Shown: positions 1-64,000 of the stretch, in pieces
Position numbering within the stretch: position 1 is the stretch's first letter
How the letters are laid out: each line of letters opens with the position of its first letter
Virus record (IMG/VR): IMGVR_UViG_3300010400_000002
Span: 1 to 64,000 of that record
Strand: one strand, 5' to 3'
DNA from: a virus
Length of the DNA: 64,000 nucleotides
Position numbers and translations under genes: made by a program
The notes under the pieces: generated by a model
The model's database searches: none
The model's input: only the letters and a program-made list of their open reading frames with translations
Told to the model about the DNA's origin: nothing

Positions 1-2
1 AG

Positions 3-137
3 TTTGTGGAGACGGAAGAACTGGATCAGGCAGGAAATAAAATCAAGAAAGCGGTGTTGAAGGAAGGGCATACCGACGAACAGCACGACGAGGAGATGAT
101 GGCATTCTTAAATGAGTTAGTGGAGATTCATGTATGA
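3..137 (+). CDS. Unknown protein, C-terminal fragment cut by window edge
   Basis: The window opens inside a reading frame that stays open from base 3 and stops with TGA at 135-137. The visible 44 residues are acidic and lysine-rich and end in a helix-like FLNELVEIHV. The stop overlaps the next start in an ATGA arrangement, so this gene is the upstream member of the same plus-strand operon. No family can be recognised from this fragment. Confidence 0.6.
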   Translation, partial: FVETEELDQAGNKIKKAVLKEGHTDEQHDEEMMAFLNELVEIHV

Positions 138-457
138 GTGACAAGTCTGGAATATCAATAGCACTACTTGAGCAGTTCATCAAAGATTTTGGTGGCACTG
201 CGGTAGTGTATAAGCGCACCGATGCAGAAGTGGAGGTGATGCTTCATGACAACCTGAGTTACTATGATCGCATTCTCGATGGATACCTGTACTACATAAA
301 TGAAAAACTGCACACTGGTGCCGGTGGCGCACGAATGTTCTATAAAGCGGCACTTAGGCAGGGATTAAGTCACGCTGAAGCTGTGGAAGGAATATTGGTT
401 ACTGTTGACGGTAATAGTTACAAACTATCTTCTCTCACCGTTCAAAAATCAAAATGA
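134..457 (+). CDS. Unknown small phage protein, 107 aa
   Basis: The start overlaps the upstream stop (ATGA), which fixes the reading frame in the operon. The protein has mixed alpha/beta character, with a tyrosine-rich segment (NLSYYDRILDGYLYYI) around residues 40-55 and no signal peptide or membrane segment. I do not recognise the family. It lies in a run of six small genes just before the large terminase. Confidence 0.7.
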   Translation: MSDKSGISIALLEQFIKDFGGTAVVYKRTDAEVEVMLHDNLSYYDRILDGYLYYINEKLHTGAGGARMFYKAALRQGLSHAEAVEGILVTVDGNSYKLSSLTVQKSK

Positions 458-804
458 GTATGAAGAAAAATTGGAAAACTGTTAATGTTGAATCTGCCTT
501 AGGCGAGAACCTTGGAACAGTCAGCTATATTCCAATGCCTAAAATTTATTCTAATTCAATCATTAAAAAACCAAGAAGTCTTGGTGCAACTACTACATTT
601 TTTGAAACTATGGAAAGTTTACCAAAAGACCTCTATCAATTTTACGTAAAAGTTGTAATGCAGCGTATTTCAAAATCATCATATCCCCTTCTTGGTGGAA
701 CAGAATATTTATCAATAAAAGAAAAGTATCCCAACGCTTTTGAAGAAAATGGTGAGTTAAAGGAACTATCCAAAATTCCATACAAAATAGACAATAATAT
801 TTAA
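454..804 (+). CDS. Unknown small protein, 116 aa
   Basis: It starts in an ATGA overlap with the preceding gene; a second methionine at 460 is an alternative start. The product is basic in its first third, with no evident motif, signal peptide or transmembrane helix. The stop overlaps the next start (TAATG). Base composition is more A/T-rich than the neighbouring terminase gene, as is common for phage accessory genes. Function unknown. Confidence 0.65.
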   Translation: MSMKKNWKTVNVESALGENLGTVSYIPMPKIYSNSIIKKPRSLGATTTFFETMESLPKDLYQFYVKVVMQRISKSSYPLLGGTEYLSIKEKYPNAFEENGELKELSKIPYKIDNNI

Positions 805-1220
805 TGGAACCAATCACGCTATCCTTCGCAATAGTAAATACAGAACTACTCGAAATCCTTGAGTCAAACATAAATGAGTTTGTACTTCATGAGCATCACA
901 TAGAATTCAACGTAAGGTGCCGGTGTAAGTTTAAGGATGATGAAGATGATGATTGGAAAGAAAAAACTGTCAATCATTCCATATCCGCACTCAAAAGAAA
1001 TATTGCAGGAATTGATGTGTATTGGCAGTACAAAGAAAAGTCGTGGCAAATATCAATTTCCATCTCAGGAAAGTCAGGTGATATGTGGTCATCCGTTGCC
1101 TCTAAGAAAGAAGGAATGGAATTTAGAGATAAAATTTATAGTTGGCTGTTTAATAATCAGGACGGCTACTCTTTAGAGATGAAATCACAAGGACTTCAAA
1201 TACCTAAACCAAGACCATAA
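804..1220 (+). CDS. Unknown protein, 138 aa
   Basis: The gene begins at the A of the preceding TAA stop, so it is translationally coupled. Strand-rich segments alternate with an acidic stretch near residues 43-50 (KFKDDEDDDWKEK). The WQYKEKSWQISISISG segment looks like a beta-hairpin. Not recognised; no catalytic motif is visible. The plus-strand neighbours suggest a morphogenesis or accessory role, which is inference only. Confidence 0.65.
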   Translation: MEPITLSFAIVNTELLEILESNINEFVLHEHHIEFNVRCRCKFKDDEDDDWKEKTVNHSISALKRNIAGIDVYWQYKEKSWQISISISGKSGDMWSSVASKKEGMEFRDKIYSWLFNNQDGYSLEMKSQGLQIPKPRP

Positions 1221-1222
1221 CC

Positions 1223-1462
1223 ATGTTCAGCAGCATTAAGGATGCCTTGCAGCTTTCCGAATATCAGTTGAGTGAACTCACGCGATTGATGTGGCATCAG
1301 ATAGAAATGGGTGATGTGAAAATTACCAACGTGATTTTAACTGACTCAGGATACTTGCGAGTCATTTATTTGGAAGCTGACTTTCCACCTACAAAACCTT
1401 TTTGTAAAGAGAACGAACATCAGTTCACGCAAAGGTGTGTTGATATTCCACAGTTCAAATAA
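1223..1462 (+). CDS. Unknown small protein, 79 aa
   Basis: This short frame follows the previous stop by two bases. The N-terminal half is probably helical (LSEYQLSELTRLMWHQIE), followed by strand-like segments. Two cysteines near the C-terminus are too far apart for an obvious metal site. No family recognised. Confidence 0.6.
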   Translation: MFSSIKDALQLSEYQLSELTRLMWHQIEMGDVKITNVILTDSGYLRVIYLEADFPPTKPFCKENEHQFTQRCVDIPQFK

Positions 1463-1467
1463 TTACT

Positions 1468-2019
1468 ATGTTGTACCGCTTCAACCAATCAATGGGTTTT
1501 GAATTCTTTCAAAGTGCGATAGCATTGATACCCGCCTTCGCGAAAATACTTGCCGACAAAGATTATGGACAGGATGCAGCAATATGGTTGCTCGCTATTC
1601 ATGACCCGCGAAGCCCTTATCAGGAAAAGTACCTAAAGGAACAAGAGCGCATTGCCGCTATCAACTACGATATGTTCAAGCGCACGACAATAGGATGGCA
1701 GGATGATGAGCTGATGGAAGCAGCCTGTGATGCGCTTCGTGAACACTATTGGGATGAAGATGTGTACCAACTCAATGCCGTGAACATTGCTATCAGAGAG
1801 GAAACGAAAACACTCTCTATTGCGCCCACAGCGACGGAAAGAAATAAGTGTGCTGACTCCCTTGCATCGCTCAACAAACTTCGAACGACACTACTTGAAA
1901 ATATCGGTGGCAAGATTCGCACGAATGAATTTGATAAGATAAAGTTGAAAAGTGGAAAACAGATTTCTTTCCTGATGAAAGATCAGCAGGCAGAAAAAAT
2001 GGCTGACGCAAACGCATGA
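1468..2019 (+). CDS. Unknown helical protein, possible small terminase candidate by position
   Basis: The 183-aa product is almost entirely helix-predicting and highly charged, with a C-terminal lysine-rich segment. It lies two genes upstream of the large terminase, where the small terminase subunit is often found, and it overlaps the following zinc-finger gene (ATGA). No helix-turn-helix is clear enough to assign TerS, so that role is a positional guess. The start follows a TACTATG context without a Shine-Dalgarno sequence. Confidence 0.6.
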   Translation: MLYRFNQSMGFEFFQSAIALIPAFAKILADKDYGQDAAIWLLAIHDPRSPYQEKYLKEQERIAAINYDMFKRTTIGWQDDELMEAACDALREHYWDEDVYQLNAVNIAIREETKTLSIAPTATERNKCADSLASLNKLRTTLLENIGGKIRTNEFDKIKLKSGKQISFLMKDQQAEKMADANA

Positions 2020-2213
2020 GTAACTCTATTTTTTCCGATAAGGTTAAGTGTAATCTTTGTGATGAATTAATTGAAAGAGGTATTCTTAGAATGATTGTTC
2101 ATCATGAAGAAAAGCATGGGCTACATTTCACTATGAATAATTTGATGAAGGCTCGTACTGAGAAAGGAAGTGCGCTCACGTTGGATGAGGCTTACATAGC
2201 AATTAGAAAGTAA
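2016..2213 (+). CDS. Small zinc-finger-like protein, 65 aa
   Basis: The short protein contains CNLC near residues 12-15 followed by HHEEKH about fifteen residues later, a C2H2-type spacing that could hold one zinc ion. It lies between the helical 183-aa gene and terL, with an ATGA overlap upstream and three bases before the terL start. DNA binding or a role in packaging is plausible but is inferred only from the motif and location. Confidence 0.6.
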   Translation: MSNSIFSDKVKCNLCDELIERGILRMIVHHEEKHGLHFTMNNLMKARTEKGSALTLDEAYIAIRK

Positions 2214-2216
2214 CAC

Positions 2217-4196
2217 ATGCTTCACGAAAACGCTAAACCTAAACCGGAATATAAATACCAGCCTATCCTAAAATACGGCATTCCCAATATGTCACCGGAG
2301 TCGTTAGACTACGACAGGTTTTGGAGTGAAGAGAAGCGCCGCTGCATGGAAGGGTATAAACCACCGGACGGCGTTTGGATCCCGGGAACATATTATTACC
2401 ATCTCAACCACCGACCAATATCACGGCTGCGTTATGAGTTTGACCCGAAGGGATTGAATAAAACGATTGTAGCGCGACCACTGTACCGTGACGGTAATCA
2501 TTTCATCCATGAGAACGTAGATCGCAGGCGCAAAGAAAATAGAGGCGGTATCATCATCCTAAAAGGAAGGCAGATGGGTGTGACCGACGATATGGTAGGC
2601 ATCGTAGATCACACGTCACGATTCTTTATCTCAGCACAGTGTTGTTACGGCACTCCGGACCCTGACCAGTTGGCAAACTTCTACGTAAAGTTTGGGATAG
2701 GAAATGACGGCGTATCGGAAGCATTCTCGCAACCACTGAAAGTAAAAAATGTTGACCAGCGACAAATGGGGTTGGAGTATGACACCCCTTTCGGGAAGAA
2801 AACACTTGGCTCAGAGTCTATAATATTTACATCTGCTATTCCTAAGTCGGCAGTATTCAAAGGAAAGAACTTTGTACTCAGTGTTATTGATGAAGTGGGA
2901 ATGTTCGGCAAAGGCAAGAAAGAAAAAGATTTAGGAAAGGGAAGTCGCGCTGTAACGCTCTCACAATTTTGGGGTGACACCGTGGACTGTTGGAAGCGTG
3001 GTGACTCATGGTACGGGTTTCCGATTCTGCTCGGAACGGTAGATCAGATCAACTACGCTAAGAACACCGACCTCGAAAAGTTTTGGATGAATTGCGACCT
3101 ATATGATTTGGAGCGACTGCTACTGCCTGCCGACTATATGTATGGTGACTGCATAGACCTGCTTACAGGAATAAGTGACAGACCACGGGCACGAAACATA
3201 ATTCTGAAGAAGAGAAAGAAACTTGACCAGCTTGAAGATAAAACGGACTACTGGAAAGAAGTTCAGAACCATCCTCTCAATGAAGATGAACTGTTCCTTA
3301 TCACTATCAACTCGTTTGTCAATGCGATACGGGTGAAGGAGCAGATTATCCGCGTGAACAATAATCGCGCACTGCAAGAGCAGTGTATGGAAGGGGAACT
3401 GATTTGGGAGCGGGTGAATAATGACGGTAAGTTGGAATACACAGGAAAAGTTTTGTTCCTGGAAAAGCCTGGTGGGTTGTGGCGCAAGAATTTTGACCCT
3501 ATCAACTACCTGTATCCTGATACCGACATCGTGTGTGTGGATGACTTTATGAAAGATGATGCACCCAACTCAGAATCACTTGGTGCTATCGTGGCGTGGC
3601 GACGGTTTATCAACCTCGATCAGATTTGGAACATACCCACCATGACCTATTTAGGCAGACCGAAGGTGGAAGAGTTTCATGATGAAGCGTTGAAGTGTGC
3701 TGTATTCTGTCAGGCGCGGGCGGCGGTGGAAAAACTGAATGAGATGATGAAGAACCATTTCCTCAATTCAAAAAAAGTTGTTGGCGCTGACTACCTCAAG
3801 ATATTTCCGTTCGTCAATGGAAAGCATGTGAAACCAAGTGATGCCTATGGTTATGATATGCAGGCACTCAAGCCACAGTCAATACAACGAATTTGCAATT
3901 GGACGGATTCACCGTACATCGAAAACTGTTTTGATATCCGTTACCTCAAGAACATTGCAATCTTCGGAAAGCAGAACTCTGACTTAGGAAGTGCCACCGC
4001 TGTTGCTCTCGCGTGGGTAGATGACATGGCTGCTGTTCCGGTGCAGAAAGCCGATGAAGTTCAGGACGGGGCACAGGTGGGGTTGCAGTACCAATTCAAG
4101 AAGGACGGGCATTTGATCCAGATGGTGAACCGCAATGTGAATGATGGACGTGAGAAATTTCCTAAACTAAAATGGTTGAAAACTCAAAACGCATAA
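2217..4196 (+). CDS. terL: Large terminase subunit (ATPase-nuclease)
   Basis: This is the packaging motor that pumps DNA into the procapsid and cuts concatemers. The N-terminal ATPase domain has a P-loop-like segment, KGRQMGVTDD (about residues 116-125), and a Walker B strand, SVIDE, ending at D225-E226. A C-terminal RNase H-like nuclease domain is suggested by an aspartate-rich strand near residue 442 (VCVDDF) followed by SLGAIVAWRR. The length of 659 aa fits the family. The P-loop lacks the usual GK before the threonine (MGVT), a deviation I recall in some distant phage terminases. The gene precedes portal, as in most tailed phages. The family call is confident; the nuclease residues are approximate. 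Confidence 0.9.
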   Translation: MLHENAKPKPEYKYQPILKYGIPNMSPESLDYDRFWSEEKRRCMEGYKPPDGVWIPGTYYYHLNHRPISRLRYEFDPKGLNKTIVARPLYRDGNHFIHENVDRRRKENRGGIIILKGRQMGVTDDMVGIVDHTSRFFISAQCCYGTPDPDQLANFYVKFGIGNDGVSEAFSQPLKVKNVDQRQMGLEYDTPFGKKTLGSESIIFTSAIPKSAVFKGKNFVLSVIDEVGMFGKGKKEKDLGKGSRAVTLSQFWGDTVDCWKRGDSWYGFPILLGTVDQINYAKNTDLEKFWMNCDLYDLERLLLPADYMYGDCIDLLTGISDRPRARNIILKKRKKLDQLEDKTDYWKEVQNHPLNEDELFLITINSFVNAIRVKEQIIRVNNNRALQEQCMEGELIWERVNNDGKLEYTGKVLFLEKPGGLWRKNFDPINYLYPDTDIVCVDDFMKDDAPNSESLGAIVAWRRFINLDQIWNIPTMTYLGRPKVEEFHDEALKCAVFCQARAAVEKLNEMMKNHFLNSKKVVGADYLKIFPFVNGKHVKPSDAYGYDMQALKPQSIQRICNWTDSPYIENCFDIRYLKNIAIFGKQNSDLGSATAVALAWVDDMAAVPVQKADEVQDGAQVGLQYQFKKDGHLIQMVNRNVNDGREKFPKLKWLKTQNA

Positions 4197-4209
4197 TACC
4201 TTCACCGCT

Positions 4210-4488
4210 ATGAATAGAAAAACTTTTCTCCAATCAATACTCTCTCTCGTAGCATTGCAAGTGTTGAAACCAATTCGGTCACTGTATAGCGAATCAAATT
4301 TATTCAGAGGATATGAGGAAGGGAAAACGTATCCATATTTTCCGCCGAATCTAATATGTGGCTATCGCTTTAAAACCTATGAAGGTGATAATACTGTTTG
4401 GTATGCTATGGGTGAATTAGAGTTTGAAAATAATATTTGGGAACCTGATGAAATAGAAGTTGTTGGAACTTACGCCTACCTAAAATAA
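4210..4488 (+). CDS. Small exported or membrane-anchored protein, 92 aa
   Basis: The N-terminus MNRKTFLQSILSLVALQ resembles a signal peptide with a Tat-like R-K-x-F-L pattern, followed by a small soluble domain containing aromatic strands. It sits as a one-gene insertion between terL and portal, genes that are usually adjacent. The start has a CCGCTATG context. It could be a lysogenic-conversion or superinfection-exclusion accessory gene; that is inference. Family unknown. Confidence 0.6.
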   Translation: MNRKTFLQSILSLVALQVLKPIRSLYSESNLFRGYEEGKTYPYFPPNLICGYRFKTYEGDNTVWYAMGELEFENNIWEPDEIEVVGTYAYLK

Positions 4489-4493
4489 TCTCA

Positions 4494-6692
4494 ATGATAC
4501 CTGATCTTGAAATTCCGGAAGGAGATGTCGAGCGCAACCAATGGTCGCAGAACATACTCGACTCAGTAAGCCGTTACAGCATGGGCAAGCGATGGAATCA
4601 GATTCGCTACGGCTACATGGATAACTTCCGTAAGTTCCTCGGTGATCTTGAGCTTTCAGATTATGAACACATCCACTCTACCCTCGGCAAACCAAAGCCG
4701 ATGCTGTTTGCTAACTACCCTCTCTTTGAACCTCTCATACAGCAACAGGTAGGTGAATACACTTCGCGTCCCGTTCCGTTCGGGATAAACCGTATCAACA
4801 AAAATGCGTACTCCGACAAACTGCACATGGAGAGCGAGCTTGCCTCAGAGAAAATATTGGAACCGATTTGGGCGCGTATAGAAAAGGAGATGGGAGTGAA
4901 ACTGCCGATAGAGAAAAAGATGCAGTTGATACCTCCACAATTTCAGGGTATGCCTTCTAAGTCTATCCGCGACTACATCGAAGTGAATGTGAAGTATGGA
5001 CTCAACTATTTATACAACACCTATAAATTCGGAAGTCAGTTCTCATTGAACTTATATGACATCATGATTAATGATGACTGCTTTTCTAAGATTGATATTA
5101 TAGGTAATGACCCCGTTATCCGTCACATACCCATTCAGAACGCGATCTTTCAATATGGCGAGGACAACTACATATTCGATGAAGTGCATAACCGCAGTCC
5201 CTTCATGGGCAAAGATGTGTGGATGACCATTGATGCTGCTATTGCGCGATACGGTTACCGGCTGTTACAGAAGCAACGGGAGAAGCTGTTGCAAGATCAA
5301 AAGGGGATGCTGAGTGACACCACTTACATGACATTCCTGAATAACCAATGTGATAACGGGTGGATTGCATATCGCAAAAATGATGGCGGACAATTTCTAC
5401 TCCACGTTATTGACATCGAAGTGAAGGCTATCAACAAAAAGAAATTTCTGAACTCTCCATACACTCCTGACAGAGATGACATCTACGAATCAAAAGATGT
5501 GACTGAGATTTGGGAACTATTCAAAGCCGGTACACAATACGGGCAACCACGGCGACGCAAGAATCAGATTCCCCTTAAAGGAAATTATTTCGACAATCAG
5601 TTTTCTTATTTTGGGATGCTGTCACGGCACTCGTTCTTCCGCAAAGCGTGGCCTGTTCAAATGCTGTGGAACACTTCATGGATGACACTGGAATTTTTGC
5701 TCAACCAAAGTGGTGGCAAGGCAATGCGTTATGCTACCGAACGCAAGCCGGACAATTATGAATATGAAGATGTGGCGTGGATGGGTAAAGTGCTTGGACT
5801 GGTGGTAGAACAGATTCGGGCGGGTGATATTCCCGGGAGAAGCACTGCATCGGGTGAAGTTGACTTTGGTCCTTCCCAATCCATTCAGTATATCGTAGCC
5901 ATGATTCAGTTGCTCAAGCAGACGGCAGCGGAGATGACAGGAGTAAGCAAAGCGCGACAGGGACAGTCAGCTACAACATCTGCTAACAGTTCATTACAGA
6001 CGAGCATAGTACAATCATCATACACTACCAAACCTATTTATGATGTGCTCACGATGCATACGCAAACTGGACTACAGCGATGTGCTGATCTTATTACTTT
6101 TCTATGGGAGGGAGATGAAACTAAGAGTTACATAGGGGGTGACGGTATGCCAGTTGTGTTTAAAGTAGCAAAGGATTTAGGGTTACAAGAACTTGGAATC
6201 TACGTTGATTCCGCTATGCAAGCTGCACAGGAGAAAGAAGTGATACTTGATTTGATGCGACCCCTTACAGCAACAGACCCTCTGATGATTTTGGAGGTGG
6301 TGAAAGTTTTCAATTCTGAAAGTGGTGCTGAAGCAGAACAAATATTGGAACTTGGAATTTCAGCATTGCGGCAGAATCAGCAAGCGATGGAGCAAAGTAA
6401 GATTCAGATTGGCGCTGCTGCCAATGAACTTAAGAAGCGTGAATTGGATATGAAAGAAGAAGAACTGTTCATCAAGAAAACTGTTCCTGTTAAAGTTGCG
6501 GAAACACAAAAAGAGGCAAGTGAAAATGTTCAACTCCTGAAGAATGAGGGAGAAATAAATGCGACAGTTTTAAGCGAGAGAGCTGCATTAGACAGGGATA
6601 TGCTTAACGCTTCGAATGATGAGCAATTACAACAATCACAGATGCAGCAAGAACAAGAGCAACCGCAAGAATCAGAAGCCGTACCAGCATAA
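4494..6692 (+). CDS. Portal protein
   Basis: The 732-aa product occupies the position directly after the terminase and has the size and texture of a portal protein: an alpha/beta body with PLFEPLIQQQVGEYTSRP near the N-terminus and a central YIVAMIQLLKQTAAEMTGVSKARQG segment, here quoted only in part, typical of the clip/stem helices. The C-terminal 130 residues are helical, glutamine- and glutamate-rich, and probably form the crown or barrel. Twelve copies would form the DNA channel at the capsid vertex. The assignment rests on order, length and the TGVSKARQG stem motif. Confidence 0.8.
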   Translation: MIPDLEIPEGDVERNQWSQNILDSVSRYSMGKRWNQIRYGYMDNFRKFLGDLELSDYEHIHSTLGKPKPMLFANYPLFEPLIQQQVGEYTSRPVPFGINRINKNAYSDKLHMESELASEKILEPIWARIEKEMGVKLPIEKKMQLIPPQFQGMPSKSIRDYIEVNVKYGLNYLYNTYKFGSQFSLNLYDIMINDDCFSKIDIIGNDPVIRHIPIQNAIFQYGEDNYIFDEVHNRSPFMGKDVWMTIDAAIARYGYRLLQKQREKLLQDQKGMLSDTTYMTFLNNQCDNGWIAYRKNDGGQFLLHVIDIEVKAINKKKFLNSPYTPDRDDIYESKDVTEIWELFKAGTQYGQPRRRKNQIPLKGNYFDNQFSYFGMLSRHSFFRKAWPVQMLWNTSWMTLEFLLNQSGGKAMRYATERKPDNYEYEDVAWMGKVLGLVVEQIRAGDIPGRSTASGEVDFGPSQSIQYIVAMIQLLKQTAAEMTGVSKARQGQSATTSANSSLQTSIVQSSYTTKPIYDVLTMHTQTGLQRCADLITFLWEGDETKSYIGGDGMPVVFKVAKDLGLQELGIYVDSAMQAAQEKEVILDLMRPLTATDPLMILEVVKVFNSESGAEAEQILELGISALRQNQQAMEQSKIQIGAAANELKKRELDMKEEELFIKKTVPVKVAETQKEASENVQLLKNEGEINATVLSERAALDRDMLNASNDEQLQQSQMQQEQEQPQESEAVPA

Positions 6693-6709
6693 TAAAAAAA
6701 CCAAAATAT

Positions 6710-6961
6710 ATGACTTTAAATGACTTAAAAAAATACATTGACAATGAAGTTTCATTGCATCCTGAAAGATTAGATAATGAAGTAATGATATGGCAACATA
6801 TTGATGATCTTGAAAGAGCCGTTGGCGGTAACGTTGAAAAGAAATATATCCCTACTCAAATTATCAAGTCATTGACAATAGGTGGCAATGCAAAAGAAGA
6901 GTTTGTTTTAGTTCAGGTTCAATCTGCCAATAAATTATATTGGTATGAAAAAATCACATGA
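6710..6961 (+). CDS. Unknown small protein, 83 aa
   Basis: An A-rich leader (AAAAAAACCAAAATAT) precedes the start instead of a Shine-Dalgarno sequence. The protein begins with a helix typical of small phage proteins (TLNDLKKYIDNEV) and ends in beta-strands. It overlaps the next gene by four bases (ATGA). Proteins starting this way are frequent in phages of Bacteroidota, but I cannot name a function. Confidence 0.65.
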   Translation: MTLNDLKKYIDNEVSLHPERLDNEVMIWQHIDDLERAVGGNVEKKYIPTQIIKSLTIGGNAKEEFVLVQVQSANKLYWYEKIT

Positions 6962-7233
6962 TCGTAATAACCCAAGGTGCAATAATCAAAGTGGTGGATA
7001 TTGATTCCGAATACTACATCGGATTCAATATGATTACGGAGTCCTATGTAAAAGTTCCGCAGTCGATATGTGTTGAACTGACGGAGAATGTAGCCAAAGA
7101 GTTGTTGTCCAATGAAAGCCTGAGATGGAGAATCGCAAATGACTTCACTGAGAAGGTAAATAAAATGGGTGCGCTGATGGGTGTTTCTAATAGAACTGTT
7201 CACAGGATTCAAAAAGATTGTATAACAGCATGA
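6958..7233 (+). CDS. Small protein with possible C-terminal DNA-binding helix-turn-helix
   Basis: The 91-aa protein has an N-terminal beta-rich half and a C-terminal segment, FTEKVNKMGALMGVSNRTVHRIQKD, here described as helix, turn (GVS) and recognition-like helix (RTVHRI). This fits a minimal helix-turn-helix. It is chained to its neighbours by ATGA overlaps on both sides. A regulatory role is plausible but not supported by any operator that I can point to. Confidence 0.6.
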   Translation: MIVITQGAIIKVVDIDSEYYIGFNMITESYVKVPQSICVELTENVAKELLSNESLRWRIANDFTEKVNKMGALMGVSNRTVHRIQKDCITA

Positions 7234-7682
7234 TTCAAACAAATGAATTGAAGGTTGGGAATAAAATACATTCATCTTTTGATGAGAAAGTTCACACTGT
7301 TTTAGGTGTTATCGGAAAATGGGATGCTCCACAAAATACCTTAAATGATTCTGTGATGATAGAATCAAGTTGGCTGAAATCAGAGAACTGCATCCCTATT
7401 CCTCTTACCGAAGAATGGCTGAATAAGTTCGGCTTCACATGGATTAAAGACGCGAATACATTTGTGATACCCATTGCAAAAATGAAGTTGCAGAAGATGG
7501 TAATTACATTTGATGGTGATCGTCCCATTATATTTTCAATCGCGGATTATTATACAGGAAAGGAAATGATAGCTATTTACAAAGATGTTTCGGTTCAGTA
7601 TGTTCATCAACTCCAAAATCTCTACTTCTATCTCACAGGTGAGGAACTCGTTTTAAAAGAAACAGCAACAGCAACAGCATGA
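7230..7682 (+). CDS. Bacteroidota phage VHQLQNLY-family protein, copy 1
   Basis: I place the start at 7230, where ATG overlaps the previous stop, because the product then begins MIQTNELKVGN, matching the paralogue at 43011 (MEANELRIKN). Shared landmarks are IPLTEEWLNKFGF around residue 55 and VHQLQNLYFYLTGEEL near the C-terminus. This family is widespread in phages and prophages of Bacteroidota, and its function is unknown. The two copies lie about 36 kb apart in the same orientation, each within small accessory genes. The C-terminus is an odd alanine-threonine tail. Confidence 0.75.
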   Translation: MIQTNELKVGNKIHSSFDEKVHTVLGVIGKWDAPQNTLNDSVMIESSWLKSENCIPIPLTEEWLNKFGFTWIKDANTFVIPIAKMKLQKMVITFDGDRPIIFSIADYYTGKEMIAIYKDVSVQYVHQLQNLYFYLTGEELVLKETATATA

Positions 7683-8104
7683 CCATTGAGATGCGCGAAA
7701 TATTTGAGGGATGGAAAAACTTTCTGCAACAGAAAAGTTTATCACCCGATCAACTGCGTGTTGCTGAAATGCGATTGGAGTCATGTTCAAATTGTGTGTA
7801 TGCTCGTAAGCTGATGGTGCGCAAAGTGATTGACTGGATTTACGATGTGTTCACGAACAAGAATAAAGCGGTGAAGGGAAAAGTGTTCAGTGGATTCTAT
7901 TGTCAAGTTTGTTCATGCCCTCTTGACGTAAAAGTTTTAAGCCCTGCGACGAAATGTCCGCTACCAATTTTTGAAGGAAAGCAATATCCCCATAAAGAAA
8001 GATGGAGTTATGTACACTTCAACGAGAACGGAAAACTCACTACACCCGAAAATGTTTTTATTACTTCAAGTACAGATTCTCCTGAATCATTAATCACAAC
8101 CTAA
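7679..8104 (+). CDS. Cysteine-rich, probably zinc-binding protein, 141 aa
   Basis: Cysteines occur as CSNC near residue 37 and CQVCSC near residue 79, with another in KCPLP about twenty residues later, suggesting one or two zinc ribbons. The N-terminal half is helical and basic. Translation is coupled to the preceding gene by ATGA; an in-frame methionine at 7691 is an alternative start. The role is unknown; zinc-ribbon proteins of this size in phages are often nucleic-acid binding. Confidence 0.65.
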   Translation: MTIEMREIFEGWKNFLQQKSLSPDQLRVAEMRLESCSNCVYARKLMVRKVIDWIYDVFTNKNKAVKGKVFSGFYCQVCSCPLDVKVLSPATKCPLPIFEGKQYPHKERWSYVHFNENGKLTTPENVFITSSTDSPESLITT

Positions 8105-8116
8105 ATTTAAACTACT

Positions 8117-8404
8117 ATGAAAATGACAAACAAATACGACTGCCCCTCAAAGATATGGCGCAAATTCAGTGATGCGGCAAAGAAGATTTACAATGAAGTA
8201 ATGAGTCAATCTCTGAAAAATCAGGACATCACATGCCATCCCAAAGGAGACGAAATAGGTAAGGATGAATGGCACACCATCTGTCATAACTTTTCGTGTT
8301 ATGCTGCATGGGCTTTTGATGGTGAATCGCTTCGTAAAAATGATGAAGTAATTGATATAAGAACTTCAACAGGAAAAAAAGTTAAGAGAAGGAGAGTGGC
8401 ATGA
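8117..8404 (+). CDS. Unknown basic protein, 95 aa
   Basis: The start lies in the context AACTACTATG after an A/T-rich gap of twelve bases. The protein holds several cysteines and histidines (CHPKGD, HTICHNFSC), possibly metal binding, and ends in a strongly basic tail (KKVKRRRVA) suited to nucleic-acid contact. It overlaps the next start by four bases. No recognised family. Confidence 0.6.
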   Translation: MKMTNKYDCPSKIWRKFSDAAKKIYNEVMSQSLKNQDITCHPKGDEIGKDEWHTICHNFSCYAAWAFDGESLRKNDEVIDIRTSTGKKVKRRRVA

Positions 8405-8676
8405 AACAGCCTAACCTATACTTCAATGTAAAAACATTCTGCCCTGAAAATATAGCAGAAAAAGCCGTGAATTTTTTTGCTGCCTGTCATAAGTGTACCT
8501 ACACGAAGTTGCTTCACCAACTGGGATTAAACAACGAGACATTCAAAGATGCTATTGAAGAACAGATAAAAAATGTAGCGAGAATCAAAGACACTACACA
8601 GCGCCTTGAAATTAGTGGAGTACATTTCAGATTGAAGATTAGAAAGGACGGAGTCGCTAAACTGATTAAAGAATGA
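8401..8676 (+). CDS. Unknown small protein, 91 aa
   Basis: The product is mostly helical with a CHKC pair near residue 30 and a C-terminal basic strand pair. It is chained by ATGA overlaps to both neighbours, so it belongs to the same operon of small accessory genes between portal and the glycan cassette. Function unknown. Confidence 0.6.
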   Translation: MKQPNLYFNVKTFCPENIAEKAVNFFAACHKCTYTKLLHQLGLNNETFKDAIEEQIKNVARIKDTTQRLEISGVHFRLKIRKDGVAKLIKE

Positions 8677-8936
8677 GTGAGAAACTAAAACAACTTCAGG
8701 TTGACATCGCCGCTTTCTTCGATCACCCCCGTGGTAGCTCACGCATGGTAAGGGCGAAGCGGGTGCTCAATGTTATGAATAATCATTTGGAAGAACTCAG
8801 CATAAAATCATTTCAGATTGGAAGGGAAACAGATGACATCTTTGAATTGGAGAGACAGTTGAAAACTGATGGGCTGCTTCCGCGCTCATGCGACCTTAAC
8901 TCACGCTTTGAAAAAATACTTTCACGATATGAATGA
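8673..8936 (+). CDS. Unknown helical protein, 87 aa
   Basis: An ATGA start overlap and an entirely helix-prone, charged sequence are the only features visible. The end overlaps the next gene by eight bases if that gene starts at 8929. No motif found. Confidence 0.6.
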   Translation: MSEKLKQLQVDIAAFFDHPRGSSRMVRAKRVLNVMNNHLEELSIKSFQIGRETDDIFELERQLKTDGLLPRSCDLNSRFEKILSRYE

Positions 8937-9285
8937 TGTAGCAGAAAGAAAAAAACAGACTTCATTTGATGTTATCATTGTAAACCTTCCACCAAATTTT
9001 AGTGAAAATCCATTGAACATAATTGCCAATGGAATTATGTCTTTCAAAAGACAATCATATAATCACAGTCGTATTGACCCAATAGTATTGCTTCATCCAG
9101 AAGAGTACTACTTAGTTGAACGGCATATTGTGAGTAATAATTACTTTATACCAAAAGAGGATTCTGTTGGCTGCTACCTACCTATAATGAATAGTAGAAT
9201 TTATGCTCATCGCGCTATGCCAAAAAGTGTAATGCAGATTAGCGTATTACCAATAGTTGATGATCTAACCTTAGAAAAAATTTAA
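8929..9285 (+). CDS. Unknown protein, 118 aa
   Basis: The frame is open further upstream from 8869, but that would lie deep inside the previous gene; the methionine at 8929 gives an eight-base overlap and the product MNDVAERKKQ. The rest is alpha/beta with a VIIVNLPPNF strand and PIVLLHPEEYYL. The HPEEY pattern recalls short segments in capsid-fold proteins, but I do not think this supports an assignment. Confidence 0.55.
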   Translation: MNDVAERKKQTSFDVIIVNLPPNFSENPLNIIANGIMSFKRQSYNHSRIDPIVLLHPEEYYLVERHIVSNNYFIPKEDSVGCYLPIMNSRIYAHRAMPKSVMQISVLPIVDDLTLEKI

Positions 9286-9294
9286 GGCAATACG

Positions 9295-10470
9295 ATGCAG
9301 TACAAAAATTCTCTTTTCAGTGCGGTAGATGCAGCCTTAAATGATCTGCGTAACTACACCAACAAAACAAGACTCAAACGTGTGGTGAGTGCATTCATCC
9401 CCTATGCCGAAGAGTTGATGTACACTGCATGGGTTGAGAGTAGAAAGAATGGAGCATCATATCTTGACTTCAGAAACAACCTCGCCAAAATAGGATTGCT
9501 GCCACAGCAACTTGGATTCACCCCACCAGCGGAATATCTGAAATCGGCACTGATACCGATTGGACAAACAATGTTGATTGACTCATCGAAACTGATACAG
9601 TCATTTCCAGTAACCGATGGCAAGAAAAGAGATGTTGAGTTGTGGTTTAACTGTTCTGCGATAAAGTATCACGACAAAATTTATTTCGCCTACCGCATGG
9701 ACTTTCAGCCGTGGGCGACGGAGATGAAGATTGGGCTATGCCTGCTTAACGAAGATTTCTATGTTGTGCCGAACAGTAATGTGTTGCCGAAACTTCACAG
9801 CAGTTACAATGGGTGGCATGTTGAGGATCCACGATTGTTCATTCACCAGGATAAACTTTACCTGAGTTACACCGATGGCTACCAGATGGCGCAGGCAGAG
9901 ATTGACCCGATCACATTACAGGCGAAGGAATCATTCTACTTGCGCAAGCGCATGAATGCTATCACTGAAAAAAATTGGGTGTTCTTCTCTGCCGACAGTA
10001 AACTGTACTGTATCTATAATTCTGTTCCCTACACGATCTTTGAGATGAACGGTGACAATTATAAGAAGGTGCATGTAGGACAGATACCGCCGTATTGGGC
10101 GTATGGCAAAATAAGTGGTGGCGCTTCTCCCGTATTACATGGTGACTATTACTACCACTTCTTTCACTCCTCACTCACCCGTGAAGATAATGACCGTTCA
10201 CCGGTGCGCCGTCAATACTTCTGTGGCTGCTATCTGATGGAAAAAACGTTCCCGTTCAATGTTGTGGCTATTACTGAGAAGCCGCTGCTTGCTGGTGAAT
10301 ACATTCCTACTTCTATACCACGACTGAGCAATGAGATATATGTAGTTTTTTCTGGTGGTGCTTATCATGAAAATGATAAGTGGATTGTCTCATTCGGCTA
10401 CAATGACTATCAATGCAGGATTGCAAACATTAATGATGACTTACTCAACAAATCTTTAAAATGGTTTTGA
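9295..10470 (+). CDS. GH130-like five-bladed beta-propeller (mannoside phosphorylase/hydrolase-like)
   Basis: The first 110 residues are helical; the remainder reads like a family 130 glycoside phosphorylase/hydrolase. Signatures in order are VEDPRLF (176-182), EKNWVFF (225-231), GGASPV (275-280) followed by YYHFFH, and a late VVFSGGA with a D-W-x-x-S-x-G strand. GH130 enzymes cleave or phosphorolyse beta-mannosides at the propeller centre. Here the gene begins a cassette with a methyltransferase, two glycosyltransferases, an acyltransferase and an aminotransferase, so it may process sugars on the virion or host surface. Activity is not proven: catalytic residues need structural alignment, and it could be a glycan-binding propeller. 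Confidence 0.7.
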   Translation: MQYKNSLFSAVDAALNDLRNYTNKTRLKRVVSAFIPYAEELMYTAWVESRKNGASYLDFRNNLAKIGLLPQQLGFTPPAEYLKSALIPIGQTMLIDSSKLIQSFPVTDGKKRDVELWFNCSAIKYHDKIYFAYRMDFQPWATEMKIGLCLLNEDFYVVPNSNVLPKLHSSYNGWHVEDPRLFIHQDKLYLSYTDGYQMAQAEIDPITLQAKESFYLRKRMNAITEKNWVFFSADSKLYCIYNSVPYTIFEMNGDNYKKVHVGQIPPYWAYGKISGGASPVLHGDYYYHFFHSSLTREDNDRSPVRRQYFCGCYLMEKTFPFNVVAITEKPLLAGEYIPTSIPRLSNEIYVVFSGGAYHENDKWIVSFGYNDYQCRIANINDDLLNKSLKWF

Positions 10471-10472
10471 TA

Positions 10473-11063
10473 ATGAATGACTGGTCGCATATACTTCCCT
10501 TGTCAGGATGGTGTACTGAAGAAAAGATGCAACGCCTCTATGACTTGGTGACAGAATCAGATTCTATGATTACCGTAGAGCTTGGGGTATTCGGGGGGCG
10601 CAGTCTGTTTCCTATGGCAATAGCTCATAAGGACAAAGATTCAGGAAAAGCATTTGGCTTTGACCCCTACGTGAAGGAAGCCTGTGTGGAAGGAACTAAT
10701 GATCCAAAGAATGATGAGTGGTGGCAGTCTGTTGACCTAGAAGGAATCTATAAAGATGCAAACGATTTCATTGTTACCAATCACCTTGAGAATTACTGTG
10801 CGCTTATCCGAGAACGCAGTGACGAAGCGTATAAACATTTTCAGGATGACACTATTGACATTCTACACCAAGACAGTAACCATAACACTGAAACGATTAC
10901 TAAAGAATTGGAGTTGTGGATACCAAAAATAAAAGTTGGTGGCTATTGGATTAATGATGACTGCGACTGGAAGGAAAGCCAAACTGGTTATGCAAAACTT
11001 CCTGACTACGGATTGGAATTAGTAGAAGATTTTATCAAGTGGCAAATCTGGAAAAAGAAATGA
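10473..11063 (+). CDS. SAM-dependent class I methyltransferase
   Basis: The motif TVELGVFGGRS near residues 35-44 is a glycine-rich SAM-binding loop, followed by an FGFDPY acidic strand end and IDILHQDSNHN typical of the class I sugar or small-molecule methyltransferase group (Methyltransf_24-like). I use the ATG at 10473, three bases after the previous stop; a start at 10461 would overlap it. It is coupled by ATGA to the first glycosyltransferase, so methylation of a sugar or a glycan-cap precursor is the likely role, by inference. Confidence 0.7.
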   Translation: MNDWSHILPLSGWCTEEKMQRLYDLVTESDSMITVELGVFGGRSLFPMAIAHKDKDSGKAFGFDPYVKEACVEGTNDPKNDEWWQSVDLEGIYKDANDFIVTNHLENYCALIRERSDEAYKHFQDDTIDILHQDSNHNTETITKELELWIPKIKVGGYWINDDCDWKESQTGYAKLPDYGLELVEDFIKWQIWKKK

Positions 11064-11725
11064 AGATAGGAAATTACAATTTAAGAGTGGTTGCACCATA
11101 CCTTCCTGATGATGAAGAATGGGTTTTGAGAGACATGGAGGGAATGCGATACTTTAAAGATCAGGGAATAGAAGATATTATTTGGATAGCTGGTGTGCAT
11201 GCAGAAAAGTGGGGCGTAATGGGAAGGCATATTTACTTACTCGACGGAAAGCCTGAGCAACAATGGTACATCGGTGATGGGAAAGTGGGTTGTTTTCTCA
11301 CTCAGTATATTGTGTATTCGTGCATGAATGTAATGGAAGATTCACATTTCCTTTTTCTCGAAACGGATTGCAGGTTCAATGATGGCTGGAAAGAAAAACT
11401 TGAACAGGCTCTTAAGGACGTGCCGGAAGATTTTGATTTCCTTTTTGCCGGGAATTGTTGTTGTGAAGATAAGGAACCCGTACACGTAAAGGGGGACGTT
11501 TATGAATTCCCTTATCGTGGTGAATCAAAAAAATATCACTATCCTCAATGCGCTCACATGATGATTATTGCAAAGAAGGCAATACCATTATTGATAAAGA
11601 CGCAGAGAGATGTTGCTAATCCTCCTGATGTTTCTCTGATAAATTTTGCATTCCCATCACTAAAAATATTTGCTATCATACCCCGGATTGCTACACAAGG
11701 AGGAAAAACATTTTTACCTAAATGA
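11060..11725 (+). CDS. GT25-like glycosyltransferase, copy 1
   Basis: Starting at the ATGA overlap (11060) gives 221 residues. The core HFLFLETDCRF (about 97-106) carries an E-T-D acidic triad of the type used to bind metal and nucleotide-sugar, then W-x-x-x-L, then PEDFDFLFAGNCC and a late HMMIIAKKAIPLLI strand-helix. The same order occurs in the next gene and in LPS-type family 25 transferases. The product probably transfers a sugar to an acceptor made or modified by the cassette. The acceptor is unknown. Confidence 0.7.
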   Translation: MKIGNYNLRVVAPYLPDDEEWVLRDMEGMRYFKDQGIEDIIWIAGVHAEKWGVMGRHIYLLDGKPEQQWYIGDGKVGCFLTQYIVYSCMNVMEDSHFLFLETDCRFNDGWKEKLEQALKDVPEDFDFLFAGNCCCEDKEPVHVKGDVYEFPYRGESKKYHYPQCAHMMIIAKKAIPLLIKTQRDVANPPDVSLINFAFPSLKIFAIIPRIATQGGKTFLPK

Positions 11726-12336
11726 GAACGATTTCTATAACATTATTAGAACATGCCGATCGTCGCGCCGCCGCAGAGCAGCACTTTGCTGAGATCGGAA
11801 TGGAGGTAGAATTCTATGAAGGCATCAATGCGCAGAAAATGGGAGTGAAGTGTGATCGCCCGTACATGCGCGACCGCGTGGAAGGAGATGAATTATTTTT
11901 CGGAGGTTATCATGTGACCGGAATATTTCTAAGCCACTACTCACTATGGTCAGCACTCACTCTGATGCCACAGGAGCATACGTTGATACTTGAGATTGAC
12001 GCACACTTTAACCCGGATTGGAAGCAAAGGTTGGAGCAGGCGATGAGAGATGTACCACCGGATTTTGATTGGCTGTTTGTAGGTTCTTGTTGCGCTGGTA
12101 AGATGGAGTCAAATTACGATCGCAATGTGAAGGGTGATATTTATGAAGTGAAGTGGCCAATGTGTATGCATGCTTACGTGGTTGCCAAGAAAGCTCTTCC
12201 ACATTTATTAAAAACAAGTAGAGACTGCTACTGCCCAATAGACATCAGTACGAAACTCTACTCGTTTCCAGAGATGAAGGTGTACACGTTACTACCAAGA
12301 TTAGCTAATCAAAGAAATACTGAAATTCCGGAATAA
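11722..12336 (+). CDS. GT25-like glycosyltransferase, copy 2
   Basis: This 204-aa protein is a diverged tandem paralogue of the preceding gene. It shows the classical start of the family (ISITLLEHADRRAAAEQHF), then TLILEIDAHFNPDW with the acidic E-I-D (91-93), PPDFDWLFVGSCC and AYVVAKKALPHLL. The shared FD-LF-G-CC and AKKA-P-LLKT patterns show that both copies descend from one gene. The start overlaps the previous stop. The two enzymes may add successive sugars. Confidence 0.75.
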   Translation: MRTISITLLEHADRRAAAEQHFAEIGMEVEFYEGINAQKMGVKCDRPYMRDRVEGDELFFGGYHVTGIFLSHYSLWSALTLMPQEHTLILEIDAHFNPDWKQRLEQAMRDVPPDFDWLFVGSCCAGKMESNYDRNVKGDIYEVKWPMCMHAYVVAKKALPHLLKTSRDCYCPIDISTKLYSFPEMKVYTLLPRLANQRNTEIPE

Positions 12337-12842
12337 TGTATTTGACAGCGCCACAGATAACACAACTCGGATTCAAGCATGTCGGTGTGGCTGTAAGAAT
12401 TTCTGATAAAGCATCATTTTATAATGCACCTAATATTTCAATCAGTGATGGTGTCAGAATAGATGACTACACAATTTTTTCAGCGGGAATGGGTGGAATT
12501 GAAATTGGAAAACTTGTTCATGTAGGATGTTTCACGTCACTAATCGGAGCAGGTAAAATTATCATAGGCGATTACACCGAACTGAGTGGACGCGTTTCCA
12601 TATACAGTTCAACCAATAACTTCGATAGTGACAGTTTTTTTATTGATGGCAATAGAATCAATATTATAGAAGGTGATGTCAAAATAGGTAACAGGGTAGT
12701 AGTAGGTTGCTCAAGCATTGTGCTGCCAAATGTGAGTATCGGTTTTGGTTCTCGCGTGGGAGCACTAAGTTTGGTTAAGAATAATATTCAACACAAACAA
12801 TTGTGGGCTGGTGTGCCTGCAAAAAAAATCAGAGACCTATGA
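12336..12842 (+). CDS. Hexapeptide-repeat (left-handed beta-helix) O-acyltransferase
   Basis: Repeating hydrophobic hexads (ISISDGVRIDDY, IEIGKLVHVGCF, IIIGDYTELSG, VKIGNRVVVGCSSIVLPNVSIG, each in shorter blocks) and the closing WAGVPAKKI are diagnostic of left-handed beta-helix acetyltransferases such as the galactoside or maltose acetyltransferase group. These trimers transfer acetyl from acetyl-CoA to a sugar hydroxyl or amine. A catalytic histidine equivalent is not obvious in the fragment VYSSTNN-type loop, so substrate and activity are uncertain. The gene is chained in the glycan cassette. Confidence 0.8.
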   Translation: MYLTAPQITQLGFKHVGVAVRISDKASFYNAPNISISDGVRIDDYTIFSAGMGGIEIGKLVHVGCFTSLIGAGKIIIGDYTELSGRVSIYSSTNNFDSDSFFIDGNRINIIEGDVKIGNRVVVGCSSIVLPNVSIGFGSRVGALSLVKNNIQHKQLWAGVPAKKIRDL

Positions 12843-13468
12843 GCGAACGTGATCCTTACCTCGTAACCGAAATGTTCGAAAAGAAACTTGCTGACTTCTG
12901 TGGTAGTAAGTATGCAGTGGCAGTGGATAATTGTACCAATGCACTTCTACTGTGCCTACTCCATGAGAACGTGAAGGGGCAAACGATTTCAATTCCTTCA
13001 CGCACTTACCCTGGTGTACCGTGCTCAATCATTCAGGCTGGTGCAAAAGTTCAGTTCCTGTCAATGGAAAGTGAAACGATTGTCGGAGCATACCAATTAT
13101 TCCCTACACGCATTTTCGACAGCGCCTTACGGTTCACGCGGGATATGTTTGTAGGCAATTCACTGATGTGCCTTTCCTTTAGTGGACCGTACAAGAGACT
13201 GAAACTTGGAAAGGGTGGCGCTATACTCACCGATGATGAATCTGCATACAAGTGGTTAAAGCGCATGCGGTTCTCAGGACGGAATGAATGCAGTTATCAT
13301 AAAGATCATTTTGACATGATTGGCTATAATTTCTATTTACTCCCGGAGCTTGCAGCACGCGCCCTTGTGTTGATGAATGAATTCTACAATGCTGACGGCA
13401 GCAAAAAAGAGATGGCTGACTTATGTTTGCCATATCCTGATTTGAGTAAGCACCCCGCTTACAAGTAG
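12839..13468 (+). CDS. Short DegT/DnrJ/EryC1-type sugar aminotransferase
   Basis: Beginning at the ATGA overlap gives 209 residues. KLADFCGSKYAVAVDNCTNA (within 15-34) is the cofactor-phosphate region, IFDSA near 92-96 replaces the usual IEDAA, and LSFSGPYKRLKLGKGGA places a lysine at 119 exactly where the PLP-binding lysine stands relative to the G-x-G-G turn. The sequence ends near residue 209, while the family is about 370 aa, so the small C-terminal domain is missing. Possible products are an amino-sugar (if the shortened enzyme works) or none. A minimal active form or a remnant are both possible. Confidence 0.7.
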   Translation: MSERDPYLVTEMFEKKLADFCGSKYAVAVDNCTNALLLCLLHENVKGQTISIPSRTYPGVPCSIIQAGAKVQFLSMESETIVGAYQLFPTRIFDSALRFTRDMFVGNSLMCLSFSGPYKRLKLGKGGAILTDDESAYKWLKRMRFSGRNECSYHKDHFDMIGYNFYLLPELAARALVLMNEFYNADGSKKEMADLCLPYPDLSKHPAYK

Positions 13469-13507
13469 CCAAAGTGTCATGCACAGAACTGTGTGAATAA
13501 CTCTTTT

Positions 13508-13554
13508 TTGTATTTTGTAGATTTTATTTCCACCTTTGACCTGACATAATGTCA
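13508..13554 (+). promoter_or_regulatory. Candidate promoter and palindromic operator before the head genes
   Basis: TTG at 13508-13510, a 20-base spacer and CACCTTTG at 13531-13538 match the Bacteroidota promoter (TTG, N19-21, TAnnTTTG) with one mismatch. A perfect palindrome, TGACATAATGTCA, follows at 13542-13554 over the expected start site. The 91-base gap here is the largest between the left operon and the structural genes, consistent with a new transcript and a control point. Confidence 0.4.
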
Positions 13555-13559
13555 TATCT

Positions 13560-14189
13560 GTGGCAGTAAATCTAATCCTACCCGTTGAAACCGGAATCAT
13601 AGCACACTCAGGTGGCGGATTCGCAAGTGGCTACAAACTCACCAAATCAGTAAACTACATTTTGACATGCGCGGCAGCGGGTGACAGCGTTATCTTACCT
13701 GATGTTGTAATTGGTCAACCTGTGTGGGTCTACAATGCCGGACTCTATGCCTGTGACGTTTATCCTGTAAGTGTTGAAATTGATAATGGCACTCCTTCAA
13801 CCGCCGTAAGACAACAACCAGGGAGATGGGTTTGTTATACCCCAGTTGATGCCTTGAATTACAAGTCTAATGACATGGCGAGCGTATCAGTATCTCAGGG
13901 TACGAGTATTACTACTGGTGTTACCTGCGATGCTATTAGAGGTATCATCACAACGCAAGCTGCAAGTGCAGGCGCATCAGGCGCAACTCCAAATACATTT
14001 ACTGTTACTTGCAAATATGCAGAAGCAGATTCAAATATTGAACTTACTATACTGAGTCAAGCCGGAACAGGCAATGCAACCGCAAGGGTTAATAACCGTA
14101 CTCGCGGTGCATTTGATATTGTGCTTTCAAGTTTCAGTGCTGCCGCCCTAAACGGCGTAATCATAATCGGATTCGAAATCAAGAATTGA
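13560..14189 (+). CDS. Head decoration or head-fibre-like virion protein
   Basis: A GTG start at 13560 is the only usable start after the in-frame stop at 13542. The first 75 residues (YKLTKSVNYILTCAAAGDSV, then LPDVVIGQPVWVYNAG) match a module I know from many phage decoration or fibre proteins, in which a beta-rich domain coats a capsid or tail. The second half (GTSITTGVTCDAIRGIITTQ and ending in FEIKN) is another beta-sandwich found in virion proteins. The position before scaffold and capsid supports a head role. The exact function is inferred. Confidence 0.6.
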   Translation: MAVNLILPVETGIIAHSGGGFASGYKLTKSVNYILTCAAAGDSVILPDVVIGQPVWVYNAGLYACDVYPVSVEIDNGTPSTAVRQQPGRWVCYTPVDALNYKSNDMASVSVSQGTSITTGVTCDAIRGIITTQAASAGASGATPNTFTVTCKYAEADSNIELTILSQAGTGNATARVNNRTRGAFDIVLSSFSAAALNGVIIIGFEIKN

Positions 14190-14193
14190 TAAT

Positions 14194-15348
14194 ATGGCTA
14201 AAGGAAAAAATAAACCCCAAGCAAGCGATAACGGTGTTGACACCGACGTGATGGAGCTTCCTAATAATGAAACTCAGCAAGAGCCAATTAATGAGGAGAC
14301 GCCAACAGGTACTATCGAAGATTGGGGAGTATCATTAGCCAAAGGTGAAGAAAAGAAAATTGACCCAAGAAACGGAAAATCTGATAAGCCTCTCGATAAA
14401 GATTCAGCCACAGTTAAAGATGATGAACAGTTGCTTGCGGCGGCACAAGAGAAAGAGGAATCACAAGGCACACCGTCAAGTGTTCTCGACGCTATGACCA
14501 AAGGTGAGGATAATGACTTCTCACTGGACGAACCGGAAAAGAAAGAAGGTGAAGCGGAACTTGGTAAAGACGGCAAGCCTGTTGAAAAAACAAAAGAAAA
14601 AATCATTGATGCCACTGAAGTAGTCAGTCGCATCGCTAAAGAACTTGAGATCGGCGACGCTCAGACTCCTGAGCAACTGATCTCTTCTATTAAAGAGAAA
14701 TTGTCCACTGCAAAGGCGGGAGCGGACGCTCCTGTTGCGGGTATTGACAAGGTTCTCGCATTAAGTAACCGTGACCTGTATAAGGCTTTTCTTATGCGGA
14801 ATTCAAACTTTACTGACGAACGGGCAGAGAAATACATTACCGAGCGCATGGAAACATTGGGCGACGAATGGATTGATCTGAAAGCCGAAGATGTCAGGAT
14901 TGATTTGGAGGCTGCAAGGGCAAAGATCGTATCAGACCACGTTTCGCGTGAAACAGCTAAAGTAAATGAAGCTGCACAGTTCGCTACAACGGCGAGGAAC
15001 ACTGTTAAAGAGATCAAAACAATCTTTGGCAAGATTCCTCTCAAAGAGCATGTCGCTCAGTTGAAAGAATTCCAAGCCCAGATCAGCACCGAAGAAGGTC
15101 TTAATGCTATGCGTAATGACCCTAAGAAACTGACCGAAGCCATGTTCATGCTCAATTTTGGTGAGCAGATTCTTGAAGCCTTTTTGGACAAGAAACTGTC
15201 GGAAGCCGAAAAGCAGGGATGGAGGAAATCTTACAAAGCGAATGTTACGGACAAAATCATCAATCAGTCCAAGCAGCGTGAGCAAACTGAATTTCCTAAT
15301 GAGCCAGTCAAGCCCTCCGCCTACCAAGAAGGAGGTTGGGAAAACTAA
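14194..15348 (+). CDS. Scaffold-like protein
   Basis: The 384-aa protein is highly charged. A disordered, acidic N-terminal third (residues 1-130, rich in E, D, K, Q) is followed by long amphipathic helices that predict coiled coil, and it lies directly before the major capsid gene, as scaffolds do. It would template procapsid assembly and then leave or be degraded. I see no protease motif. Assignment is by composition and order. Confidence 0.65.
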   Translation: MAKGKNKPQASDNGVDTDVMELPNNETQQEPINEETPTGTIEDWGVSLAKGEEKKIDPRNGKSDKPLDKDSATVKDDEQLLAAAQEKEESQGTPSSVLDAMTKGEDNDFSLDEPEKKEGEAELGKDGKPVEKTKEKIIDATEVVSRIAKELEIGDAQTPEQLISSIKEKLSTAKAGADAPVAGIDKVLALSNRDLYKAFLMRNSNFTDERAEKYITERMETLGDEWIDLKAEDVRIDLEAARAKIVSDHVSRETAKVNEAAQFATTARNTVKEIKTIFGKIPLKEHVAQLKEFQAQISTEEGLNAMRNDPKKLTEAMFMLNFGEQILEAFLDKKLSEAEKQGWRKSYKANVTDKIINQSKQREQTEFPNEPVKPSAYQEGGWEN

Positions 15349-15381
15349 GTAAGTTCCTACCGTAGCCTATCACGTTCACTG

Positions 15382-15401
15382 CACATGGTGTATGCCGTGT
15401 G
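15382..15401 (+). promoter_or_regulatory. Hairpin in the capsid gene leader
   Basis: CACATGG (15382-15388) pairs with CCGTGTG (15395-15401) across a six-base loop, with one wobble pair. T-rich sequence (ATTTTTC) follows after seven bases. It lies 43 bases before the GTG start of the capsid gene, in a 95-base gap that otherwise shows nothing. It may stabilise the capsid mRNA or act as a weak terminator. Confidence 0.4.
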
Positions 15402-15443
15402 ATCGTCATTTTTCTTTCTTCATCTCAAACAAAACTCTAAAAC

Positions 15444-16880
15444 GTGAAACAAGGTGGTTTAACCATATCTAAAGGTACTTTTGACAAGGACGCTATCACG
15501 ACCCAAAACTCGTTGTATGCGAACTCTCTTCAGTATCCTGAAATAGCGCGGACGCTCCTGATGTTGCAGCCTCAATACTCGCTGACCAACATCACAGCCC
15601 CGTTCATCCAGTCCGAAGAAATGGCTGTCGGCGATCTCAAATTTGAGTATCCCGTTATCGGACGTACAGACAAGCCTCTCACCTGCACCGGTACGGCTCC
15701 CACGGGCGACGGCAAAGGCGACTCCATCGTTTACATCGAAGTGGAAGAAAATTATGCACACCCGACATGGGAATACAAACTTGGTGAAGATGTGCTCCTT
15801 CGTGTTGACTCCACCGTTCTGGTGAAGAAAACGGTGAAAGGATACCTCGTTCCCTTCAAGATCATGGGCAACGACAATACCGATACCATCTCCTCTTCCG
15901 ACATCTACGCACAACGCAGACTCGGAAAGGTAGCCAACTCCAACACCGAATACTCCGAAAGGGGCTACGGCGCACAGCAGTATCCTGACTGGCTGGCGAA
16001 TTACCTCACCACCACTCGTAAGCAACAGACCGTTACCGGGGACGCAGCTACCTCAATCCTGTGGTTGCAGAAAGGTGACTACAAACTGTGGGCTATCGGA
16101 GCATCACCGGATGAACTGATGAATGAACTTGGTCAGCGTGACGGTGGATTTCTGTGGGACATGGAGAAAGACGCATGGTTTGGACGTACCACCATGGATG
16201 AAAATGGCATTTGCACCAAAACAGATAATGGAAAGCCGTTGGTTCGTGGTAATGGATTTCTGCAGCAGATTCAAAGCAATATGACCGACGAGTTTTCGAA
16301 AGGTCAGTTGACACAGAAAATGTTGCTCAACCATATCCGTGACTTCAAGATTGCAGCCGGTATCAATGGTGGCAAGATTACCGTTCACACCGGCGCGGGT
16401 GGAGTAGCAGCATGGTATGAACTTCTCGCCAATTTCTACCTGCACCAAGGCAACCAGGGTATCGTTTATACCATGGACAATGGACGCAAGGTGACGGTGG
16501 GTGAAGATATTCCTACGGTGCATCTGCTTAACTGCGACATCACCATCTTCGAGAATCCGATTCTTACTGACCCATTGAACAATGACACCGATGATGAAGG
16601 GCTGTCACTTCTTGGACAGTCATACTTCTTTGTTGATGGCAATACCACCATGGGAACCGATGGGAAGCAGATTCCTACCGTTCAGAAGATGGTCCGTAAA
16701 GCCAATGGCATTGACCGGAGCATGATCGTAAAGGTTGTTGACGGGATGGTAAACCCTGTTGACCCGATGCGCATTTTCGCTGCTTCTGCCCGTGATGGGT
16801 ACACCATTGAGTGGCTGTCACAGTGGATGCTGACGTTACGCAAGATCAATGGAGTGTCAGCATTGTTCTGTACCGGATGA
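15444..16880 (+). CDS. Major capsid protein
   Basis: The 478-aa product follows the scaffold and has the features of an HK97-fold capsid protein: an N-terminal helical arm, an E-loop-like beta segment (MAVGDLKFEYPVIGR), and a late P-domain-like helix plus strands; it lacks a recognisable protease-cleaved leader. I start at GTG 15444, giving MKQGGLTISKG, because no ATG lies near. Hundreds of copies form the icosahedral shell. Gene order is the strongest evidence. The codon choice is more C-rich than in neighbouring small genes, as expected for a highly expressed gene. Confidence 0.75.
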   Translation: MKQGGLTISKGTFDKDAITTQNSLYANSLQYPEIARTLLMLQPQYSLTNITAPFIQSEEMAVGDLKFEYPVIGRTDKPLTCTGTAPTGDGKGDSIVYIEVEENYAHPTWEYKLGEDVLLRVDSTVLVKKTVKGYLVPFKIMGNDNTDTISSSDIYAQRRLGKVANSNTEYSERGYGAQQYPDWLANYLTTTRKQQTVTGDAATSILWLQKGDYKLWAIGASPDELMNELGQRDGGFLWDMEKDAWFGRTTMDENGICTKTDNGKPLVRGNGFLQQIQSNMTDEFSKGQLTQKMLLNHIRDFKIAAGINGGKITVHTGAGGVAAWYELLANFYLHQGNQGIVYTMDNGRKVTVGEDIPTVHLLNCDITIFENPILTDPLNNDTDDEGLSLLGQSYFFVDGNTTMGTDGKQIPTVQKMVRKANGIDRSMIVKVVDGMVNPVDPMRIFAASARDGYTIEWLSQWMLTLRKINGVSALFCTG

Positions 16881-16888
16881 TTTCAACA

Positions 16889-16904
16889 TGGTCGAATTCG
16901 ACCA
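16889..16904 (+). terminator. Perfect palindrome after the capsid gene
   Basis: TGGTCGAATTCGACCA is a perfect 16-base inverted repeat nine bases after the capsid stop, followed by an A/T-rich stretch that includes TTTTTT at 16921-16926. It could end or process transcripts and so set the capsid-to-connector ratio. The stem is short, so readthrough is expected. Confidence 0.4.
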
Positions 16905-16949
16905 CTTTAAATAATATTCATTTTTTCACAAACTTTCAACAAAAACATC

Positions 16950-17783
16950 ATGGCAACTAACACAAAAGGTCTGGGGCAGAAAGCCAAAAACGCCGCTGCC
17001 GCCTCCGACGATGAAACAATCGTAATCTCTTGGGTTGAGAACCAGTACTCAAAATTTGCCGGAAACCACACTTTACGCGCTTACCGCGATCCTGTGGAAC
17101 GGCATAAACTGATTGAACTGCGTGACCCCACTACCGCTACCAAAGAAGAGCCGTTAGGACAGAAAAAGCCTTACGTCATTCTTGGTGGCAAAACCATGAA
17201 ACTGTACATATCCAAGAACCCTTGGCACATGGCAGTTTACAAATTCATCATCGGTAACACCGAAGAGGAAGGACAGTGGCGTGGTCACCCCCGTTTCAAC
17301 CCGGGCAAGAAGATTTTCACTATTGAAAACGTCACCGAAAAGGCTAAGAAAAATAACCTGAATCGCAAGCAGATTCGTGCATTGCAGACGAAAGTCGAGA
17401 CAATGAACCAAGATGCACTCATGCAGTTCGGGTTACTGTTTGGCTTCGACGGTAAGGAACTATCTTACGATGATGTGCTCGACGGTATCGAGGCTATCAT
17501 TGAGACTCCGGCTGACAATAGCGAAAGTTTCTTCACTTGCGCAAACGTGAAAGAGGCTATCGAGAATCCAGACTTCGACTATATTGTGTTAGTTGCTGTT
17601 TTGAAGCATAAGAAGGTGTTTATCTCGAATGATGGTGTATACAAGTACAATGGTGCTACCATCGCCGTCACCGACGATCAACTCGTAAAGTGGCTGAAGG
17701 ATAACTCTACCGTCTATATGACGCTGAAAGAAAAATACCTGGCGCAGACCAAGGTGGAAGAGCCTGACCCTGCTAAAGAATGA
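16950..17783 (+). CDS. Unknown virion-region protein, 277 aa
   Basis: Located between capsid and adaptor genes, it probably takes part in head completion. The first 20 residues are an alanine- and lysine-rich flexible arm (GLGQKAKNAAAASDD). Beta-rich central segments and a helical middle (NNLNRKQIRALQTKVETM) follow. I do not recognise the family. It overlaps the adaptor-like gene by four bases (ATGA), implying coupled synthesis. Confidence 0.6.
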   Translation: MATNTKGLGQKAKNAAAASDDETIVISWVENQYSKFAGNHTLRAYRDPVERHKLIELRDPTTATKEEPLGQKKPYVILGGKTMKLYISKNPWHMAVYKFIIGNTEEEGQWRGHPRFNPGKKIFTIENVTEKAKKNNLNRKQIRALQTKVETMNQDALMQFGLLFGFDGKELSYDDVLDGIEAIIETPADNSESFFTCANVKEAIENPDFDYIVLVAVLKHKKVFISNDGVYKYNGATIAVTDDQLVKWLKDNSTVYMTLKEKYLAQTKVEEPDPAKE

Positions 17784-18454
17784 CGTGGCAACAGATTGCA
17801 GATAATGTGAATCGTAAGCTGGTTCAGTTTGCCTCCCCTCCTGTATTACCTGCGGAGATGGTGGGTTTACTGAATGAGGCTTACGATGCACTATTGACAC
17901 AGTGGTGGCAGATGACTTTCGAAAGAGACGAGTTTGCTATCCAGTTGCTCACGCCGCTGAAGCAAGGTCCAATCTCCCCCACTTTAACAAGCGCCAATCA
18001 CATTTCTACGTTCGAAATTGATACGACGGTATTCCCAGGTGGATTAAGAGCAATTGCCTCCTTTCGTGGATATTTCAAGCAGTCATGCAGTGGGCTGTCA
18101 GCATGGAGGATGATCGAGTTTCTGTCAGACAATGACCTATCAGACCTCGAAAATCCATTGCGAATGCCTACCAATGACTTTCCACGCTATCGTATGTGGT
18201 TCAACACTACTTCCTCAAAGAAGAAAGTGTCAATCTATTACGATGGGGATGCTCCGACCACTACTGAACTGTTTTATTACCGGCAGCAAACCATCCTCAC
18301 TTCCATAACTGGAAGCCCGGAGGTGGACCAAACAGGACACCGGCTGATAGTGAACAAAGCGGTAGCTATACAGTCAGGCACCAACGAGGATCAGCGTGAA
18401 GAGATATTTGAACGTGAAACCAACAAAGATTTACAAGTGGAGAATGCCTCATAA
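17780..18454 (+). CDS. Head-tail adaptor (connector)-like protein
   Basis: The 224-aa protein starts with helices (MTWQQIADNVNRKL, MVGLLNEAYDALLTQWW) followed by a beta-barrel section and ends in helices, the arrangement seen in head-tail adaptors that dock under the portal. ELFYYRQQTILTS and the following RLIVNKAVAIQ resemble the strand and the last helix of that family. Ring formation at the portal would be its role. The evidence is architecture and order, not a strong motif. Confidence 0.6.
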   Translation: MTWQQIADNVNRKLVQFASPPVLPAEMVGLLNEAYDALLTQWWQMTFERDEFAIQLLTPLKQGPISPTLTSANHISTFEIDTTVFPGGLRAIASFRGYFKQSCSGLSAWRMIEFLSDNDLSDLENPLRMPTNDFPRYRMWFNTTSSKKKVSIYYDGDAPTTTELFYYRQQTILTSITGSPEVDQTGHRLIVNKAVAIQSGTNEDQREEIFERETNKDLQVENAS

Positions 18455-18507
18455 GCTTCTCCTGATAAAACATGATTAACTAACTTTTTCAAAAAAAACT
18501 CTTAAAA

Positions 18508-19416
18508 ATGAACAGAAACAATGTGCATTGCAGTCCGGTGAATGAAATTCCCGGGATGCCCGATTACTGGATGATCGCCAATGATGGGGGCGACATGGGC
18601 GCTAACAGTTACAGTATCGCCAAAGGCATACTGAACATCAATAACGGAACAAGCCCTGTTTTGGCTAAAAAGGCTATTAACATCGCATGGAACCTGATTG
18701 ACCGTGAGAATGGTGTCAAGGTTCTTTGTCCGCAAGACCCAACAGCGCAGGTGGACACGGTGACAACTATTACTGTTCCTAATGCTGATTGTTGCGGAGA
18801 TCAGTTGTGTTATTATGTAACCCTGACATGGCATGATGCTACTTCAGGTCAGGAAATGACACATACCTATTCCGCATGTTTTACCACAGGTTCTACGTGG
18901 ACCAAAACACAGGTGAGTGCTGCCTTGATTGCAGATATAAATGCTGATCCCAACCGTATTGTTACGGCTGCTGCAGTAGGTGAAACATTTACCCTTACTG
19001 CTACTACTGCATTTGTAGGGCATCCATTTCTTACAAAGACGAACACGGCTTTACAGACCGTTGCTCACACCACTCCGAATGTTATTTCTTGGGGTGACGG
19101 TGATGACCTTCTTGCTATGGGATTCACCGCTGCTGACGGAATTGATGCTACCAACGAATACGCTATCGTAGAGATTCCTTATTATACCGTTCGCGAAGGT
19201 GACATTCCTTCTGACAATGCTTACTCAGGACAACGGGTATTAAGCTGGCATAAGTTCTGGCTGATCGTAGAAACCGGAGGAACGGCTGAAGATGCTGTCC
19301 TCGGAACTTCCATCAGCGACAATACGCCTACCGATAGCCTGTGCTACATCCTTGCCGGAAGCTCGACGGCATCGAAGTACCTCGGTGTCATCAATGACGG
19401 CTGTCCTTGCAGCTAA
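18508..19416 (+). CDS. Beta-rich virion protein followed by a terminator
   Basis: The 302-aa product is rich in threonine, glycine and beta-strands, with cysteine-rich patches (ADCCGDQLC and a C-terminal CPCS). Lack of helix, high expected expression and position between adaptor and ring genes suggest an abundant structural protein (auxiliary head or tail component). A strong terminator follows directly, so expression can be set separately from the downstream genes. No family is recognised. Confidence 0.6.
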   Translation: MNRNNVHCSPVNEIPGMPDYWMIANDGGDMGANSYSIAKGILNINNGTSPVLAKKAINIAWNLIDRENGVKVLCPQDPTAQVDTVTTITVPNADCCGDQLCYYVTLTWHDATSGQEMTHTYSACFTTGSTWTKTQVSAALIADINADPNRIVTAAAVGETFTLTATTAFVGHPFLTKTNTALQTVAHTTPNVISWGDGDDLLAMGFTAADGIDATNEYAIVEIPYYTVREGDIPSDNAYSGQRVLSWHKFWLIVETGGTAEDAVLGTSISDNTPTDSLCYILAGSSTASKYLGVINDGCPCS

Positions 19417-19442
19417 GAGTATCTGAGTGATTAACAAAATTT

Positions 19443-19474
19443 AGCAGGCGGGACATAAGTTCCTGCCTGCTTTA
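19443..19474 (+). terminator. Intrinsic terminator inside the structural operon
   Basis: An 11-base stem (AGCAGGCGGGA pairing with TCCTGCCTGCT with one wobble) encloses a seven-base loop and is followed by TTTAAAACTTT. It lies 26 bases after the 302-aa gene and 11 bases before the next start. It should partially end transcription and lower expression of the connector genes downstream. Confidence 0.7.
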
Positions 19475-19485
19475 AAACTTTCACT

Positions 19486-20214
19486 ATGGTTCCTCTCCGC
19501 ACGTTATCCAAAGACATTTTGAGCATCGCCAACCGACTCGGCACTGCCGAACCACGGCGTAATGATATTAGTGAGCGCCAGGTGGAACTATGGATACATC
19601 AATACAGAGAATGGTGGATCAATGACCGCTTCAACCGGAAGAGGCAAACATATTACGAAGCAAAGCAGGCGCTCGTTCAGGATTTGGGGTGCATGCTGTT
19701 ACAGTGTGTTGACCAAGCGGAATGTGATGCCTTACCTGTTGGATGCTTTGTAGCCAAGGTAATTATCCCGACACCGGTGGAAGTAGAAGGATGCCTTGAT
19801 TATGTGGGTAGCATCAGTAAAAGGAAGAAGTTCATAGAATGCAAGAATGTGAATGAACTGGAAGGAAAACTATCCGCACCGTATGGGCGCAACTTCCTGT
19901 ACTACTTTCGGATTGGACCAACCAACCTTTACGTAGCCACCTCTGACAGCGACACCTTCTTTGACCTGTGCTATATTAATGTACGGGGCATCTTTGGTGA
20001 CCCAACGCAAGCCTGCTACAAGAAAAGCCTGACTACTTCGACATGCTGTTATGATCCGGTAAACACCAATTATCCGGCTACGGGGGATATGATGGAAGAA
20101 GTGAAGATGATGATACTTACGAAAGAATTCAACATTTCCATGCACTATATCAGGGATTGGAAAGATACCAACCGTGATGACAGGCAAGTTCAAAACTTTC
20201 AACCGATTCACTAA
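19486..20214 (+). CDS. crAss-like connector ring protein 1-like
   Basis: The N-terminal part (NDISERQVELWIHQYREWWI) and the middle (CVDQAECDALPVGC, then IPTPVEVEGCLDYVGSI) match the pattern I know from the ring protein below the portal in crAss-like podoviruses: D-R-x-V/I-x-x-W-I-x-x-Y-R, a conserved C-x-x-V-D, and INVRGIFGDPT near the end. It would form a dodecameric ring joining portal and tail. The similarity is recalled rather than computed. It overlaps the next ring gene by one base. Confidence 0.65.
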   Translation: MVPLRTLSKDILSIANRLGTAEPRRNDISERQVELWIHQYREWWINDRFNRKRQTYYEAKQALVQDLGCMLLQCVDQAECDALPVGCFVAKVIIPTPVEVEGCLDYVGSISKRKKFIECKNVNELEGKLSAPYGRNFLYYFRIGPTNLYVATSDSDTFFDLCYINVRGIFGDPTQACYKKSLTTSTCCYDPVNTNYPATGDMMEEVKMMILTKEFNISMHYIRDWKDTNRDDRQVQNFQPIH

Positions 20215-20864
20215 TGAGATTCCGTTCAATCACGTCCATATTGCCAATGCTGAAACTACAGTCAGGCTATCCGAATGTAGATCAGTTGAAGCCGGAGCTT
20301 GCCCAGATGGTTCCGATGGTGGAGCGTAACCTTGGACTCACCAACAAAGCACTGCATCCACATAAAGCACTTGGAATAGAAGTATCCGGTTCCGTGGCTC
20401 AGTTACCAAGCGGATTCTTTGAAGAAGATCAGATTCTTGATTTCTGTATTCCGCCCAACTTGTGCAACATGACCAGTTGCAGTTGCAACAATGATCCGTG
20501 TCGCTGTGGATACACGCTATGGCAGACACAATGTGGTGACTTTACATTTGGAGATACGATACTAAGGTGTCCATTCAAAACCGGAAGTGTGAGTTTCAGC
20601 TATTGGAGTTTGGAACTGGATGAAGAAGGGTTGCCGATGATACTGGATAGTCACGTAGAAGCATTTGTAGCCTATGCCATTCAGTTGATGAAGAAAGGAG
20701 AGATGAATGCAGGGCTGATTTCACCGGCGCTGTACCAGATAAATAAGCAAGACTGGCACGATCAATCACTATGGACACGATCACGCGATAATGTGCCCAG
20801 TAAAAAGAGTGTGCGCATTGCCGATTACATCACTAATAACGCCTACAAATTTTACCTCAAATAA
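20214..20864 (+). CDS. crAss-like connector ring protein 2-like
   Basis: The 216-aa product continues the connector series. SVSFSYWSLELDEEGLPMIL and the following helix EAFVAYAIQLMKKGE correspond to the beta-strand plus helix with D-E-E-G-x-P-M-I that I recall from the second ring protein in crAss-like phages. A cysteine cluster (CNMTSCSCNNDPCRCG) around residues 82-97 is unusual and may bind metal. Start at ATG 20214 shares a base with the previous stop. Confidence 0.6.
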   Translation: MRFRSITSILPMLKLQSGYPNVDQLKPELAQMVPMVERNLGLTNKALHPHKALGIEVSGSVAQLPSGFFEEDQILDFCIPPNLCNMTSCSCNNDPCRCGYTLWQTQCGDFTFGDTILRCPFKTGSVSFSYWSLELDEEGLPMILDSHVEAFVAYAIQLMKKGEMNAGLISPALYQINKQDWHDQSLWTRSRDNVPSKKSVRIADYITNNAYKFYLK

Positions 20865-23800
20865 TTGCCCTTCAAGAAAAATATAGCGACCAACACTTTT
20901 ACCCTTGGAATGCGCCAAGATCGGACGGTATTTGCACAAGATCGTCGCTCTTATCGCTCGGCACTAAATGGTAACATCATTTTCTCCGGGGCTGGTGATG
21001 CACAGTACTGTAATGAACCGGGTACTACACTACTCGATAACTCCGTTCCAGATGGATACTATATTGTAGGCAGCAAAGAAATACGGGATAAAACTGTAAT
21101 CATGTCCACCAATGATACCTTCAGCGAGATTGGATTATTGGAGTTGGATGTGACGGGAACGGTGGCTACCTACACAACTTTATTCAATGATGAATTTGAT
21201 CCCAATGGTGATAAACTAAATTTCGCCTCACAGGATTTTATCTTTCCTGCAGAGTCATGTTTCGAAACCATTGACAAGAACAGGGTCTATTGGCTCGAAC
21301 CGAACAATGAACCCAGGTGCTTCAACACACGGTTAGGAGATCAAGAAGTTTCACCTGAGTTCATTGATGGTTCCTATACTCCGCTTATCGCCACAGGAAA
21401 GTATCCTCATTTTTATTCAGTCCATTCCATGTCACTACAGGCAGATTTTAAAATGGGGAGATTGAAATTAAAAAACACAACGGCGGGAGGCTCATTAAAA
21501 ACTGGGATGTATGAATTGTGTTATCGTCCGGTTACAAGAGATGGATATGCGCCGCCGTGGACTCCATTGACGCGACACTTCTTTGTTACTCTCGACCCTA
21601 CTATTCCTGATCCGCTTACCAACTATCATTACCGTTCTATGTATGCTTCAAATGTGATGACCAACAAAGGTTACACATTTACGATTCATGGTGTAGATAC
21701 ACGGTTCTATCAGTTGGAAGTAGCGTATGTGTATAGCACCGACAAAGATGTAACGCAGGAAGCAAGCATTTTCTACCGTGAAAAAATTGATCCGGCACTC
21801 ACTGATGTTGACGTTGTATTTTCTTCTACTACTGGCATCGCTGTTTCATTCGCTGAATTTAATAGATACATTGTTCCGATTCGAAGAGGTAAGGCAATAG
21901 GGCAAAAAGATAAGCGACTGTGGGTAGGTGCGCCGGAAACTTACGGACCGTTCGAACTGGATTTATCAGGAGTAACAATTGCTCCGTTTATCCGTGAGAT
22001 GACTGTTGACACTCGCGAAGGCGCAACAACATTGCCGCTTACTAATATGAGTCCTACATCGAACGGAACCATTTCTATCGAGTCATATAAAAATAATGTG
22101 GGCGCGGCAGTCAATGAATCGTATGCAGTAATTGATGACTTTCCGAATTACAAAGGAGTACAGGGGGAACATTTACTTGCCTCGTATTGGGGTGGAGAAA
22201 CATATCCCCTATCGGTAGTAGTTTTTGATTTAAAGGGGAATCCATTTTATGCACAGCATATCATTGACTACACTTTTCCTAACCGTTATGACGATCCGTC
22301 GTATCACCTGATGACAACCATTGACGGAAAAATCAATATCATGGGAATGAAAATCTCAGGTATTGATTTGACCGACATATTATATGATGCGGATGGAAAA
22401 TTACAAGTAAGCGGTATTGCGATATGCCGTGGAAAAAGAATTCCGCAAACTCTCTTTCAGGGAGTGATACTTCCGGCAACGATTGAAGATAACCCTGATG
22501 CCACACATCCTATTGAACATACGAGTAACGACTTTCACGGTGCCGGTGCAGGCTTCGCCGATTCACTGAAGTATTGGGGGGGGGCAAGTATAGGGCAACA
22601 GATTAATTCACGTCCCTACACTTCGATGATTTATGCACCTGATATTTTGTTCGGGCGCAACATATATGAAGGAACAAGTCAGGATGACGTGAACGAAGAA
22701 ACCGATCAGCTTGAGTTGGTATCATTGTATGACTGTCCCTTTCAGGATAGCATCTATCCACGCACCATTGACCTGAACCCGGGACTCTCTGGCGGCATTG
22801 ATGGACTCGAAAAATTCTATACCAAGAATTATGAACTCAATGTTGACAACAAAAATTTCGAGTACGGATCAAAGTCACGTATAAAAAGATTACTGACGAT
22901 AGAGACCTTTAAAGAACAGGACACTGAATGGGATCACTACGATCAGGATGACCCTGATTTATTTTTCACCGACGACTCCAACTTCGACCCGCAAGATGCT
23001 TCAGGCTTTCCGAATATGCACTCACGCGGGGTAACATTATCGTGGCTGATTAAGAACAAAGACTTTAAGAATACCACGTACATGCCTTCTGACACGACTG
23101 GAGTAAATATTGACCGTCCCCGTTACTACACCGTCAACTACAAAATCAACAACGAAAAATATTTCACATCGCCTACACAGAAGTCACTTGCTGAACGGTT
23201 GTATATTGGAACCGGACATTTTCAACCTATCAATCAGGATGTGCTCGATGATATTGTAGATAGTGACGGACGCTATATTCTCAATGATGTAGAAGTGTGG
23301 GGCGGTGACTGCTACCCGTGGATTTTTGAATTCGTGCGTAACTATCCTGCATTTAGTGGTGACTGCTCAGAAGGTGACTATGCTATTGCGCACGTAGTAC
23401 CATTAGAAAGTTCGATGAACTTCGCACTGCGCCGTGGCAGAAGTTTCGGTGGTGACGGAATACGTAGTGAGCATGAAGCCTGCAATCCTCCACCTGCAGC
23501 ACAGTACTTTCCTAACGGAATTATGGAAGGGCAACCGGAAGAATTTAATCTCAATTCAGTGGTGATGCACGAAGGCAACGTGCAGATGTTTATTGCAAAA
23601 CCAGAAGTGATAGACCCTGAGATCACGCAATTCGACTATCGGTGGTTGTACAGCAACCTGAAAATATTTGGTGAGATCACCGACCAGTACCGCACATTCC
23701 TTACCAGCAACTACGGGGATATGGAACCCAACTACGGAAGGATTGTAGGACGTGGGTATTTATTCGAACAGATGTATTGTCTGCAGGAACGCGCATTCTC

Positions 23801-24974
23801 TATGTTGCGCATCAATCAGATTCGCGCTATCAGCACTGCCGATGGTGAACCTATAGGTACCGGAGTGACGGAAGTGTGGCAGAAGCCGGATGAAAGGAGC
23901 ACCATACACGGAACGGTTTATCCGTATGGAACTATCAATACCGACAAAGCAATCTATTGGGCTGACTACTACAATAAATGCTTCTGCCGTTTTGCCCAAG
24001 ACGGAGTTACCAATATCAGTGATGACTGTGAGATCAAAGAACTGTCGTATGAGCTTCTGAAATTTTTCGATAGTGAGCAGCCGTTAAGTTTGAGTGGCTA
24101 TCAGCACGTAGCGGCGGGATGGGATAGTGTGCGCAACATGATCTACTGGACTGCGACGGAGCAACATGGGCTTGTGCAGGTGAAGAAAACATTAGCGTAC
24201 AGCGCCAATCCGCACGTACATTCTTTCGTGGCAGAAATGGATTTCTACCCTAAGATTTATCTCAACTGCAAAGGATGGTTACTGGATTCAAGATACATTG
24301 ATGATGGCGGCGATGCTACTACACTGTGGTCACACTACACAGGCGAACGCGGAAAATATCATGGTAGTTACAGGCACACAAAAATTGCGTTCATCGTAAA
24401 TGATGTAGCCAATGTGGACAAACTATTTGATAACTCATGGGCTTCATTCAATCCTGATGCGTACGCGTTGCTTGAAAAACTCACGCTCACTACCGATACG
24501 CAGTCGGCAATCATTACACCTATAAATGGAGATTTACGCAGTGATTACCGCAATCTCATCTTCCGCAATGAAACAGTGGCGCGTCCTGCACCCGACAACT
24601 GCGACTACACAATCAATGTAGGTACACCAACATTTCCGTTGAACAATTTCACTTACGTGAAGAACGGTAATACTGTGGTGATAGCGCAGGTCGTGAATCA
24701 GGTTGCATTGCAGGCATTCTTTGTAGCACAAGGATTTGTTGACACCTATCCGATATTCACAATCACGCAAACACCTGATACGTGGACTTCAATTACATGG
24801 AATGGACTGGTTGCTCCGATACTGTTTACACAGTCTGGTTGCGTGTCACCGATACAAAATCATTTGAGTGGTAAGTACCTGATGACAGAATATGATTTCT
24901 TAAATGCAGACAATAAAATCATTCAGTTCACAAGTTGCGATCAAAGTTTTAGATTGATTCCTAAAGTCAGATAA
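20865..24974 (+). CDS. Giant tail muzzle/stabilisation-like protein, 1369 aa
   Basis: The TTG start directly follows the previous stop; the product MPFKKNIATNTFTLGMRQD is like the opening of the large muzzle (stabilisation) protein in crAss-like phages, where the N-terminus reads as a glycine/serine-rich beta-propeller entry. The protein is almost entirely beta-stranded, with many short aromatic repeats and no helix domain. The final ~80 residues (about 1246-1327) are a domain also present in the 306-aa protein at 35161. It probably forms the distal nozzle closing the DNA channel. Function inferred from size, order and N-terminal pattern. Confidence 0.65.
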   Translation: MPFKKNIATNTFTLGMRQDRTVFAQDRRSYRSALNGNIIFSGAGDAQYCNEPGTTLLDNSVPDGYYIVGSKEIRDKTVIMSTNDTFSEIGLLELDVTGTVATYTTLFNDEFDPNGDKLNFASQDFIFPAESCFETIDKNRVYWLEPNNEPRCFNTRLGDQEVSPEFIDGSYTPLIATGKYPHFYSVHSMSLQADFKMGRLKLKNTTAGGSLKTGMYELCYRPVTRDGYAPPWTPLTRHFFVTLDPTIPDPLTNYHYRSMYASNVMTNKGYTFTIHGVDTRFYQLEVAYVYSTDKDVTQEASIFYREKIDPALTDVDVVFSSTTGIAVSFAEFNRYIVPIRRGKAIGQKDKRLWVGAPETYGPFELDLSGVTIAPFIREMTVDTREGATTLPLTNMSPTSNGTISIESYKNNVGAAVNESYAVIDDFPNYKGVQGEHLLASYWGGETYPLSVVVFDLKGNPFYAQHIIDYTFPNRYDDPSYHLMTTIDGKINIMGMKISGIDLTDILYDADGKLQVSGIAICRGKRIPQTLFQGVILPATIEDNPDATHPIEHTSNDFHGAGAGFADSLKYWGGASIGQQINSRPYTSMIYAPDILFGRNIYEGTSQDDVNEETDQLELVSLYDCPFQDSIYPRTIDLNPGLSGGIDGLEKFYTKNYELNVDNKNFEYGSKSRIKRLLTIETFKEQDTEWDHYDQDDPDLFFTDDSNFDPQDASGFPNMHSRGVTLSWLIKNKDFKNTTYMPSDTTGVNIDRPRYYTVNYKINNEKYFTSPTQKSLAERLYIGTGHFQPINQDVLDDIVDSDGRYILNDVEVWGGDCYPWIFEFVRNYPAFSGDCSEGDYAIAHVVPLESSMNFALRRGRSFGGDGIRSEHEACNPPPAAQYFPNGIMEGQPEEFNLNSVVMHEGNVQMFIAKPEVIDPEITQFDYRWLYSNLKIFGEITDQYRTFLTSNYGDMEPNYGRIVGRGYLFEQMYCLQERAFSMLRINQIRAISTADGEPIGTGVTEVWQKPDERSTIHGTVYPYGTINTDKAIYWADYYNKCFCRFAQDGVTNISDDCEIKELSYELLKFFDSEQPLSLSGYQHVAAGWDSVRNMIYWTATEQHGLVQVKKTLAYSANPHVHSFVAEMDFYPKIYLNCKGWLLDSRYIDDGGDATTLWSHYTGERGKYHGSYRHTKIAFIVNDVANVDKLFDNSWASFNPDAYALLEKLTLTTDTQSAIITPINGDLRSDYRNLIFRNETVARPAPDNCDYTINVGTPTFPLNNFTYVKNGNTVVIAQVVNQVALQAFFVAQGFVDTYPIFTITQTPDTWTSITWNGLVAPILFTQSGCVSPIQNHLSGKYLMTEYDFLNADNKIIQFTSCDQSFRLIPKVR

Positions 24975-24984
24975 CTTTACTGCG

Positions 24985-26712
24985 ATGCTGTTCAACGAAG
25001 AAGTTCCTGAATCACAGTTTGAAATTGACCCGACATATCTGCCGGAGAATAGAAAGTTTCTTGCTTCTATACTTGGATTCAAGCCAACGGGTGAGCGAAA
25101 TAACTGGGGTAATACGATGCGGTTTCTTCCGGTGCCTCTTCTTCCTCCTGGTAGTGGTGCTATTGCATCAAACATCGCCGCTCGTCAATTAGGAACAAAG
25201 AGTAGTGACTATGGACAGCATGTAAAAGAGAACTTGTCGGGTGATATATCAGGAACATTAGTGGGACAGGGTGCAGGTGCGATAGCAGGAGGCATACTAA
25301 GTGGCAATCCGGCTATGGTAGGTAGCGGTGCTGAAAGTGTTTTATCAAATGTACCTAATGCTTTCAATTTTAAAGACGTGAATCTGAATGGTGATTGGGA
25401 AACAAAATATTATCGCAAAGGTGGCATAATCCATTACGATGAAGGAGGCAAAATCATTATGGTCAACGGCAAAAAACCTTGGTGGGATGGTGGTGAGGAC
25501 ATCGCCATGCTCGACAAAAAGACAGGCGCTCATGTAGGTGATGTTTCCTATGGTGAACGTATAATGGACAAGGGAGCAAATAAAAAGATGAAGGAACTGG
25601 CTGATAAAAAATCATTCTATAAACTGGGTAAGTATATCGCTGATGAAATGGAGACGCAGAATGATACCGATAATGAGACAGAGGAATTTAAAGAAGGTGG
25701 TGAGTTGACCGCAGATAAAGCGAAACTGATTCTCAAAGACGGCACTATAAGAGGAAAGAAAATAACTCCGAAACAAAAAAGATTCTTCGGATTCATTGCA
25801 GGTGGTGGGCATCCTTCTCAATATAAAAGTGGTGGTACTATCGAAGTAAAAAAGTATGATACTGGTGGAGACATTCTTTCTCCTGACGGTGATGTGCAAG
25901 ATATATTGAACAATCAAACAGATCAAAATTTATTCAACCTTGTAAAGCAAAATAATTGGGGAATACCTGCTGGCAAAACCTCAGATGCTCCATCCACACC
26001 TTTCAACTGGGATGAACTTGGCGGACCGGAACAACTATTCAACATAGGTCAATTAATCACAGGAATCACCGGAGCAAATGATAAACTTCCTTCCTATCAT
26101 AAACCCGATGAATGGAATCGCTTTCTTCTCGACCAACGTGCTCGTTCCTTATATGGTATGACCAACGCTGAACGTGCCGATCTGCAACGCATGAATGACC
26201 GCGCACTCACGACAGGATTAAATAATGCAAGAGAGATTTCCGGTGGTAACAGTTCCTTCGCAGTAGGGGAAGCGTCGAAGTTTGCAGGTGACTACATGGA
26301 CAGAGCGTTAAAACTTGCAGTGGCAAACGATAAGATCAAGCAAGACGCTACGGCTCGTTATGGCAATACGCTGATGCACGACATTGCTTATGACAAAGAT
26401 GCTTTCGATCAGAAGTATCAGGAAGCATTAATGAAGAAATCTGCGGCTGCCAAACTTGCACATACAGGATTACAGAATACCATTGACCAAGCTGACTACG
26501 AAAAAAATTATGGAAAAAATTCTGTGAACCAACAGTACTTGCAGGCGCAGTTGGATTTGGTGAAGAAACTTACAGGAATGGATTACAGTCAGTTTGTGAG
26601 GGGATTAATTCCTGATGTTGCAACACCGACAACAGATTCTTTCGGCGCACCTATCGCAACAGAATTTACAGGTGGAAGTAATCAGGATTGGTGGAATAGC
26701 GTAAATCAATAA
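24985..26712 (+). CDS. Cargo-like internal or tail-tip protein with ADKAKLILKDG motif
   Basis: The 575-aa protein has an N-terminal glycine/alanine-rich amphipathic region (residues 55-125) that could insert in membranes, then a segment YGERIMDKGANKKMKELADK and, at about 243-273, ADKAKLILKDGTIRGKKITP with KQKRFFGFIAGG. That motif recurs in head or ejection proteins of many phages. The second half is helical. It is probably packaged in the head or tail and ejected. Identification is by motif memory and gene order. Confidence 0.6.
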   Translation: MLFNEEVPESQFEIDPTYLPENRKFLASILGFKPTGERNNWGNTMRFLPVPLLPPGSGAIASNIAARQLGTKSSDYGQHVKENLSGDISGTLVGQGAGAIAGGILSGNPAMVGSGAESVLSNVPNAFNFKDVNLNGDWETKYYRKGGIIHYDEGGKIIMVNGKKPWWDGGEDIAMLDKKTGAHVGDVSYGERIMDKGANKKMKELADKKSFYKLGKYIADEMETQNDTDNETEEFKEGGELTADKAKLILKDGTIRGKKITPKQKRFFGFIAGGGHPSQYKSGGTIEVKKYDTGGDILSPDGDVQDILNNQTDQNLFNLVKQNNWGIPAGKTSDAPSTPFNWDELGGPEQLFNIGQLITGITGANDKLPSYHKPDEWNRFLLDQRARSLYGMTNAERADLQRMNDRALTTGLNNAREISGGNSSFAVGEASKFAGDYMDRALKLAVANDKIKQDATARYGNTLMHDIAYDKDAFDQKYQEALMKKSAAAKLAHTGLQNTIDQADYEKNYGKNSVNQQYLQAQLDLVKKLTGMDYSQFVRGLIPDVATPTTDSFGAPIATEFTGGSNQDWWNSVNQ

Positions 26713-26713
26713 G

Positions 26714-28045
26714 ATGCCAGATTTTGCTTTGTATGATTCTTTAAATGTTGCTCCTCACTTCGATGTGAGGCGGCGCGATGCTATGGCAAACCTGACTATT
26801 GCCAAGCAGATGAAAGATGATGCCATTGCACAGATGCAGGAGCGCATGAAAGCAATGGCATCAATAAGCGATGCACTCAATGAAACTACCGATGCAGAGA
26901 AAACATTTCTTGATCCCGATGCAGAAAGATTGAAGGCAAAAGAAAATGAGATCAGGAGAAAGAATATCATTGAACCATTACAATCAAATAATAATGATGC
27001 GCTGATGTTTGAGATGAGCGGAGGTGATGCGTTCAAAAAAAAATATCACCGTGAGTTGGTTGGTAGTGAAGAATTCAGGAATGGTGTAGAGAATGCACAG
27101 AACTATAAGTTAGGAGTAGCAGCTACTATGAAAGGAGAAATCCTTTCTCCTGTGGAAGTGGAATTCCCGGGTGGGACAAAACAAACTGTTCCGTGGCATG
27201 ACGCTGTTGACCTCTACAATCAGAAGGTGATTAAAAAACTTCCTTTCAAGTCCAGTGCGCCACTTGCTGAATTCGATCCGCTTGACTTCATGAAATTTGA
27301 AATCCCTGATGCTGACATGAAGCACAAAGGATTTGTGGGACTGAAGTATCTCGCTGATCGGATACAGGCAGGAAATCCGAAACTCAACCTAACTGATGAG
27401 CAGGCGATGGAGCAGGCGAAGTTGTATCAGAATAAAGATGTGCAGGGTGCTTCTATGTTTACGTGGGGAAGGAGGTTGCCACACAGTTCGGGATTAAGTT
27501 CCTTCTATGCAAAGCAGGGTGAGCAGCAGCAAAATACATTGCAACGCTATCAGTATTTAAAGCAGGGAATAAAAACCAATCCTGCATTGATAGGACAGAT
27601 TGTGATGAATCAACCATATAACGGAGGTATCATTACCGGCTTTAAAATTCATCCACAAGGTGTTCCCATTAAAGCAATAGGAACAAATAAAATGTTCACG
27701 CCATCCAGCCCAATTGCCTTGATAGAATACACTACTAAAAATAAACATGGAAATTTCATAAAAGAACAAGACGAGATACGATTAACAAAGGAGAATGATT
27801 ATGGTTTCCAGTTGTTCAACAAACTCGCAAACATTAATCGTGAAGGAACAGCGCAGTTCGTAAATCCTGAAGAACTGAATGCTATCTACCAAAGTGATCC
27901 TGAATATTTTGGTGGTGGAAGTACACCGCAGCAAACAGCAACAAAATCAAATGCTCAATATACAGCCACAATGCCTGATGGCTCATTAATTTATTCTCTT
28001 GATGGTCAAAGTTGGGTAGATGAAAAAGGAAATCCTGTACAATAA
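26714..28045 (+). CDS. Cargo-like helical virion protein, 443 aa
   Basis: A long helical N-terminal half (residues 1-90, rich in A, M, K, E) is followed by beta-segments and a C-terminal short repeat-like tail (YTATMPDGSLIYSLDGQSW). It lies between the 575-aa and 2368-aa proteins and shares the A-rich composition of ejected proteins. It starts one base after the previous stop and ends overlapping the giant gene by one base. No catalytic motif is visible. Probably internal virion protein. Confidence 0.55.
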   Translation: MPDFALYDSLNVAPHFDVRRRDAMANLTIAKQMKDDAIAQMQERMKAMASISDALNETTDAEKTFLDPDAERLKAKENEIRRKNIIEPLQSNNNDALMFEMSGGDAFKKKYHRELVGSEEFRNGVENAQNYKLGVAATMKGEILSPVEVEFPGGTKQTVPWHDAVDLYNQKVIKKLPFKSSAPLAEFDPLDFMKFEIPDADMKHKGFVGLKYLADRIQAGNPKLNLTDEQAMEQAKLYQNKDVQGASMFTWGRRLPHSSGLSSFYAKQGEQQQNTLQRYQYLKQGIKTNPALIGQIVMNQPYNGGIITGFKIHPQGVPIKAIGTNKMFTPSSPIALIEYTTKNKHGNFIKEQDEIRLTKENDYGFQLFNKLANINREGTAQFVNPEELNAIYQSDPEYFGGGSTPQQTATKSNAQYTATMPDGSLIYSLDGQSWVDEKGNPVQ

Positions 28046-31000
28046 TGCCAAATGGACAAGATATAAAATTACCAAAGGGAGCGACACTTGTTACTTCGCC
28101 TCCTGTGTCCGGCATTAAATTACCGAAAGGTGCAACGCTTATAAATAATAAATCCGATGAATCACAAGCGAAAGTGCCGCAAGTGCAAGAAGAAAAAAAT
28201 GGTGTAAATGCGCAACCAACAGACGCTACGGCAGCGAATAGCACTACGGAAGTACCGCAAAAAGAAAATAACAGCATTCCAAAAAATTTGGACAATCACA
28301 TTAAGGCGCTTCAAAATGTTAAACAGAATATTAGCATCTACTCGCAATCAATTCCAAAGAATGCTCCATTAACATTACCTACCAAAGAACAAGAGGCGCA
28401 GATAGAACCTGCAATTGTAGCAAGCGGAGGAAGAAATGCTACAATAGAGGATGATGGAAATATTATTGACTATAGTAAGCCAAACCAAATTACTCAGTGG
28501 GCACAATCGCAACTTGAAAAATTAAATGCGATTCCTGCATTTGATGGAACACCAACCGGAATGGGTATTCCTGATGTTACACCAATTACACCAATTATTG
28601 TTGCTGGTAAAGAAGTTGCAAAATCAATACTTGGAAGTATAAGCGGACTGGGCGAAGGAATTCAGCAGGCAACAAAAGGAAGTGAGGATATAAGAATACC
28701 ATCTTCACAAAATAGATTAGCTGCATTGGAACTTCCGGCAGGATTAGTAAAATCAGGATTTAGCGGATTAAGTTTGGTGGTGCCGCAAGTTGCTGCATTT
28801 AATCTTGGAATACAGGAAGCGGGAAATGTACTTCCTGAAAAATGGGTGCAAGCAGCGATGTCACCCGTGTCAACTATTTTGCAAGAAACACATGGCATAG
28901 TAAACTTCAATGGTAAAATTTATGATCTCGGAAATAGCGATGGAGTAAAGGCTGCTGCTGAATTAACTGACCTTGTATGGGATATATTTTTATTCAAGAA
29001 AGCGGAAGGGTTGGGTAAAAAGATAATTCATAATGAAGTTCTCACTCCTATTGAACAAGCTGAGGCGAATAAGATTATTGATGAAGGTATCAAAGATTTT
29101 GGAACACCATTCAAGAAAGAAACTTTAAATAAAATTCCTCCTGAATTACCGGATGCAGTAAAGATAAAAGTTGCTCCATTGATTGAGGAGAAAGAAAAAA
29201 TAATTGATGGAAAGCAAAATATTGATGTTGGATTACATCAGTTAGAAGATCAAAAAATTGCTGACATCAATGAACAAATAATTGACCACGTTGCGCCACA
29301 ACCATTTACTGTTTCTGAATTTGAAGTTCACCCAAAAGAAAACATCTCTGCTGTTGTTGGTAAAGATGCTGAATACAAAGGAAAGATCGGTGTGATCGAA
29401 AAAGACGATGAAGGCAATTTTGTTTTCAATGATGGCAAACGACAACAGATACTTCCGGTAGAAAATAAAGTAGAGCCGACAGAAACAATTTCCGACTCGG
29501 GATTGACAGTAGCCAAAGAGAAAATTTTCAAAGGAGAAATTCCGGTAATCGTGAAGCAAGGTGATGTTGAATATCGTAACAGGAAATACTTTGTATCGTT
29601 CACCAATGATCCGAAAGATGCAACAGGAACGAGAGTATATGAATATACTAAGGACAAAAATTTACTTCCTGTTGGCAAGCCTAAAAAAGTCAATGAAATA
29701 ATTCAACAGTTCAAAGACGAGAATGGAATTGCAACGAAGCAATCACCATTTGAATTTCCGAAGTCAAAAGAAGGAGAACCAACAATCTCAGAGGGTGACG
29801 GGACTGCTAAAGGGGAGTTGCAAGTTCCGTTATCCTCTGAACCTAAAACGACCGACAATGTTTCCGACAAACCACCAGTGTCAGATGAGCGACAACAGGA
29901 GTCAGCACCAATCGGTGAAGCTCCCAGTGCCGAAACCGTCGTTAGCGAAGAGGTTAAAGCGCCGGAGGAAAAAGTAGATGAAGCCAAACAGTTCGCTATT
30001 GACATGGTGAACAATGATCTTGTTGAGCCAGGGAATACTTCTCGAAGTGAAATGACAATCAAGGGTAGTGGCAAGAAAGCAAGTGCGAACATCGAACCAC
30101 GACTTGACTTAGGAATGAGTAGTGCCGATAAGAACAAAGCTATTGCTGACATCAAAAAAGGAAACTACGAAACAGCACCAGCTAAGAAGTTAATTCAAAA
30201 GTTAAGTGAGTTCCATAAGAATGATGCGTTTGAGATGATACGCGGAACGGGTGGTAATGCTGATCGGTTTATGGAACTGACGCTCGAAGAAATGCGTCAT
30301 CAGATTGAGGACATGAAAGAATTCAAGGCAGCCGAAGCCATGAAGGGAATACCGGATGAAGAAGCGCAGGCGATAGAAGATTTTGTCAGACCTTTTGAAG
30401 ATGAGCATGGAAACATTAATTTTGAGGAAGCGATAAAACATCTTGATGAAATCGGATGGACATTACCTGAAGGACATGAGGAAAGAATTTCGGACTTAAT
30501 CAAAAAAATAAAAGATGAAACAGGAAAGCGAGAAGTCCAAAAAGGCGAAGCAAATTCTTCTGGGTCTGTTAGCAGCGAAGCGCCGGAAGGAGTCATCAAA
30601 GATGAAAAGCCCCGCACAAGAGAACAAATCCTCCAAGAGTTAGAGCAGGCTAAAGCGGAGCACGCTACCGCAGAGAGTGACTACAACAAAGCCAAAGATG
30701 CTCTCGACAAAAATCTACAAGGCAAGCAGGGTGATTTACTACAAGGTAATGAGCAGAAGTTGTTTGATGACACTTCTGAAATGAAGTCCAAAGCGGATGC
30801 AGCTAAGAAAACTCTTGACGCTGCAAAAGAAAAACTCGATGCCGCACAGAAGTTGGCTGATGATAATTTACCAGGGCAACAGGAGATACTTAGTCTTTCA
30901 CATGGACTCACCCCTGAGCAAATAAATGAAAGTGCCCAATTCGTTGTTAAGTTTGAACGGGATGAATTACCTACCGATATAAAACTTGCAAAAGAACAAC

Positions 31001-34000
31001 AAGAAAAAGCGTTTGGTCGCGATAAAGAATCTTACAATGAAAAAATTAAGTATTTAGAAGATCGGCTTAAATATCTATCTGATCAGAAAAATTTTGATGC
31101 TGAGGTCGAGAAAATAAAAAGCAAGTATGATCAACCAACTTCCTTAGAACACGAAGCTAAGAATCTCGCTGATAAAATTCGCGGACTGAAAGGAAAACCA
31201 CTAATGGTTCGTGATTCTGTCACTGGTGAAATGGTGGAAGTAAAATCAAAATCATTCTTTGATGAAGCCATTGACATAGTTGCTAACCTCATTGAGAAAG
31301 CAGGCAAGGAACTGAATCACACAAAACTTGGTGATGCAATTGTCGCGGGACTAAAGCATATCCGCTCTTCTGAGTGGTACAAGAAACTTAAATTCTCCGA
31401 AAAGCAGGGTGTGATAAAAGAATTCAAAGCGATGTTTGCTCCGATGCAGGAAGCATTAGTGAAGGGAAGGAAGGAAGATTTGAAGAAGCGAACAGAGAAC
31501 ACTACCGGACAGCGTGACCTTTCTGAAAAAATTAAGACCACGGCGCGACGCATATTCCGACAGAATGAAATTTCATTCAAGCGTGGTGTGGGCGCAGAGA
31601 GAAAGGGACAGTCAATACAGCGCAAAGAATTCGCTGCGGCAATCGCTGACCTACTAAAGTCAAACCAGCTAAAAGGTGAAATAACTCCAGCACAATTCAA
31701 GACTATTATTAAAGCCGCTACCAACATTGGCACAGAAGCGCAACTCAATCGTTTCCTCACATTTTCCGACCGTGTTATCAGTGATGCTAACTATGCACAG
31801 CGCATATCTGACATCTCTGCCACAAGAAAGAAACTTGGCTCACGCGATTATGGTACGTTGACAAATACTGTCAAGTCATTTCTTGCTATCAACCCGCGCA
31901 GTGTTCCTCTCGACAAACTGGATTTGTATGAGCGTGTGATAAATGGGCTTGCACAGAAGCGTGTTCCGTCAGCAACAGAGCTGGTACGCAACTACAATGA
32001 GATTGCAGATGCAGTGCAGAGCAAAACATTTCCGTCTGAAGGTAAGTCGTATAATGATATTGAAGATGGACTTGCCGAACTCACACAGGCGAAATTTGAT
32101 AATGTTGATGACTACATAAAAGCACGTCAGCAATTAGCAGCACTCAATCGGGGGTTACAGAAACTAATTAATGAGGGAAGCATAACACCGGAAGAATCGG
32201 CACAGGCGCAAGACCTGTTTATGCAGACTGGAAAAACATTGGAAGAGCATGCAGCAGAAAATCTTCTTGCCGAAGAAGTGAAACTGAAAGATGAAATGAT
32301 TACAGAAGCGAAAATGATTGCTTCAAATCAGGAGCTTGCCGATTTCACGCCGGAGCAGAAGAAATACATTGAGAAGTTTCAGTCAATTCCTGAATCACTA
32401 CTAAAGCAAATGCCGATTGAAGATGTAGATGCTTATGTGAAGGTGATGGATGGACTGGATGATGGGTTGGTGAATAGTAAAATGTATGAGTTGCTGAATA
32501 AAGCAGGGCTGATGAAAGCCACCAACGAAATCAAAGGACAGGTGCTCGATCAGGCGATCAACAAAACCGGAAAGGCAATAAAGGTATTAGGACAGAAAAT
32601 AGAAGTACCTAATCCGAAGAAACTATTTGGTGATCTAACTACAAGAGGGAAATATTTCTGGGATGAATACTTTGGACTGGGTGGGCAGAAGCCGATATGG
32701 AAAACAATAGTAAGCCCAATCCTTCGCGCCTACAATCACATGCAGTTGGATGCAATTAGGTTGCGGAGTGAATATCATACAGCGTCCAAAAAAGTAAACA
32801 GTGTTGATAAAGCCAAAATATCTATTGTGCTGAATCAACTCGACTACCAAAGTAACCCTATTCGTCTTGAAGATAAAACGGTGCATGACTTTGCCGATCT
32901 TCCAAATCAGGAGAAAGATTATTTCAAAGTGATAAACAATCCTGACAATGCGATGCTCGGACTCAACAATGTCCGTATCGCCGATCAGAAGATTGCGCGT
33001 GAAGCGTATACTGAATTACCAAAGGACTCTTATGGCAACATTGACACGCAGAAGGCACTCGATGAATTGAATGGTGATCCTGACATAAAAGCGTTACTCG
33101 ATACTGTTCAAAAAATAAAAGATGCGCTGGAAGATAAGAACCGTGTAGCAACGGAAAAGCGTGGTGATGTATATGTACCGCGCGAAAATTATCATCCTCG
33201 CATGGTGCGACAGTCACGACCTCGTGGAGGGCTATTCGATACCGAACCACTTACGGCGGAACAGGCAGTAGAATCATTACTCGGTAAGCCTGTAAATAAT
33301 GTGACAGCAAGGGCAGGCTCTACTCATGCACGTACCGACTACCGCTACTATGTTTCTTACAACCTTGACCATGTAATCGGTAACCACATTCAGGATGTGT
33401 TGCGTGATTACCATTTGGGTGATCCCATGAAGCAAAGGTTGGGAGCACTTGGCTCGCTGATGCTATCACAGACGGGAGGAAAGCAAGCAACAGCGAGGGC
33501 ACTGTATGAAGCGATGAAAGATGGTGTGGTGACTTCATTTCATCTCGACAATAAAGTTGCGAATGATGATATGAAGCTGATTGAAAAAGTTCTCTCCACT
33601 ACACGAACACTTGCACTTGCGCGACCTACTCGCTTGATAAATGACTTCGCCTCCAACTTCGTGAGAGAAACATTATCAAGCGGTCAGATTAATCCGGGAC
33701 GACACGAAGCATATAAGCAACTGCTCGACAATTCATATTCATCATTGATGTTTAAAGCGGGCAAGTACGCTGAAGAACGGTATGAAACAAATCAGGGTGC
33801 AATGCGTAAACTCGCTGATGCTATCATTCCGTTTGCTGATACACCGGTTACTCGTGCTGCATTTGCCGGAGCATTCGACACGAGATTCGAAACACTCACA
33901 GGAGAGCGATTTAATCCAGACGAGTATGTTAAATCAGAAGCGTATCGTGATAAATTCGCTGCACAGATTGATGATGCCTCATCCCATGCTGAAGCCTCCA

Positions 34001-35151
34001 TGTCGCAGAAGTTCAATGCTCAAACACCTTTTGCGGCTGCTTCAAAAACGAAATGGACACCACTTGGTTCGCCGAAAGAAAAATATAGTCTGATCTCACA
34101 GGCGCTTGGATTTCTGAATTCATGGAATGCAAATGATACTCGTAATCTTCTTACTAAAGCAAAACAATTGTATGATGGCTCAGGAACGGGGCGTATGGAT
34201 GCGCTCAGAGATATTTCTGGTGTGTTAGCATCTAACTATGTTTACACCACGACTGCTATTCTTGTAGCTAACATCATCAAAAATGGAATTGCTTCAGCAC
34301 TCGATGATGATGAAAAAGGATGGTGGCAGGAGTTGGGTGATGATTTTGAAAAAGGATTTTCAGACACTTTCAATACAGAGACGCAAGGTGAAGTTGGTGT
34401 AGGTACGGTGCTGTCACTTGCTATGGGGCGTTACGGAAATTTGTTCCGTGGAATGTATGCACTCATATCAGGTATTCTCGCCAACGGTCTTAAGGATAAT
34501 CCGGCAGCACTGTCGAAACTCGATGCTGTTAATGGTGGCATGACGCGCACATTCTATGCTGATCCTATAAAGAGCGATAGTCGAACAGTGGATATGTTGC
34601 GACTTATCCCGGCTATGGGAGAAATAGCTGCACAAGTTTATCAAGGTAGTTCCTCAGCAATAGCCTTAACAAACAAGGTGGCTAATGATGGCTTTGAATC
34701 TCTCAACGCTTCTGATAAAGATTTATGGACTACGATTCAGGCTACAAATTATCTGATCGGCGCCGCTTTTCCAAATCCTATCTCTCCTGAGTTTCATACG
34801 GAGTCACGACGCATTGCATCTGCTGTCATTCAGGATGAAAAGAATGATCGTATGAGAGCAATCGGTGTGTACGACATTTATGAAAAGGCAAAAGCCAATG
34901 AACTTATTCCACCCATTGCGCCAAATACCGTTACTATTGATGGAGAGAAACGAACACTGACTTACAAGGAACATGAAGAATTTAATGACCTTGTGATGAA
35001 GTACCGGAAAGAATGGGTTGATGACCTTCGCAAAAATGATCCTGAATTTAAGAAGGCACCACAGAAAGAAAAGATCAAAATGATTAAATCAGCTTACGCG
35101 AGTGGATATAATGAGGCTAAAGATGAATTTTTTAACACAGAAGAAAAATAA
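28045..35151 (+). CDS. Giant polyvalent internal virion (ejection) protein, 2368 aa
   Basis: The largest gene of the window. It opens with a twice-repeated peptide IKLPKGATL (residues 7-15 and 24-32), a short N-terminal tag reminiscent of sorting motifs in phage ejection proteins. A long disordered acidic region follows, then coiled coils (about 855-950). From about residue 1700 the sequence matches the C-terminal type of polyvalent proteins (GDVYVPRENYHPRM, then FASNFVRETLSSGQ) and ends with a hydrophobic helix near 2063-2085 that could span a membrane. It is likely packed in the capsid and injected with the DNA. No polymerase, protease or lysozyme motif was found. Confidence 0.7.
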   Translation: MPNGQDIKLPKGATLVTSPPVSGIKLPKGATLINNKSDESQAKVPQVQEEKNGVNAQPTDATAANSTTEVPQKENNSIPKNLDNHIKALQNVKQNISIYSQSIPKNAPLTLPTKEQEAQIEPAIVASGGRNATIEDDGNIIDYSKPNQITQWAQSQLEKLNAIPAFDGTPTGMGIPDVTPITPIIVAGKEVAKSILGSISGLGEGIQQATKGSEDIRIPSSQNRLAALELPAGLVKSGFSGLSLVVPQVAAFNLGIQEAGNVLPEKWVQAAMSPVSTILQETHGIVNFNGKIYDLGNSDGVKAAAELTDLVWDIFLFKKAEGLGKKIIHNEVLTPIEQAEANKIIDEGIKDFGTPFKKETLNKIPPELPDAVKIKVAPLIEEKEKIIDGKQNIDVGLHQLEDQKIADINEQIIDHVAPQPFTVSEFEVHPKENISAVVGKDAEYKGKIGVIEKDDEGNFVFNDGKRQQILPVENKVEPTETISDSGLTVAKEKIFKGEIPVIVKQGDVEYRNRKYFVSFTNDPKDATGTRVYEYTKDKNLLPVGKPKKVNEIIQQFKDENGIATKQSPFEFPKSKEGEPTISEGDGTAKGELQVPLSSEPKTTDNVSDKPPVSDERQQESAPIGEAPSAETVVSEEVKAPEEKVDEAKQFAIDMVNNDLVEPGNTSRSEMTIKGSGKKASANIEPRLDLGMSSADKNKAIADIKKGNYETAPAKKLIQKLSEFHKNDAFEMIRGTGGNADRFMELTLEEMRHQIEDMKEFKAAEAMKGIPDEEAQAIEDFVRPFEDEHGNINFEEAIKHLDEIGWTLPEGHEERISDLIKKIKDETGKREVQKGEANSSGSVSSEAPEGVIKDEKPRTREQILQELEQAKAEHATAESDYNKAKDALDKNLQGKQGDLLQGNEQKLFDDTSEMKSKADAAKKTLDAAKEKLDAAQKLADDNLPGQQEILSLSHGLTPEQINESAQFVVKFERDELPTDIKLAKEQQEKAFGRDKESYNEKIKYLEDRLKYLSDQKNFDAEVEKIKSKYDQPTSLEHEAKNLADKIRGLKGKPLMVRDSVTGEMVEVKSKSFFDEAIDIVANLIEKAGKELNHTKLGDAIVAGLKHIRSSEWYKKLKFSEKQGVIKEFKAMFAPMQEALVKGRKEDLKKRTENTTGQRDLSEKIKTTARRIFRQNEISFKRGVGAERKGQSIQRKEFAAAIADLLKSNQLKGEITPAQFKTIIKAATNIGTEAQLNRFLTFSDRVISDANYAQRISDISATRKKLGSRDYGTLTNTVKSFLAINPRSVPLDKLDLYERVINGLAQKRVPSATELVRNYNEIADAVQSKTFPSEGKSYNDIEDGLAELTQAKFDNVDDYIKARQQLAALNRGLQKLINEGSITPEESAQAQDLFMQTGKTLEEHAAENLLAEEVKLKDEMITEAKMIASNQELADFTPEQKKYIEKFQSIPESLLKQMPIEDVDAYVKVMDGLDDGLVNSKMYELLNKAGLMKATNEIKGQVLDQAINKTGKAIKVLGQKIEVPNPKKLFGDLTTRGKYFWDEYFGLGGQKPIWKTIVSPILRAYNHMQLDAIRLRSEYHTASKKVNSVDKAKISIVLNQLDYQSNPIRLEDKTVHDFADLPNQEKDYFKVINNPDNAMLGLNNVRIADQKIAREAYTELPKDSYGNIDTQKALDELNGDPDIKALLDTVQKIKDALEDKNRVATEKRGDVYVPRENYHPRMVRQSRPRGGLFDTEPLTAEQAVESLLGKPVNNVTARAGSTHARTDYRYYVSYNLDHVIGNHIQDVLRDYHLGDPMKQRLGALGSLMLSQTGGKQATARALYEAMKDGVVTSFHLDNKVANDDMKLIEKVLSTTRTLALARPTRLINDFASNFVRETLSSGQINPGRHEAYKQLLDNSYSSLMFKAGKYAEERYETNQGAMRKLADAIIPFADTPVTRAAFAGAFDTRFETLTGERFNPDEYVKSEAYRDKFAAQIDDASSHAEASMSQKFNAQTPFAAASKTKWTPLGSPKEKYSLISQALGFLNSWNANDTRNLLTKAKQLYDGSGTGRMDALRDISGVLASNYVYTTTAILVANIIKNGIASALDDDEKGWWQELGDDFEKGFSDTFNTETQGEVGVGTVLSLAMGRYGNLFRGMYALISGILANGLKDNPAALSKLDAVNGGMTRTFYADPIKSDSRTVDMLRLIPAMGEIAAQVYQGSSSAIALTNKVANDGFESLNASDKDLWTTIQATNYLIGAAFPNPISPEFHTESRRIASAVIQDEKNDRMRAIGVYDIYEKAKANELIPPIAPNTVTIDGEKRTLTYKEHEEFNDLVMKYRKEWVDDLRKNDPEFKKAPQKEKIKMIKSAYASGYNEAKDEFFNTEEK

Positions 35152-35160
35152 CTTTACGCT

Positions 35161-36081
35161 ATGAGTCTATCACTGAAGGCAACAGTTCAATTACAATTCA
35201 CGAGCGAGTCGGTCCAAAACGAATTATATTTCGATGACTCCACCGGAGACTATGACGCAAGTACTAATCCAGGAGGTTACGGAACCCCCAATCCAACCAA
35301 AGCAAGCATTACTTCGACCTCATTACAGATGATTGCCCCTGGTTCCGATGATGTGGCTGTACTTACACCGTGGACATATCTGCCAACCGATGCCAACCCT
35401 GCCACTATCACTTGTGATATGTATGTTCCGATAGAAGAAGAAACGTGCGACTACGCTATTAATATTGGCAGTCCCGCTTATCCTCTCGCTAACTTCACAG
35501 TAATAAAAAATGGTGAGTCAACTAATATTGGCTCTATGTTGAATCAGGCGGCAGTATCGGCTTACTTCGTTTCACAAGGATTCACAGATGCTTACCCCGC
35601 ATTCTCCAAACTACAGACCGAAGATGTATGGACATCGGTAGCATGGACGGGACAATCGGCAATAACATTTACTCCTGACAACTGTGTTGACGATGATCCT
35701 ACAACAGATGGTTGCGCTGATTGCCCTGATGATATTTTAGAGACTGACTGCGATGATGAAGAAACGACGTGCTTTGTAGATGGATGCTGGACATTTATCT
35801 ACACGGTATTTACTGGAAGCACCGTAATTGCCACTACTACATTCACACAATTTTTCTATGGACAGACATTGAAGAGACTGGAAGATTTGTTTTCTCTTTA
35901 TTACAGCAACCAGCTTCCGAATGTTGAGAATATAAACTGGCAACTACAACTCAATATTCTCAAAAATGATTTCGACAATGCTTTGGTGAATGCAAGCGTG
36001 AATGACTGTGACTGTTTGTGCATGACCAACATCCTTGCTTCGATACAGAAAAGGTTAACAGAGTACGAAAACAAAATATAA
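35161..36081 (+). CDS. Virion protein with shared ~80-aa tail module
   Basis: The 306-aa protein carries at residues 96-175 a domain that closely matches the C-terminus of the muzzle-like protein (both read C-D-Y, I-N, PL-NFT, KNG, NQ, YF or FF, QGF-D-YP, W-TS). A cysteine/aspartate-rich linker follows (around 178-205), then helical C-terminal coils. It may link the tail tip to fibres. The start has the motif AACTTTACGCTATG also found before the tail fibre. Confidence 0.6.
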   Translation: MSLSLKATVQLQFTSESVQNELYFDDSTGDYDASTNPGGYGTPNPTKASITSTSLQMIAPGSDDVAVLTPWTYLPTDANPATITCDMYVPIEEETCDYAINIGSPAYPLANFTVIKNGESTNIGSMLNQAAVSAYFVSQGFTDAYPAFSKLQTEDVWTSVAWTGQSAITFTPDNCVDDDPTTDGCADCPDDILETDCDDEETTCFVDGCWTFIYTVFTGSTVIATTTFTQFFYGQTLKRLEDLFSLYYSNQLPNVENINWQLQLNILKNDFDNALVNASVNDCDCLCMTNILASIQKRLTEYENKI

Positions 36082-36084
36082 CTT

Positions 36085-36345
36085 ATGATACAAAAACAAA
36101 AAATTTCATTCTGGAAAAACAACCAATCAAAGGGCGAATTTGATCTGCCTTTTAATATTGCCGACATGAGAGGTATTGATAAGATTGCTGCTGACAACAA
36201 AATTGAATGGGATTCTTACTACATAATAAAATATTGGGAGGAGGGTATAATACTCCGACGCGAATCAATAGAATCACATTTACAGGATGAAGGTCCAAAT
36301 ACTTGGAAGGAAACATTCAAATTTGATTATCCAACAAAATCTTGA
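36085..36345 (+). CDS. Unknown small protein, 86 aa
   Basis: It follows the previous stop by three bases and overlaps the next start by four (ATGA). The protein is short, charged and aromatic, with no obvious motif or signal peptide. It lies among tail genes and may be an assembly factor, by position only. Confidence 0.55.
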   Translation: MIQKQKISFWKNNQSKGEFDLPFNIADMRGIDKIAADNKIEWDSYYIIKYWEEGIILRRESIESHLQDEGPNTWKETFKFDYPTKS

Positions 36346-36596
36346 CTATGGGAAATATCATCCCGACACTCTACCTTATCGCTGCCAACGCCACGGCTGA
36401 CAAGCTCGCCTGTGATGTACAAGAACGGCTTAACAAAATGTTTTGCCGTGAGATGTACTACCGGCGCATTGGAAAGGACTGGCAGTCGTCGTATGGAAGG
36501 AGAATGGATTTACTAAATATCAATTGGCTGCTTCAGTACAATCCATCTATTGCTTTTGTTGATGTAATGAACTGTTGGTATCGCAACGTGTATTAA
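36342..36596 (+). CDS. Unknown small basic protein, 84 aa
   Basis: Contains an N-terminal hydrophobic segment (NIIPTLYLIAANATADKLA) that could be an amphipathic or short membrane helix, then a basic half with DWQSSYGRRMDLLNINWLLQY. No family recognised. It is three bases before the next gene. Confidence 0.55.
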   Translation: MTMGNIIPTLYLIAANATADKLACDVQERLNKMFCREMYYRRIGKDWQSSYGRRMDLLNINWLLQYNPSIAFVDVMNCWYRNVY

Positions 36597-36599
36597 CCT

Positions 36600-38309
36600 A
36601 TGAACAAACTTCCGGGCATATCAGTTCAGCAACGCAATGTGTCTGTCACTAAGACTGCCACTATTCCGGCTATCCGTGTGGATGCTGAACCCTGTGATGA
36701 CGACTGCAACACCAGCGGAAGGTTGCCTGCAATAAAAGTTATTGGGAGTTGCCATGAATGTCCTGATGAGGGGCAAGTTCCTGACGTGATTAGCGAAGAT
36801 TATGAGTGGATAACATATCGAGCTGCGCTAAGAACTTACACTTACACTATCAACTGGATTTATGATGGCGGATTTTGGATTGTGGTGGACAATAATGTGA
36901 AGTTTGTGGGTGAGCCAACAAGTGATGATGAATTGCTTGAGATGCTTAATGAAATGGACTTGGGTGTGTTCACACTTGACGGCACTACGATAACGGTGAA
37001 GGGGTATCACATCTATGGGGATATTTTGGAGACGGATAGTGATGCGCCGACGGTGATTACTCCGGTGGTTGGTTGCATGAATCCGTCTGCACTTGACTAC
37101 AATCCAAATGCAAATGTTCCGGGTGCATGCACTTTTGCCATTCCAAATACAGTCACCTTCAATATAGCATCTAAGAAGGCAGTGGAAACCCAAATCGGGG
37201 CAAATCTTTTTGAACGCGATGTAACTAAGTTCGCAGCATGGACGGCAAAGACAATTGAATTAGGATTACAGATGCTTTACTACACGCCGATTACCGGAAT
37301 GTCGAATAGCCATGCAGCCACGTTAGTTACAATGTTAATTGCAACGGGGTGTGATCTCGGAATATTCTATCCAATTCGCGACAACAACACAGCCGTAAAC
37401 TTTCCCACTTTCTACGATTGGATTAAATTGAAGTTCGGTGCTTACTTAACTTTTGTTCAATTGGATGATGAGTCGCAGTTGAAAAACAAACATCTTGACA
37501 CACTAAATCCTCCATACTCTGCTTTGTATATCTCCCGCGCTCAACAGGTGATGAACTATGATCCAGCGATGCAATTCTCTTGGGACACAGCACCCATTTA
37601 CAGAACAACGACAGCTTCCGTAAACCGGAATCAAGCACTCAAAGATTTGAATGATACCGATTGGGGACGGCAGTACGAACAAATTTCTCCTGATCGTTGC
37701 ATATTTAGTCCAACTGATTCTGCCCACAATCTTATGTTGGTGAATTATTATTATGACACTCAATTACCAGGGGACTTAGTTGCTTTCTTTGCATTGTTCA
37801 CACACATAACAAAGCAAACGATAAATCAATTTCACAACAACGACACTGGCACCACAGAACTTTCACATCCACTTCGAAATTATTCGATAGGGCGCATGGC
37901 AATATTTACGCTTGCCAACACAGAGAAGTTTGCAAACGTATTGTATATGCAGCTTTCAGAATTAGTAAGGGGTGTGCATCCTGAGTTTGATTCGATGAAA
38001 CGGATTGCAAAATGTTTCTACTTCACTTATACGATGCCTGTGACAATTCCGTATGCAGGCTGTTTAGCGCAAGGGTTTCAGACAGGATCAAATTCATTTG
38101 GAATTCTTATCACCAACCAAACAGCAACGGAAGTGACTATTGCAGCATCGGATATTGCTATCACCGGAAAAACTGTATCGGGATTGTTTACTTATGATCG
38201 GGGATATTCAGACAGCATTGATGGAGTAATGACGAATGAAACCGGAACGGCGGCTACAATAGATGTGAAACCATTTAGTGTGACCTGGGTTACGTTCACT
38301 ACCGTGTAA
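36600..38309 (+). CDS. Tail protein with Bacteroidota-type repeat and glycosidase-like C-terminus
   Basis: The 569-aa protein is modular. Residues about 80-141 repeat a small module found in the tail fibre (VDNNVKFVGEPTSDDELLEML matches NIGGDNYSIGDPVDANDLEA by position). Residues 157-170 read GCMNPSALDYNPNA, a calcium-loop-like repeat common in secreted proteins of Bacteroidota. The remaining 390 residues are alpha/beta with NYYYDTQ and end in a beta-sandwich, the layout of TIM-barrel glycosidases of the arabinofuranosidase type. It may bind or cleave host surface glycans. The glycosidase idea is inference from layout. Confidence 0.55.
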   Translation: MNKLPGISVQQRNVSVTKTATIPAIRVDAEPCDDDCNTSGRLPAIKVIGSCHECPDEGQVPDVISEDYEWITYRAALRTYTYTINWIYDGGFWIVVDNNVKFVGEPTSDDELLEMLNEMDLGVFTLDGTTITVKGYHIYGDILETDSDAPTVITPVVGCMNPSALDYNPNANVPGACTFAIPNTVTFNIASKKAVETQIGANLFERDVTKFAAWTAKTIELGLQMLYYTPITGMSNSHAATLVTMLIATGCDLGIFYPIRDNNTAVNFPTFYDWIKLKFGAYLTFVQLDDESQLKNKHLDTLNPPYSALYISRAQQVMNYDPAMQFSWDTAPIYRTTTASVNRNQALKDLNDTDWGRQYEQISPDRCIFSPTDSAHNLMLVNYYYDTQLPGDLVAFFALFTHITKQTINQFHNNDTGTTELSHPLRNYSIGRMAIFTLANTEKFANVLYMQLSELVRGVHPEFDSMKRIAKCFYFTYTMPVTIPYAGCLAQGFQTGSNSFGILITNQTATEVTIAASDIAITGKTVSGLFTYDRGYSDSIDGVMTNETGTAATIDVKPFSVTWVTFTTV

Positions 38310-38684
38310 TCACCTATTCCAAACATACCCATAAAGAGTATCGGTAGCAGAGTGCTTGATCGCATAGATTTGTTTCTGCAGCCTCTCCTTTGCTGTTCTC
38401 TGTATTGAATAAAAGCTGGGCATGATAAACCAACTGTTCAACAACCGATCATAAGAAACAAAAGCAGTATCGCCAACGTGACCTCTTGGCTGTGGCATTC
38501 GTATCGCTCCCGTCTGCCACTTGTTATCCAAACTTGTAGCTTGCCAAATGTAATCGTTATCCTGACGTTCAATTGAGGTGACTCTCATATCGCAGTAGAT
38601 CATTCGAGCCATATGCTTGTTGTAACTTGATGCGGCAATTATCACTGTAATAAGCAGGGAGAAGGAGAGAAGTATTTTCTTCAT
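38310..38684 (-). CDS. Membrane-anchored accessory protein, opposite strand
   Basis: The only minus-strand gene in the late region. I start at 38684 (MKKILLSFSLLITVIIAAS), which is a clean N-terminal signal anchor with charged start and hydrophobic core; upstream residues are non-coding-like. The soluble part (about 100 aa) is basic and aromatic and unrecognised. It ends with no gap to the convergent tail gene. Its own promoter (TTG, 20 bases, TACGTTTG) lies just upstream. A lysogenic-conversion or superinfection-exclusion role fits, but is inference. Confidence 0.7.
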   Translation of the reverse strand: MKKILLSFSLLITVIIAASSYNKHMARMIYCDMRVTSIERQDNDYIWQATSLDNKWQTGAIRMPQPRGHVGDTAFVSYDRLLNSWFIMPSFYSIQRTAKERLQKQIYAIKHSATDTLYGYVWNR

Positions 38685-38691
38685 GAGCGCA

Positions 38692-38722
38692 CAAACGTAC
38701 AGATAATTTTCCTTGTGAACAA
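38692..38722 (-). promoter_or_regulatory. Minus-strand promoter for the accessory gene
   Basis: On the minus strand TTG (38722-38720), 20 bases, then TACGTTTG (38699-38692), a full match to the Bacteroidota consensus TTG-N20-TAnnTTTG. The start codon follows seven bases after the -7 box, so the leader would be only a few bases or absent. The TTG region contains TTGTGAAC on the plus strand, also found at 41582. Confidence 0.65.
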
Positions 38723-38736
38723 TAAACCAAATAACA

Positions 38737-38769
38737 TTGTGCAATCGGTAATTTTTGCAATTAACTTTG
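38737..38769 (+). promoter_or_regulatory. Plus-strand promoter for the tail fibre
   Basis: TTG (38737-38739), 22 bases, TAACTTTG (38762-38769) fits the Bacteroidota promoter with a slightly long spacer. The ATG of the fibre follows six bases later, again nearly leaderless. With the minus-strand promoter it forms a divergent pair 37 bases apart. Confidence 0.5.
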
Positions 38770-38775
38770 GACGCT

Positions 38776-41562
38776 ATGGTTCCTGCAACTGCGAGCTATA
38801 TTAGTAGTGGTGCTTTCGGAAAAACGACTGACGTTTTTGATGCGCTCAATGCAAGAATTCATGATCCATTCCGTCGTGAATTTCTCCAACTTGATTTACA
38901 ACTTACAGGCAACGTCACAACCTTCGTAGCGGGAACAGCCGTTGACTACACTTCCGGTTATGATGTGATTGTAAATATCGGCGGTGATAATTATTCCATC
39001 GGTGATCCTGTCGATGCGAATGACCTCGAAGCGCGATTAAATAATTTGGATATTGGTCAATGGTACTTTGATGCTGACGACAATCTTGCTATCAGAAGCC
39101 TGCACAATATCGGTGACATTACACAGAATGGAAATACCATTTTCTCTACGAGTAGTGTTGTGGATAATATTGATGAACCGGAGATAACGGATGCAATTCG
39201 TGAACTTGCATTACGAATTCACAAACTCTCTACTACGGTAGCTTTGCCGTGGACTGAAATTGGTTTTGGCAGCATTGACAACACAGCGATTGTTTCATCT
39301 CCGAAACTGACGTACAATGATCTGACTGATACCTTAACCATGACCGATGTGCATGGCATTGATTCATTGAAGATAGCACCAGGGATATTTTACCCATTTG
39401 CTAATAACGGTTGGGATGCGGGTATTACTCTCTATAAAAATACAAGTGGTGGGCAATTTGTTGCCGGTGCCACTGATTCTGATTCCACATTTGCTCTATG
39501 GCAGTCTTTCCATCTTTCGGATGACCTGACTACACAATATATTACAGAGGCGATGTTATGGTCTTGTGGCACTTATGATAGGGGAATTACAGGTAATGAA
39601 TTGGGTACTCATTTTAAGATTAATGATTACGACAGGATTTATATTAATGATACCTATGTCAGACTGTACAATGCTGACCCATCTTCCAGTGCTGCCTACG
39701 TCCAACGATTCTACGGAGCATACACAGCTGGAATACCACATTATGTAGGACTGCAGGCATCGAATTCAGTAGCGGCTGACAGCACATACATTTTACCGAC
39801 AAATTACCCGGGAGTAAGCGGTTACGTTCTATCTTCTACAACATTTGGTGTGATGAGTTGGATTGCTCCGGCAACTGGAAGCGTTACATCTGTTAGTGTA
39901 GCCACTGCCAACGGATTCGCCGGTTCATCAAGCGGAGGCGCAACACCGATACTTACTTTATCCACCACCATCACCGGCATCCTCAAAGGCAACGGAACAG
40001 CGATCAGTGCAGCGACCGATTTAGACATAACAGGAAAACTATTAACAGGGTATGTAAGTGGTGCAGGAACGGTAGCGGCAACAGATTCTATTTTACAAGG
40101 GATACAAAAATTAAATGGGAACACGGCGGCATTGGTGACAGGCGTAAGTTCTGTAAATGGAGGAACAGGCGCAGTAACAATTACCGTAACTGGTACAGCA
40201 AATAAAATAGATGTAAGTGGTGGAACTGGATTAACGCCAACGATAACCATATCACCAACCTATGTTGGACAAACAAGCATCACAACATTAGGAACGGTAA
40301 CAACCGGAACATGGAGTGCCACGACCATAGGTACCACAAAAGGAGGGACCGGATTAACGAGTTATACGACAGGCGATATTATTTATGCAAGCGCTTCTAA
40401 TACACTATCAAAATTGGCAGTTGGAACCACTGGTCAGGTGTTGACATTGGCGGCAGGGATTCCGTCATGGGCAACACCGACAACGGGGACGGTTACTTCT
40501 ATTGCTACGGCGGGATTAATTTCTGGAGGCACTATCAATACTACCGGAACGATTACTACCGCGATTGCCACTAACAAACTTGTTGGCAGGGCAACGGCAG
40601 GAACAGGAGTGTTTGAAGCGATCACTTTAGGGACGGGGCTTTCTTTTTCGGGAACTACGCTTAATGTCACCTTTCCGGCTGATTATATTTCATCAATAGC
40701 AGATACGGCTACGATAGATTTAAGTGTAAGTGGTGGAGGACAGTTGACAGCATCATTCGTTTCATTGGATATATCGCAGTTTGCTAATGATGTTCCTTAT
40801 GCTAATCTTGCAGGAATTGATAAACAAATTATATTTAATGATGGTGGAAGCGCCTATAATGGCGATGCAGGATTACAATATAGCAAGACCGATACGCAGA
40901 TACTTTTAGCTAATGGAAGTGACAAGAATCCATCCTATGCTTTTGTGAGTGATGTAGGAAGCGGAATGTATAGTAATGGAGCTAATGGGATTGTATTGGC
41001 AACAAATGGTATAAATGCGTGGCAGATAGATAGTAGTCAAACTTTATTCCCCATGGGGGGTCAGTCATTGGGTTTGAATACTAACCCCATTAGTAAGGCA
41101 TATGTAGATTTAATAAATGCGGTAGGAAACGATGGGGTTACTGGAAGCGGAAATACAATTACAACAATCGGCGGAGTTGTAACAGGAATAAGCAATGCGG
41201 TCGTTGCAACAATAGTGGCAGACAATGACCTAACAGGACAAACAACCGCCGTAGCAAATATAACAACGTATACTCCAGGCGCTGATGGAACGTATAGAGT
41301 TGGAGGCTATCTTACTACGACTGCAATATCAGCAGGAACACTTAACTTCCAAGTTACTTATACTGATGAAACAAGTGTGACAAGAACCCAGACATTTGCA
41401 ATCATGGGAACGACTACCCAAAATATTACCACAACCGGAAGCTTTACCTTTCCTGACATACAGATAAGAGTAAAGAGCGGAAGCGCAATAACAGTTAAGA
41501 CTACATTTGTAGGAGTTTCGACTACTTACGACGTTGGAGCCACAATAGAATTTTTACGATAA
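38776..41562 (+). CDS. Tail fibre, 928 aa
   Basis: I use the ATG at 38776; the longer frame opens with TTG inside the promoter. The N-terminal module (residues 62-115) is shared with the 569-aa protein. Long repetitive beta-structure follows, including GGTGLTSYTTGDIIYAS and QVLTLAAGIPSW at about 520-570, the small repeat typical of tail fibres and collars. The end (VADNDLTGQ to FLR) resembles a trimeric receptor-binding tip. Host recognition is its likely role. Glycine, threonine and serine dominate throughout. Confidence 0.8.
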   Translation: MVPATASYISSGAFGKTTDVFDALNARIHDPFRREFLQLDLQLTGNVTTFVAGTAVDYTSGYDVIVNIGGDNYSIGDPVDANDLEARLNNLDIGQWYFDADDNLAIRSLHNIGDITQNGNTIFSTSSVVDNIDEPEITDAIRELALRIHKLSTTVALPWTEIGFGSIDNTAIVSSPKLTYNDLTDTLTMTDVHGIDSLKIAPGIFYPFANNGWDAGITLYKNTSGGQFVAGATDSDSTFALWQSFHLSDDLTTQYITEAMLWSCGTYDRGITGNELGTHFKINDYDRIYINDTYVRLYNADPSSSAAYVQRFYGAYTAGIPHYVGLQASNSVAADSTYILPTNYPGVSGYVLSSTTFGVMSWIAPATGSVTSVSVATANGFAGSSSGGATPILTLSTTITGILKGNGTAISAATDLDITGKLLTGYVSGAGTVAATDSILQGIQKLNGNTAALVTGVSSVNGGTGAVTITVTGTANKIDVSGGTGLTPTITISPTYVGQTSITTLGTVTTGTWSATTIGTTKGGTGLTSYTTGDIIYASASNTLSKLAVGTTGQVLTLAAGIPSWATPTTGTVTSIATAGLISGGTINTTGTITTAIATNKLVGRATAGTGVFEAITLGTGLSFSGTTLNVTFPADYISSIADTATIDLSVSGGGQLTASFVSLDISQFANDVPYANLAGIDKQIIFNDGGSAYNGDAGLQYSKTDTQILLANGSDKNPSYAFVSDVGSGMYSNGANGIVLATNGINAWQIDSSQTLFPMGGQSLGLNTNPISKAYVDLINAVGNDGVTGSGNTITTIGGVVTGISNAVVATIVADNDLTGQTTAVANITTYTPGADGTYRVGGYLTTTAISAGTLNFQVTYTDETSVTRTQTFAIMGTTTQNITTTGSFTFPDIQIRVKSGSAITVKTTFVGVSTTYDVGATIEFLR

Positions 41563-41581
41563 AAGAAATCATAACCCACAT

Positions 41582-41651
41582 TTGTGAACTCTCATTGTTC
41601 ACAATTTCAGGTAATGATGTTGTGACAACATAAAATAGCAGAGTAATTTTC
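41582..41651 (+). promoter_or_regulatory. Inverted repeats and candidate promoter after the fibre gene
   Basis: TTGTGAAC (41582-41589) and GTTCACAA (41597-41604) form a perfect inverted repeat. A second palindrome, ATGTTGTGACAACAT (41617-41631), lies just downstream. A weak promoter (TTG 41620-41622, N21, TAATTTTC 41644-41651) starts inside it. The 109-base gap carries no gene. This looks like a control region for the following accessory genes; it is not a clear terminator. Confidence 0.4.
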
Positions 41652-41671
41652 ACCAATTAAAAACCATAAAC

Positions 41672-41905
41672 ATGAAAATCGAAATCGTAGAAGGGCAAGA
41701 CACCAAGAAAATTGCACCTCACAATCTGAAAGTGAGTGTGACACGCACCAAAGAAGTCGCCGAAGAATTATCGTTATCACAGATTGATGATCGGATTAAA
41801 GGTGAAGAGGGTGCAATTAAGAACTATGAAAATGAGATCATCAAGCACCAAGCATTGATTGAGGAATACAAGGCATTGAAAGAAGAAATTGAAAAGGCGC
41901 TGTAA
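41672..41905 (+). CDS. Small coiled-coil protein, 77 aa
   Basis: The second half (DRIKGEEGAIKNYENEIIKH and the rest to the C-terminus) is a strong heptad-like coiled coil rich in E, K and I. The first half has two strands. It begins a new group of small genes after the fibre. Function unknown; a multimerising tail or lysis accessory is possible. Confidence 0.6.
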   Translation: MKIEIVEGQDTKKIAPHNLKVSVTRTKEVAEELSLSQIDDRIKGEEGAIKNYENEIIKHQALIEEYKALKEEIEKAL

Positions 41906-41906
41906 G

Positions 41907-42452
41907 ATGGCAAAGAAAACAATCAAGCAGGCTATTGACTTCATAGAAATGAGCAATCAGTACTCGAAAGTGCTGACGAATATTTCTGAGAAGAAACGAC
42001 TGCAGGAACGCTCTGACGCTATCAAAAATAAATGGCCATATTCACACAGTGAGCAAAAGCAACTTGCCGCACGTAACAAATTGGAGTATGCAGCGAATAA
42101 GGTCAAGAGCCAACTGAGCAAGAAACTGAATCCTTACAATGAGACGGTGGAGGATATTAACAATGAATTTGCATTGACAGGGGAAGATAAAGCGTACGTC
42201 CTCGACGCCAACGGAAATAAGAAATACACTCCTGAGAATGAGAAGAAGCGCCTTGACAAAATCCGTGAACTGCAAAAGGGAGAGATTGAGTTTGAGCCGC
42301 ACATGGCTACGCAAGTTCCTGATGATCTCAATGAAGTTATCGTAGATGCGTTCAGGGGATTTGTGCTACCGGAAGATTTCGAATTGAAAGAACCAGAAGG
42401 TGAAGCTGTAAGTAGCAATGGAGTAGAAAAACTTGAACCAACAGAATCATGA
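41907..42452 (+). CDS. Unknown charged helical protein, 181 aa
   Basis: An ATG at 41907, one base after the previous stop, gives MAKKTIKQAIDF; a longer frame from 41889 would overlap it. The sequence is strongly charged and helical throughout with an acidic tail. It overlaps the next gene (ATGA). No family recognised. Confidence 0.6.
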   Translation: MAKKTIKQAIDFIEMSNQYSKVLTNISEKKRLQERSDAIKNKWPYSHSEQKQLAARNKLEYAANKVKSQLSKKLNPYNETVEDINNEFALTGEDKAYVLDANGNKKYTPENEKKRLDKIRELQKGEIEFEPHMATQVPDDLNEVIVDAFRGFVLPEDFELKEPEGEAVSSNGVEKLEPTES

Positions 42453-43024
42453 CAAAATATTTCGGAAAAATCCTAATGCTCCTCACCGCCCTACTTGGTG
42501 CGATGCTCATTGGCGTATTAACATCAGATGCCCAAACGTACAGTTCAAGCAATATCCTGCATGCTCTTTTTCTTAAACAGGATTCAAAGACATGGCTGCA
42601 ACATTCATGGGTGTACGTGTTGCATGATAACTACAACACCGACACGGTGACGTATTGGAGTGATAAGCAGACATTGATACGTCAGATGAAGCACATGGAT
42701 ACGACGATCAATTGGTATGATAGTTCTGCAAAAAAATACTATAAGCCATTGTACATACACGACAAGGGTTATCTTAATGACAGCACCTTTAAAGGACCGG
42801 GAATACAATATCGAGTAGGAGAGATTGCAATTAACCCGTGGCAGTTGAAAGATATTTCAGATGCAGCTATTGATAAGGCTACACAGACGGTAGTGCGGTG
42901 GTTTAGTCAGAATTATTACCCTTATGATGCAAAACACTATTGGGTTAATCCCGCTAAGTCGGGAGCATACCTGAAGATAATTTACCCTAACATTGTTAAT
43001 GGAAAGTTTTATGGAAGCAAATGA
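42449..43024 (+). CDS. Exported protein, 191 aa
   Basis: The N-terminus (GKILMLLTALLGAMLIGVLT) is a typical signal peptide with likely cleavage after SDAQ. The mature domain is small and aromatic (WVYVLHDNYNTDTVTYWSDK), with no recognised motif. It may act in the periplasm or outer membrane, e.g. in lysis or host-surface change, by inference. It overlaps the next gene. Confidence 0.7.
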   Translation: MTKYFGKILMLLTALLGAMLIGVLTSDAQTYSSSNILHALFLKQDSKTWLQHSWVYVLHDNYNTDTVTYWSDKQTLIRQMKHMDTTINWYDSSAKKYYKPLYIHDKGYLNDSTFKGPGIQYRVGEIAINPWQLKDISDAAIDKATQTVVRWFSQNYYPYDAKHYWVNPAKSGAYLKIIYPNIVNGKFYGSK

Positions 43025-43463
43025 ATTGAGAATTAAAAATCTTGTCAATTACGACGAGGATAATACCGTATTTGAAGTAATCGAAATAAGCGAAAGTGGA
43101 ATAAAAGTTAAAGATAGTGAAGAAGAAACTTGGATTGAATTAGATCAATTTTCAGGAATTCCACTCACTGAAGAATGGCTATTGAAGTTTGGATTTAAAA
43201 AGCAAGATGATGGTTGGTTTTATCCTAATAATAATTTCAGAAATCAACTTAGGATTTGCTTACCAGATGGCGGTGAATGGTGGAATTATTCATTAGGATA
43301 TAATGATTTTCCAAAACGAAAAGAAGATGAACAGCCTGTACAGGAATGGTTGGTAATTAAATTATTCAAACACGTTCACCAACTTCAAAATTTATATTAC
43401 GCATTAACAGGTGAAGAATTAACCATAAAAGAATTAGCAACTTCAAATAAGTACCTCAAATAG
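43011..43463 (+). CDS. Bacteroidota phage VHQLQNLY-family protein, copy 2
   Basis: I start at 43011 (MEANELRIKN), giving the same N-terminus as the copy at 7230 and a 14-base overlap with the exported gene. IPLTEEWLLKFGF near residue 53 and HVHQLQNLYYALTGEELTIK near the C-terminus identify the family, whose function is unknown. This copy lies in a late accessory cluster. Confidence 0.75.
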   Translation: MEANELRIKNLVNYDEDNTVFEVIEISESGIKVKDSEEETWIELDQFSGIPLTEEWLLKFGFKKQDDGWFYPNNNFRNQLRICLPDGGEWWNYSLGYNDFPKRKEDEQPVQEWLVIKLFKHVHQLQNLYYALTGEELTIKELATSNKYLK

Positions 43464-43488
43464 TTATCACTTAAAACAATACTTTCTT

Positions 43489-44889
43489 ATGAAGCCAATG
43501 ATGAAAATTTATACCAACCCCGCCAAGTTCTCCGGCAAACCGAAGCCCATAAAAATGAAGTATGGCGTTTCTATGCTCCCACAGAATGGCGGCAATGGAC
43601 CTGCTCCGTATCTCGACACCCCGTGGATGGATAAGATGAAAGAACTTTACAACCTTTCATACATAAGCGGCGCGGCAGGCAGTATTGTTATCTATACCAA
43701 TTACATCTCTCCTCCCGGCGTAAGCATAGGATTCAATGGCAATCACCAAGATTGTATTGACAGGCATGTTGACTTTAACACCGTTGTCTCTGGAAGATTG
43801 GCAAAGCCATTTTCTTACGGCTGCTTCGAGAGTGACATTCAGGTAGCGGGGCAATTAGGGAAAGCATACTTGCCGGGAATAAATTGCAGCACACCCATTC
43901 TTGATGGTCGCCGTACCACGCCACCGGCACCATACAACTTCAACCGCTTGCACAGCCAAGTAGATTACATCCTGAGTTTAGCAGCTACAAAAGGAGTAAA
44001 GATTATCGGGATAAAGTGGAATGAAGAATCACAGGGAAAGGGTAATGCTGACGTGTTCCCCACTATTCAGTCACTCGTAGATGTAACGGCAGAAGGCGCT
44101 CGTTATGTTCATGGAAAGAATTCTTCCATCATTAACATCACCGATGCACAAATCACTGATGATCCGAATTGCAGATTCATAAACATGAATGCAACGATGG
44201 GCACTATTCCGTTTGCAAGCTGTCACCGAAACTATTTTCAGGTGCAGAAGCAGATGAATGACTGGACGGATATCATCACCCGCGTAAGAGAATTCCATTC
44301 TGTTACTGATAAGTTCCGTCAACAATTCCCCGGTGGTCAGGAAGAACTTGCACAGCAACAATTTGGAGACATTGATGGCATGGATGTCAGTTTAAATATC
44401 TATTCCGGCAAAGTGGGGCAGGGAATTGTGATGAGCAGTATTCTCCTTCGCGCTATTATGGAAACGGCAACAGATGATGTGATTGCTTTCTTCACACATT
44501 CACAGTCTAATGGACTCATGAGCGGCACCGGAAGAAACTTTTCTGTGAAGCCTTGTTTCTATATGATCAAAGCATTACAGGGCGCATTGGTGAATGACGG
44601 ACTGATTGATGTGCAATTACAGAGTATTGAAGGCGCAGAAAATCTTGTGTATGCAGGAGTGCAACGCGGTTCTGTTTCTGAAATCTATTTTGTGAATGAA
44701 GGCAAGCCGGGAGTTGACCGCGATATAGTGATACCCACTGTTCAGGTGAATGATCACCACAAATCCGTCGCAGTAGTTGATGGGTGGGGTGGAGATTTAG
44801 CAAGCGATACAGCAACACAATACACACAGCCTACTGGTGATTCTATTACTATCAAGGCGGGATATTGCATAAAGGTTGTGACTCAATAA
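43489..44889 (+). CDS. Glycosidase-like tail protein, 466 aa
   Basis: This protein is similar in layout to the 569-aa tail protein. Its alpha/beta body reads like a TIM barrel (YISGAAGSIVIYT, IIGIKWNEESQG, DVIAFFTHSQSNG) and the C-terminal 90 residues form a beta-sandwich. The IKWNEE segment could place an acid catalyst, as in clan A glycosidases. It may degrade or bind surface polysaccharide. No database match is available here, so the call is structural guess. Leader AAACAATACTTTCTTATG. Confidence 0.5.
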   Translation: MKPMMKIYTNPAKFSGKPKPIKMKYGVSMLPQNGGNGPAPYLDTPWMDKMKELYNLSYISGAAGSIVIYTNYISPPGVSIGFNGNHQDCIDRHVDFNTVVSGRLAKPFSYGCFESDIQVAGQLGKAYLPGINCSTPILDGRRTTPPAPYNFNRLHSQVDYILSLAATKGVKIIGIKWNEESQGKGNADVFPTIQSLVDVTAEGARYVHGKNSSIINITDAQITDDPNCRFINMNATMGTIPFASCHRNYFQVQKQMNDWTDIITRVREFHSVTDKFRQQFPGGQEELAQQQFGDIDGMDVSLNIYSGKVGQGIVMSSILLRAIMETATDDVIAFFTHSQSNGLMSGTGRNFSVKPCFYMIKALQGALVNDGLIDVQLQSIEGAENLVYAGVQRGSVSEIYFVNEGKPGVDRDIVIPTVQVNDHHKSVAVVDGWGGDLASDTATQYTQPTGDSITIKAGYCIKVVTQ

Positions 44890-44928
44890 TTTGTTACTTC
44901 AATAAGTTTCACTTTCAAACTAAACGCT

Positions 44929-45192
44929 ATGACTACCCTCAACAGAATAGAAAGCGACCGATGGAAAATGTATATCCAGCAGGTTAACGAAACCGGAGAT
45001 CACGGTGACTTCTGGGAAATGATGTTGAATAGCTCAAGCATTTCAGCACCATTATATAACTCATGGAGATCGGAGTTTCTAACGTGGAAAGGGATCTACG
45101 ATGATGACAGAAAATTGTACATCACCAAACCTGATGATACCACATACAAGGAAGATGGTATCTCCAATTTTCCGGTACCACCTTCAAAATAA
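44929..45192 (+). CDS. Unknown small protein, 87 aa
   Basis: Starts in the ACGCTATG context shared with several late genes. The product is acidic and aromatic, with no recognisable domain or membrane segment. It lies six bases before a two-helix membrane gene, so it may belong to the lysis-type group. Confidence 0.55.
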   Translation: MTTLNRIESDRWKMYIQQVNETGDHGDFWEMMLNSSSISAPLYNSWRSEFLTWKGIYDDDRKLYITKPDDTTYKEDGISNFPVPPSK

Positions 45193-45197
45193 TCCTG

Positions 45198-45578
45198 ATG
45201 CTTATAACAGACATTGCCCATGAGATAGTATTTCAGTGGAATACCCACATCAAAAAATCGGTGTTGCTTATGACTCCACTAAGTGCTACAACATTTTTGG
45301 TGACACTAATTGTAGGGCAAGTTCTCTCTGTCAATGATGCTTTTCCTAATTGGCTTGTAGGAATACTAACCGCAACCATTACTGTTCTTCTTTCTATTAT
45401 TGCCTTTGTCGCTGTACAGGTTTATCTCATTGTGAAAAAAGAGATCAGCAGTAATAATGTCAGAATGGATAAGCTTCTTGAAGTGCAAATAAAACATGGC
45501 AATGAGCTAATTCGATTGAGTACTGAAGTAGAAAACTTAAAAGAGGATGAGCAACCAAAGAAAAAAAGACTGGGATGA
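45198..45578 (+). CDS. Two-helix membrane protein with coiled-coil tail, holin-like
   Basis: Two hydrophobic helices (about residues 22-43 and 53-79) are followed by a soluble coiled coil (88-118) and a basic tail. Size (126 aa) and layout fit a holin or a membrane partner of lysis proteins. It is coupled by ATGA to another membrane gene. There is no endolysin next to it. Call made from topology only. Confidence 0.5.
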   Translation: MLITDIAHEIVFQWNTHIKKSVLLMTPLSATTFLVTLIVGQVLSVNDAFPNWLVGILTATITVLLSIIAFVAVQVYLIVKKEISSNNVRMDKLLEVQIKHGNELIRLSTEVENLKEDEQPKKKRLG

Positions 45579-46042
45579 AAATTACTTACATCGTTGGAGT
45601 ATTTCTGCTCACATCACTACTTGAAATGTGGTGGCACATCAAAACATATCCTGCTACTCTCACTCCAATGGAACTGTATCAAGCGCGGGTTCATACATAC
45701 AATCTATCTATGAGTATGGCACAAGAGCTTCTTTACATTACTATGCTGATTTTTATTCCAGGGCTGTATGAAAAGACATTGGCAATTATCTGTATTGTGT
45801 TTCAAGGACTGAATGTTGCAGACTGGTATTTCGATTTCAATTGGAGAACAACAAACTATGACTTTGCGCTCTTCACTGTTTCAATTACGCTCATTATTTT
45901 GATGATGCGATTCAAAGTGTATGAACGAATAGACATCTTCACTCATAATATTTTGCATATACTCTTCAGGAATGGAACGATACAAATTGCGGGGAGGGTG
46001 ATTAACATTGAGCGAAAGAAGAAAAATAAATCATCATTGTAA
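45575..46042 (+). CDS. Multi-pass membrane protein, 155 aa
   Basis: Hydrophobic segments occur at about residues 4-20, 52-72, 75-85 and 97-112, with a basic C-terminus on the presumed cytoplasmic side. It has no recognised motif. The gene overlaps the upstream membrane gene and ends ten bases before the PAS gene. It may be a sensor or channel partner of its neighbours; unproven. Confidence 0.55.
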   Translation: MKITYIVGVFLLTSLLEMWWHIKTYPATLTPMELYQARVHTYNLSMSMAQELLYITMLIFIPGLYEKTLAIICIVFQGLNVADWYFDFNWRTTNYDFALFTVSITLIILMMRFKVYERIDIFTHNILHILFRNGTIQIAGRVINIERKKKNKSSL

Positions 46043-46051
46043 ACAACCAGT

Positions 46052-46453
46052 ATGGAGGAAGATCACTTAGAAGCAGCCGCGGCAGAAGAGAAATTTTCAT
46101 TCGATCTTCTTTTGGCAGTGTTTCAGAAGTTGCCGGATGCGATAGTTATCCTTAATGAGGACAGAAAGATATTCAGGGTAAACCCACAGGCAGAGCTATT
46201 GTTTGGGTATAATGAAATAGAATTAAAAAATAAACCCATTGAAATTCTTGTACCGGACTCACTGAAAGAACGCCACACTACGCATACTCAAACCTATGTA
46301 GATTCACCCTCATTACGTGCGATGGGAAGCGGTATTGAGTTGAAGGCAAAGAGAAAAAACGGAACAGAAATTCCTGTTGAAATAAATCTTAGTCCTGTGT
46401 CTACGGTTCGTGGTTTGTATGTGATTGCTGTAATCAGAAGAAAAGTAAAATAA
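46052..46453 (+). CDS. Stand-alone PAS-domain protein, 133 aa
   Basis: The core reads LPDAIVILNEDRKIFRVNPQ (28-47), LLFGY (49-53), then a helix and the closing strands AKRKNGTEIPVEINLSP (99-115), the textbook PAS fold used for ligand or redox sensing. No kinase, cyclase or DNA-binding domain is attached. It lies among three membrane-protein genes. It could sense a small molecule or redox state and regulate its neighbours by direct contact. I am confident of the fold, not of the role. Confidence 0.8.
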   Translation: MEEDHLEAAAAEEKFSFDLLLAVFQKLPDAIVILNEDRKIFRVNPQAELLFGYNEIELKNKPIEILVPDSLKERHTTHTQTYVDSPSLRAMGSGIELKAKRKNGTEIPVEINLSPVSTVRGLYVIAVIRRKVK

Positions 46454-46462
46454 GTTTCTTGC

Positions 46463-46804
46463 ATGATAAGTTCCGTTTGGATTGGAATTACGGCAATAGC
46501 ACTTGGCTTGATAGGTGGTTATATCTCTTTGCGAGAACGATTAGTGAGATTGGAAGTGAAGATTGATGTATTCTGGCGTGACGTAAGTTATAGTTCTGCA
46601 AAACTTCTCCACAAACCGCACCCTGACAGTGCACGTATGGATTACCTCATAGATAAATACCTTGATGACAAACTGAATCAATCGGAGATAGTAGAATTCA
46701 TTGGCAAACTAAAGGAACTTTTTGAAAACAAAGACGCAGAAACAGCAGAAAGACAATCGGCAGCGATACTTCTTGCGGCACTGAGGCAGCGATACAAAGT
46801 GTAA
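46463..46804 (+). CDS. Membrane-anchored helical protein, 113 aa
   Basis: A single N-terminal transmembrane helix (SSVWIGITAIALGLIGGYI) is followed by a coiled-coil-like segment (LRERLVRLEVKIDVFW) and a helical soluble part. The layout suggests a spanin-like or small anchor protein. It lies nine bases after the PAS gene. No motif recognised. Confidence 0.6.
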   Translation: MISSVWIGITAIALGLIGGYISLRERLVRLEVKIDVFWRDVSYSSAKLLHKPHPDSARMDYLIDKYLDDKLNQSEIVEFIGKLKELFENKDAETAERQSAAILLAALRQRYKV

Positions 46805-46833
46805 ATTTGATTACTAACTTTAAAACCAAAACT

Positions 46834-47079
46834 ATGAAACTACTTTCAATCTTACTCGCAATCTTCGCTGCACCATTCATGCAGGTAATCGGATTCTTCA
46901 TCGTCATCTGTATTGTTGCATGGGCATTATGGTGGCTGCTTACCACGGTAATCATTCCTCCGGCTCCGGCACCGCCGCGACCATTTAAGAACCTGGGCTA
47001 CATCATCTATGTGATCGTGGTGGCACTTATGTTTATTTGGTGGGTCAGTTTCGCCTTCGGGTTGGGGATATTTAATTAG
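46834..47079 (+). CDS. Small two-helix membrane protein, holin-like
   Basis: I start at 46834 (MKLLSILLAIFAAP); the frame is also open from TTG 46807. Two hydrophobic helices (about 3-37 and 54-80) are joined by a proline-rich turn (IPPAPAPPRPF). The size of 81 aa fits a small holin or antiholin. The leader AACTTTAAAACCAAAACTATG repeats the late-gene motif. Confidence 0.5.
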   Translation: MKLLSILLAIFAAPFMQVIGFFIVICIVAWALWWLLTTVIIPPAPAPPRPFKNLGYIIYVIVVALMFIWWVSFAFGLGIFN

Positions 47080-47115
47080 TGGTGGCAAATTTTTTAATCC
47101 TACATTTACAATCTC

Positions 47116-47487
47116 ATGGAGAAAGAAAACATCATCATTCACGTTCACAATGAAGGAATCATTGAGATAGGAATGATGTTGCAGAAGATTCTCCACTCAC
47201 AAGAAATTATTCTTCAAACTCTAAAACAAATTCAAATGACAAACGAAGAACTCAAAAAAGGACTCGATGATGTAAAAGCTACTCTCGACAGTATCGGTAC
47301 AGAGGTTGACAAAGTTGCAACCGAAACCAACACATTGAATTCAAAGATCGCTGATCTCGAAACTCAAATCGGGAATCTCGGTACTGTACCACAAGAATTA
47401 CAGGATGCTTTCAATGCGGTAAAAGATCAAGCCGGTGTTGTTGCATCTAAGGTTCAGGCGGTGGATGCTCTTGTGCCTGACGCGTAA
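47116..47487 (+). CDS. Coiled-coil protein, 123 aa, last gene of the late operon
   Basis: Long heptad repeats (TNEELKKGLDDVKATLDSIG, DKVATETNTLNSKIADLETQ) run through most of the protein. It ends 28 bases before a strong terminator. It may be a trimeric tail or lysis accessory protein; there is no family match. Confidence 0.6.
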   Translation: MEKENIIIHVHNEGIIEIGMMLQKILHSQEIILQTLKQIQMTNEELKKGLDDVKATLDSIGTEVDKVATETNTLNSKIADLETQIGNLGTVPQELQDAFNAVKDQAGVVASKVQAVDALVPDA

Positions 47488-47515
47488 AGATTGTGTGTGT
47501 ATGTGTTTAGGAGAG

Positions 47516-47544
47516 CGGGGTGGCAAATCAGCACCCCGTTTTTT
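47516..47544 (+). terminator. Intrinsic terminator ending the late operon
   Basis: CGGGGTG (47516-47522) pairs with CACCCCG (47532-47538) and is followed by TTTTTT. The GC-rich stem plus the U-tract and the location after the last plus-strand gene make this a typical factor-independent terminator. Confidence 0.85.
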
Positions 47545-47645
47545 ATTGAGGCAACTCAATCTGAAAGAGAAGTTTCTTTTGCTTCGGCGCAGTATCAATT
47601 CGGGGGGCAAAAAAAATGGATGATGTTTAGTCACCCATTTTAAAC

Positions 47646-48245
47646 AGTACCATAGCGGTGCGAACCCAACCATGCCAGCGCCTAACAGAACCATATCCAA
47701 CAATACCGAGCCTTACACGATCACACCATACCGGCTTTCCAGCCCGTTCCATGCCATACCTCTACTTACATCAGCCAACCATACAGGACTAAAGCAAGCC
47801 ATTGCTAACCTATCCCGACCATACCGACTCTTTCGAGTCCGTACCCAACCGAACCATACCGAACACAAGCGAACCGCGCCGACGCCGAAGCTAACAATAC
47901 CATTCCCGATACTACCGCGCTCGACATAAGCTGACCAATCCATACCAAACCGGAGATAATTTTCCCGTTCCTTACCATACTCAACCGAACATTACCTAAG
48001 CCAGCCGTACCCTGCATAACCGAAGCTGACCGAACCGACTGAAATTAATCAGTCCGTACCACGCCGTACACTACCATTCCAAACAAAATTGAACCGTATC
48101 CCGCCATGCCGAATCGAACCTTACCACAACACACGGAACACCACCATGCACTACCATACCGGCTTTTAAAAAGCCCGCACCAAACCAAAACTCAGCTAAC
48201 CGGACAAAACCGAACTCCACATAACCCCGCCCCGGCAAACCGGAA
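47646..48245. repeat. Five-base-phased A/C-rich tract with embedded hairpins
   Basis: About 600 bases in the gap between the converging operons. The plus strand is rich in A and C and poor in G and T. From 47751 it divides almost perfectly into five-base words, mainly NNACC or NNNCC (for example TTACC, CAACC, GAACA, TTACC, TAAGC, CAGCC, GTACC). Inserted between blocks are small hairpins whose flanks are conserved (ACC before, CGYNCC after) and whose arms differ: at about 47732-47746, 47826-47839 (GACTC/GAGTC), 47951-47967, 48037-48054 (GACTGA/TCAGTC) and 48161-48175 (GGCTTTT/AAAAGCC). Block lengths are multiples of five. I find no convincing gene. Confidence 0.7.
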
Positions 48246-48246
48246 T

Positions 48247-48873
48247 TTAATCTTCAATGACATCATAATTCTTAATAGCAAATCTTCCATATGACGGTCT
48301 GAAATCTCCAACGCCGCACAATCTTCCTGCCTGTACCAACGTGTCAATAAACAATGCCACATCAATATACTCAGGCAACTGAATCATGAATTGACATTTG
48401 CAAGTCCATCCTGATTTTAATGCAGGACGAGTGCGATTAATGCCTGACCGCTGAATAACAACACGCCGACGATCTTCATAATCCCATTCTTTCTTTCCTA
48501 AAGAGCAAAGTGGAGTTAATGAGATTACTCCTGCTTTGAATAAGTCCATTGCCGACTTACGAGGCGAGCGAGGGTCTTGTTTGAACTTTGATGCAGCGAT
48601 ACAACTCATGCGAAAATATTCACCCGGGATACAGAGAAATCCTTTATCATCCCGATAGACGTAGCTTTCGAGATCATCAGTTTTTTTAGCAGCAGAATTT
48701 TTTTTCGCTTTCGCTTTTTCATCTACTGCCTCTGCATTCCATCGGTGAAACAGCATGTCGGCTGTACCTTGAAATGTTACTTCAATCATGAACGGTTCTG
48801 AATGTTCAATGACTTTCTTTGCGCCGTTTGTTGGCTCACTCACATTCTTAGCGAGTGTTTTTGCTGTACTCAT
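48247..48873 (-). CDS. Conserved phage protein of unknown function (FRPSYGRF family)
   Basis: The 208-aa protein has segments I recall from a family common in phages: KKTDDLESYVYRDDKG, CIPGEYFRMSCI, DPRSPRKSAMDLFKAGV and the end GRLCGVGDFRPSYGRF. The glycine-rich C-terminus and beta-alpha texture recall RNA-binding Cas7/RAMP proteins, but this is only a visual impression. It is the last gene of the leftward early operon and has its own promoter with a structured leader. Function unknown. Confidence 0.7.
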   Translation of the reverse strand: MSTAKTLAKNVSEPTNGAKKVIEHSEPFMIEVTFQGTADMLFHRWNAEAVDEKAKAKKNSAAKKTDDLESYVYRDDKGFLCIPGEYFRMSCIAASKFKQDPRSPRKSAMDLFKAGVISLTPLCSLGKKEWDYEDRRRVVIQRSGINRTRPALKSGWTCKCQFMIQLPEYIDVALFIDTLVQAGRLCGVGDFRPSYGRFAIKNYDVIED

Positions 48874-48885
48874 AATTATGAAATT

Positions 48886-48952
48886 AAAAAGCCCCTACGA
48901 CAAATGGTTCAAACCTTCACCGTTAGGAGAAAGTACATCTGCTTTCAGGGCT
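48886..48952 (-). promoter_or_regulatory. Structured leader with terminator-like closing stem
   Basis: On the minus strand AGCCC (48952-48948) pairs with GGGGCT (48895-48890), followed by TTTTT, thirteen bases before the start codon of the 208-aa gene. Inside are GAAAG/CTTTC and CTAACG/CGTAG stems, giving a three-way junction of about 65 bases. It could be a riboswitch-like attenuator or a small RNA; the ligand is unknown. Confidence 0.45.
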
Positions 48953-48995
48953 GTTTGGAAATGTCGTGATTGACACGATGAAAGTTTGAACGAGG

Positions 48996-49028
48996 CAAAT
49001 ATAAGGTGAGGGTATTACTAAATGCAAA
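48996..49028 (-). promoter_or_regulatory. Minus-strand promoter for the 208-aa gene
   Basis: On the minus strand TTTG (49028-49025), 21 bases, TATATTTG (49003-48996): a perfect match to the Bacteroidota consensus. The expected start lies near 48989, giving a leader of about 115 bases that contains the structured element at 48886-48952. Confidence 0.7.
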
Positions 49029-49048
49029 TCAGGATATAAACATTCGAT

Positions 49049-49135
49049 TCACATAAATTGTCCTTTGTCAATCCATAGTGGCTTGTCGCCGTTCATCATG
49101 GAAAGATACTTCTGCTTAATTTTTTTGGCTCTCAT
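49049..49135 (-). CDS. Small ORF, 28 aa, after the methylase
   Basis: ATG directly follows the methylase stop (TAAATG) and the frame runs 28 codons (MRAKKIKQKYLSMM and so on) to TGA. The N-terminus is basic. Tight coupling supports translation, but so short a protein cannot be identified and may be a leftover or regulatory peptide. Confidence 0.35.
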   Translation of the reverse strand: MRAKKIKQKYLSMMNGDKPLWIDKGQFM

Positions 49136-49732
49136 TTATATTTCAATTGAGTTATTCACTTCATTGCCTAATAAATCCCATCCCTCATATTCATAATTAG
49201 GGAACATTCCTTCACGTTCCCTTGCGAATAACTCCAATCGTTTAGGCTCTTCGAAAACCCTGTCAGTGACCTTCATTATCAATTCGCGGAAGTAATGCGG
49301 TTTCTGTGAGTGCTTACCAACTTTCTGTTCGTGAAGATCACCGAAGTCAAATTCCGAAGCATAGAAATTACAGGTTTGTTCTCTGAAGGCAGTAACATTT
49401 CCTTTAATTCCTAATAGCAGATGTTCGCATTGACCACGAAACCAATATCCCATTCCCTGACTCATTACCTTTCGCCACGTCATCATTGTCTTATACTTAA
49501 ATCCCCACGCAGCCATTACCTCAAAGGCTTCCGGCAATAGCGGAACGGTTGCCCCTAAGAACAACACCGAATTTTTCTCAGAAGGAATTTGCATTGCCTT
49601 GATATCATCAAGCGGCATCGTTTCATATTTTGTATGAGCGCCACTTCCTTCCGGCTGATCTCCATTAGTTCGCCCTGTCTTTTTATTCTCGTAAGACCAC
49701 GGCGGATCTGCGTAAATGACATTGTACTTCAT
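49136..49732 (-). CDS. MT-A70 family N6-adenine DNA methyltransferase
   Basis: The motif DPPW (residues 9-12) after the opening strand NVIYA is the catalytic signature of MT-A70 adenine methyltransferases; LFLGATVPLLPEAFEVMAAW and HSQKPHYFRELIMKV follow in the usual order (the KP pair near the cofactor loop). The enzyme transfers a methyl from SAM to N6 of adenine, probably to protect phage DNA from host restriction or to regulate it. It overlaps a 47-aa ORF upstream by four bases. Confidence 0.85.
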   Translation of the reverse strand: MKYNVIYADPPWSYENKKTGRTNGDQPEGSGAHTKYETMPLDDIKAMQIPSEKNSVLFLGATVPLLPEAFEVMAAWGFKYKTMMTWRKVMSQGMGYWFRGQCEHLLLGIKGNVTAFREQTCNFYASEFDFGDLHEQKVGKHSQKPHYFRELIMKVTDRVFEEPKRLELFAREREGMFPNYEYEGWDLLGNEVNNSIEI

Positions 49733-49872
49733 GCCGAAAGTTTTTTCACTCTAATATCCACAATCCACCTGAAAAAGCACAGGGAGAGAATCTTAAATTT
49801 CCCGTCCTTACAGTGATGGACTCCGTGGACGAGGCTGAACTTTAGGATGGAGGGGTTGGGTAATAATTTCAT
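49729..49872 (-). CDS. Small ORF, 47 aa, coupled to the methylase
   Basis: ATG at 49872 opens 47 codons (MKLLPNPSILKFSLVH and so on) ending in an ATGA overlap with the methylase. Composition (basic, hydrophobic, two cysteines) is protein-like. Its place between a nuclease and the methylase suggests a small auxiliary protein. Unrecognised. Confidence 0.45.
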   Translation of the reverse strand: MKLLPNPSILKFSLVHGVHHCKDGKFKILSLCFFRWIVDIRVKKLSA

Positions 49873-49955
49873 GGTGTATATTTAGTGATCTTAAACGTAA
49901 AAAACTCCTTCCCCTTCGCCACGATCTCCTTCTCCACGACAAGCCGGACTAACAC
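49869..49955 (-). CDS. Possible small ORF, 28 aa, GTG start
   Basis: A GTG inside the end of the HNH gene opens a frame reading VRLVVEKEIVAKGKEFFTF and ends in an ATGA overlap with the 47-aa ORF. The sequence looks like the C-terminus of a real protein, so it may be the tail of a gene interrupted by the HNH insertion, or a short coupled gene. Confidence 0.3.
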   Translation of the reverse strand: MLVRLVVEKEIVAKGKEFFTFKITKYTP

Positions 49956-50686
49956 ACTTTCTTCTGAACATGAATACCATAAGAGTCCGTTATTTTATGG
50001 CATGGCTTACATAATGTTAATCCGTTATCCACATCCCATAATAACTTACAGGAAAGAGCATCAATAGTGTCCTTCAAATTGAATTGATAGATAATATTTG
50101 CTAAACTTATTTTATGATGGCATTCCAACCTAACATTATTTTTACCACAGTTTTGGCAAGTGAAATTATCTCTCTTATAAACACTCAATCTCCATTGATT
50201 ATATTCAACCAATCTTCTTATCTTATCTTTAATAATATTAAACCCTTTTCCCTTCCCATATCTCCAATGATTCGTTCCGCTAATTCTAAGCCTCGCTTCT
50301 AAAGTATACTTTTTGTTTCGGGTGAACGCCTTTCCTTTCATAAAGGCACTGTGCGCTGGTCTCTGTCTACCTAATTTAAAAACATGATAGCATTGTTGAG
50401 AACAGAATTTTCTTTTTAGTGATTTGGAAAATTTAATATCTCTATTACAGATGGAGCATTTTGATTTCACCTTTCCTTTTCCAAAATCATTAGTCATACA
50501 TATGACGTCACAATATATCCGCTTACATTTCTTTTTACAGTACCTACAATTATTTAGAATAGTTATCTTTCTTTTTCTTCTTTTTCTTATTCTTGAGCAT
50601 GTTTCCGAACAAGTTGTTCTGTTATTAAGTTGACATGGAAATACTTTGAATGGTGCATTACAAACAATACAGTTCTTAGTAATCAT
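49949..50686 (-). CDS. HNH homing-type endonuclease with zinc ribbons
   Basis: The C-terminal third carries RDNFTCQNCGKNNVRLECHH and later LTLCKPCHKI, the His-Asn-His metal nuclease core with two structural cysteine pairs. The N-terminal half holds more cysteine pairs (CIVC, CRYC, CSIC), zinc ribbons used for DNA recognition. I start at 50686 (MITKNC); the longer frame from 50803 adds a non-globular segment. A separate 33-aa frame, 50683-50784, fits an ATGA overlap with this start. Such genes often spread as mobile elements inside phages. Codons are A/T-rich. Confidence 0.75.
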   Translation of the reverse strand: MITKNCIVCNAPFKVFPCQLNNRTTCSETCSRIRKRRKRKITILNNCRYCKKKCKRIYCDVICMTNDFGKGKVKSKCSICNRDIKFSKSLKRKFCSQQCYHVFKLGRQRPAHSAFMKGKAFTRNKKYTLEARLRISGTNHWRYGKGKGFNIIKDKIRRLVEYNQWRLSVYKRDNFTCQNCGKNNVRLECHHKISLANIIYQFNLKDTIDALSCKLLWDVDNGLTLCKPCHKITDSYGIHVQKKVC

Positions 50687-50814
50687 CTTAAAAAAGATAG
50701 CCGCTGGCAATGGTGGCTTATCAACACAATCCGTAGGGAAGGAGTTGCACCAAAGCAGCGGCGTTTTTTGTTGAAGATGTTCATGGATTGAATTGATAAG
50801 CATTGCAAATTTAA

Positions 50815-51318
50815 TTAAACTTCTTTTATTTCAATTTTATTAATTGCAAACATCAACTTCTTCTTCAGTCGGTAAACTGCTAACTTCCTTGTCATCTTCG
50901 ACTTTACATCTTCAACAACCTTAACTCCTTTCTCAAAATAACTGAAGTCACTCCGATAATAGCACACCTGTTGACCATTGATTATTAGCGGAAATTCTTC
51001 CTGTAACTGCAAATCCGTAATCTCACGATTCTTCTGCATATCGGATAGAATCAAGTAACGGCGGTACTCTTTCTCCGAATCGAATTTCAATCCTTCTTTG
51101 GTGACTACCTTCTTGTTTCGGTACTTGGGTAATTTCTTTGATTCCTGCACCCTTGCTTTAACGCTGTCAGGCGACTTCGCTTTGGAGATAGCAGCGGTGG
51201 GTTTGGGGCTTGCGTGGCTCAGAGGGCTTGTTTTGACGTTCTTTCTGTCCAACAAGATTTCATCGAGGGATTTGCCCTTGTGGTATTGGTGATACTCTTC
51301 AACCGACAACACTGTCAT
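50815..51318 (-). CDS. DUF1064 PD-(D/E)XK-type endonuclease
   Basis: After a disordered N-terminus, KYRNKKVVTKEGLKFDSEKE begins the DUF1064 core, followed by LQEEFPLIING, YYRSDFSYF and KVVEDVKSKMTRKL, where D and E-D-x-K fit the PD-(D/E)XK active site. The family is often annotated as phage resolvase-like nuclease. Likely role: processing of recombination or replication intermediates. The start overlaps the previous gene by four bases. Confidence 0.8.
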   Translation of the reverse strand: MTVLSVEEYHQYHKGKSLDEILLDRKNVKTSPLSHASPKPTAAISKAKSPDSVKARVQESKKLPKYRNKKVVTKEGLKFDSEKEYRRYLILSDMQKNREITDLQLQEEFPLIINGQQVCYYRSDFSYFEKGVKVVEDVKSKMTRKLAVYRLKKKLMFAINKIEIKEV

Positions 51319-51569
51319 ATCCCAAAAGTTTTATTCCTGGAATCAATCTGCTTACAAGCCAAGTCAACTTGCACAGATTCATCATCACGCAATGAATCGT
51401 GATAGCGGATAATAAATTCTCGCAGTGATTCATTAACCTCCTGTTCAAATAACACTTCTTCCATATTGTCACTTCTTACCTGCCATAGCCCAGAATCTTT
51501 GTACAGGGGTCTGTTTTCAGGAAGTGCATCAATCAGGTCTTGTGTTGAGAATGTTGTGTAGTCGTTCAT
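51315..51569 (-). CDS. Unknown acidic protein, 84 aa
   Basis: Acidic, helical sequence (MEEVLFEQEVNESLREFIIR) with an ATGA coupling to both neighbours in the early operon. No motif identified. It may be a binding partner of the DUF1064 enzyme, by position. Confidence 0.6.
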   Translation of the reverse strand: MNDYTTFSTQDLIDALPENRPLYKDSGLWQVRSDNMEEVLFEQEVNESLREFIIRYHDSLRDDESVQVDLACKQIDSRNKTFGI

Positions 51570-51733
51570 AGTTTCGGTATTTGCTTTGTCATTAACTGAA
51601 ATCGTATTCTCTCCTTCTCACTCTCCGGCAATGCAGCCCAATGATCTACGGGCTGAGTGCGGTAGTGCTTCTCAATCCACCGTGTGAAGTCGGACTGAAA
51701 CTTCTTGAGCATTTTATCATTCTTCATCTTCAT
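51566..51733 (-). CDS. Small basic protein, 55 aa
   Basis: A coherent frame (MKMKNDKMLKKFQSDFTRWI and so on) starts inside the end of the GIY-YIG gene and ends in an ATGA overlap with the next gene. The protein is basic and helical with WIEKHYRTQPVDHW. Later in-frame ATGs at 51727 and 51712 are alternative starts. Function unknown. Confidence 0.55.
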   Translation of the reverse strand: MKMKNDKMLKKFQSDFTRWIEKHYRTQPVDHWAALPESEKERIRFQLMTKQIPKL

Positions 51734-52169
51734 TTATTTTCACTAAAACCTCTTCAACTTCAGGTTGCATATAGTATTGATATTTCAGTACGTTGTCACG
51801 AGGCACAAGCGCAGTGATTAATTGCCTTTCCATCAGTTGAGCTATCTCAGCACTCGCGCAATTTATTATCCCCACTTCGTAACGTTTCCAATAATATTCT
51901 GTTTCGGCATTGTAACTGTTGAGGCGAATGTACTCTCCGTACCCAATCCACCTTACGTCCGTCCATTGTTGGAAGTGCCTGTACAGTACCCGCCATGCAT
52001 TAGTTGAACTGAATCCTATGTAAACGATTATGCCGTCCTCTTTTATAATGTAACATCCCGGCTTCTCTACTTTATCGCTTCTCTTGATGCCACAAATACG
52101 ACGCTGCCCGCGCTTACCCGTGTAGACAGGATGGAAAGTGAATTGCTTTAGGAGTTCACACATTTTCAT
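51717..52169 (-). CDS. GIY-YIG-type nuclease
   Basis: PGCYIIKEDGIIVYIGFSS (37-55) is the GIY-YIG two-strand core, with R60 and H65 downstream and a glutamate in LMERQLITALVPRDNV (E114) as metal ligand. Size (150 aa) fits a bare GIY-YIG domain with a short N-terminal arm. It may be a homing, restriction or repair endonuclease. The gene is coupled at both ends in the early operon. Confidence 0.75.
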   Translation of the reverse strand: MKMCELLKQFTFHPVYTGKRGQRRICGIKRSDKVEKPGCYIIKEDGIIVYIGFSSTNAWRVLYRHFQQWTDVRWIGYGEYIRLNSYNAETEYYWKRYEVGIINCASAEIAQLMERQLITALVPRDNVLKYQYYMQPEVEEVLVKINEDEE

Positions 52170-52738
52170 TCAATTTCATCTTTATCATTCGTCCAATCCT
52201 TCAATCTCTTCTCCTCCCGCTCCTGGTTGCGTTGCATCTTTGAATCATAATCATCATTGTCAGGATTACGGAGAATGTCAAATATCCCTGTGCGATGATC
52301 TTCTAAGTTTTGCTTGCGTTCAAAATAATCATCGGTCTTATCGGCGTACAACTCTTTGTCGGCGTTGCTACGGTTACATAGTTCATCGAGGGCATTGTCA
52401 TCTTCAGGTGGCTTGATCGCAATAGCGAGTCCTGCTTCTATTAATCCGAATAAGTCGAATGACTTTTTCAAACGATGCGCTGTTATTCTTGCGCAATGTT
52501 CAGCGCCAGTGATTTGCTCACCCCATGATTTTGAAAGTGACAGTTCTTCAAGTTGTTCTTCTCTGGTTTGTGAAGAAAGCGGGCGAAGGATGGGCTTAAA
52601 GGGGTAGTGCCATTGCTTCAATAAGATATGACGCAATAAATCAGGAGTTAAAGTTAATTCTCCTTCTTTATGCCCATTGCTCGTAATGCCCAAACACCCT
52701 AAATACAAGTGTAGATAATCTTCAATTTTATTTTCCAT
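52166..52738 (-). CDS. Unknown protein, 190 aa, early operon
   Basis: Starting at 52738 (MENKIEDYLHLYLG) gives an 11-base overlap with the preceding small gene; the frame open to 52771 lies in that gene. The sequence begins with helices; the second half is charged. The opening MENKIEDYLHLYLGC and LTPDLLRHI pattern is familiar from phages of Bacteroidota, but without a named function. Confidence 0.6.
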   Translation of the reverse strand: MENKIEDYLHLYLGCLGITSNGHKEGELTLTPDLLRHILLKQWHYPFKPILRPLSSQTREEQLEELSLSKSWGEQITGAEHCARITAHRLKKSFDLFGLIEAGLAIAIKPPEDDNALDELCNRSNADKELYADKTDDYFERKQNLEDHRTGIFDILRNPDNDDYDSKMQRNQEREEKRLKDWTNDKDEIE

Positions 52739-52907
52739 CGTTGTTGGTTTTATATTCAGTTTGTGGATCATCCGTTACAGGTAACTCCTCTTGCAGCATC
52801 TTGTGTATCGCCCATCTCACTCCCTCTCTCCAATAGTAGCGTTCATCATCGGTGAGGTTTTCTTGCGCTAAGGATGCGTTCATTATTTCGTCGGATGTAA
52901 TTAGCAT
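52728..52907 (-). CDS. Small acidic protein, 59 aa
   Basis: A short gene (MLITSDEIMNASLAQ start) with a helix containing YYWREGVRWAIHKMLQE and an acidic tail. It overlaps the next gene by 11 bases. The helix rich in W, Y and R suggests binding to a partner protein or DNA, but this is speculative. Confidence 0.55.
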   Translation of the reverse strand: MLITSDEIMNASLAQENLTDDERYYWREGVRWAIHKMLQEELPVTDDPQTEYKTNNDGK

Positions 52908-52925
52908 GGTTAATCATTTTTTAGA

Positions 52926-53303
52926 TTATTCAACATGGTTTACAACTCCATTAACTTGTGGCTTACCCCATTTTCTCTTTTTGTTCTTAGCAAGTTTCTT
53001 ATACGTGTCACTAAGTAATTCTTCGGCGGTGAGTCCATACTTTGCCGCAGCCCCTATTAGCAACATAAAACAATCTGCAAATTCCTCTCGTATTTCTTCG
53101 CTTCCCAACTCCTTATAATTTTTTGGCTCATGCTTGTTTGGATTAACCCAAAACATATCTACTAATTCTTTTAACTCACCAACCTCTTCTTCTAAATGAT
53201 TCATCATAGCAACGATAGTTCGGTTGTAGCTAAATTTATCGTGACCGAATGTCTTTATCTGCCATTCATCAACTTCAGTCATTAGTTTTTGTAAGTCGCT
53301 CAT
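52926..53303 (-). CDS. MazG-like nucleotide pyrophosphohydrolase
   Basis: The 125-aa helical protein holds the metal-binding EExxE-type motif (LEEEVGELKELVDMF) and a second EEFADCFMLLIGAAAKYG segment, where E and D ligate magnesium, as in the MazG/dUTPase-like fold. It would hydrolyse (d)NTPs, perhaps removing ppGpp-like or non-canonical nucleotides to favour phage replication. The end, KKRKWGKP, resembles related phage enzymes. Confidence 0.8.
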   Translation of the reverse strand: MSDLQKLMTEVDEWQIKTFGHDKFSYNRTIVAMMNHLEEEVGELKELVDMFWVNPNKHEPKNYKELGSEEIREEFADCFMLLIGAAAKYGLTAEELLSDTYKKLAKNKKRKWGKPQVNGVVNHVE

Positions 53304-53347
53304 AGGTTTACTTTTTAGGAGTCAAAGGGTGCTGTTCAAAGTAGCGT

Positions 53348-54454
53348 TTAAAAAGGAAATTCTTGTGCTTCATCAGTTTCTTTAACAAGGGGCACTAATC
53401 TGCTCGGCGGTGCATAATCATCTTCTGTCGGTAATCCCTTTTCAGGAAATCTACTCCAGTCACAATTATAGGTTTTTTCAGTCAATGGATTCCAATTGTT
53501 GCGATCAACAAATCCAACATTGCCTTTTATCATCTGCAATAACACAGGTGAATCTTTCATCGTCGGAAATCCACCGGTTTCGGTTTCTTTTATCTTGCGC
53601 ACATGAAGCTGTGTCACACGCCAATCCAATTCATGGTTGGTTAATCGGTGAATAGTGAGAAAATCATCTGCCTTGCTTGCGAACTTCGTTCCTCCCTCGG
53701 TGTCGGCTTTATTCGGAGCAACAGCATAACCATTATCTAATTTCCTGAACGCTCCGGTAACAGCATGGCAGTTAAGATAAATGCAACAATCATTTTTGCG
53801 GGTGAAGTGTTGAAAGGCTAAACATGCTTCGTAATGGTATGAATGTGAATTGCTGTTCGTGGCTTCATGCAGTGAATTGTATGGGTCAATCAGGATTCCA
53901 TCAATTTTTACTTTCTGCATTTTTCTTAACGAGATGTCAAGGATATTTCTATAGGTATAAGCCTCGTCATTGCGCATGAGAAAAAAATGTTCACGTATAA
54001 ATTGCCTGCTCTTTTTATCATCCTCTTCAGGAATATATTTTATCCAATTAGCATTTAGGTACTCAACACAATGGCGGGTGAAACTTCCCTTTGAATTTTC
54101 TCCGGTAAAAACAATCCACTTCCACCCATATTTTTTTGCCGTTAACAGAATCATGAACCATAGTAGCGTTGACTTACCTACATTGTCATATCCATTGATT
54201 ACATTGAAGTGGGCACGTTTAAACCGGAAGTTAGAATCAATGCTTGGTGATCCTGTACTAAGCCCCATTTGAAAGGTATCATCACGAATTGAGTCAAGGT
54301 ATTTATCTACTCCATCAAGACTAAAGATCGCTTCATCATCAATTTCCTTTGGGGTGATTACCTCCTCTGGAATATGGTTTACATACTTAGGCTTTATCCC
54401 GGGTTGAGATATTGTGACCGGACGAAAGATTATTCGCTTGCTGGTGCTTTCCAT
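53348..54454 (-). CDS. DnaB/RecA-like replicative ATPase (helicase candidate)
   Basis: The Walker A motif GYDNVGKST (88-96) and Walker B KIDGILIDPYN (D190) mark a RecA-fold ATPase; the N-terminal 65 residues and MGLSTGSPSID (the DnaB-like G-x-P-x-L-D turn) suit the helicase C-terminal domain. HAVTGAF near residue 233 matches the sensor-like strand. It probably unwinds phage DNA at the fork. No primase domain is attached. The gene overlaps the coiled-coil gene by 25 bases. Confidence 0.75.
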   Translation of the reverse strand: MESTSKRIIFRPVTISQPGIKPKYVNHIPEEVITPKEIDDEAIFSLDGVDKYLDSIRDDTFQMGLSTGSPSIDSNFRFKRAHFNVINGYDNVGKSTLLWFMILLTAKKYGWKWIVFTGENSKGSFTRHCVEYLNANWIKYIPEEDDKKSRQFIREHFFLMRNDEAYTYRNILDISLRKMQKVKIDGILIDPYNSLHEATNSNSHSYHYEACLAFQHFTRKNDCCIYLNCHAVTGAFRKLDNGYAVAPNKADTEGGTKFASKADDFLTIHRLTNHELDWRVTQLHVRKIKETETGGFPTMKDSPVLLQMIKGNVGFVDRNNWNPLTEKTYNCDWSRFPEKGLPTEDDYAPPSRLVPLVKETDEAQEFPF

Positions 54455-54750
54455 TTAGAAGTTAATTCTTCTACTTGTGTTAGAATCTCCAATGCTTCCT
54501 TCACGGTTTCATCACGATCCTGTTTTACAAGTTCTATTTGCTCCATCAGGATTTCGGTGGTATTGATGTAACGGGCGATTGTATCTAAAAATTTATTCTC
54601 TCGGTCAACATACGCTTTATTTGCTCCTTCCTTCGCAGCGTAATCTTTCAGGTACAATTCCTTTCGCTTTATTTCGTCAGCCACTTCTTCAAAAACTGAT
54701 AACTGAATATGCTTGGCTCTCAAGTAATCGGTAGTGTCAAATTGCTTCAT
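54430..54750 (-). CDS. Coiled-coil protein, 106 aa, replication operon
   Basis: The sequence is helical throughout with heptad-like spacing (VFEEVADEIKRKELYLKDYA and more). It overlaps the initiator gene by four bases and the helicase gene by 25, so the three are coupled. It could be a helicase loader or partner, inferred from position only. Confidence 0.6.
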   Translation of the reverse strand: MKQFDTTDYLRAKHIQLSVFEEVADEIKRKELYLKDYAAKEGANKAYVDRENKFLDTIARYINTTEILMEQIELVKQDRDETVKEALEILTQVEELTSKWKAPASE

Positions 54751-55604
54751 CGTGGTTTATCCTCCTCGGCTATTTGTGGTGCTCCATGAATCATTTCGTT
54801 CATTTGATGGTATCGCTGCGTGGCTGAAGTAATCTGGGTTTCATAGTGAATGCCGTTCGTGGTAAGCGGTCTTGTTTCTTTTGGGGACTCCTCCTCCCAG
54901 CACCTTTGATTAATCCATGTCTGTAGGTGCTTCCATTCCGGAATAAATTTTCCAGGAATTGCAGAATCTTGTTGGCGTCGGAAAATTTGGTTTTTTAAAG
55001 CTGGCTCAAGTAGCGGTAGGGCTGTTTCCCAATCCGCATGCTTTTTCTTGAAGTTGTCAAACTCGGTTTTATTGCCGCGTTTATTTCCTTCGTATAATTT
55101 TCGGAAACTATCAAACACTATTTCACTATTATCTAATCTATTCTTATCTAATCTATTCTTATGTTGCCGTTCCGTTGTCCCTTCCGTTGCAGTTCCGTTG
55201 GCAACGGAATTTTCAGTATTATTATTTTCCGTTGAATTATATTGTTTTTTTCTTTTTTCGGCACTTTTTTCTCCTGCCTTCTTTGCAGACTCCCATGTTT
55301 TCAATCTCTTTTGAAGTCCTCTTGAAGTGAATTTGCCCCGAAACTCCTGAAACAAATCTATACGGATTGCATCCCGATACCATGTTAAAAAACGCGGTTC
55401 GTCCTTACATCCAATAGTTCCACAAAGCATCTGTAAATCGCCGTCTGTGCTGCTCCAAGAATAGTCCTCTTGGTTGCGCAGAACTTCAATCACATCCCAA
55501 TAAATTCCCTTTGCCCAGTGGGTATGTATTTGCACCATCTTGAGGAGTTTTAGATCCCTCCCTGCGTTTGATTCGTGCCTGAACCAGTATGAGTCTGCAG
55601 CCAT
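54747..55604 (-). CDS. DUF4373-like replication initiation protein
   Basis: SYWFRHESNAGRDLKLLKMV and HTHWAKGIYWDVIEVL near the start match the Lin1244/Lin1753-like (DUF4373) N-terminal DNA-binding domain found in phages next to helicase loaders. A lysine-rich linker (residues 105-160) follows, then a second domain with DnaD-like helices (WETALPLLEPALKNQ). It probably recruits the helicase to the origin. It starts after a promoter-plus-terminator leader, so its synthesis is likely controlled by attenuation. Confidence 0.75.
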   Translation of the reverse strand: MAADSYWFRHESNAGRDLKLLKMVQIHTHWAKGIYWDVIEVLRNQEDYSWSSTDGDLQMLCGTIGCKDEPRFLTWYRDAIRIDLFQEFRGKFTSRGLQKRLKTWESAKKAGEKSAEKRKKQYNSTENNNTENSVANGTATEGTTERQHKNRLDKNRLDNSEIVFDSFRKLYEGNKRGNKTEFDNFKKKHADWETALPLLEPALKNQIFRRQQDSAIPGKFIPEWKHLQTWINQRCWEEESPKETRPLTTNGIHYETQITSATQRYHQMNEMIHGAPQIAEEDKPR

Positions 55605-55617
55605 TCTTTAAATGCGA

Positions 55618-55643
55618 AAACCCTCGGATGCCGCCGAGGGTTT
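55618..55643 (-). terminator. Intrinsic terminator in the leader of the replication operon
   Basis: AACCCTCGG pairs with CCGAGGGTT (nine pairs) around a six-base loop, followed on the minus strand by TTTT and CGC. It lies between a promoter at 55747-55778 and the initiator gene start (55604), so transcripts must read through it. On the plus strand the U-tract is weaker. Confidence 0.65.
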
Positions 55644-55655
55644 CGTTTAGAGGTT

Positions 55656-55713
55656 GAGGTTCGATACCATCAAACCTCTTATCTTAACTGTTACTTTTCG
55701 GCATCAAAGTAAC
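55656..55713 (-). promoter_or_regulatory. Two leader hairpins upstream of the attenuator
   Basis: In the minus-strand RNA the first hairpin pairs GTTACTTT with AAAGTAAC (55713-55690) with loop GATGCCGA; the second pairs GAGGTT with AACCTC (55678-55656). The first loop contains GATGCCG, the exact complement of CGGCATC in the terminator loop and stem (about 55633-55627), so a seven-base kissing interaction or alternative fold is possible. This suits a regulated leader or small RNA. Confidence 0.55.
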
Positions 55714-55746
55714 AAATTGCTTTCCATTATTTCAAATCAATGGGCA

Positions 55747-55778
55747 CAAACGTAACTGTTGCGGTCGCATCGGAGAAA
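55747..55778 (-). promoter_or_regulatory. Minus-strand promoter for the replication operon
   Basis: TTTC (55778-55775), 20 bases, TACGTTTG (55754-55747) fits the Bacteroidota consensus with one mismatch in the -33 element. Start is expected near 55740. The -7 box is identical to the one in front of the gene at 38684. The leader of about 135 bases carries three hairpins. Confidence 0.55.
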
Positions 55779-55802
55779 CTTTTGGAAGGGAAGTTTTCAA
55801 CA

Positions 55803-56762
55803 TTATCGTGTTCTTATGAAGTTTTCCAATTCCTCAATATCCCCCTTCTCCCGTGTAACCATCTCCTTATATTTCTCAACATCAATCTGCTGCTGTATGT
55901 GAGATTCGATAATCGAAGTAAGAACCTGGGGCTTCAGCGCATCTACTTCCCAGCAGGTCTTTCCAAATTTAGCAATGTACTTATCACTTCGTGAATCAGT
56001 AAGTTTCGTAGGGTTAGGTGGCAGTTTGTATTTTTTGATTTGCTGCATCGTCAAACCAATCTGGATGATTTGAAAAATGTCAGAAGCAACCAAATGGTAC
56101 TCTCCCTGCTCAATCATGAAAGTTAATCGTTCACTTATATCACGAACCATATCTAACCCACTTGGGTCGTGATCTCCAAAATAAAGAATCGTAGTCATCC
56201 CTTCGTGAAGGCTGTTATTTAAAATGCGATTGTAGGCACTATACATCGCACTGGAAGAACTGTAACCTTTGTTAATGATTAGTTGGATGTGATACTTTTC
56301 GGTACTGCGTCGTAGTATTCCTGCAAGTGCATCTTTCTCGCTCCAAAGTTCAACGTGATTTGATTGTCCTTCTTGTCGGTCTAACCTATATTGGTCAATC
56401 GTGTCCTGTAACGCATGTTCAACACTGTTAACCGAATAAGGAATGTACGGTACTCTTCCGCGATCTTCAATAGCACCCCAATCAATGGTTCCACTGTAAC
56501 GGCAATCATCAACAATATCTCCCAATTTTTTATACGCTGTGATATGGTTTATGAATCCTTCTACGTGACCTACGAATTGATAATGAAGCTGCCGGAGAGT
56601 TAGAATATAACCTTCTGCTGCGTACTCATCTACGATGGATATTATGTTGGCTACAACATCCTCCTTTCTTGTGCGCCACCATTTGATACTGCCGTCATCA
56701 AATTTGCAGCATACATTTATAGCGCCCGTTAATTTCCTATCTTCAAATTTCTCTTTAGCCAT
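55803..56762 (-). CDS. TOPRIM-domain protein (topoisomerase VI A-like)
   Basis: Starting at 56762 (MAKEKFEDRKLTG) because the longer frame reads through the tRNA-like gene. LYFGDHDPSGLDM near residues 194-205 is a TOPRIM D-x-D motif; VELWSEKDALAGIL near 138-148 supplies the acidic partner. These two elements and NKGYSSSSAMYSAY resemble topoisomerase VI subunit A and the JetD/phage relatives. It may cut or nick DNA during replication or defence. Exact activity unknown. It lies directly downstream of the tRNA-like gene. Confidence 0.7.
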   Translation of the reverse strand: MAKEKFEDRKLTGAINVCCKFDDGSIKWWRTRKEDVVANIISIVDEYAAEGYILTLRQLHYQFVGHVEGFINHITAYKKLGDIVDDCRYSGTIDWGAIEDRGRVPYIPYSVNSVEHALQDTIDQYRLDRQEGQSNHVELWSEKDALAGILRRSTEKYHIQLIINKGYSSSSAMYSAYNRILNNSLHEGMTTILYFGDHDPSGLDMVRDISERLTFMIEQGEYHLVASDIFQIIQIGLTMQQIKKYKLPPNPTKLTDSRSDKYIAKFGKTCWEVDALKPQVLTSIIESHIQQQIDVEKYKEMVTREKGDIEELENFIRTR

Positions 56763-56766
56763 TTCG

Positions 56767-56852
56767 AAGCGAAGGGGGAACTCGAATCCCCGACCTATGC
56801 AGACCCACTCCACGTAGAAACTGCGTCGCTCTACCAACTGAGCTACTTCGCT
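56767..56852 (-). tRNA. tRNA-like gene with expanded anticodon region, isotype unassigned
   Basis: In the minus strand an AGCGAAG/CTTCGCT acceptor stem (7 perfect pairs), GCTC/GAGC D-stem with AGTTGGTA loop and GGGGA/TCCCC T-stem with loop TTCGAGT are all canonical. The anticodon part, however, is 36 bases instead of 23. ACGCAG and CTGCAT could form a six-pair stem with one mismatch, leaving an 18-base loop. Total length 86 bases would suit a class II tRNA, but no standard anticodon stem can be drawn. It lacks an encoded CCA. Either it is a tRNA with a 13-base insertion, or a degenerate or decoy tRNA. Confidence 0.6.
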
Positions 56853-56988
56853 ACAGGTTAGCTTTGCCTGTATTCATCAGAGAGTTTCCTTCTCCTCACT
56901 TTCAACGTTACAGGTGACGCGCCTTGCTTACATGAGTTCGCTTCGGACTCCATCCAATCTTACGATTGCTCATACGGAAAAAATCTTT

Positions 56989-57072
56989 AAAAAGAAGGAT
57001 GCGAATGGTCACGGCAAAACTGTAATCTGTTCGCTGCAGTCGCACCCTCAACCGGAGTGCTTAACCTCCGGT
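56989..57072 (-). terminator. Two stem-loops and U-tract downstream of the YopX gene
   Basis: On the minus strand ACCGGAG/CTCCGGT forms a seven-pair hairpin (57072-57051), then GGGTGCGA (57047-57040) pairs with TCGCATCC (57004-56997, one wobble) around 35 bases, followed by TTCTTTTT. It could end transcription from the right-hand operon. The rest of the 236-base gap to 56853 shows only a small ACAGG/CCTGT hairpin before the tRNA. Confidence 0.5.
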
Positions 57073-57088
57073 GTATGGTTTGTAAGTT

Positions 57089-57694
57089 TCAAGATTTTAA
57101 AAGTTCTGGATTTTCGTAAATATTTCCGATCACTTCCATTCCATTTACTTGTTTAAAAAAATCTTCGAAGTCTTTTGCTTCAATTTCAAGTTGCTCACAA
57201 CAATACTCCACTGACTCCCATAACTCTCCGTCATCACCATTTCTTAGTGAGCATACCTCCATCATTCTTTGTTTATCATAATCACCAAAACCGCCAATAG
57301 TTCCAGTAAAAGGAGCGTATTCACCTTCATGGTCATCTGTCACAAATCCATTGAAATTATATTTGACAGATTTAATTTTCCAAGATGCTTTTGTGTCAAT
57401 TGGCTCGGTATAACTTCCATTTGGAATATTATCACCCGTATGGGTTTGATACTCCGTTTTGATTTCAGCCCACCTCAAAATATCTCCCTCATAAATTTCC
57501 TTTCCGTTCTTGTCATGGAGTCCGGTGAACTCAACAATTTCAACATCTTCTCTATTGAGATAGTCACCATTATAATTTGTTGACTTTAAAGTGAAGCATC
57601 CCCCCTCATCAGAAATATAAACTGTATCATGGTCAGTCAAAAATCTATTCTTCTTTTTATCCCATGCGCGAAACTTTATTTCTCTGTTTTTCAT
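57089..57694 (-). CDS. YopX-family protein
   Basis: The opening MKNREIKFRAWDKKKNRFL, the middle VEFTGLHDKNGKEIYEGDIL and the closing VIGNIYENPELL are the signatures of the YopX family, widespread in phages of Gram-positive bacteria and Bacteroidota. The fold is beta-rich; its function is unknown. Two extra inserted segments (about 75-110 and 140-170) make it longer (201 aa) than typical members. A terminator follows. Confidence 0.85.
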   Translation of the reverse strand: MKNREIKFRAWDKKKNRFLTDHDTVYISDEGGCFTLKSTNYNGDYLNREDVEIVEFTGLHDKNGKEIYEGDILRWAEIKTEYQTHTGDNIPNGSYTEPIDTKASWKIKSVKYNFNGFVTDDHEGEYAPFTGTIGGFGDYDKQRMMEVCSLRNGDDGELWESVEYCCEQLEIEAKDFEDFFKQVNGMEVIGNIYENPELLKS

Positions 57695-57721
57695 TGGGTC
57701 AGTTCGATTGGTTCAGGTTCA

Positions 57722-58126
57722 TTAATTGGAATTAACACGGTTAAACTCATTCTTCAAGGCACTAACAGAAGTCCTCACAAAATCCAACTGGTGAGTAATA
57801 GTCCGGCTTAATCTCTCTGCAACATTGTAAGCATACTCCGATTCGCTGCACTTAGCGGTGATATAATCCTTCACCACACTTGCCGGAACCCACTCCAACC
57901 GTCGCGCCTCCACGTTGAAAACAAATTGCTCATACGCTTTTGCTTTCTTATCACTCCACACCTTTTTGAATTCTGCCATCTGCGAATTGGTATAAGCCAT
58001 GTAACCGGATAACTGAGCTCCGTACTCTATCCATTGGTCAATAGTGGATAGTGACTGCATCGTTTCGGAGCAGAGGATACTTTCGATCTTTTTTAATTCT
58101 TCCAGGTGGTCAATCATCGGATTCAA
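57722..58126 (-). CDS. Unknown helical protein, 134 aa
   Basis: Helices throughout with a conserved-looking TIDQWIEYGAQLSGYMAYTN core that I have seen in phages of Bacteroidota without a named function. It overlaps the nuclease gene upstream by 17 bases, suggesting coupled expression with the recombination genes. Confidence 0.6.
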   Translation of the reverse strand: MNPMIDHLEELKKIESILCSETMQSLSTIDQWIEYGAQLSGYMAYTNSQMAEFKKVWSDKKAKAYEQFVFNVEARRLEWVPASVVKDYITAKCSESEYAYNVAERLSRTITHQLDFVRTSVSALKNEFNRVNSN

Positions 58127-59357
58127 CTTTAGAGGAATAGAAATTAGACCATTCTTCTTGTGACTTAAACTTACTGTGATATTCCTTACCGTTCCAAATT
58201 AATTTCCAATCATTCCAATCAACATCATCAGATGGAAGATCATAAGCATCTACACCGAAAGTATTAGCACCTAATGAGGTTGCAAATTGTAATGTAAAAG
58301 GAAAACATTTCAGGTTGTTTGCTGCAAGTATTTTAAAGCCATGCTCTAAAATATCAATAACTTCTTTCTCAGATTTGTCATTTCCTAAAATCATTTTCAA
58401 TCGTCCTGAGTGAATGAAGTTATGACAGTAATGACACAATGGTTCAATGGAAAGTATCTCACATATACCAGTGCGATAGTCAATTTTCCAAAACTCATGT
58501 GCTTCTAACCACTCATGTTTTTTTGCTTGGGATTTATGAATGCCGCAGGCAGCGCAATGATAGTCAGTTGAAGCATATACTAATTGGCGTTCACTATTCC
58601 ACCAATCATCTCCCATAATTTCTCTTGGGGCAACTCCATGAAGCGGTTTAGGGATATGAGGGTGGCACAGTATTTCAGGTTTAAGAATTTTCCTTACCGG
58701 CGTTCCTGATTTTACGATCTCATTCCAATCATCAATCATTCCATGCACTTTGATGAAGTCCACAAATCCTTTAAGTGAATGGATAAGTTTCGTTTCGTAA
58801 GCTGCATCCCACTCGAAAGGAAATTCTTCATGGGTGATGGTAGCTGATAGTTCTTTCTTCTCCTGAATGAAAAATACATCGTAACAGAACATCGGAACAT
58901 CAGCCATGAACATATACCATAGGTGCTGTGTCTTATCCATGTACGCTTCATAGGAAGGCTTGGTGCGCGTTGTTTTAAAGTCGTGAATAATCCCGGGGCA
59001 CAAGCAATCTACTTTCCCCCTCACGTTGCAGATGATTCCGTTGACCTCAATTTCTTTGTTCACCCAAACTTCTGTCGCATTGGGTGTTGGTAGCGTTTGA
59101 TGGAAGTCAGTGAGAACTTTGAGAACATCATTTGAAAGAAATTCTGCCTCTACGGTAATCCCTCCATACGCTTGCGCATATTCGTCGAATGGGTTTTCAA
59201 GAAACTTATGTACCGCCGTTCCAAAGTCTTTCTCAAAAGTTTTCTGATCTCTCCCTTCAAGGTAGTCAATAAACTTCTGTTGGTCAAGTCCCCACTTTTC
59301 AGCAAGGAAGTCATCGAACCGTTCCAACTTAGACACGGAGATATTAAGCGATAGCAT
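58110..59357 (-). CDS. PD-(D/E)XK nuclease fused to an HNH-like zinc domain
   Basis: The first ~220 residues form a RecB-like nuclease: GTAVHKF (47-52), then VRGKVDCL (D117) and IIHDFKTT (D126, K128) give the D-(D/E)-x-K core. A linker follows, then HCAACGIHKSQ (268-277), EAHEFWKIDY (H287) and LCHYCHNFIHSGR (C308, C311, H315), an HNH-type zinc-binding segment. The RecB-like part suits DNA end resection with the adjacent Sak4-like ATPase. The second domain may add endonuclease or DNA binding. The full-length frame is intact, so this is a fusion and not an insertion split. Confidence 0.75.
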   Translation of the reverse strand: MLSLNISVSKLERFDDFLAEKWGLDQQKFIDYLEGRDQKTFEKDFGTAVHKFLENPFDEYAQAYGGITVEAEFLSNDVLKVLTDFHQTLPTPNATEVWVNKEIEVNGIICNVRGKVDCLCPGIIHDFKTTRTKPSYEAYMDKTQHLWYMFMADVPMFCYDVFFIQEKKELSATITHEEFPFEWDAAYETKLIHSLKGFVDFIKVHGMIDDWNEIVKSGTPVRKILKPEILCHPHIPKPLHGVAPREIMGDDWWNSERQLVYASTDYHCAACGIHKSQAKKHEWLEAHEFWKIDYRTGICEILSIEPLCHYCHNFIHSGRLKMILGNDKSEKEVIDILEHGFKILAANNLKCFPFTLQFATSLGANTFGVDAYDLPSDDVDWNDWKLIWNGKEYHSKFKSQEEWSNFYSSKVESDD

Positions 59358-60276
59358 CGGCGGTGTTGTTGATTAGCTCATAGGATGAATTGGCTTTGCT
59401 GTACACCAGTCCGGCTTTGGCGGCTGCTTCTGTCAGCATCTTGCGACAAATAAGTTGAGAATTTTTATCCATTGCCGCTACCTGTGTTACTGCAGCATTG
59501 AACTGCCCAATCTCTGTTGCCTGCTTAATGAATGTTTCGAACTCTGAAACGACGGAAGTAGTCTTAGAAAGAATGCGTGTACGGTCCATAATCTTATCCT
59601 TCGTTCTCTGAATCACCTCAGCCATGAAGTTGGTAAATTTTGGATCCGCCAAATCAGGAACAGAAATAGTTGAGAGCATTGCCGTATCCTTACCAATGTT
59701 TTTATCAGTAGGGGTAAAGCGAATCATACGCTGCTTGTTGGCAATATGCACATAACCCACTTGGTCCGCAAGTCGCATGAGAAGGGCATAGCTTCCACCG
59801 GTGATGTCAGGATATTTAATGATGGTATCACCTTCCTTTTCATCTTTAGCGTGGGCAATCACAATAATATCTTTCCCCGCTTGACGGTAACGGTTATTCC
59901 ACGACTTGAACGCTTCACCCATTGCACCATATCCGGCAAGGGAAAGAGCGCCATTTGATTTCTTATTCTTGTAATCCTCTTTGATTACAAACTCAGCGAT
60001 CACATCATCAAGGGCTGCTTTCGCAGTGTCAATGATGATGGTGTCGTAAGCCATTATCTCTTTCTCCAATGACAGAACTTCATCCCAACCTTTTGTAATG
60101 GAGAAAGTGTCTTTGATTAATCCGGCTCGATCATAACCGCGATCAAAGTCCAACAGGATTGGATTGGTAGAGGTCAGGGATATTGTAGTCTTGGAAGAAC
60201 CTGGTTCTCCGTACAGGACTGTGAAGATGGGGCGAGATTTAATCTCCGTCATTTGGTTTTGCTTAATTATGGGCAT
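59344..60276 (-). CDS. Sak4-like recombination ATPase
   Basis: The Walker A motif GEPGSSKTT (23-31) and Walker B DTIIIDTAKAALDD (D83) with the strand IIVIAHAKD mark a RecA-like AAA_24 ATPase as in phage Sak4 recombinases, which assist strand annealing. The gene overlaps the fused nuclease by 14 bases, so nuclease plus Sak4-like ATPase form a recombination pair. The length of 310 aa includes a helical C-terminal region. Confidence 0.75.
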   Translation of the reverse strand: MPIIKQNQMTEIKSRPIFTVLYGEPGSSKTTISLTSTNPILLDFDRGYDRAGLIKDTFSITKGWDEVLSLEKEIMAYDTIIIDTAKAALDDVIAEFVIKEDYKNKKSNGALSLAGYGAMGEAFKSWNNRYRQAGKDIIVIAHAKDEKEGDTIIKYPDITGGSYALLMRLADQVGYVHIANKQRMIRFTPTDKNIGKDTAMLSTISVPDLADPKFTNFMAEVIQRTKDKIMDRTRILSKTTSVVSEFETFIKQATEIGQFNAAVTQVAAMDKNSQLICRKMLTEAAAKAGLVYSKANSSYELINNTADAIA

Positions 60277-60294
60277 AGTATTTCGATTTTAAGT

Positions 60295-60378
60295 TTACGC
60301 TTTGATCGCGGCAAGAGCGACAAGGCAGGCGAAGATCACCAGTGCCGCAATGATGTTTTCGATGGTTCTGGGTTTTAT
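60295..60378 (-). CDS. Possible transmembrane microprotein, 27 aa, non-ATG start
   Basis: A frame ending in TAA (60297-60295) reads KPRTIENIIAALVIFACLV and LAAIKA, a clear single hydrophobic helix with a basic start. Only ATA at 60378 or ATT/ATC codons are available as starts, so translation is doubtful. It overlaps the end of the preceding gene by four bases, a spacing usual in this operon. Confidence 0.25.
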   Translation of the reverse strand: MKPRTIENIIAALVIFACLVALAAIKA

Positions 60379-60947
60379 TTTATTTTAGATGCCATTACGG
60401 ATTTCTCTAAAGCTGTCAAGTTCCAACCAGCCACGGCTACAAACATTCTCTCATTGATTCGCTTGAGCAGCCACGGGTCTGTAGGTGGAATCATTTTCCA
60501 TTCATCCACTTCCCAAAGGATATAGTAATCATCAGTTAGTTTCGCCGGAAGAACAGATGGAGGAATTATAGGAACGGGGGCTGTTAATTCAAAACTCCAA
60601 TTGGTATTCGCTGGACGTGGCAAGCACTTTTTAAGAATAACTTGTTCTGAAGTTTTTTTCCAATTTCTTCTCTCCATAAAAGTAATATCTCCCTCTCTTG
60701 TAAAGTAGCAATATACTTCTTTAAATGTCGCTTTACATACTGCCAACTTAGGATAAAAGTTTTCATGCAGTCCACCTTTTTGAATCACCTCAAAGATGTC
60801 AATGAGTTTTTTTCCAAGATACAGTTGGCGGTACAACTGCTTTAAATCCTTGTATGCGGGATCGTTTCTTTTCTTCACAGCCTCACGATATTCCAAGTAC
60901 TTTTGTTTTGCTACTTCCGCAGTTTCGCTTATGAAGTCAAGTGTCAT
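60375..60947 (-). CDS. Unknown protein, 190 aa, recombination operon
   Basis: An N-terminal helical part is followed by a mixed region with many aromatic residues (NTNWSFELTAPVPI, DYYILWEVDEWKM). It starts 43 bases after the previous stop, without obvious regulatory sequence, and lies upstream of the Sak4-like gene. No motif recognised. The C-terminal half carries a WEVDEW-type pattern I recall from phages of Bacteroidota, without known function. Confidence 0.6.
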   Translation of the reverse strand: MTLDFISETAEVAKQKYLEYREAVKKRNDPAYKDLKQLYRQLYLGKKLIDIFEVIQKGGLHENFYPKLAVCKATFKEVYCYFTREGDITFMERRNWKKTSEQVILKKCLPRPANTNWSFELTAPVPIIPPSVLPAKLTDDYYILWEVDEWKMIPPTDPWLLKRINERMFVAVAGWNLTALEKSVMASKIK

Positions 60948-60990
60948 GGTTTTCTATTTTTAACTACTGCTGTCTGCAATTCAGTGTCAA

Positions 60991-61188
60991 TCACTTTTTC
61001 TTTTTCAACTGTGAAAGTTCGCGCTCCAATTCCGCTATCTTAGTTTCACGCACTGTCATTTCTTTCACATTTTTAAAATAGTGATTTACCACTATTCTCG
61101 TATTGTCAAGTCCGTGCTTTTTAATCATTCCTGCTAATCTGGAATTGATAGCATTCTTTGTTCTGGTAGGAACATTTTTGATTGTCAT
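60991..61188 (-). CDS. Small basic coiled-coil protein, 65 aa
   Basis: The sequence is basic at the N-terminus (TIKNVPTRTKNAINSRL) and ends in a coiled coil (AELERELSQLKKKK). It follows an RHH-like gene by two bases. A DNA-binding regulator or small accessory protein is plausible. Confidence 0.55.
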   Translation of the reverse strand: MTIKNVPTRTKNAINSRLAGMIKKHGLDNTRIVVNHYFKNVKEMTVRETKIAELERELSQLKKKK

Positions 61189-61190
61189 GA

Positions 61191-61349
61191 TTATTTTGGT
61201 TTACGGTTTTTGAGTCCTATACGAATCAGTTCAGTTGCAAGATGTGGCATTTTTAATCCTTCCTGATAACAGATGCGCCTCATTTGCTGATTCAATTCGA
61301 GTGGAAGTTCTCTAACTTTTAATTCGACTGTAATCTTATCTTGTTTCAT
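61191..61349 (-). CDS. Ribbon-helix-helix-like small protein, 52 aa
   Basis: Starting at 61349 (MKQDKITVELKVREL) gives a strand, then two helices (LELNQQMRRICYQEG and LATELIRIGL) in the ribbon-helix-helix order. Short regulators of this type often bind their own promoter; a repeated TTTAC sequence lies just upstream. Assignment is by pattern alone. Confidence 0.5.
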   Translation of the reverse strand: MKQDKITVELKVRELPLELNQQMRRICYQEGLKMPHLATELIRIGLKNRKPK

Positions 61350-61371
61350 AGGGTGCGAATTTACATACACT

Positions 61372-61398
61372 TTTACCACTTTACGCTATTAGGGTAAA
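61372..61398 (-). promoter_or_regulatory. Repeated TTTAC operator-like sequence
   Basis: On the plus strand TTTACC (61372-61377) and TTTAC (61380-61384) are direct copies and GTAAA (61394-61398) is their inverse, all within 27 bases before the ribbon-helix-helix gene. Direct and inverted five-base repeats of this spacing suit binding by such a dimer. No clear promoter was found. Confidence 0.35.
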
Positions 61399-61415
61399 CT
61401 AAATTTATGAACATT

Positions 61416-61634
61416 TTAATCACTTTCCACCTTCAGCATCTTATCCCCTGCCTCCTCCTTAGAATAGTTCAGCAACTCCAATCGTATCATCCGGCAAATC
61501 TCAGCCCCGGAGTATCGCTCTTTCTTTTTGATCTTACGGCTGAACTGCAACAGCGCCCTGTGTTGGAACTGTGATACTTTGCTCTCTACTATTTTCTTCA
61601 GGACGGACTGGTTAATCAGTGAATCATATCTCAT
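61416..61634 (-). CDS. Unknown basic protein, 72 aa
   Basis: Highly basic helical sequence (FSRKIKKKERYSGAE) with a possible DNA-binding face. It starts 18 bases after the preceding stop. The 66-base gap downstream contains the operator-like repeats. No family recognised. Confidence 0.55.
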   Translation of the reverse strand: MRYDSLINQSVLKKIVESKVSQFQHRALLQFSRKIKKKERYSGAEICRMIRLELLNYSKEEAGDKMLKVESD

Positions 61635-61652
61635 TATTTGGAGTAGTTGGTG

Positions 61653-62369
61653 TCATTTTACAATAACCGCTTCTGTTTCACTGATCGGTTTGATGGATAC
61701 TCTTTCGCCTATCTTGGGTTTTTTGGATTTAATGTATAGGTCAAATAATTCTGCGGAAGAAAGACAATCTTCAGTAACAACACCTAAATACCATCCGCAT
61801 ACTTCATTCGGGTTTTCATAATCACCAGCATGAATATAGTTTTCTTTCACAATCCACTCAGCGAATCCAATCATATCCGATTCAGAGAAGGTGTGTGTTT
61901 GTTGGTGGGATTGTTCTTCGAGCCAATGGGTAACGCATTTTTTATGCTCCTCAATTCGTGTTGCCTGACTCATTCCTAAAGTCCACCATTCGCCTTCTAA
62001 CACTTGATTCTCTATCGCTTTCTTATTTGACCAATCAAGACTTTCATTAACCTTCGGTCTATACTGAGCCATCATCGGTATTCTGCCACCTACAAGAATA
62101 AAATGAATCGTAGCAAAATCAGGTAATCTTTCATTCACATCCACAGCAACAAAAACTCTTTGCTTCCCCTCAACAACCCTATATTCCTTTCTGGATTGTT
62201 CCCAAATTTTATGTGCATCAGAAAACAATTTAAACTCTTCATCTAACGTAAGACCTTCCATATCAGAAAAGTCATTACGCTGCGGTTCTTTGGCGAAATC
62301 TAAAAGCGTTTTCACGGTAAGCGGTTCAAGGGAAGTTACCACTGCATCTATTGTTTCGAGTCCTGTCAT
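61653..62369 (-). CDS. Unknown protein, 238 aa
   Basis: Start at 62369 is set by an ATGA overlap with the upstream gene (MTGLETIDAVV). The sequence is alpha/beta with no catalytic signature visible; RLPDFATIHFILVGGRI and WWTLGMSQATRIEEH are notable hydrophobic strands. In this operon small unknown genes are chained; function unknown. Confidence 0.6.
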   Translation of the reverse strand: MTGLETIDAVVTSLEPLTVKTLLDFAKEPQRNDFSDMEGLTLDEEFKLFSDAHKIWEQSRKEYRVVEGKQRVFVAVDVNERLPDFATIHFILVGGRIPMMAQYRPKVNESLDWSNKKAIENQVLEGEWWTLGMSQATRIEEHKKCVTHWLEEQSHQQTHTFSESDMIGFAEWIVKENYIHAGDYENPNEVCGWYLGVVTEDCLSSAELFDLYIKSKKPKIGERVSIKPISETEAVIVK

Positions 62370-62797
62370 GATTTTTTTGTTTGATTGTACCATTTGATGA
62401 ATTCAATTACTGATTTATAAACAGCTTCATGTTTAGTTTTACAGAAACCGCTATATAATTGTGGGAGTTCAAAGTTTTCATACTTAGATGTCATTCCTAA
62501 TTGAGTACTAAATTCCATGAAGCATCTGGTATCTTTGATAATAACTGATATTCCACCATCATATAATAATTCAATCTTCTCCACCACTGGCATAAGCCAA
62601 TCCCAAGAGGAATGATATTTAAGACTCTTAACATCAATTGTATCATACCAATTTTCATACTGCTTAGGTGAACCCCGTTTATGTCCCATTGATTTTTTAC
62701 CGGGCATCAACTCCCGACCTTCGTAAAAAATATCAATTAGGGTATTGCCTTGTTCAATAGTTACTTCGGCTTCAATTACTGTTTTGGATTCTGTCAT
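62366..62797 (-). CDS. Unknown protein, 143 aa (YHSSWDWLMPVV family)
   Basis: The central motif KYHSSWDWLMPVVEKIE is one I know from proteins of phages and prophages in Bacteroidota, where the role is not established. ATGA overlaps link it to both neighbours, including the Xre-like regulator upstream. Confidence 0.65.
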   Translation of the reverse strand: MTESKTVIEAEVTIEQGNTLIDIFYEGRELMPGKKSMGHKRGSPKQYENWYDTIDVKSLKYHSSWDWLMPVVEKIELLYDGGISVIIKDTRCFMEFSTQLGMTSKYENFELPQLYSGFCKTKHEAVYKSVIEFIKWYNQTKKS

Positions 62798-63000
62798 GAT
62801 GTATAGCATTTAATCAGTGAAATTATTTTACCGATAGCAACATTGTTAATGTCCATTTGTCCTGATTCAATTTGTGATAGGTAAGAATTACTCACTCCTG
62901 TAAGTGATTCAACTTGTCTGAGTGAAAGATTTTTTTTCTTTCTTAGCTTCTTTAATCCAGCAGCACTTTTAAAAAAGTCAATGTCTATTTGTAAACTCAT
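62794..63000 (-). CDS. Xre-type helix-turn-helix regulator, 68 aa
   Basis: LRKKKNLSLRQVESLTGVSN (20-39) followed by SYLSQIESGQ is a textbook HTH_3 segment; length 68 aa is just the DNA-binding domain. It may repress or activate early genes. The next genes upstream overlap with it, so the promoter must be further right, partly outside the window. Confidence 0.8.
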   Translation of the reverse strand: MSLQIDIDFFKSAAGLKKLRKKKNLSLRQVESLTGVSNSYLSQIESGQMDINNVAIGKIISLIKCYTS

Positions 63001-63425
63001 GATGATTTGGTTTGAGAGTTAATTAATAGCACAACAAACTTCCCCTTTGATGGGTCTATTCCGTGACTTCGCAGTAAGGAGAGGAAGGAATCATTTTTAT
63101 TTAGAAACCATCCGCCGCCAAGATATTTTGTATAATCTTGATACCACGTTTTTCCAAGATCGTTATGACTATAACAAAACTCACTGCAATCAAAATCAAT
63201 TACTCCATGATCTATTTTCCCAAGAATTTTGTAATCTTTAGCAAGAGGTAATTCTTTTGTAATTAGTGTTTCATCTCCCGTACATTCCTCAACATCTAAA
63301 TCATCCAAATCAATCATATAAATTAATTCCTGCTTTGTAGTATAGTTCTGAATATCATAACCAAAACTATTTGACGGAACTTCCACGACGATAATATTTT
63401 CCCTTGCAGTTTTAATCTGTTTCAT
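62997..63425 (-). CDS. Unknown protein, tandem paralogue A
   Basis: The 142-aa product shares its end (NDSFLSLLRSHGIDPSKGKF) and its middle (YQDYTK) with the following gene, so the two are tandem duplicates. No motif of known function. A cysteine-containing middle (DFDCSEFCYS) is conserved in the pair as FDCGKF. Coupled by ATGA to the Xre gene. Confidence 0.65.
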   Translation of the reverse strand: MKQIKTARENIIVVEVPSNSFGYDIQNYTTKQELIYMIDLDDLDVEECTGDETLITKELPLAKDYKILGKIDHGVIDFDCSEFCYSHNDLGKTWYQDYTKYLGGGWFLNKNDSFLSLLRSHGIDPSKGKFVVLLINSQTKSS

Positions 63426-63841
63426 AGTTTATTATTTTTCAATAAGCAAACAAATTTTCCTTTACTTACATCAATGTGATGATGCAGAAGCAATGATAGG
63501 AAGGAATCTTCTTTAGATAAATTCCAATCATTTCTATTTTTTAAATTGGGGGGACGTTTTGTATAATCAGGATACCACCAACTATCGTCATCGCGTGCCC
63601 TTAAAAGAAACTTGCCACAATCAAACTTCACCTCTCCATTCCAAATCTCTCCCAACACTTCATAATCCTCTTCCTTCCCTTCCAACCCGATCATATAATC
63701 CGGTGTATCATTATCATGACACATCACCCACAGGTATGTTGTTTTACCGTCGTTTCTGATTTGGTATTCGTAGGCGAAGTCGAATACTGAAATGACGAGG
63801 ATGTTTGCTTTGGGGGTTGGGATTTTGGTGGGGTTATTCAT
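63422..63841 (-). CDS. Unknown protein, tandem paralogue B
   Basis: The 139-aa protein has the same YPDYTK, EDSFLSLLLHHHIDVSKGKF order as its downstream neighbour. Beta-rich and aromatic. The duplication suggests variation of binding partner. Start overlaps a 22-aa ORF upstream (ATGA). Confidence 0.65.
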   Translation of the reverse strand: MNNPTKIPTPKANILVISVFDFAYEYQIRNDGKTTYLWVMCHDNDTPDYMIGLEGKEEDYEVLGEIWNGEVKFDCGKFLLRARDDDSWWYPDYTKRPPNLKNRNDWNLSKEDSFLSLLLHHHIDVSKGKFVCLLKNNKL

Positions 63842-63906
63842 TCGGTAGATGATTTAATTGTTTGCAAAACCTCAAGCCATAATTCTAATTCATCAATGTA
63901 ATTCAT
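63838..63906 (-). CDS. Short ORF, 22 aa
   Basis: ATG at 63906 follows an AAGGAG sequence, the best Shine-Dalgarno-like site in the window, and opens a 22-codon frame (MNYIDELELWLEVLQTIKSS and on) ending in an ATGA overlap. It may be a coupling peptide or a real microprotein. Confidence 0.4.
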   Translation of the reverse strand: MNYIDELELWLEVLQTIKSSTE

Positions 63907-64000
63907 ATCTCTCCTTTTTTGATTAAGTTTAATCTGTGTATCCAATAACTATAAGCCCATTCTGGGGTATTGAATAGCTTTGACACCTTAACTATTAAAT
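63903..64000 (-). CDS. Unknown protein, C-terminal end cut by window edge
   Basis: On the minus strand an open frame entering at 64000 reads KLFNTPEWAYSYWIHRLNLI and stops with TGA in an ATGA overlap with the 22-aa ORF. The rest lies outside the window. Basic, aromatic; no assignment. Confidence 0.5.
   Translation of the reverse strand, partial: LIVKVSKLFNTPEWAYSYWIHRLNLIKKGEI

Follow-up and report, generated by a model that had tools for sequence, protein, structure and literature searches.

The tract at 47.64-48.24 kb of the analysed DNA, the first 64,000 nucleotides of virus record IMGVR_UViG_3300010400_000002 (hereafter the window), is almost certainly the guide-RNA array of a VIPR (Viral Interference Programmable Repeat) system, and by analogy with published systems the phage probably uses it to silence genes in rival mobile elements. 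VIPR, first described in April 2026, joins a RAMP protein, Vipr, to vrRNAs made of GGY/NN pentamers and is directed against competing phages; decoding skips one target base between NN pairs (PMC13142463). We document here the identity and fold of the gene product, the anatomy of the array, the conservation of gene with array, and, by sequence matching, the one-base-skip decoding.

A Five-Base Phased Tract on the Minus Strand

The plus strand of 47646-48245 is A/C-rich, as the earlier note had stated (C 221, A 196, T 97, G 86). CC dinucleotides form 35 pairs at lag 5 and keep the phase up to lag 30 with 27-32 pairs, against 1-14 pairs at out-of-phase lags. The lag-five autocorrelation proposed as a check was run over the whole window, and comparable CC phasing was found at this tract and nowhere else in the 64 kb. 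The earlier note had also named loss of phasing upon composition-matched shuffling as the refutation of its claim. Compared with 1000 dinucleotide-preserving shuffles, the tract has 35 GG pairs at lag 5 (shuffle mean 12.3, maximum 23), 181 in-phase GG pairs over lags 5-30 (maximum 97), and a longest GGY run of 22 units (maximum 10). The phasing is thus real, spans 47.64-48.24 kb, and exceeds that of every shuffle.

The informative strand is the minus strand, on which the unit is mostly a GGY+NN pentamer; the C-richness of the plus strand is merely the complement of GGY. On the minus strand the tract begins at 48241, 5 nt past the stop of the gene at 48247-48873(-). A blastn search of the tract against phages gave chance matches only, an Rfam search gave nothing meaningful close to the tract, and a literature search on pentameric repeats in phages found no description. 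The earlier note likewise knew of none, a statement since overtaken by the 2026 report (PMC13142463). The features of the locus, in minus-strand order, are as follows.

48247..48873, minus: vipr gene, predicted 208-aa Vipr protein, ancestral RAMP; PHROG 4652, "unknown function"
48177..48241, minus: guide segment A, 13 pentamers; predicted target, C-terminus of a DUF2188 gene
48161..48176, minus: hairpin 1 GGGCTTTTTAAAAGCC, pairing arms, fold
48056..48160, minus: guide segment B, 21 pentamers; target search negative
48037..48055, minus: hairpin 2 GGACTGATTAATTTCAGTC, pairing arms, fold
47967..48036, minus: guide segment C, 14 pentamers; suggested target, HELYHVLYD site of an M78/IrrE-like peptidase
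47952..47966, minus: hairpin 3 GGGAAAATTATCTCC, weakest stem of the five
47841..47951, minus: guide segment D, 14 + 8 pentamers with an extra base at 47881; target search negative
47826..47840, minus: hairpin 4 GGACTCGAAAGAGTC, pairing arms, fold
47746..47825, minus: guide segment E, 16 pentamers; target search negative
47733..47745, minus: hairpin 5 GGGCTGGAAAGCC, pairing arms, fold
47642..47732, minus: guide segment F, 11 + 7 pentamers with an extra base at 47677; target search negative
47609..47641, minus: terminal stem-loop AAAATGGGTGA, then a T run; fold -10.7 kcal/mol

Array Anatomy

The array comprises about 104 pentamers in six guides, with five hairpins between them and a terminator-like hairpin at the end. 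Segments A-F hold 13, 21, 14, 22, 16, and 18 units, so that short segments (13-16 pentamers) alternate with long ones (18-22), and three exceed 16. The phase is unbroken apart from the hairpins and the single extra bases at 47881 and 47677. All five hairpins that the earlier note had described are real, with arms that differ in sequence yet pair; folded with their flanks they reach -6.8 to -11.3 kcal/mol, and each small hairpin lies directly 3' of a guide. The alternating spacing reported for them was measured at about 94, 126, 87, and 123 between centres and arises because short and long segments alternate; the run described as 13 words in a row between 47973 and 48036 corresponds to guide segment C. 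The NN bases differ throughout the array. A CRISPR-Cas array was considered and rejected, as identical direct repeats are lacking and the units share GGY only. The GGY of the window is looser than that of its relatives, with G at position 1 in 77% of units vs 96%.

The stem-loop at 47609-47641(-) is likely the end of the array transcript; it went unreported in a generic terminator scan that requires 3 G-C pairs. We consider it possible, though doubtful, that this clade has an array design of its own, in which a continuous in-phase tract carries short and long guides and two alternating kinds of hairpin, and in which non-GGY units are also decoded. Such a design would add an architecture to those known for VIPR arrays, and guides may then flank each hairpin on either side.

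The Adjacent Gene Encodes a Vipr Protein

A Pfam search placed the 208-aa protein in no family. The sequence search of solved structures returned one match, 36pp, "SUSP1 Vipr protein" (E 3.1e-5), a structure from the paper describing VIPR (PMC13142463), and the alignment spans the glycine-rich G-loop (GVGDFRPSYGRF / GVGDWRPRFGRF). The window protein is only about 24% identical to SUSP1 Vipr. An AlphaFold model built from 27 relatives has a pLDDT of 86.7 and a pTM of 0.78, and the best PDB folds for it, among the matches listed, are CRISPR RAMPs of the Csm3/Cas7 type (probability 1.00). Judged by sequence and model, with a predicted RRM core and a G-loop, the gene at 48247-48873(-) is a vipr gene, and PHROG 4652, hitherto of "unknown function", can take the name Vipr. 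In the window its neighbours encode an MT-A70 methyltransferase and an HNH protein. A vap accessory gene was not recognised, and no neighbouring gene is common to the clade.

Conservation of the Gene-Array Unit

We collected 47 loci with Vipr homologues, comprising 19 from IMG/VR, phage DSL-LC04, and 27 from bacterial genomes, and called an array where a GGY array lay within 1.5 kb of vipr, on the strand of the gene, with a score above the best shuffle. Such an array is present at 46 of the 47 loci, upstream of vipr, downstream of it, or on both sides; the sole locus without one has vipr at a contig edge, where the locus is cut off. Pentamer positions 1-3 are conserved in the relatives (entropy 0.29, 0.86, and 1.31 bits), and positions 4-5 are near-maximally variable (1.96 and 1.97 bits). 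As a positive control, the parser recovered four vrRNAs of 11, 15, 14, and 10 repeats around vipr in SUSP1, in agreement with the published layout (PMC13142463).

These data bear on two other explanations that the earlier note had raised. In the first, a C-rich, G-poor rut zone would load Rho on the late plus-strand transcript and back up the terminator near 47544. The plus strand is indeed C-rich, and the tract lies past a terminator between converging operons, but Rho needs no strict five-base phase across 600 bases, and in 46/47 relatives the tract keeps the strand of vipr, often upstream of the gene, rather than following a terminator; we regard this role as extremely unlikely. The second is a replication origin or packaging site, to which a two-layer G-quadruplex tract may be added. 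The intergenic position at a GC-skew turn would suit it, and GG at each five bases could build two-layer quadruplexes; a quadruplex can form without constant 3-nt loops that have a pyrimidine at position 3, however, and the array is tied to vipr across unrelated genomes. The analysis gave no support to an origin or packaging role, and the probability of any of these three is negligible.

Several relatives show features of their own. At one locus (L003, 2455-3192) a 98-unit array has guides of 10-14 units followed by structured-looking tails of about 60 nt, unlike the short hairpins of the window. Long inverted repeats (TTTTATTGGAAAAAC / GTTTTTCCAATAAAA) lie in array gaps and flank guides at L008 (5692-5937) and L009, and a similar inverted pair (TTTCTTAGTG / CACTAAGAAG) surrounds a guide of DSL-LC04 (L022, 3809-3890), whose Vipr (3998-4615, WJZ48083.1) carries the annotation helix-turn-helix transcriptional regulator. 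The Stenomitos rutilans contig JAHHIE010000002.1 contains the same vipr and array twice, about 102 kb apart (L270 and L271).

The One-Base-Skip Rule

A total of 725 ten-unit guide windows of the clade were decoded against 2.9 Mb of collected sequence. With one base skipped, the real guides gave 27 matches of at least 19/20, and there were none at this level when guides were permuted (five sets) or reversed (one set), or when skip 0 or skip 2 was used; the comparison with skip 3 was swamped because arrays match themselves. The 27 matches are not independent, and those inspected represent two guide-target relations. The first concerns prophages in two Thermomonas-family genomes (L324-L326): ten units of a guide of L017 match the start of an AAA-protein gene there at 20/20, and the full guide does so at 26/30. 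A Thermomonas guide (L269) matches the same gene start at 21/24, and its own copy at 17/24; as L324-L326 were picked because this guide matched them, only the L017 match there is independent. The genes flanking these sites are homologous to those of the VIPR-bearing Thermomonas phage (compared by eye), and a BRO-type gene sits at the place of vipr, next to the AAA gene that is the predicted target. In the second, a guide of L272 matches six related Phycisphaerae prophages at 21/22, vs 14/22 at its own locus. The predicted targets in relatives are homologous rival prophages. A first all-against-all target search among the early loci found none, and no targets were found for one Alicyclobacillus guide and a second Thermomonas guide.

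The results support the one-base-skip rule in this clade at the level of sequence. Guides A and C of the window and those of L017 and L269 are antisense to the predicted target gene, and that of L272 is sense; guides that match either strand are as expected for DNA recognition. The decoding also weighs on the idea that the repeats bind Vipr solely to regulate vipr, as a TRAP-like leader or 3'UTR, without DNA targeting. The array directly adjoins vipr on the same strand, as such a role would have it, but the NN pairs decode to matches in rival elements that permuted controls do not yield at such rates, and the SUSP1 system represses DNA targets (PMC13142463), which makes self-regulation alone very unlikely.

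Predicted Targets of the Window Guides

The eight central units of segment A, decoded with skip 1 against IMG/VR, matched 11 places. The full segment agrees at 25/26 NN bases in L295 and L305 and at 23/26 in L300-L303, and at the same loci skip 0, 2, or 3 gives at most 17/26. By a rough estimate, a guide would reach 25/26 somewhere in the collection by chance with a probability of 0.001 to 0.01. The match falls on the C-terminus of a DUF2188 protein (PF09954, E 4.7e-25 for the L305 protein) ending in ...NSYGNDPYPPKG, and the skipped bases fall on codon wobble positions. Six of the 13 units are non-GGY, and their NN bases match at 12/12. Plasmids and prophages commonly carry DUF2188 genes. Because the motif is conserved and the elements matched at 25/26 are not known to share the host of the phage, the real target may be another member of the DUF2188 family than those of L295 and L305. 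A 22/26 match of guide A in L296 has the other reading orientation and lies in a different protein, and was taken as chance.

Segment C, decoded antisense, reads [FL][IM][HQ][DE][FL]Y[HQ]VLY[DE]. In L061 it matches 24/28 bases where an M78/IrrE-like protein (PF06114) has its HELYHVLYD zinc motif. The chance of this match in the collection is estimated at about 0.05, uncorrected for how many guides were tried, so that the match, weak alone, is suggestive of an M78 peptidase gene as the target. Homologues of this protein on Bacteroidota plasmids match guide C at 19-22/28, and tblastn of the protein in phages gave no match. For segments B, D, E, and F, each scanned with one 8-unit stretch, no convincing target was found, the best extensions outside the seed being 10/26, 0/12, 8/16, and 4/6, respectively. 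No segment has a target in the phage's own 78 kb genome.

The large terminase of the phage (2217-4196 of the window) is remotely similar to those of crAss-like phages, and only 4/37 genes have a strong Shine-Dalgarno sequence; from these two features the host is probably a member of the Bacteroidota.

Proposed Mechanism and Significance

Expression, processing, DNA binding, and repression are extrapolated here from what has been published on the SUSP1 and P. fulva systems. The array would be transcribed on the minus strand, after vipr, and the transcript processed into six guides, with the hairpins capping or separating them. GGY would be the scaffold gripped by Vipr, each pentamer holding one subunit, and a Vipr oligomer would assemble along the guide RNA. 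The suggestion of the earlier note that the tract is an array of protein-binding sites on single-stranded RNA or DNA comes close in its RNA part, with one Vipr subunit per pentamer expected. The NN pairs, with one target base skipped between pairs, would spell the target; on competing mobile elements, the ribonucleoprotein would attach to double-stranded DNA complementary to the guide and keep the target gene from being transcribed.

A recently described system was thus recovered independently from raw sequence, and a new array and Vipr join it. The finding extends VIPR to a phage whose terminase is remotely crAss-like and whose host is probably one of the Bacteroidota, and brings controlled sequence support for the skip-1 rule to a Vipr clade about 24% identical to the tested one. 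Candidate targets can be named: DUF2188 genes, M78 peptidase genes, and rival prophages in Xanthomonadaceae and Phycisphaerae.

Comparison with Known Systems

TRAP (trp RNA-binding attenuation protein) binds RNA triplets with two-base spacers, which gives a five-base period as well. To our knowledge, the TRAP spacers carry no targeting information, and the protein is unrelated to Vipr.

The VIPR systems of SUSP1 and P. fulva (type II) share with the window a Vipr RAMP, a GGY/NN array beside the gene on its strand, a hairpin after the guide, one-base-skip decoding, and competing mobile elements as predicted targets. With 13-22 pentamers per segment, the window array agrees with the roughly 9-16 of VIPR guides apart from three longer segments. 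The separate vrRNAs of the published systems, with long pseudoknotted tails, contrast with its near-continuous in-phase tract and small hairpins. The window also differs in its looser GGY and in having no recognised vap. Its array may be one of the "staggered arrays with overlapping vrRNAs" described in the VIPR paper (PMC13142463). Class 1 CRISPR-Cas systems, with their Csm3/Cas7 RAMPs and crRNA, resemble the window system in the RAMP fold and in a guide composed of a variable and a structured part; they have identical direct repeats and contiguous spacers, whereas the guide information of the window is split into dinucleotides.
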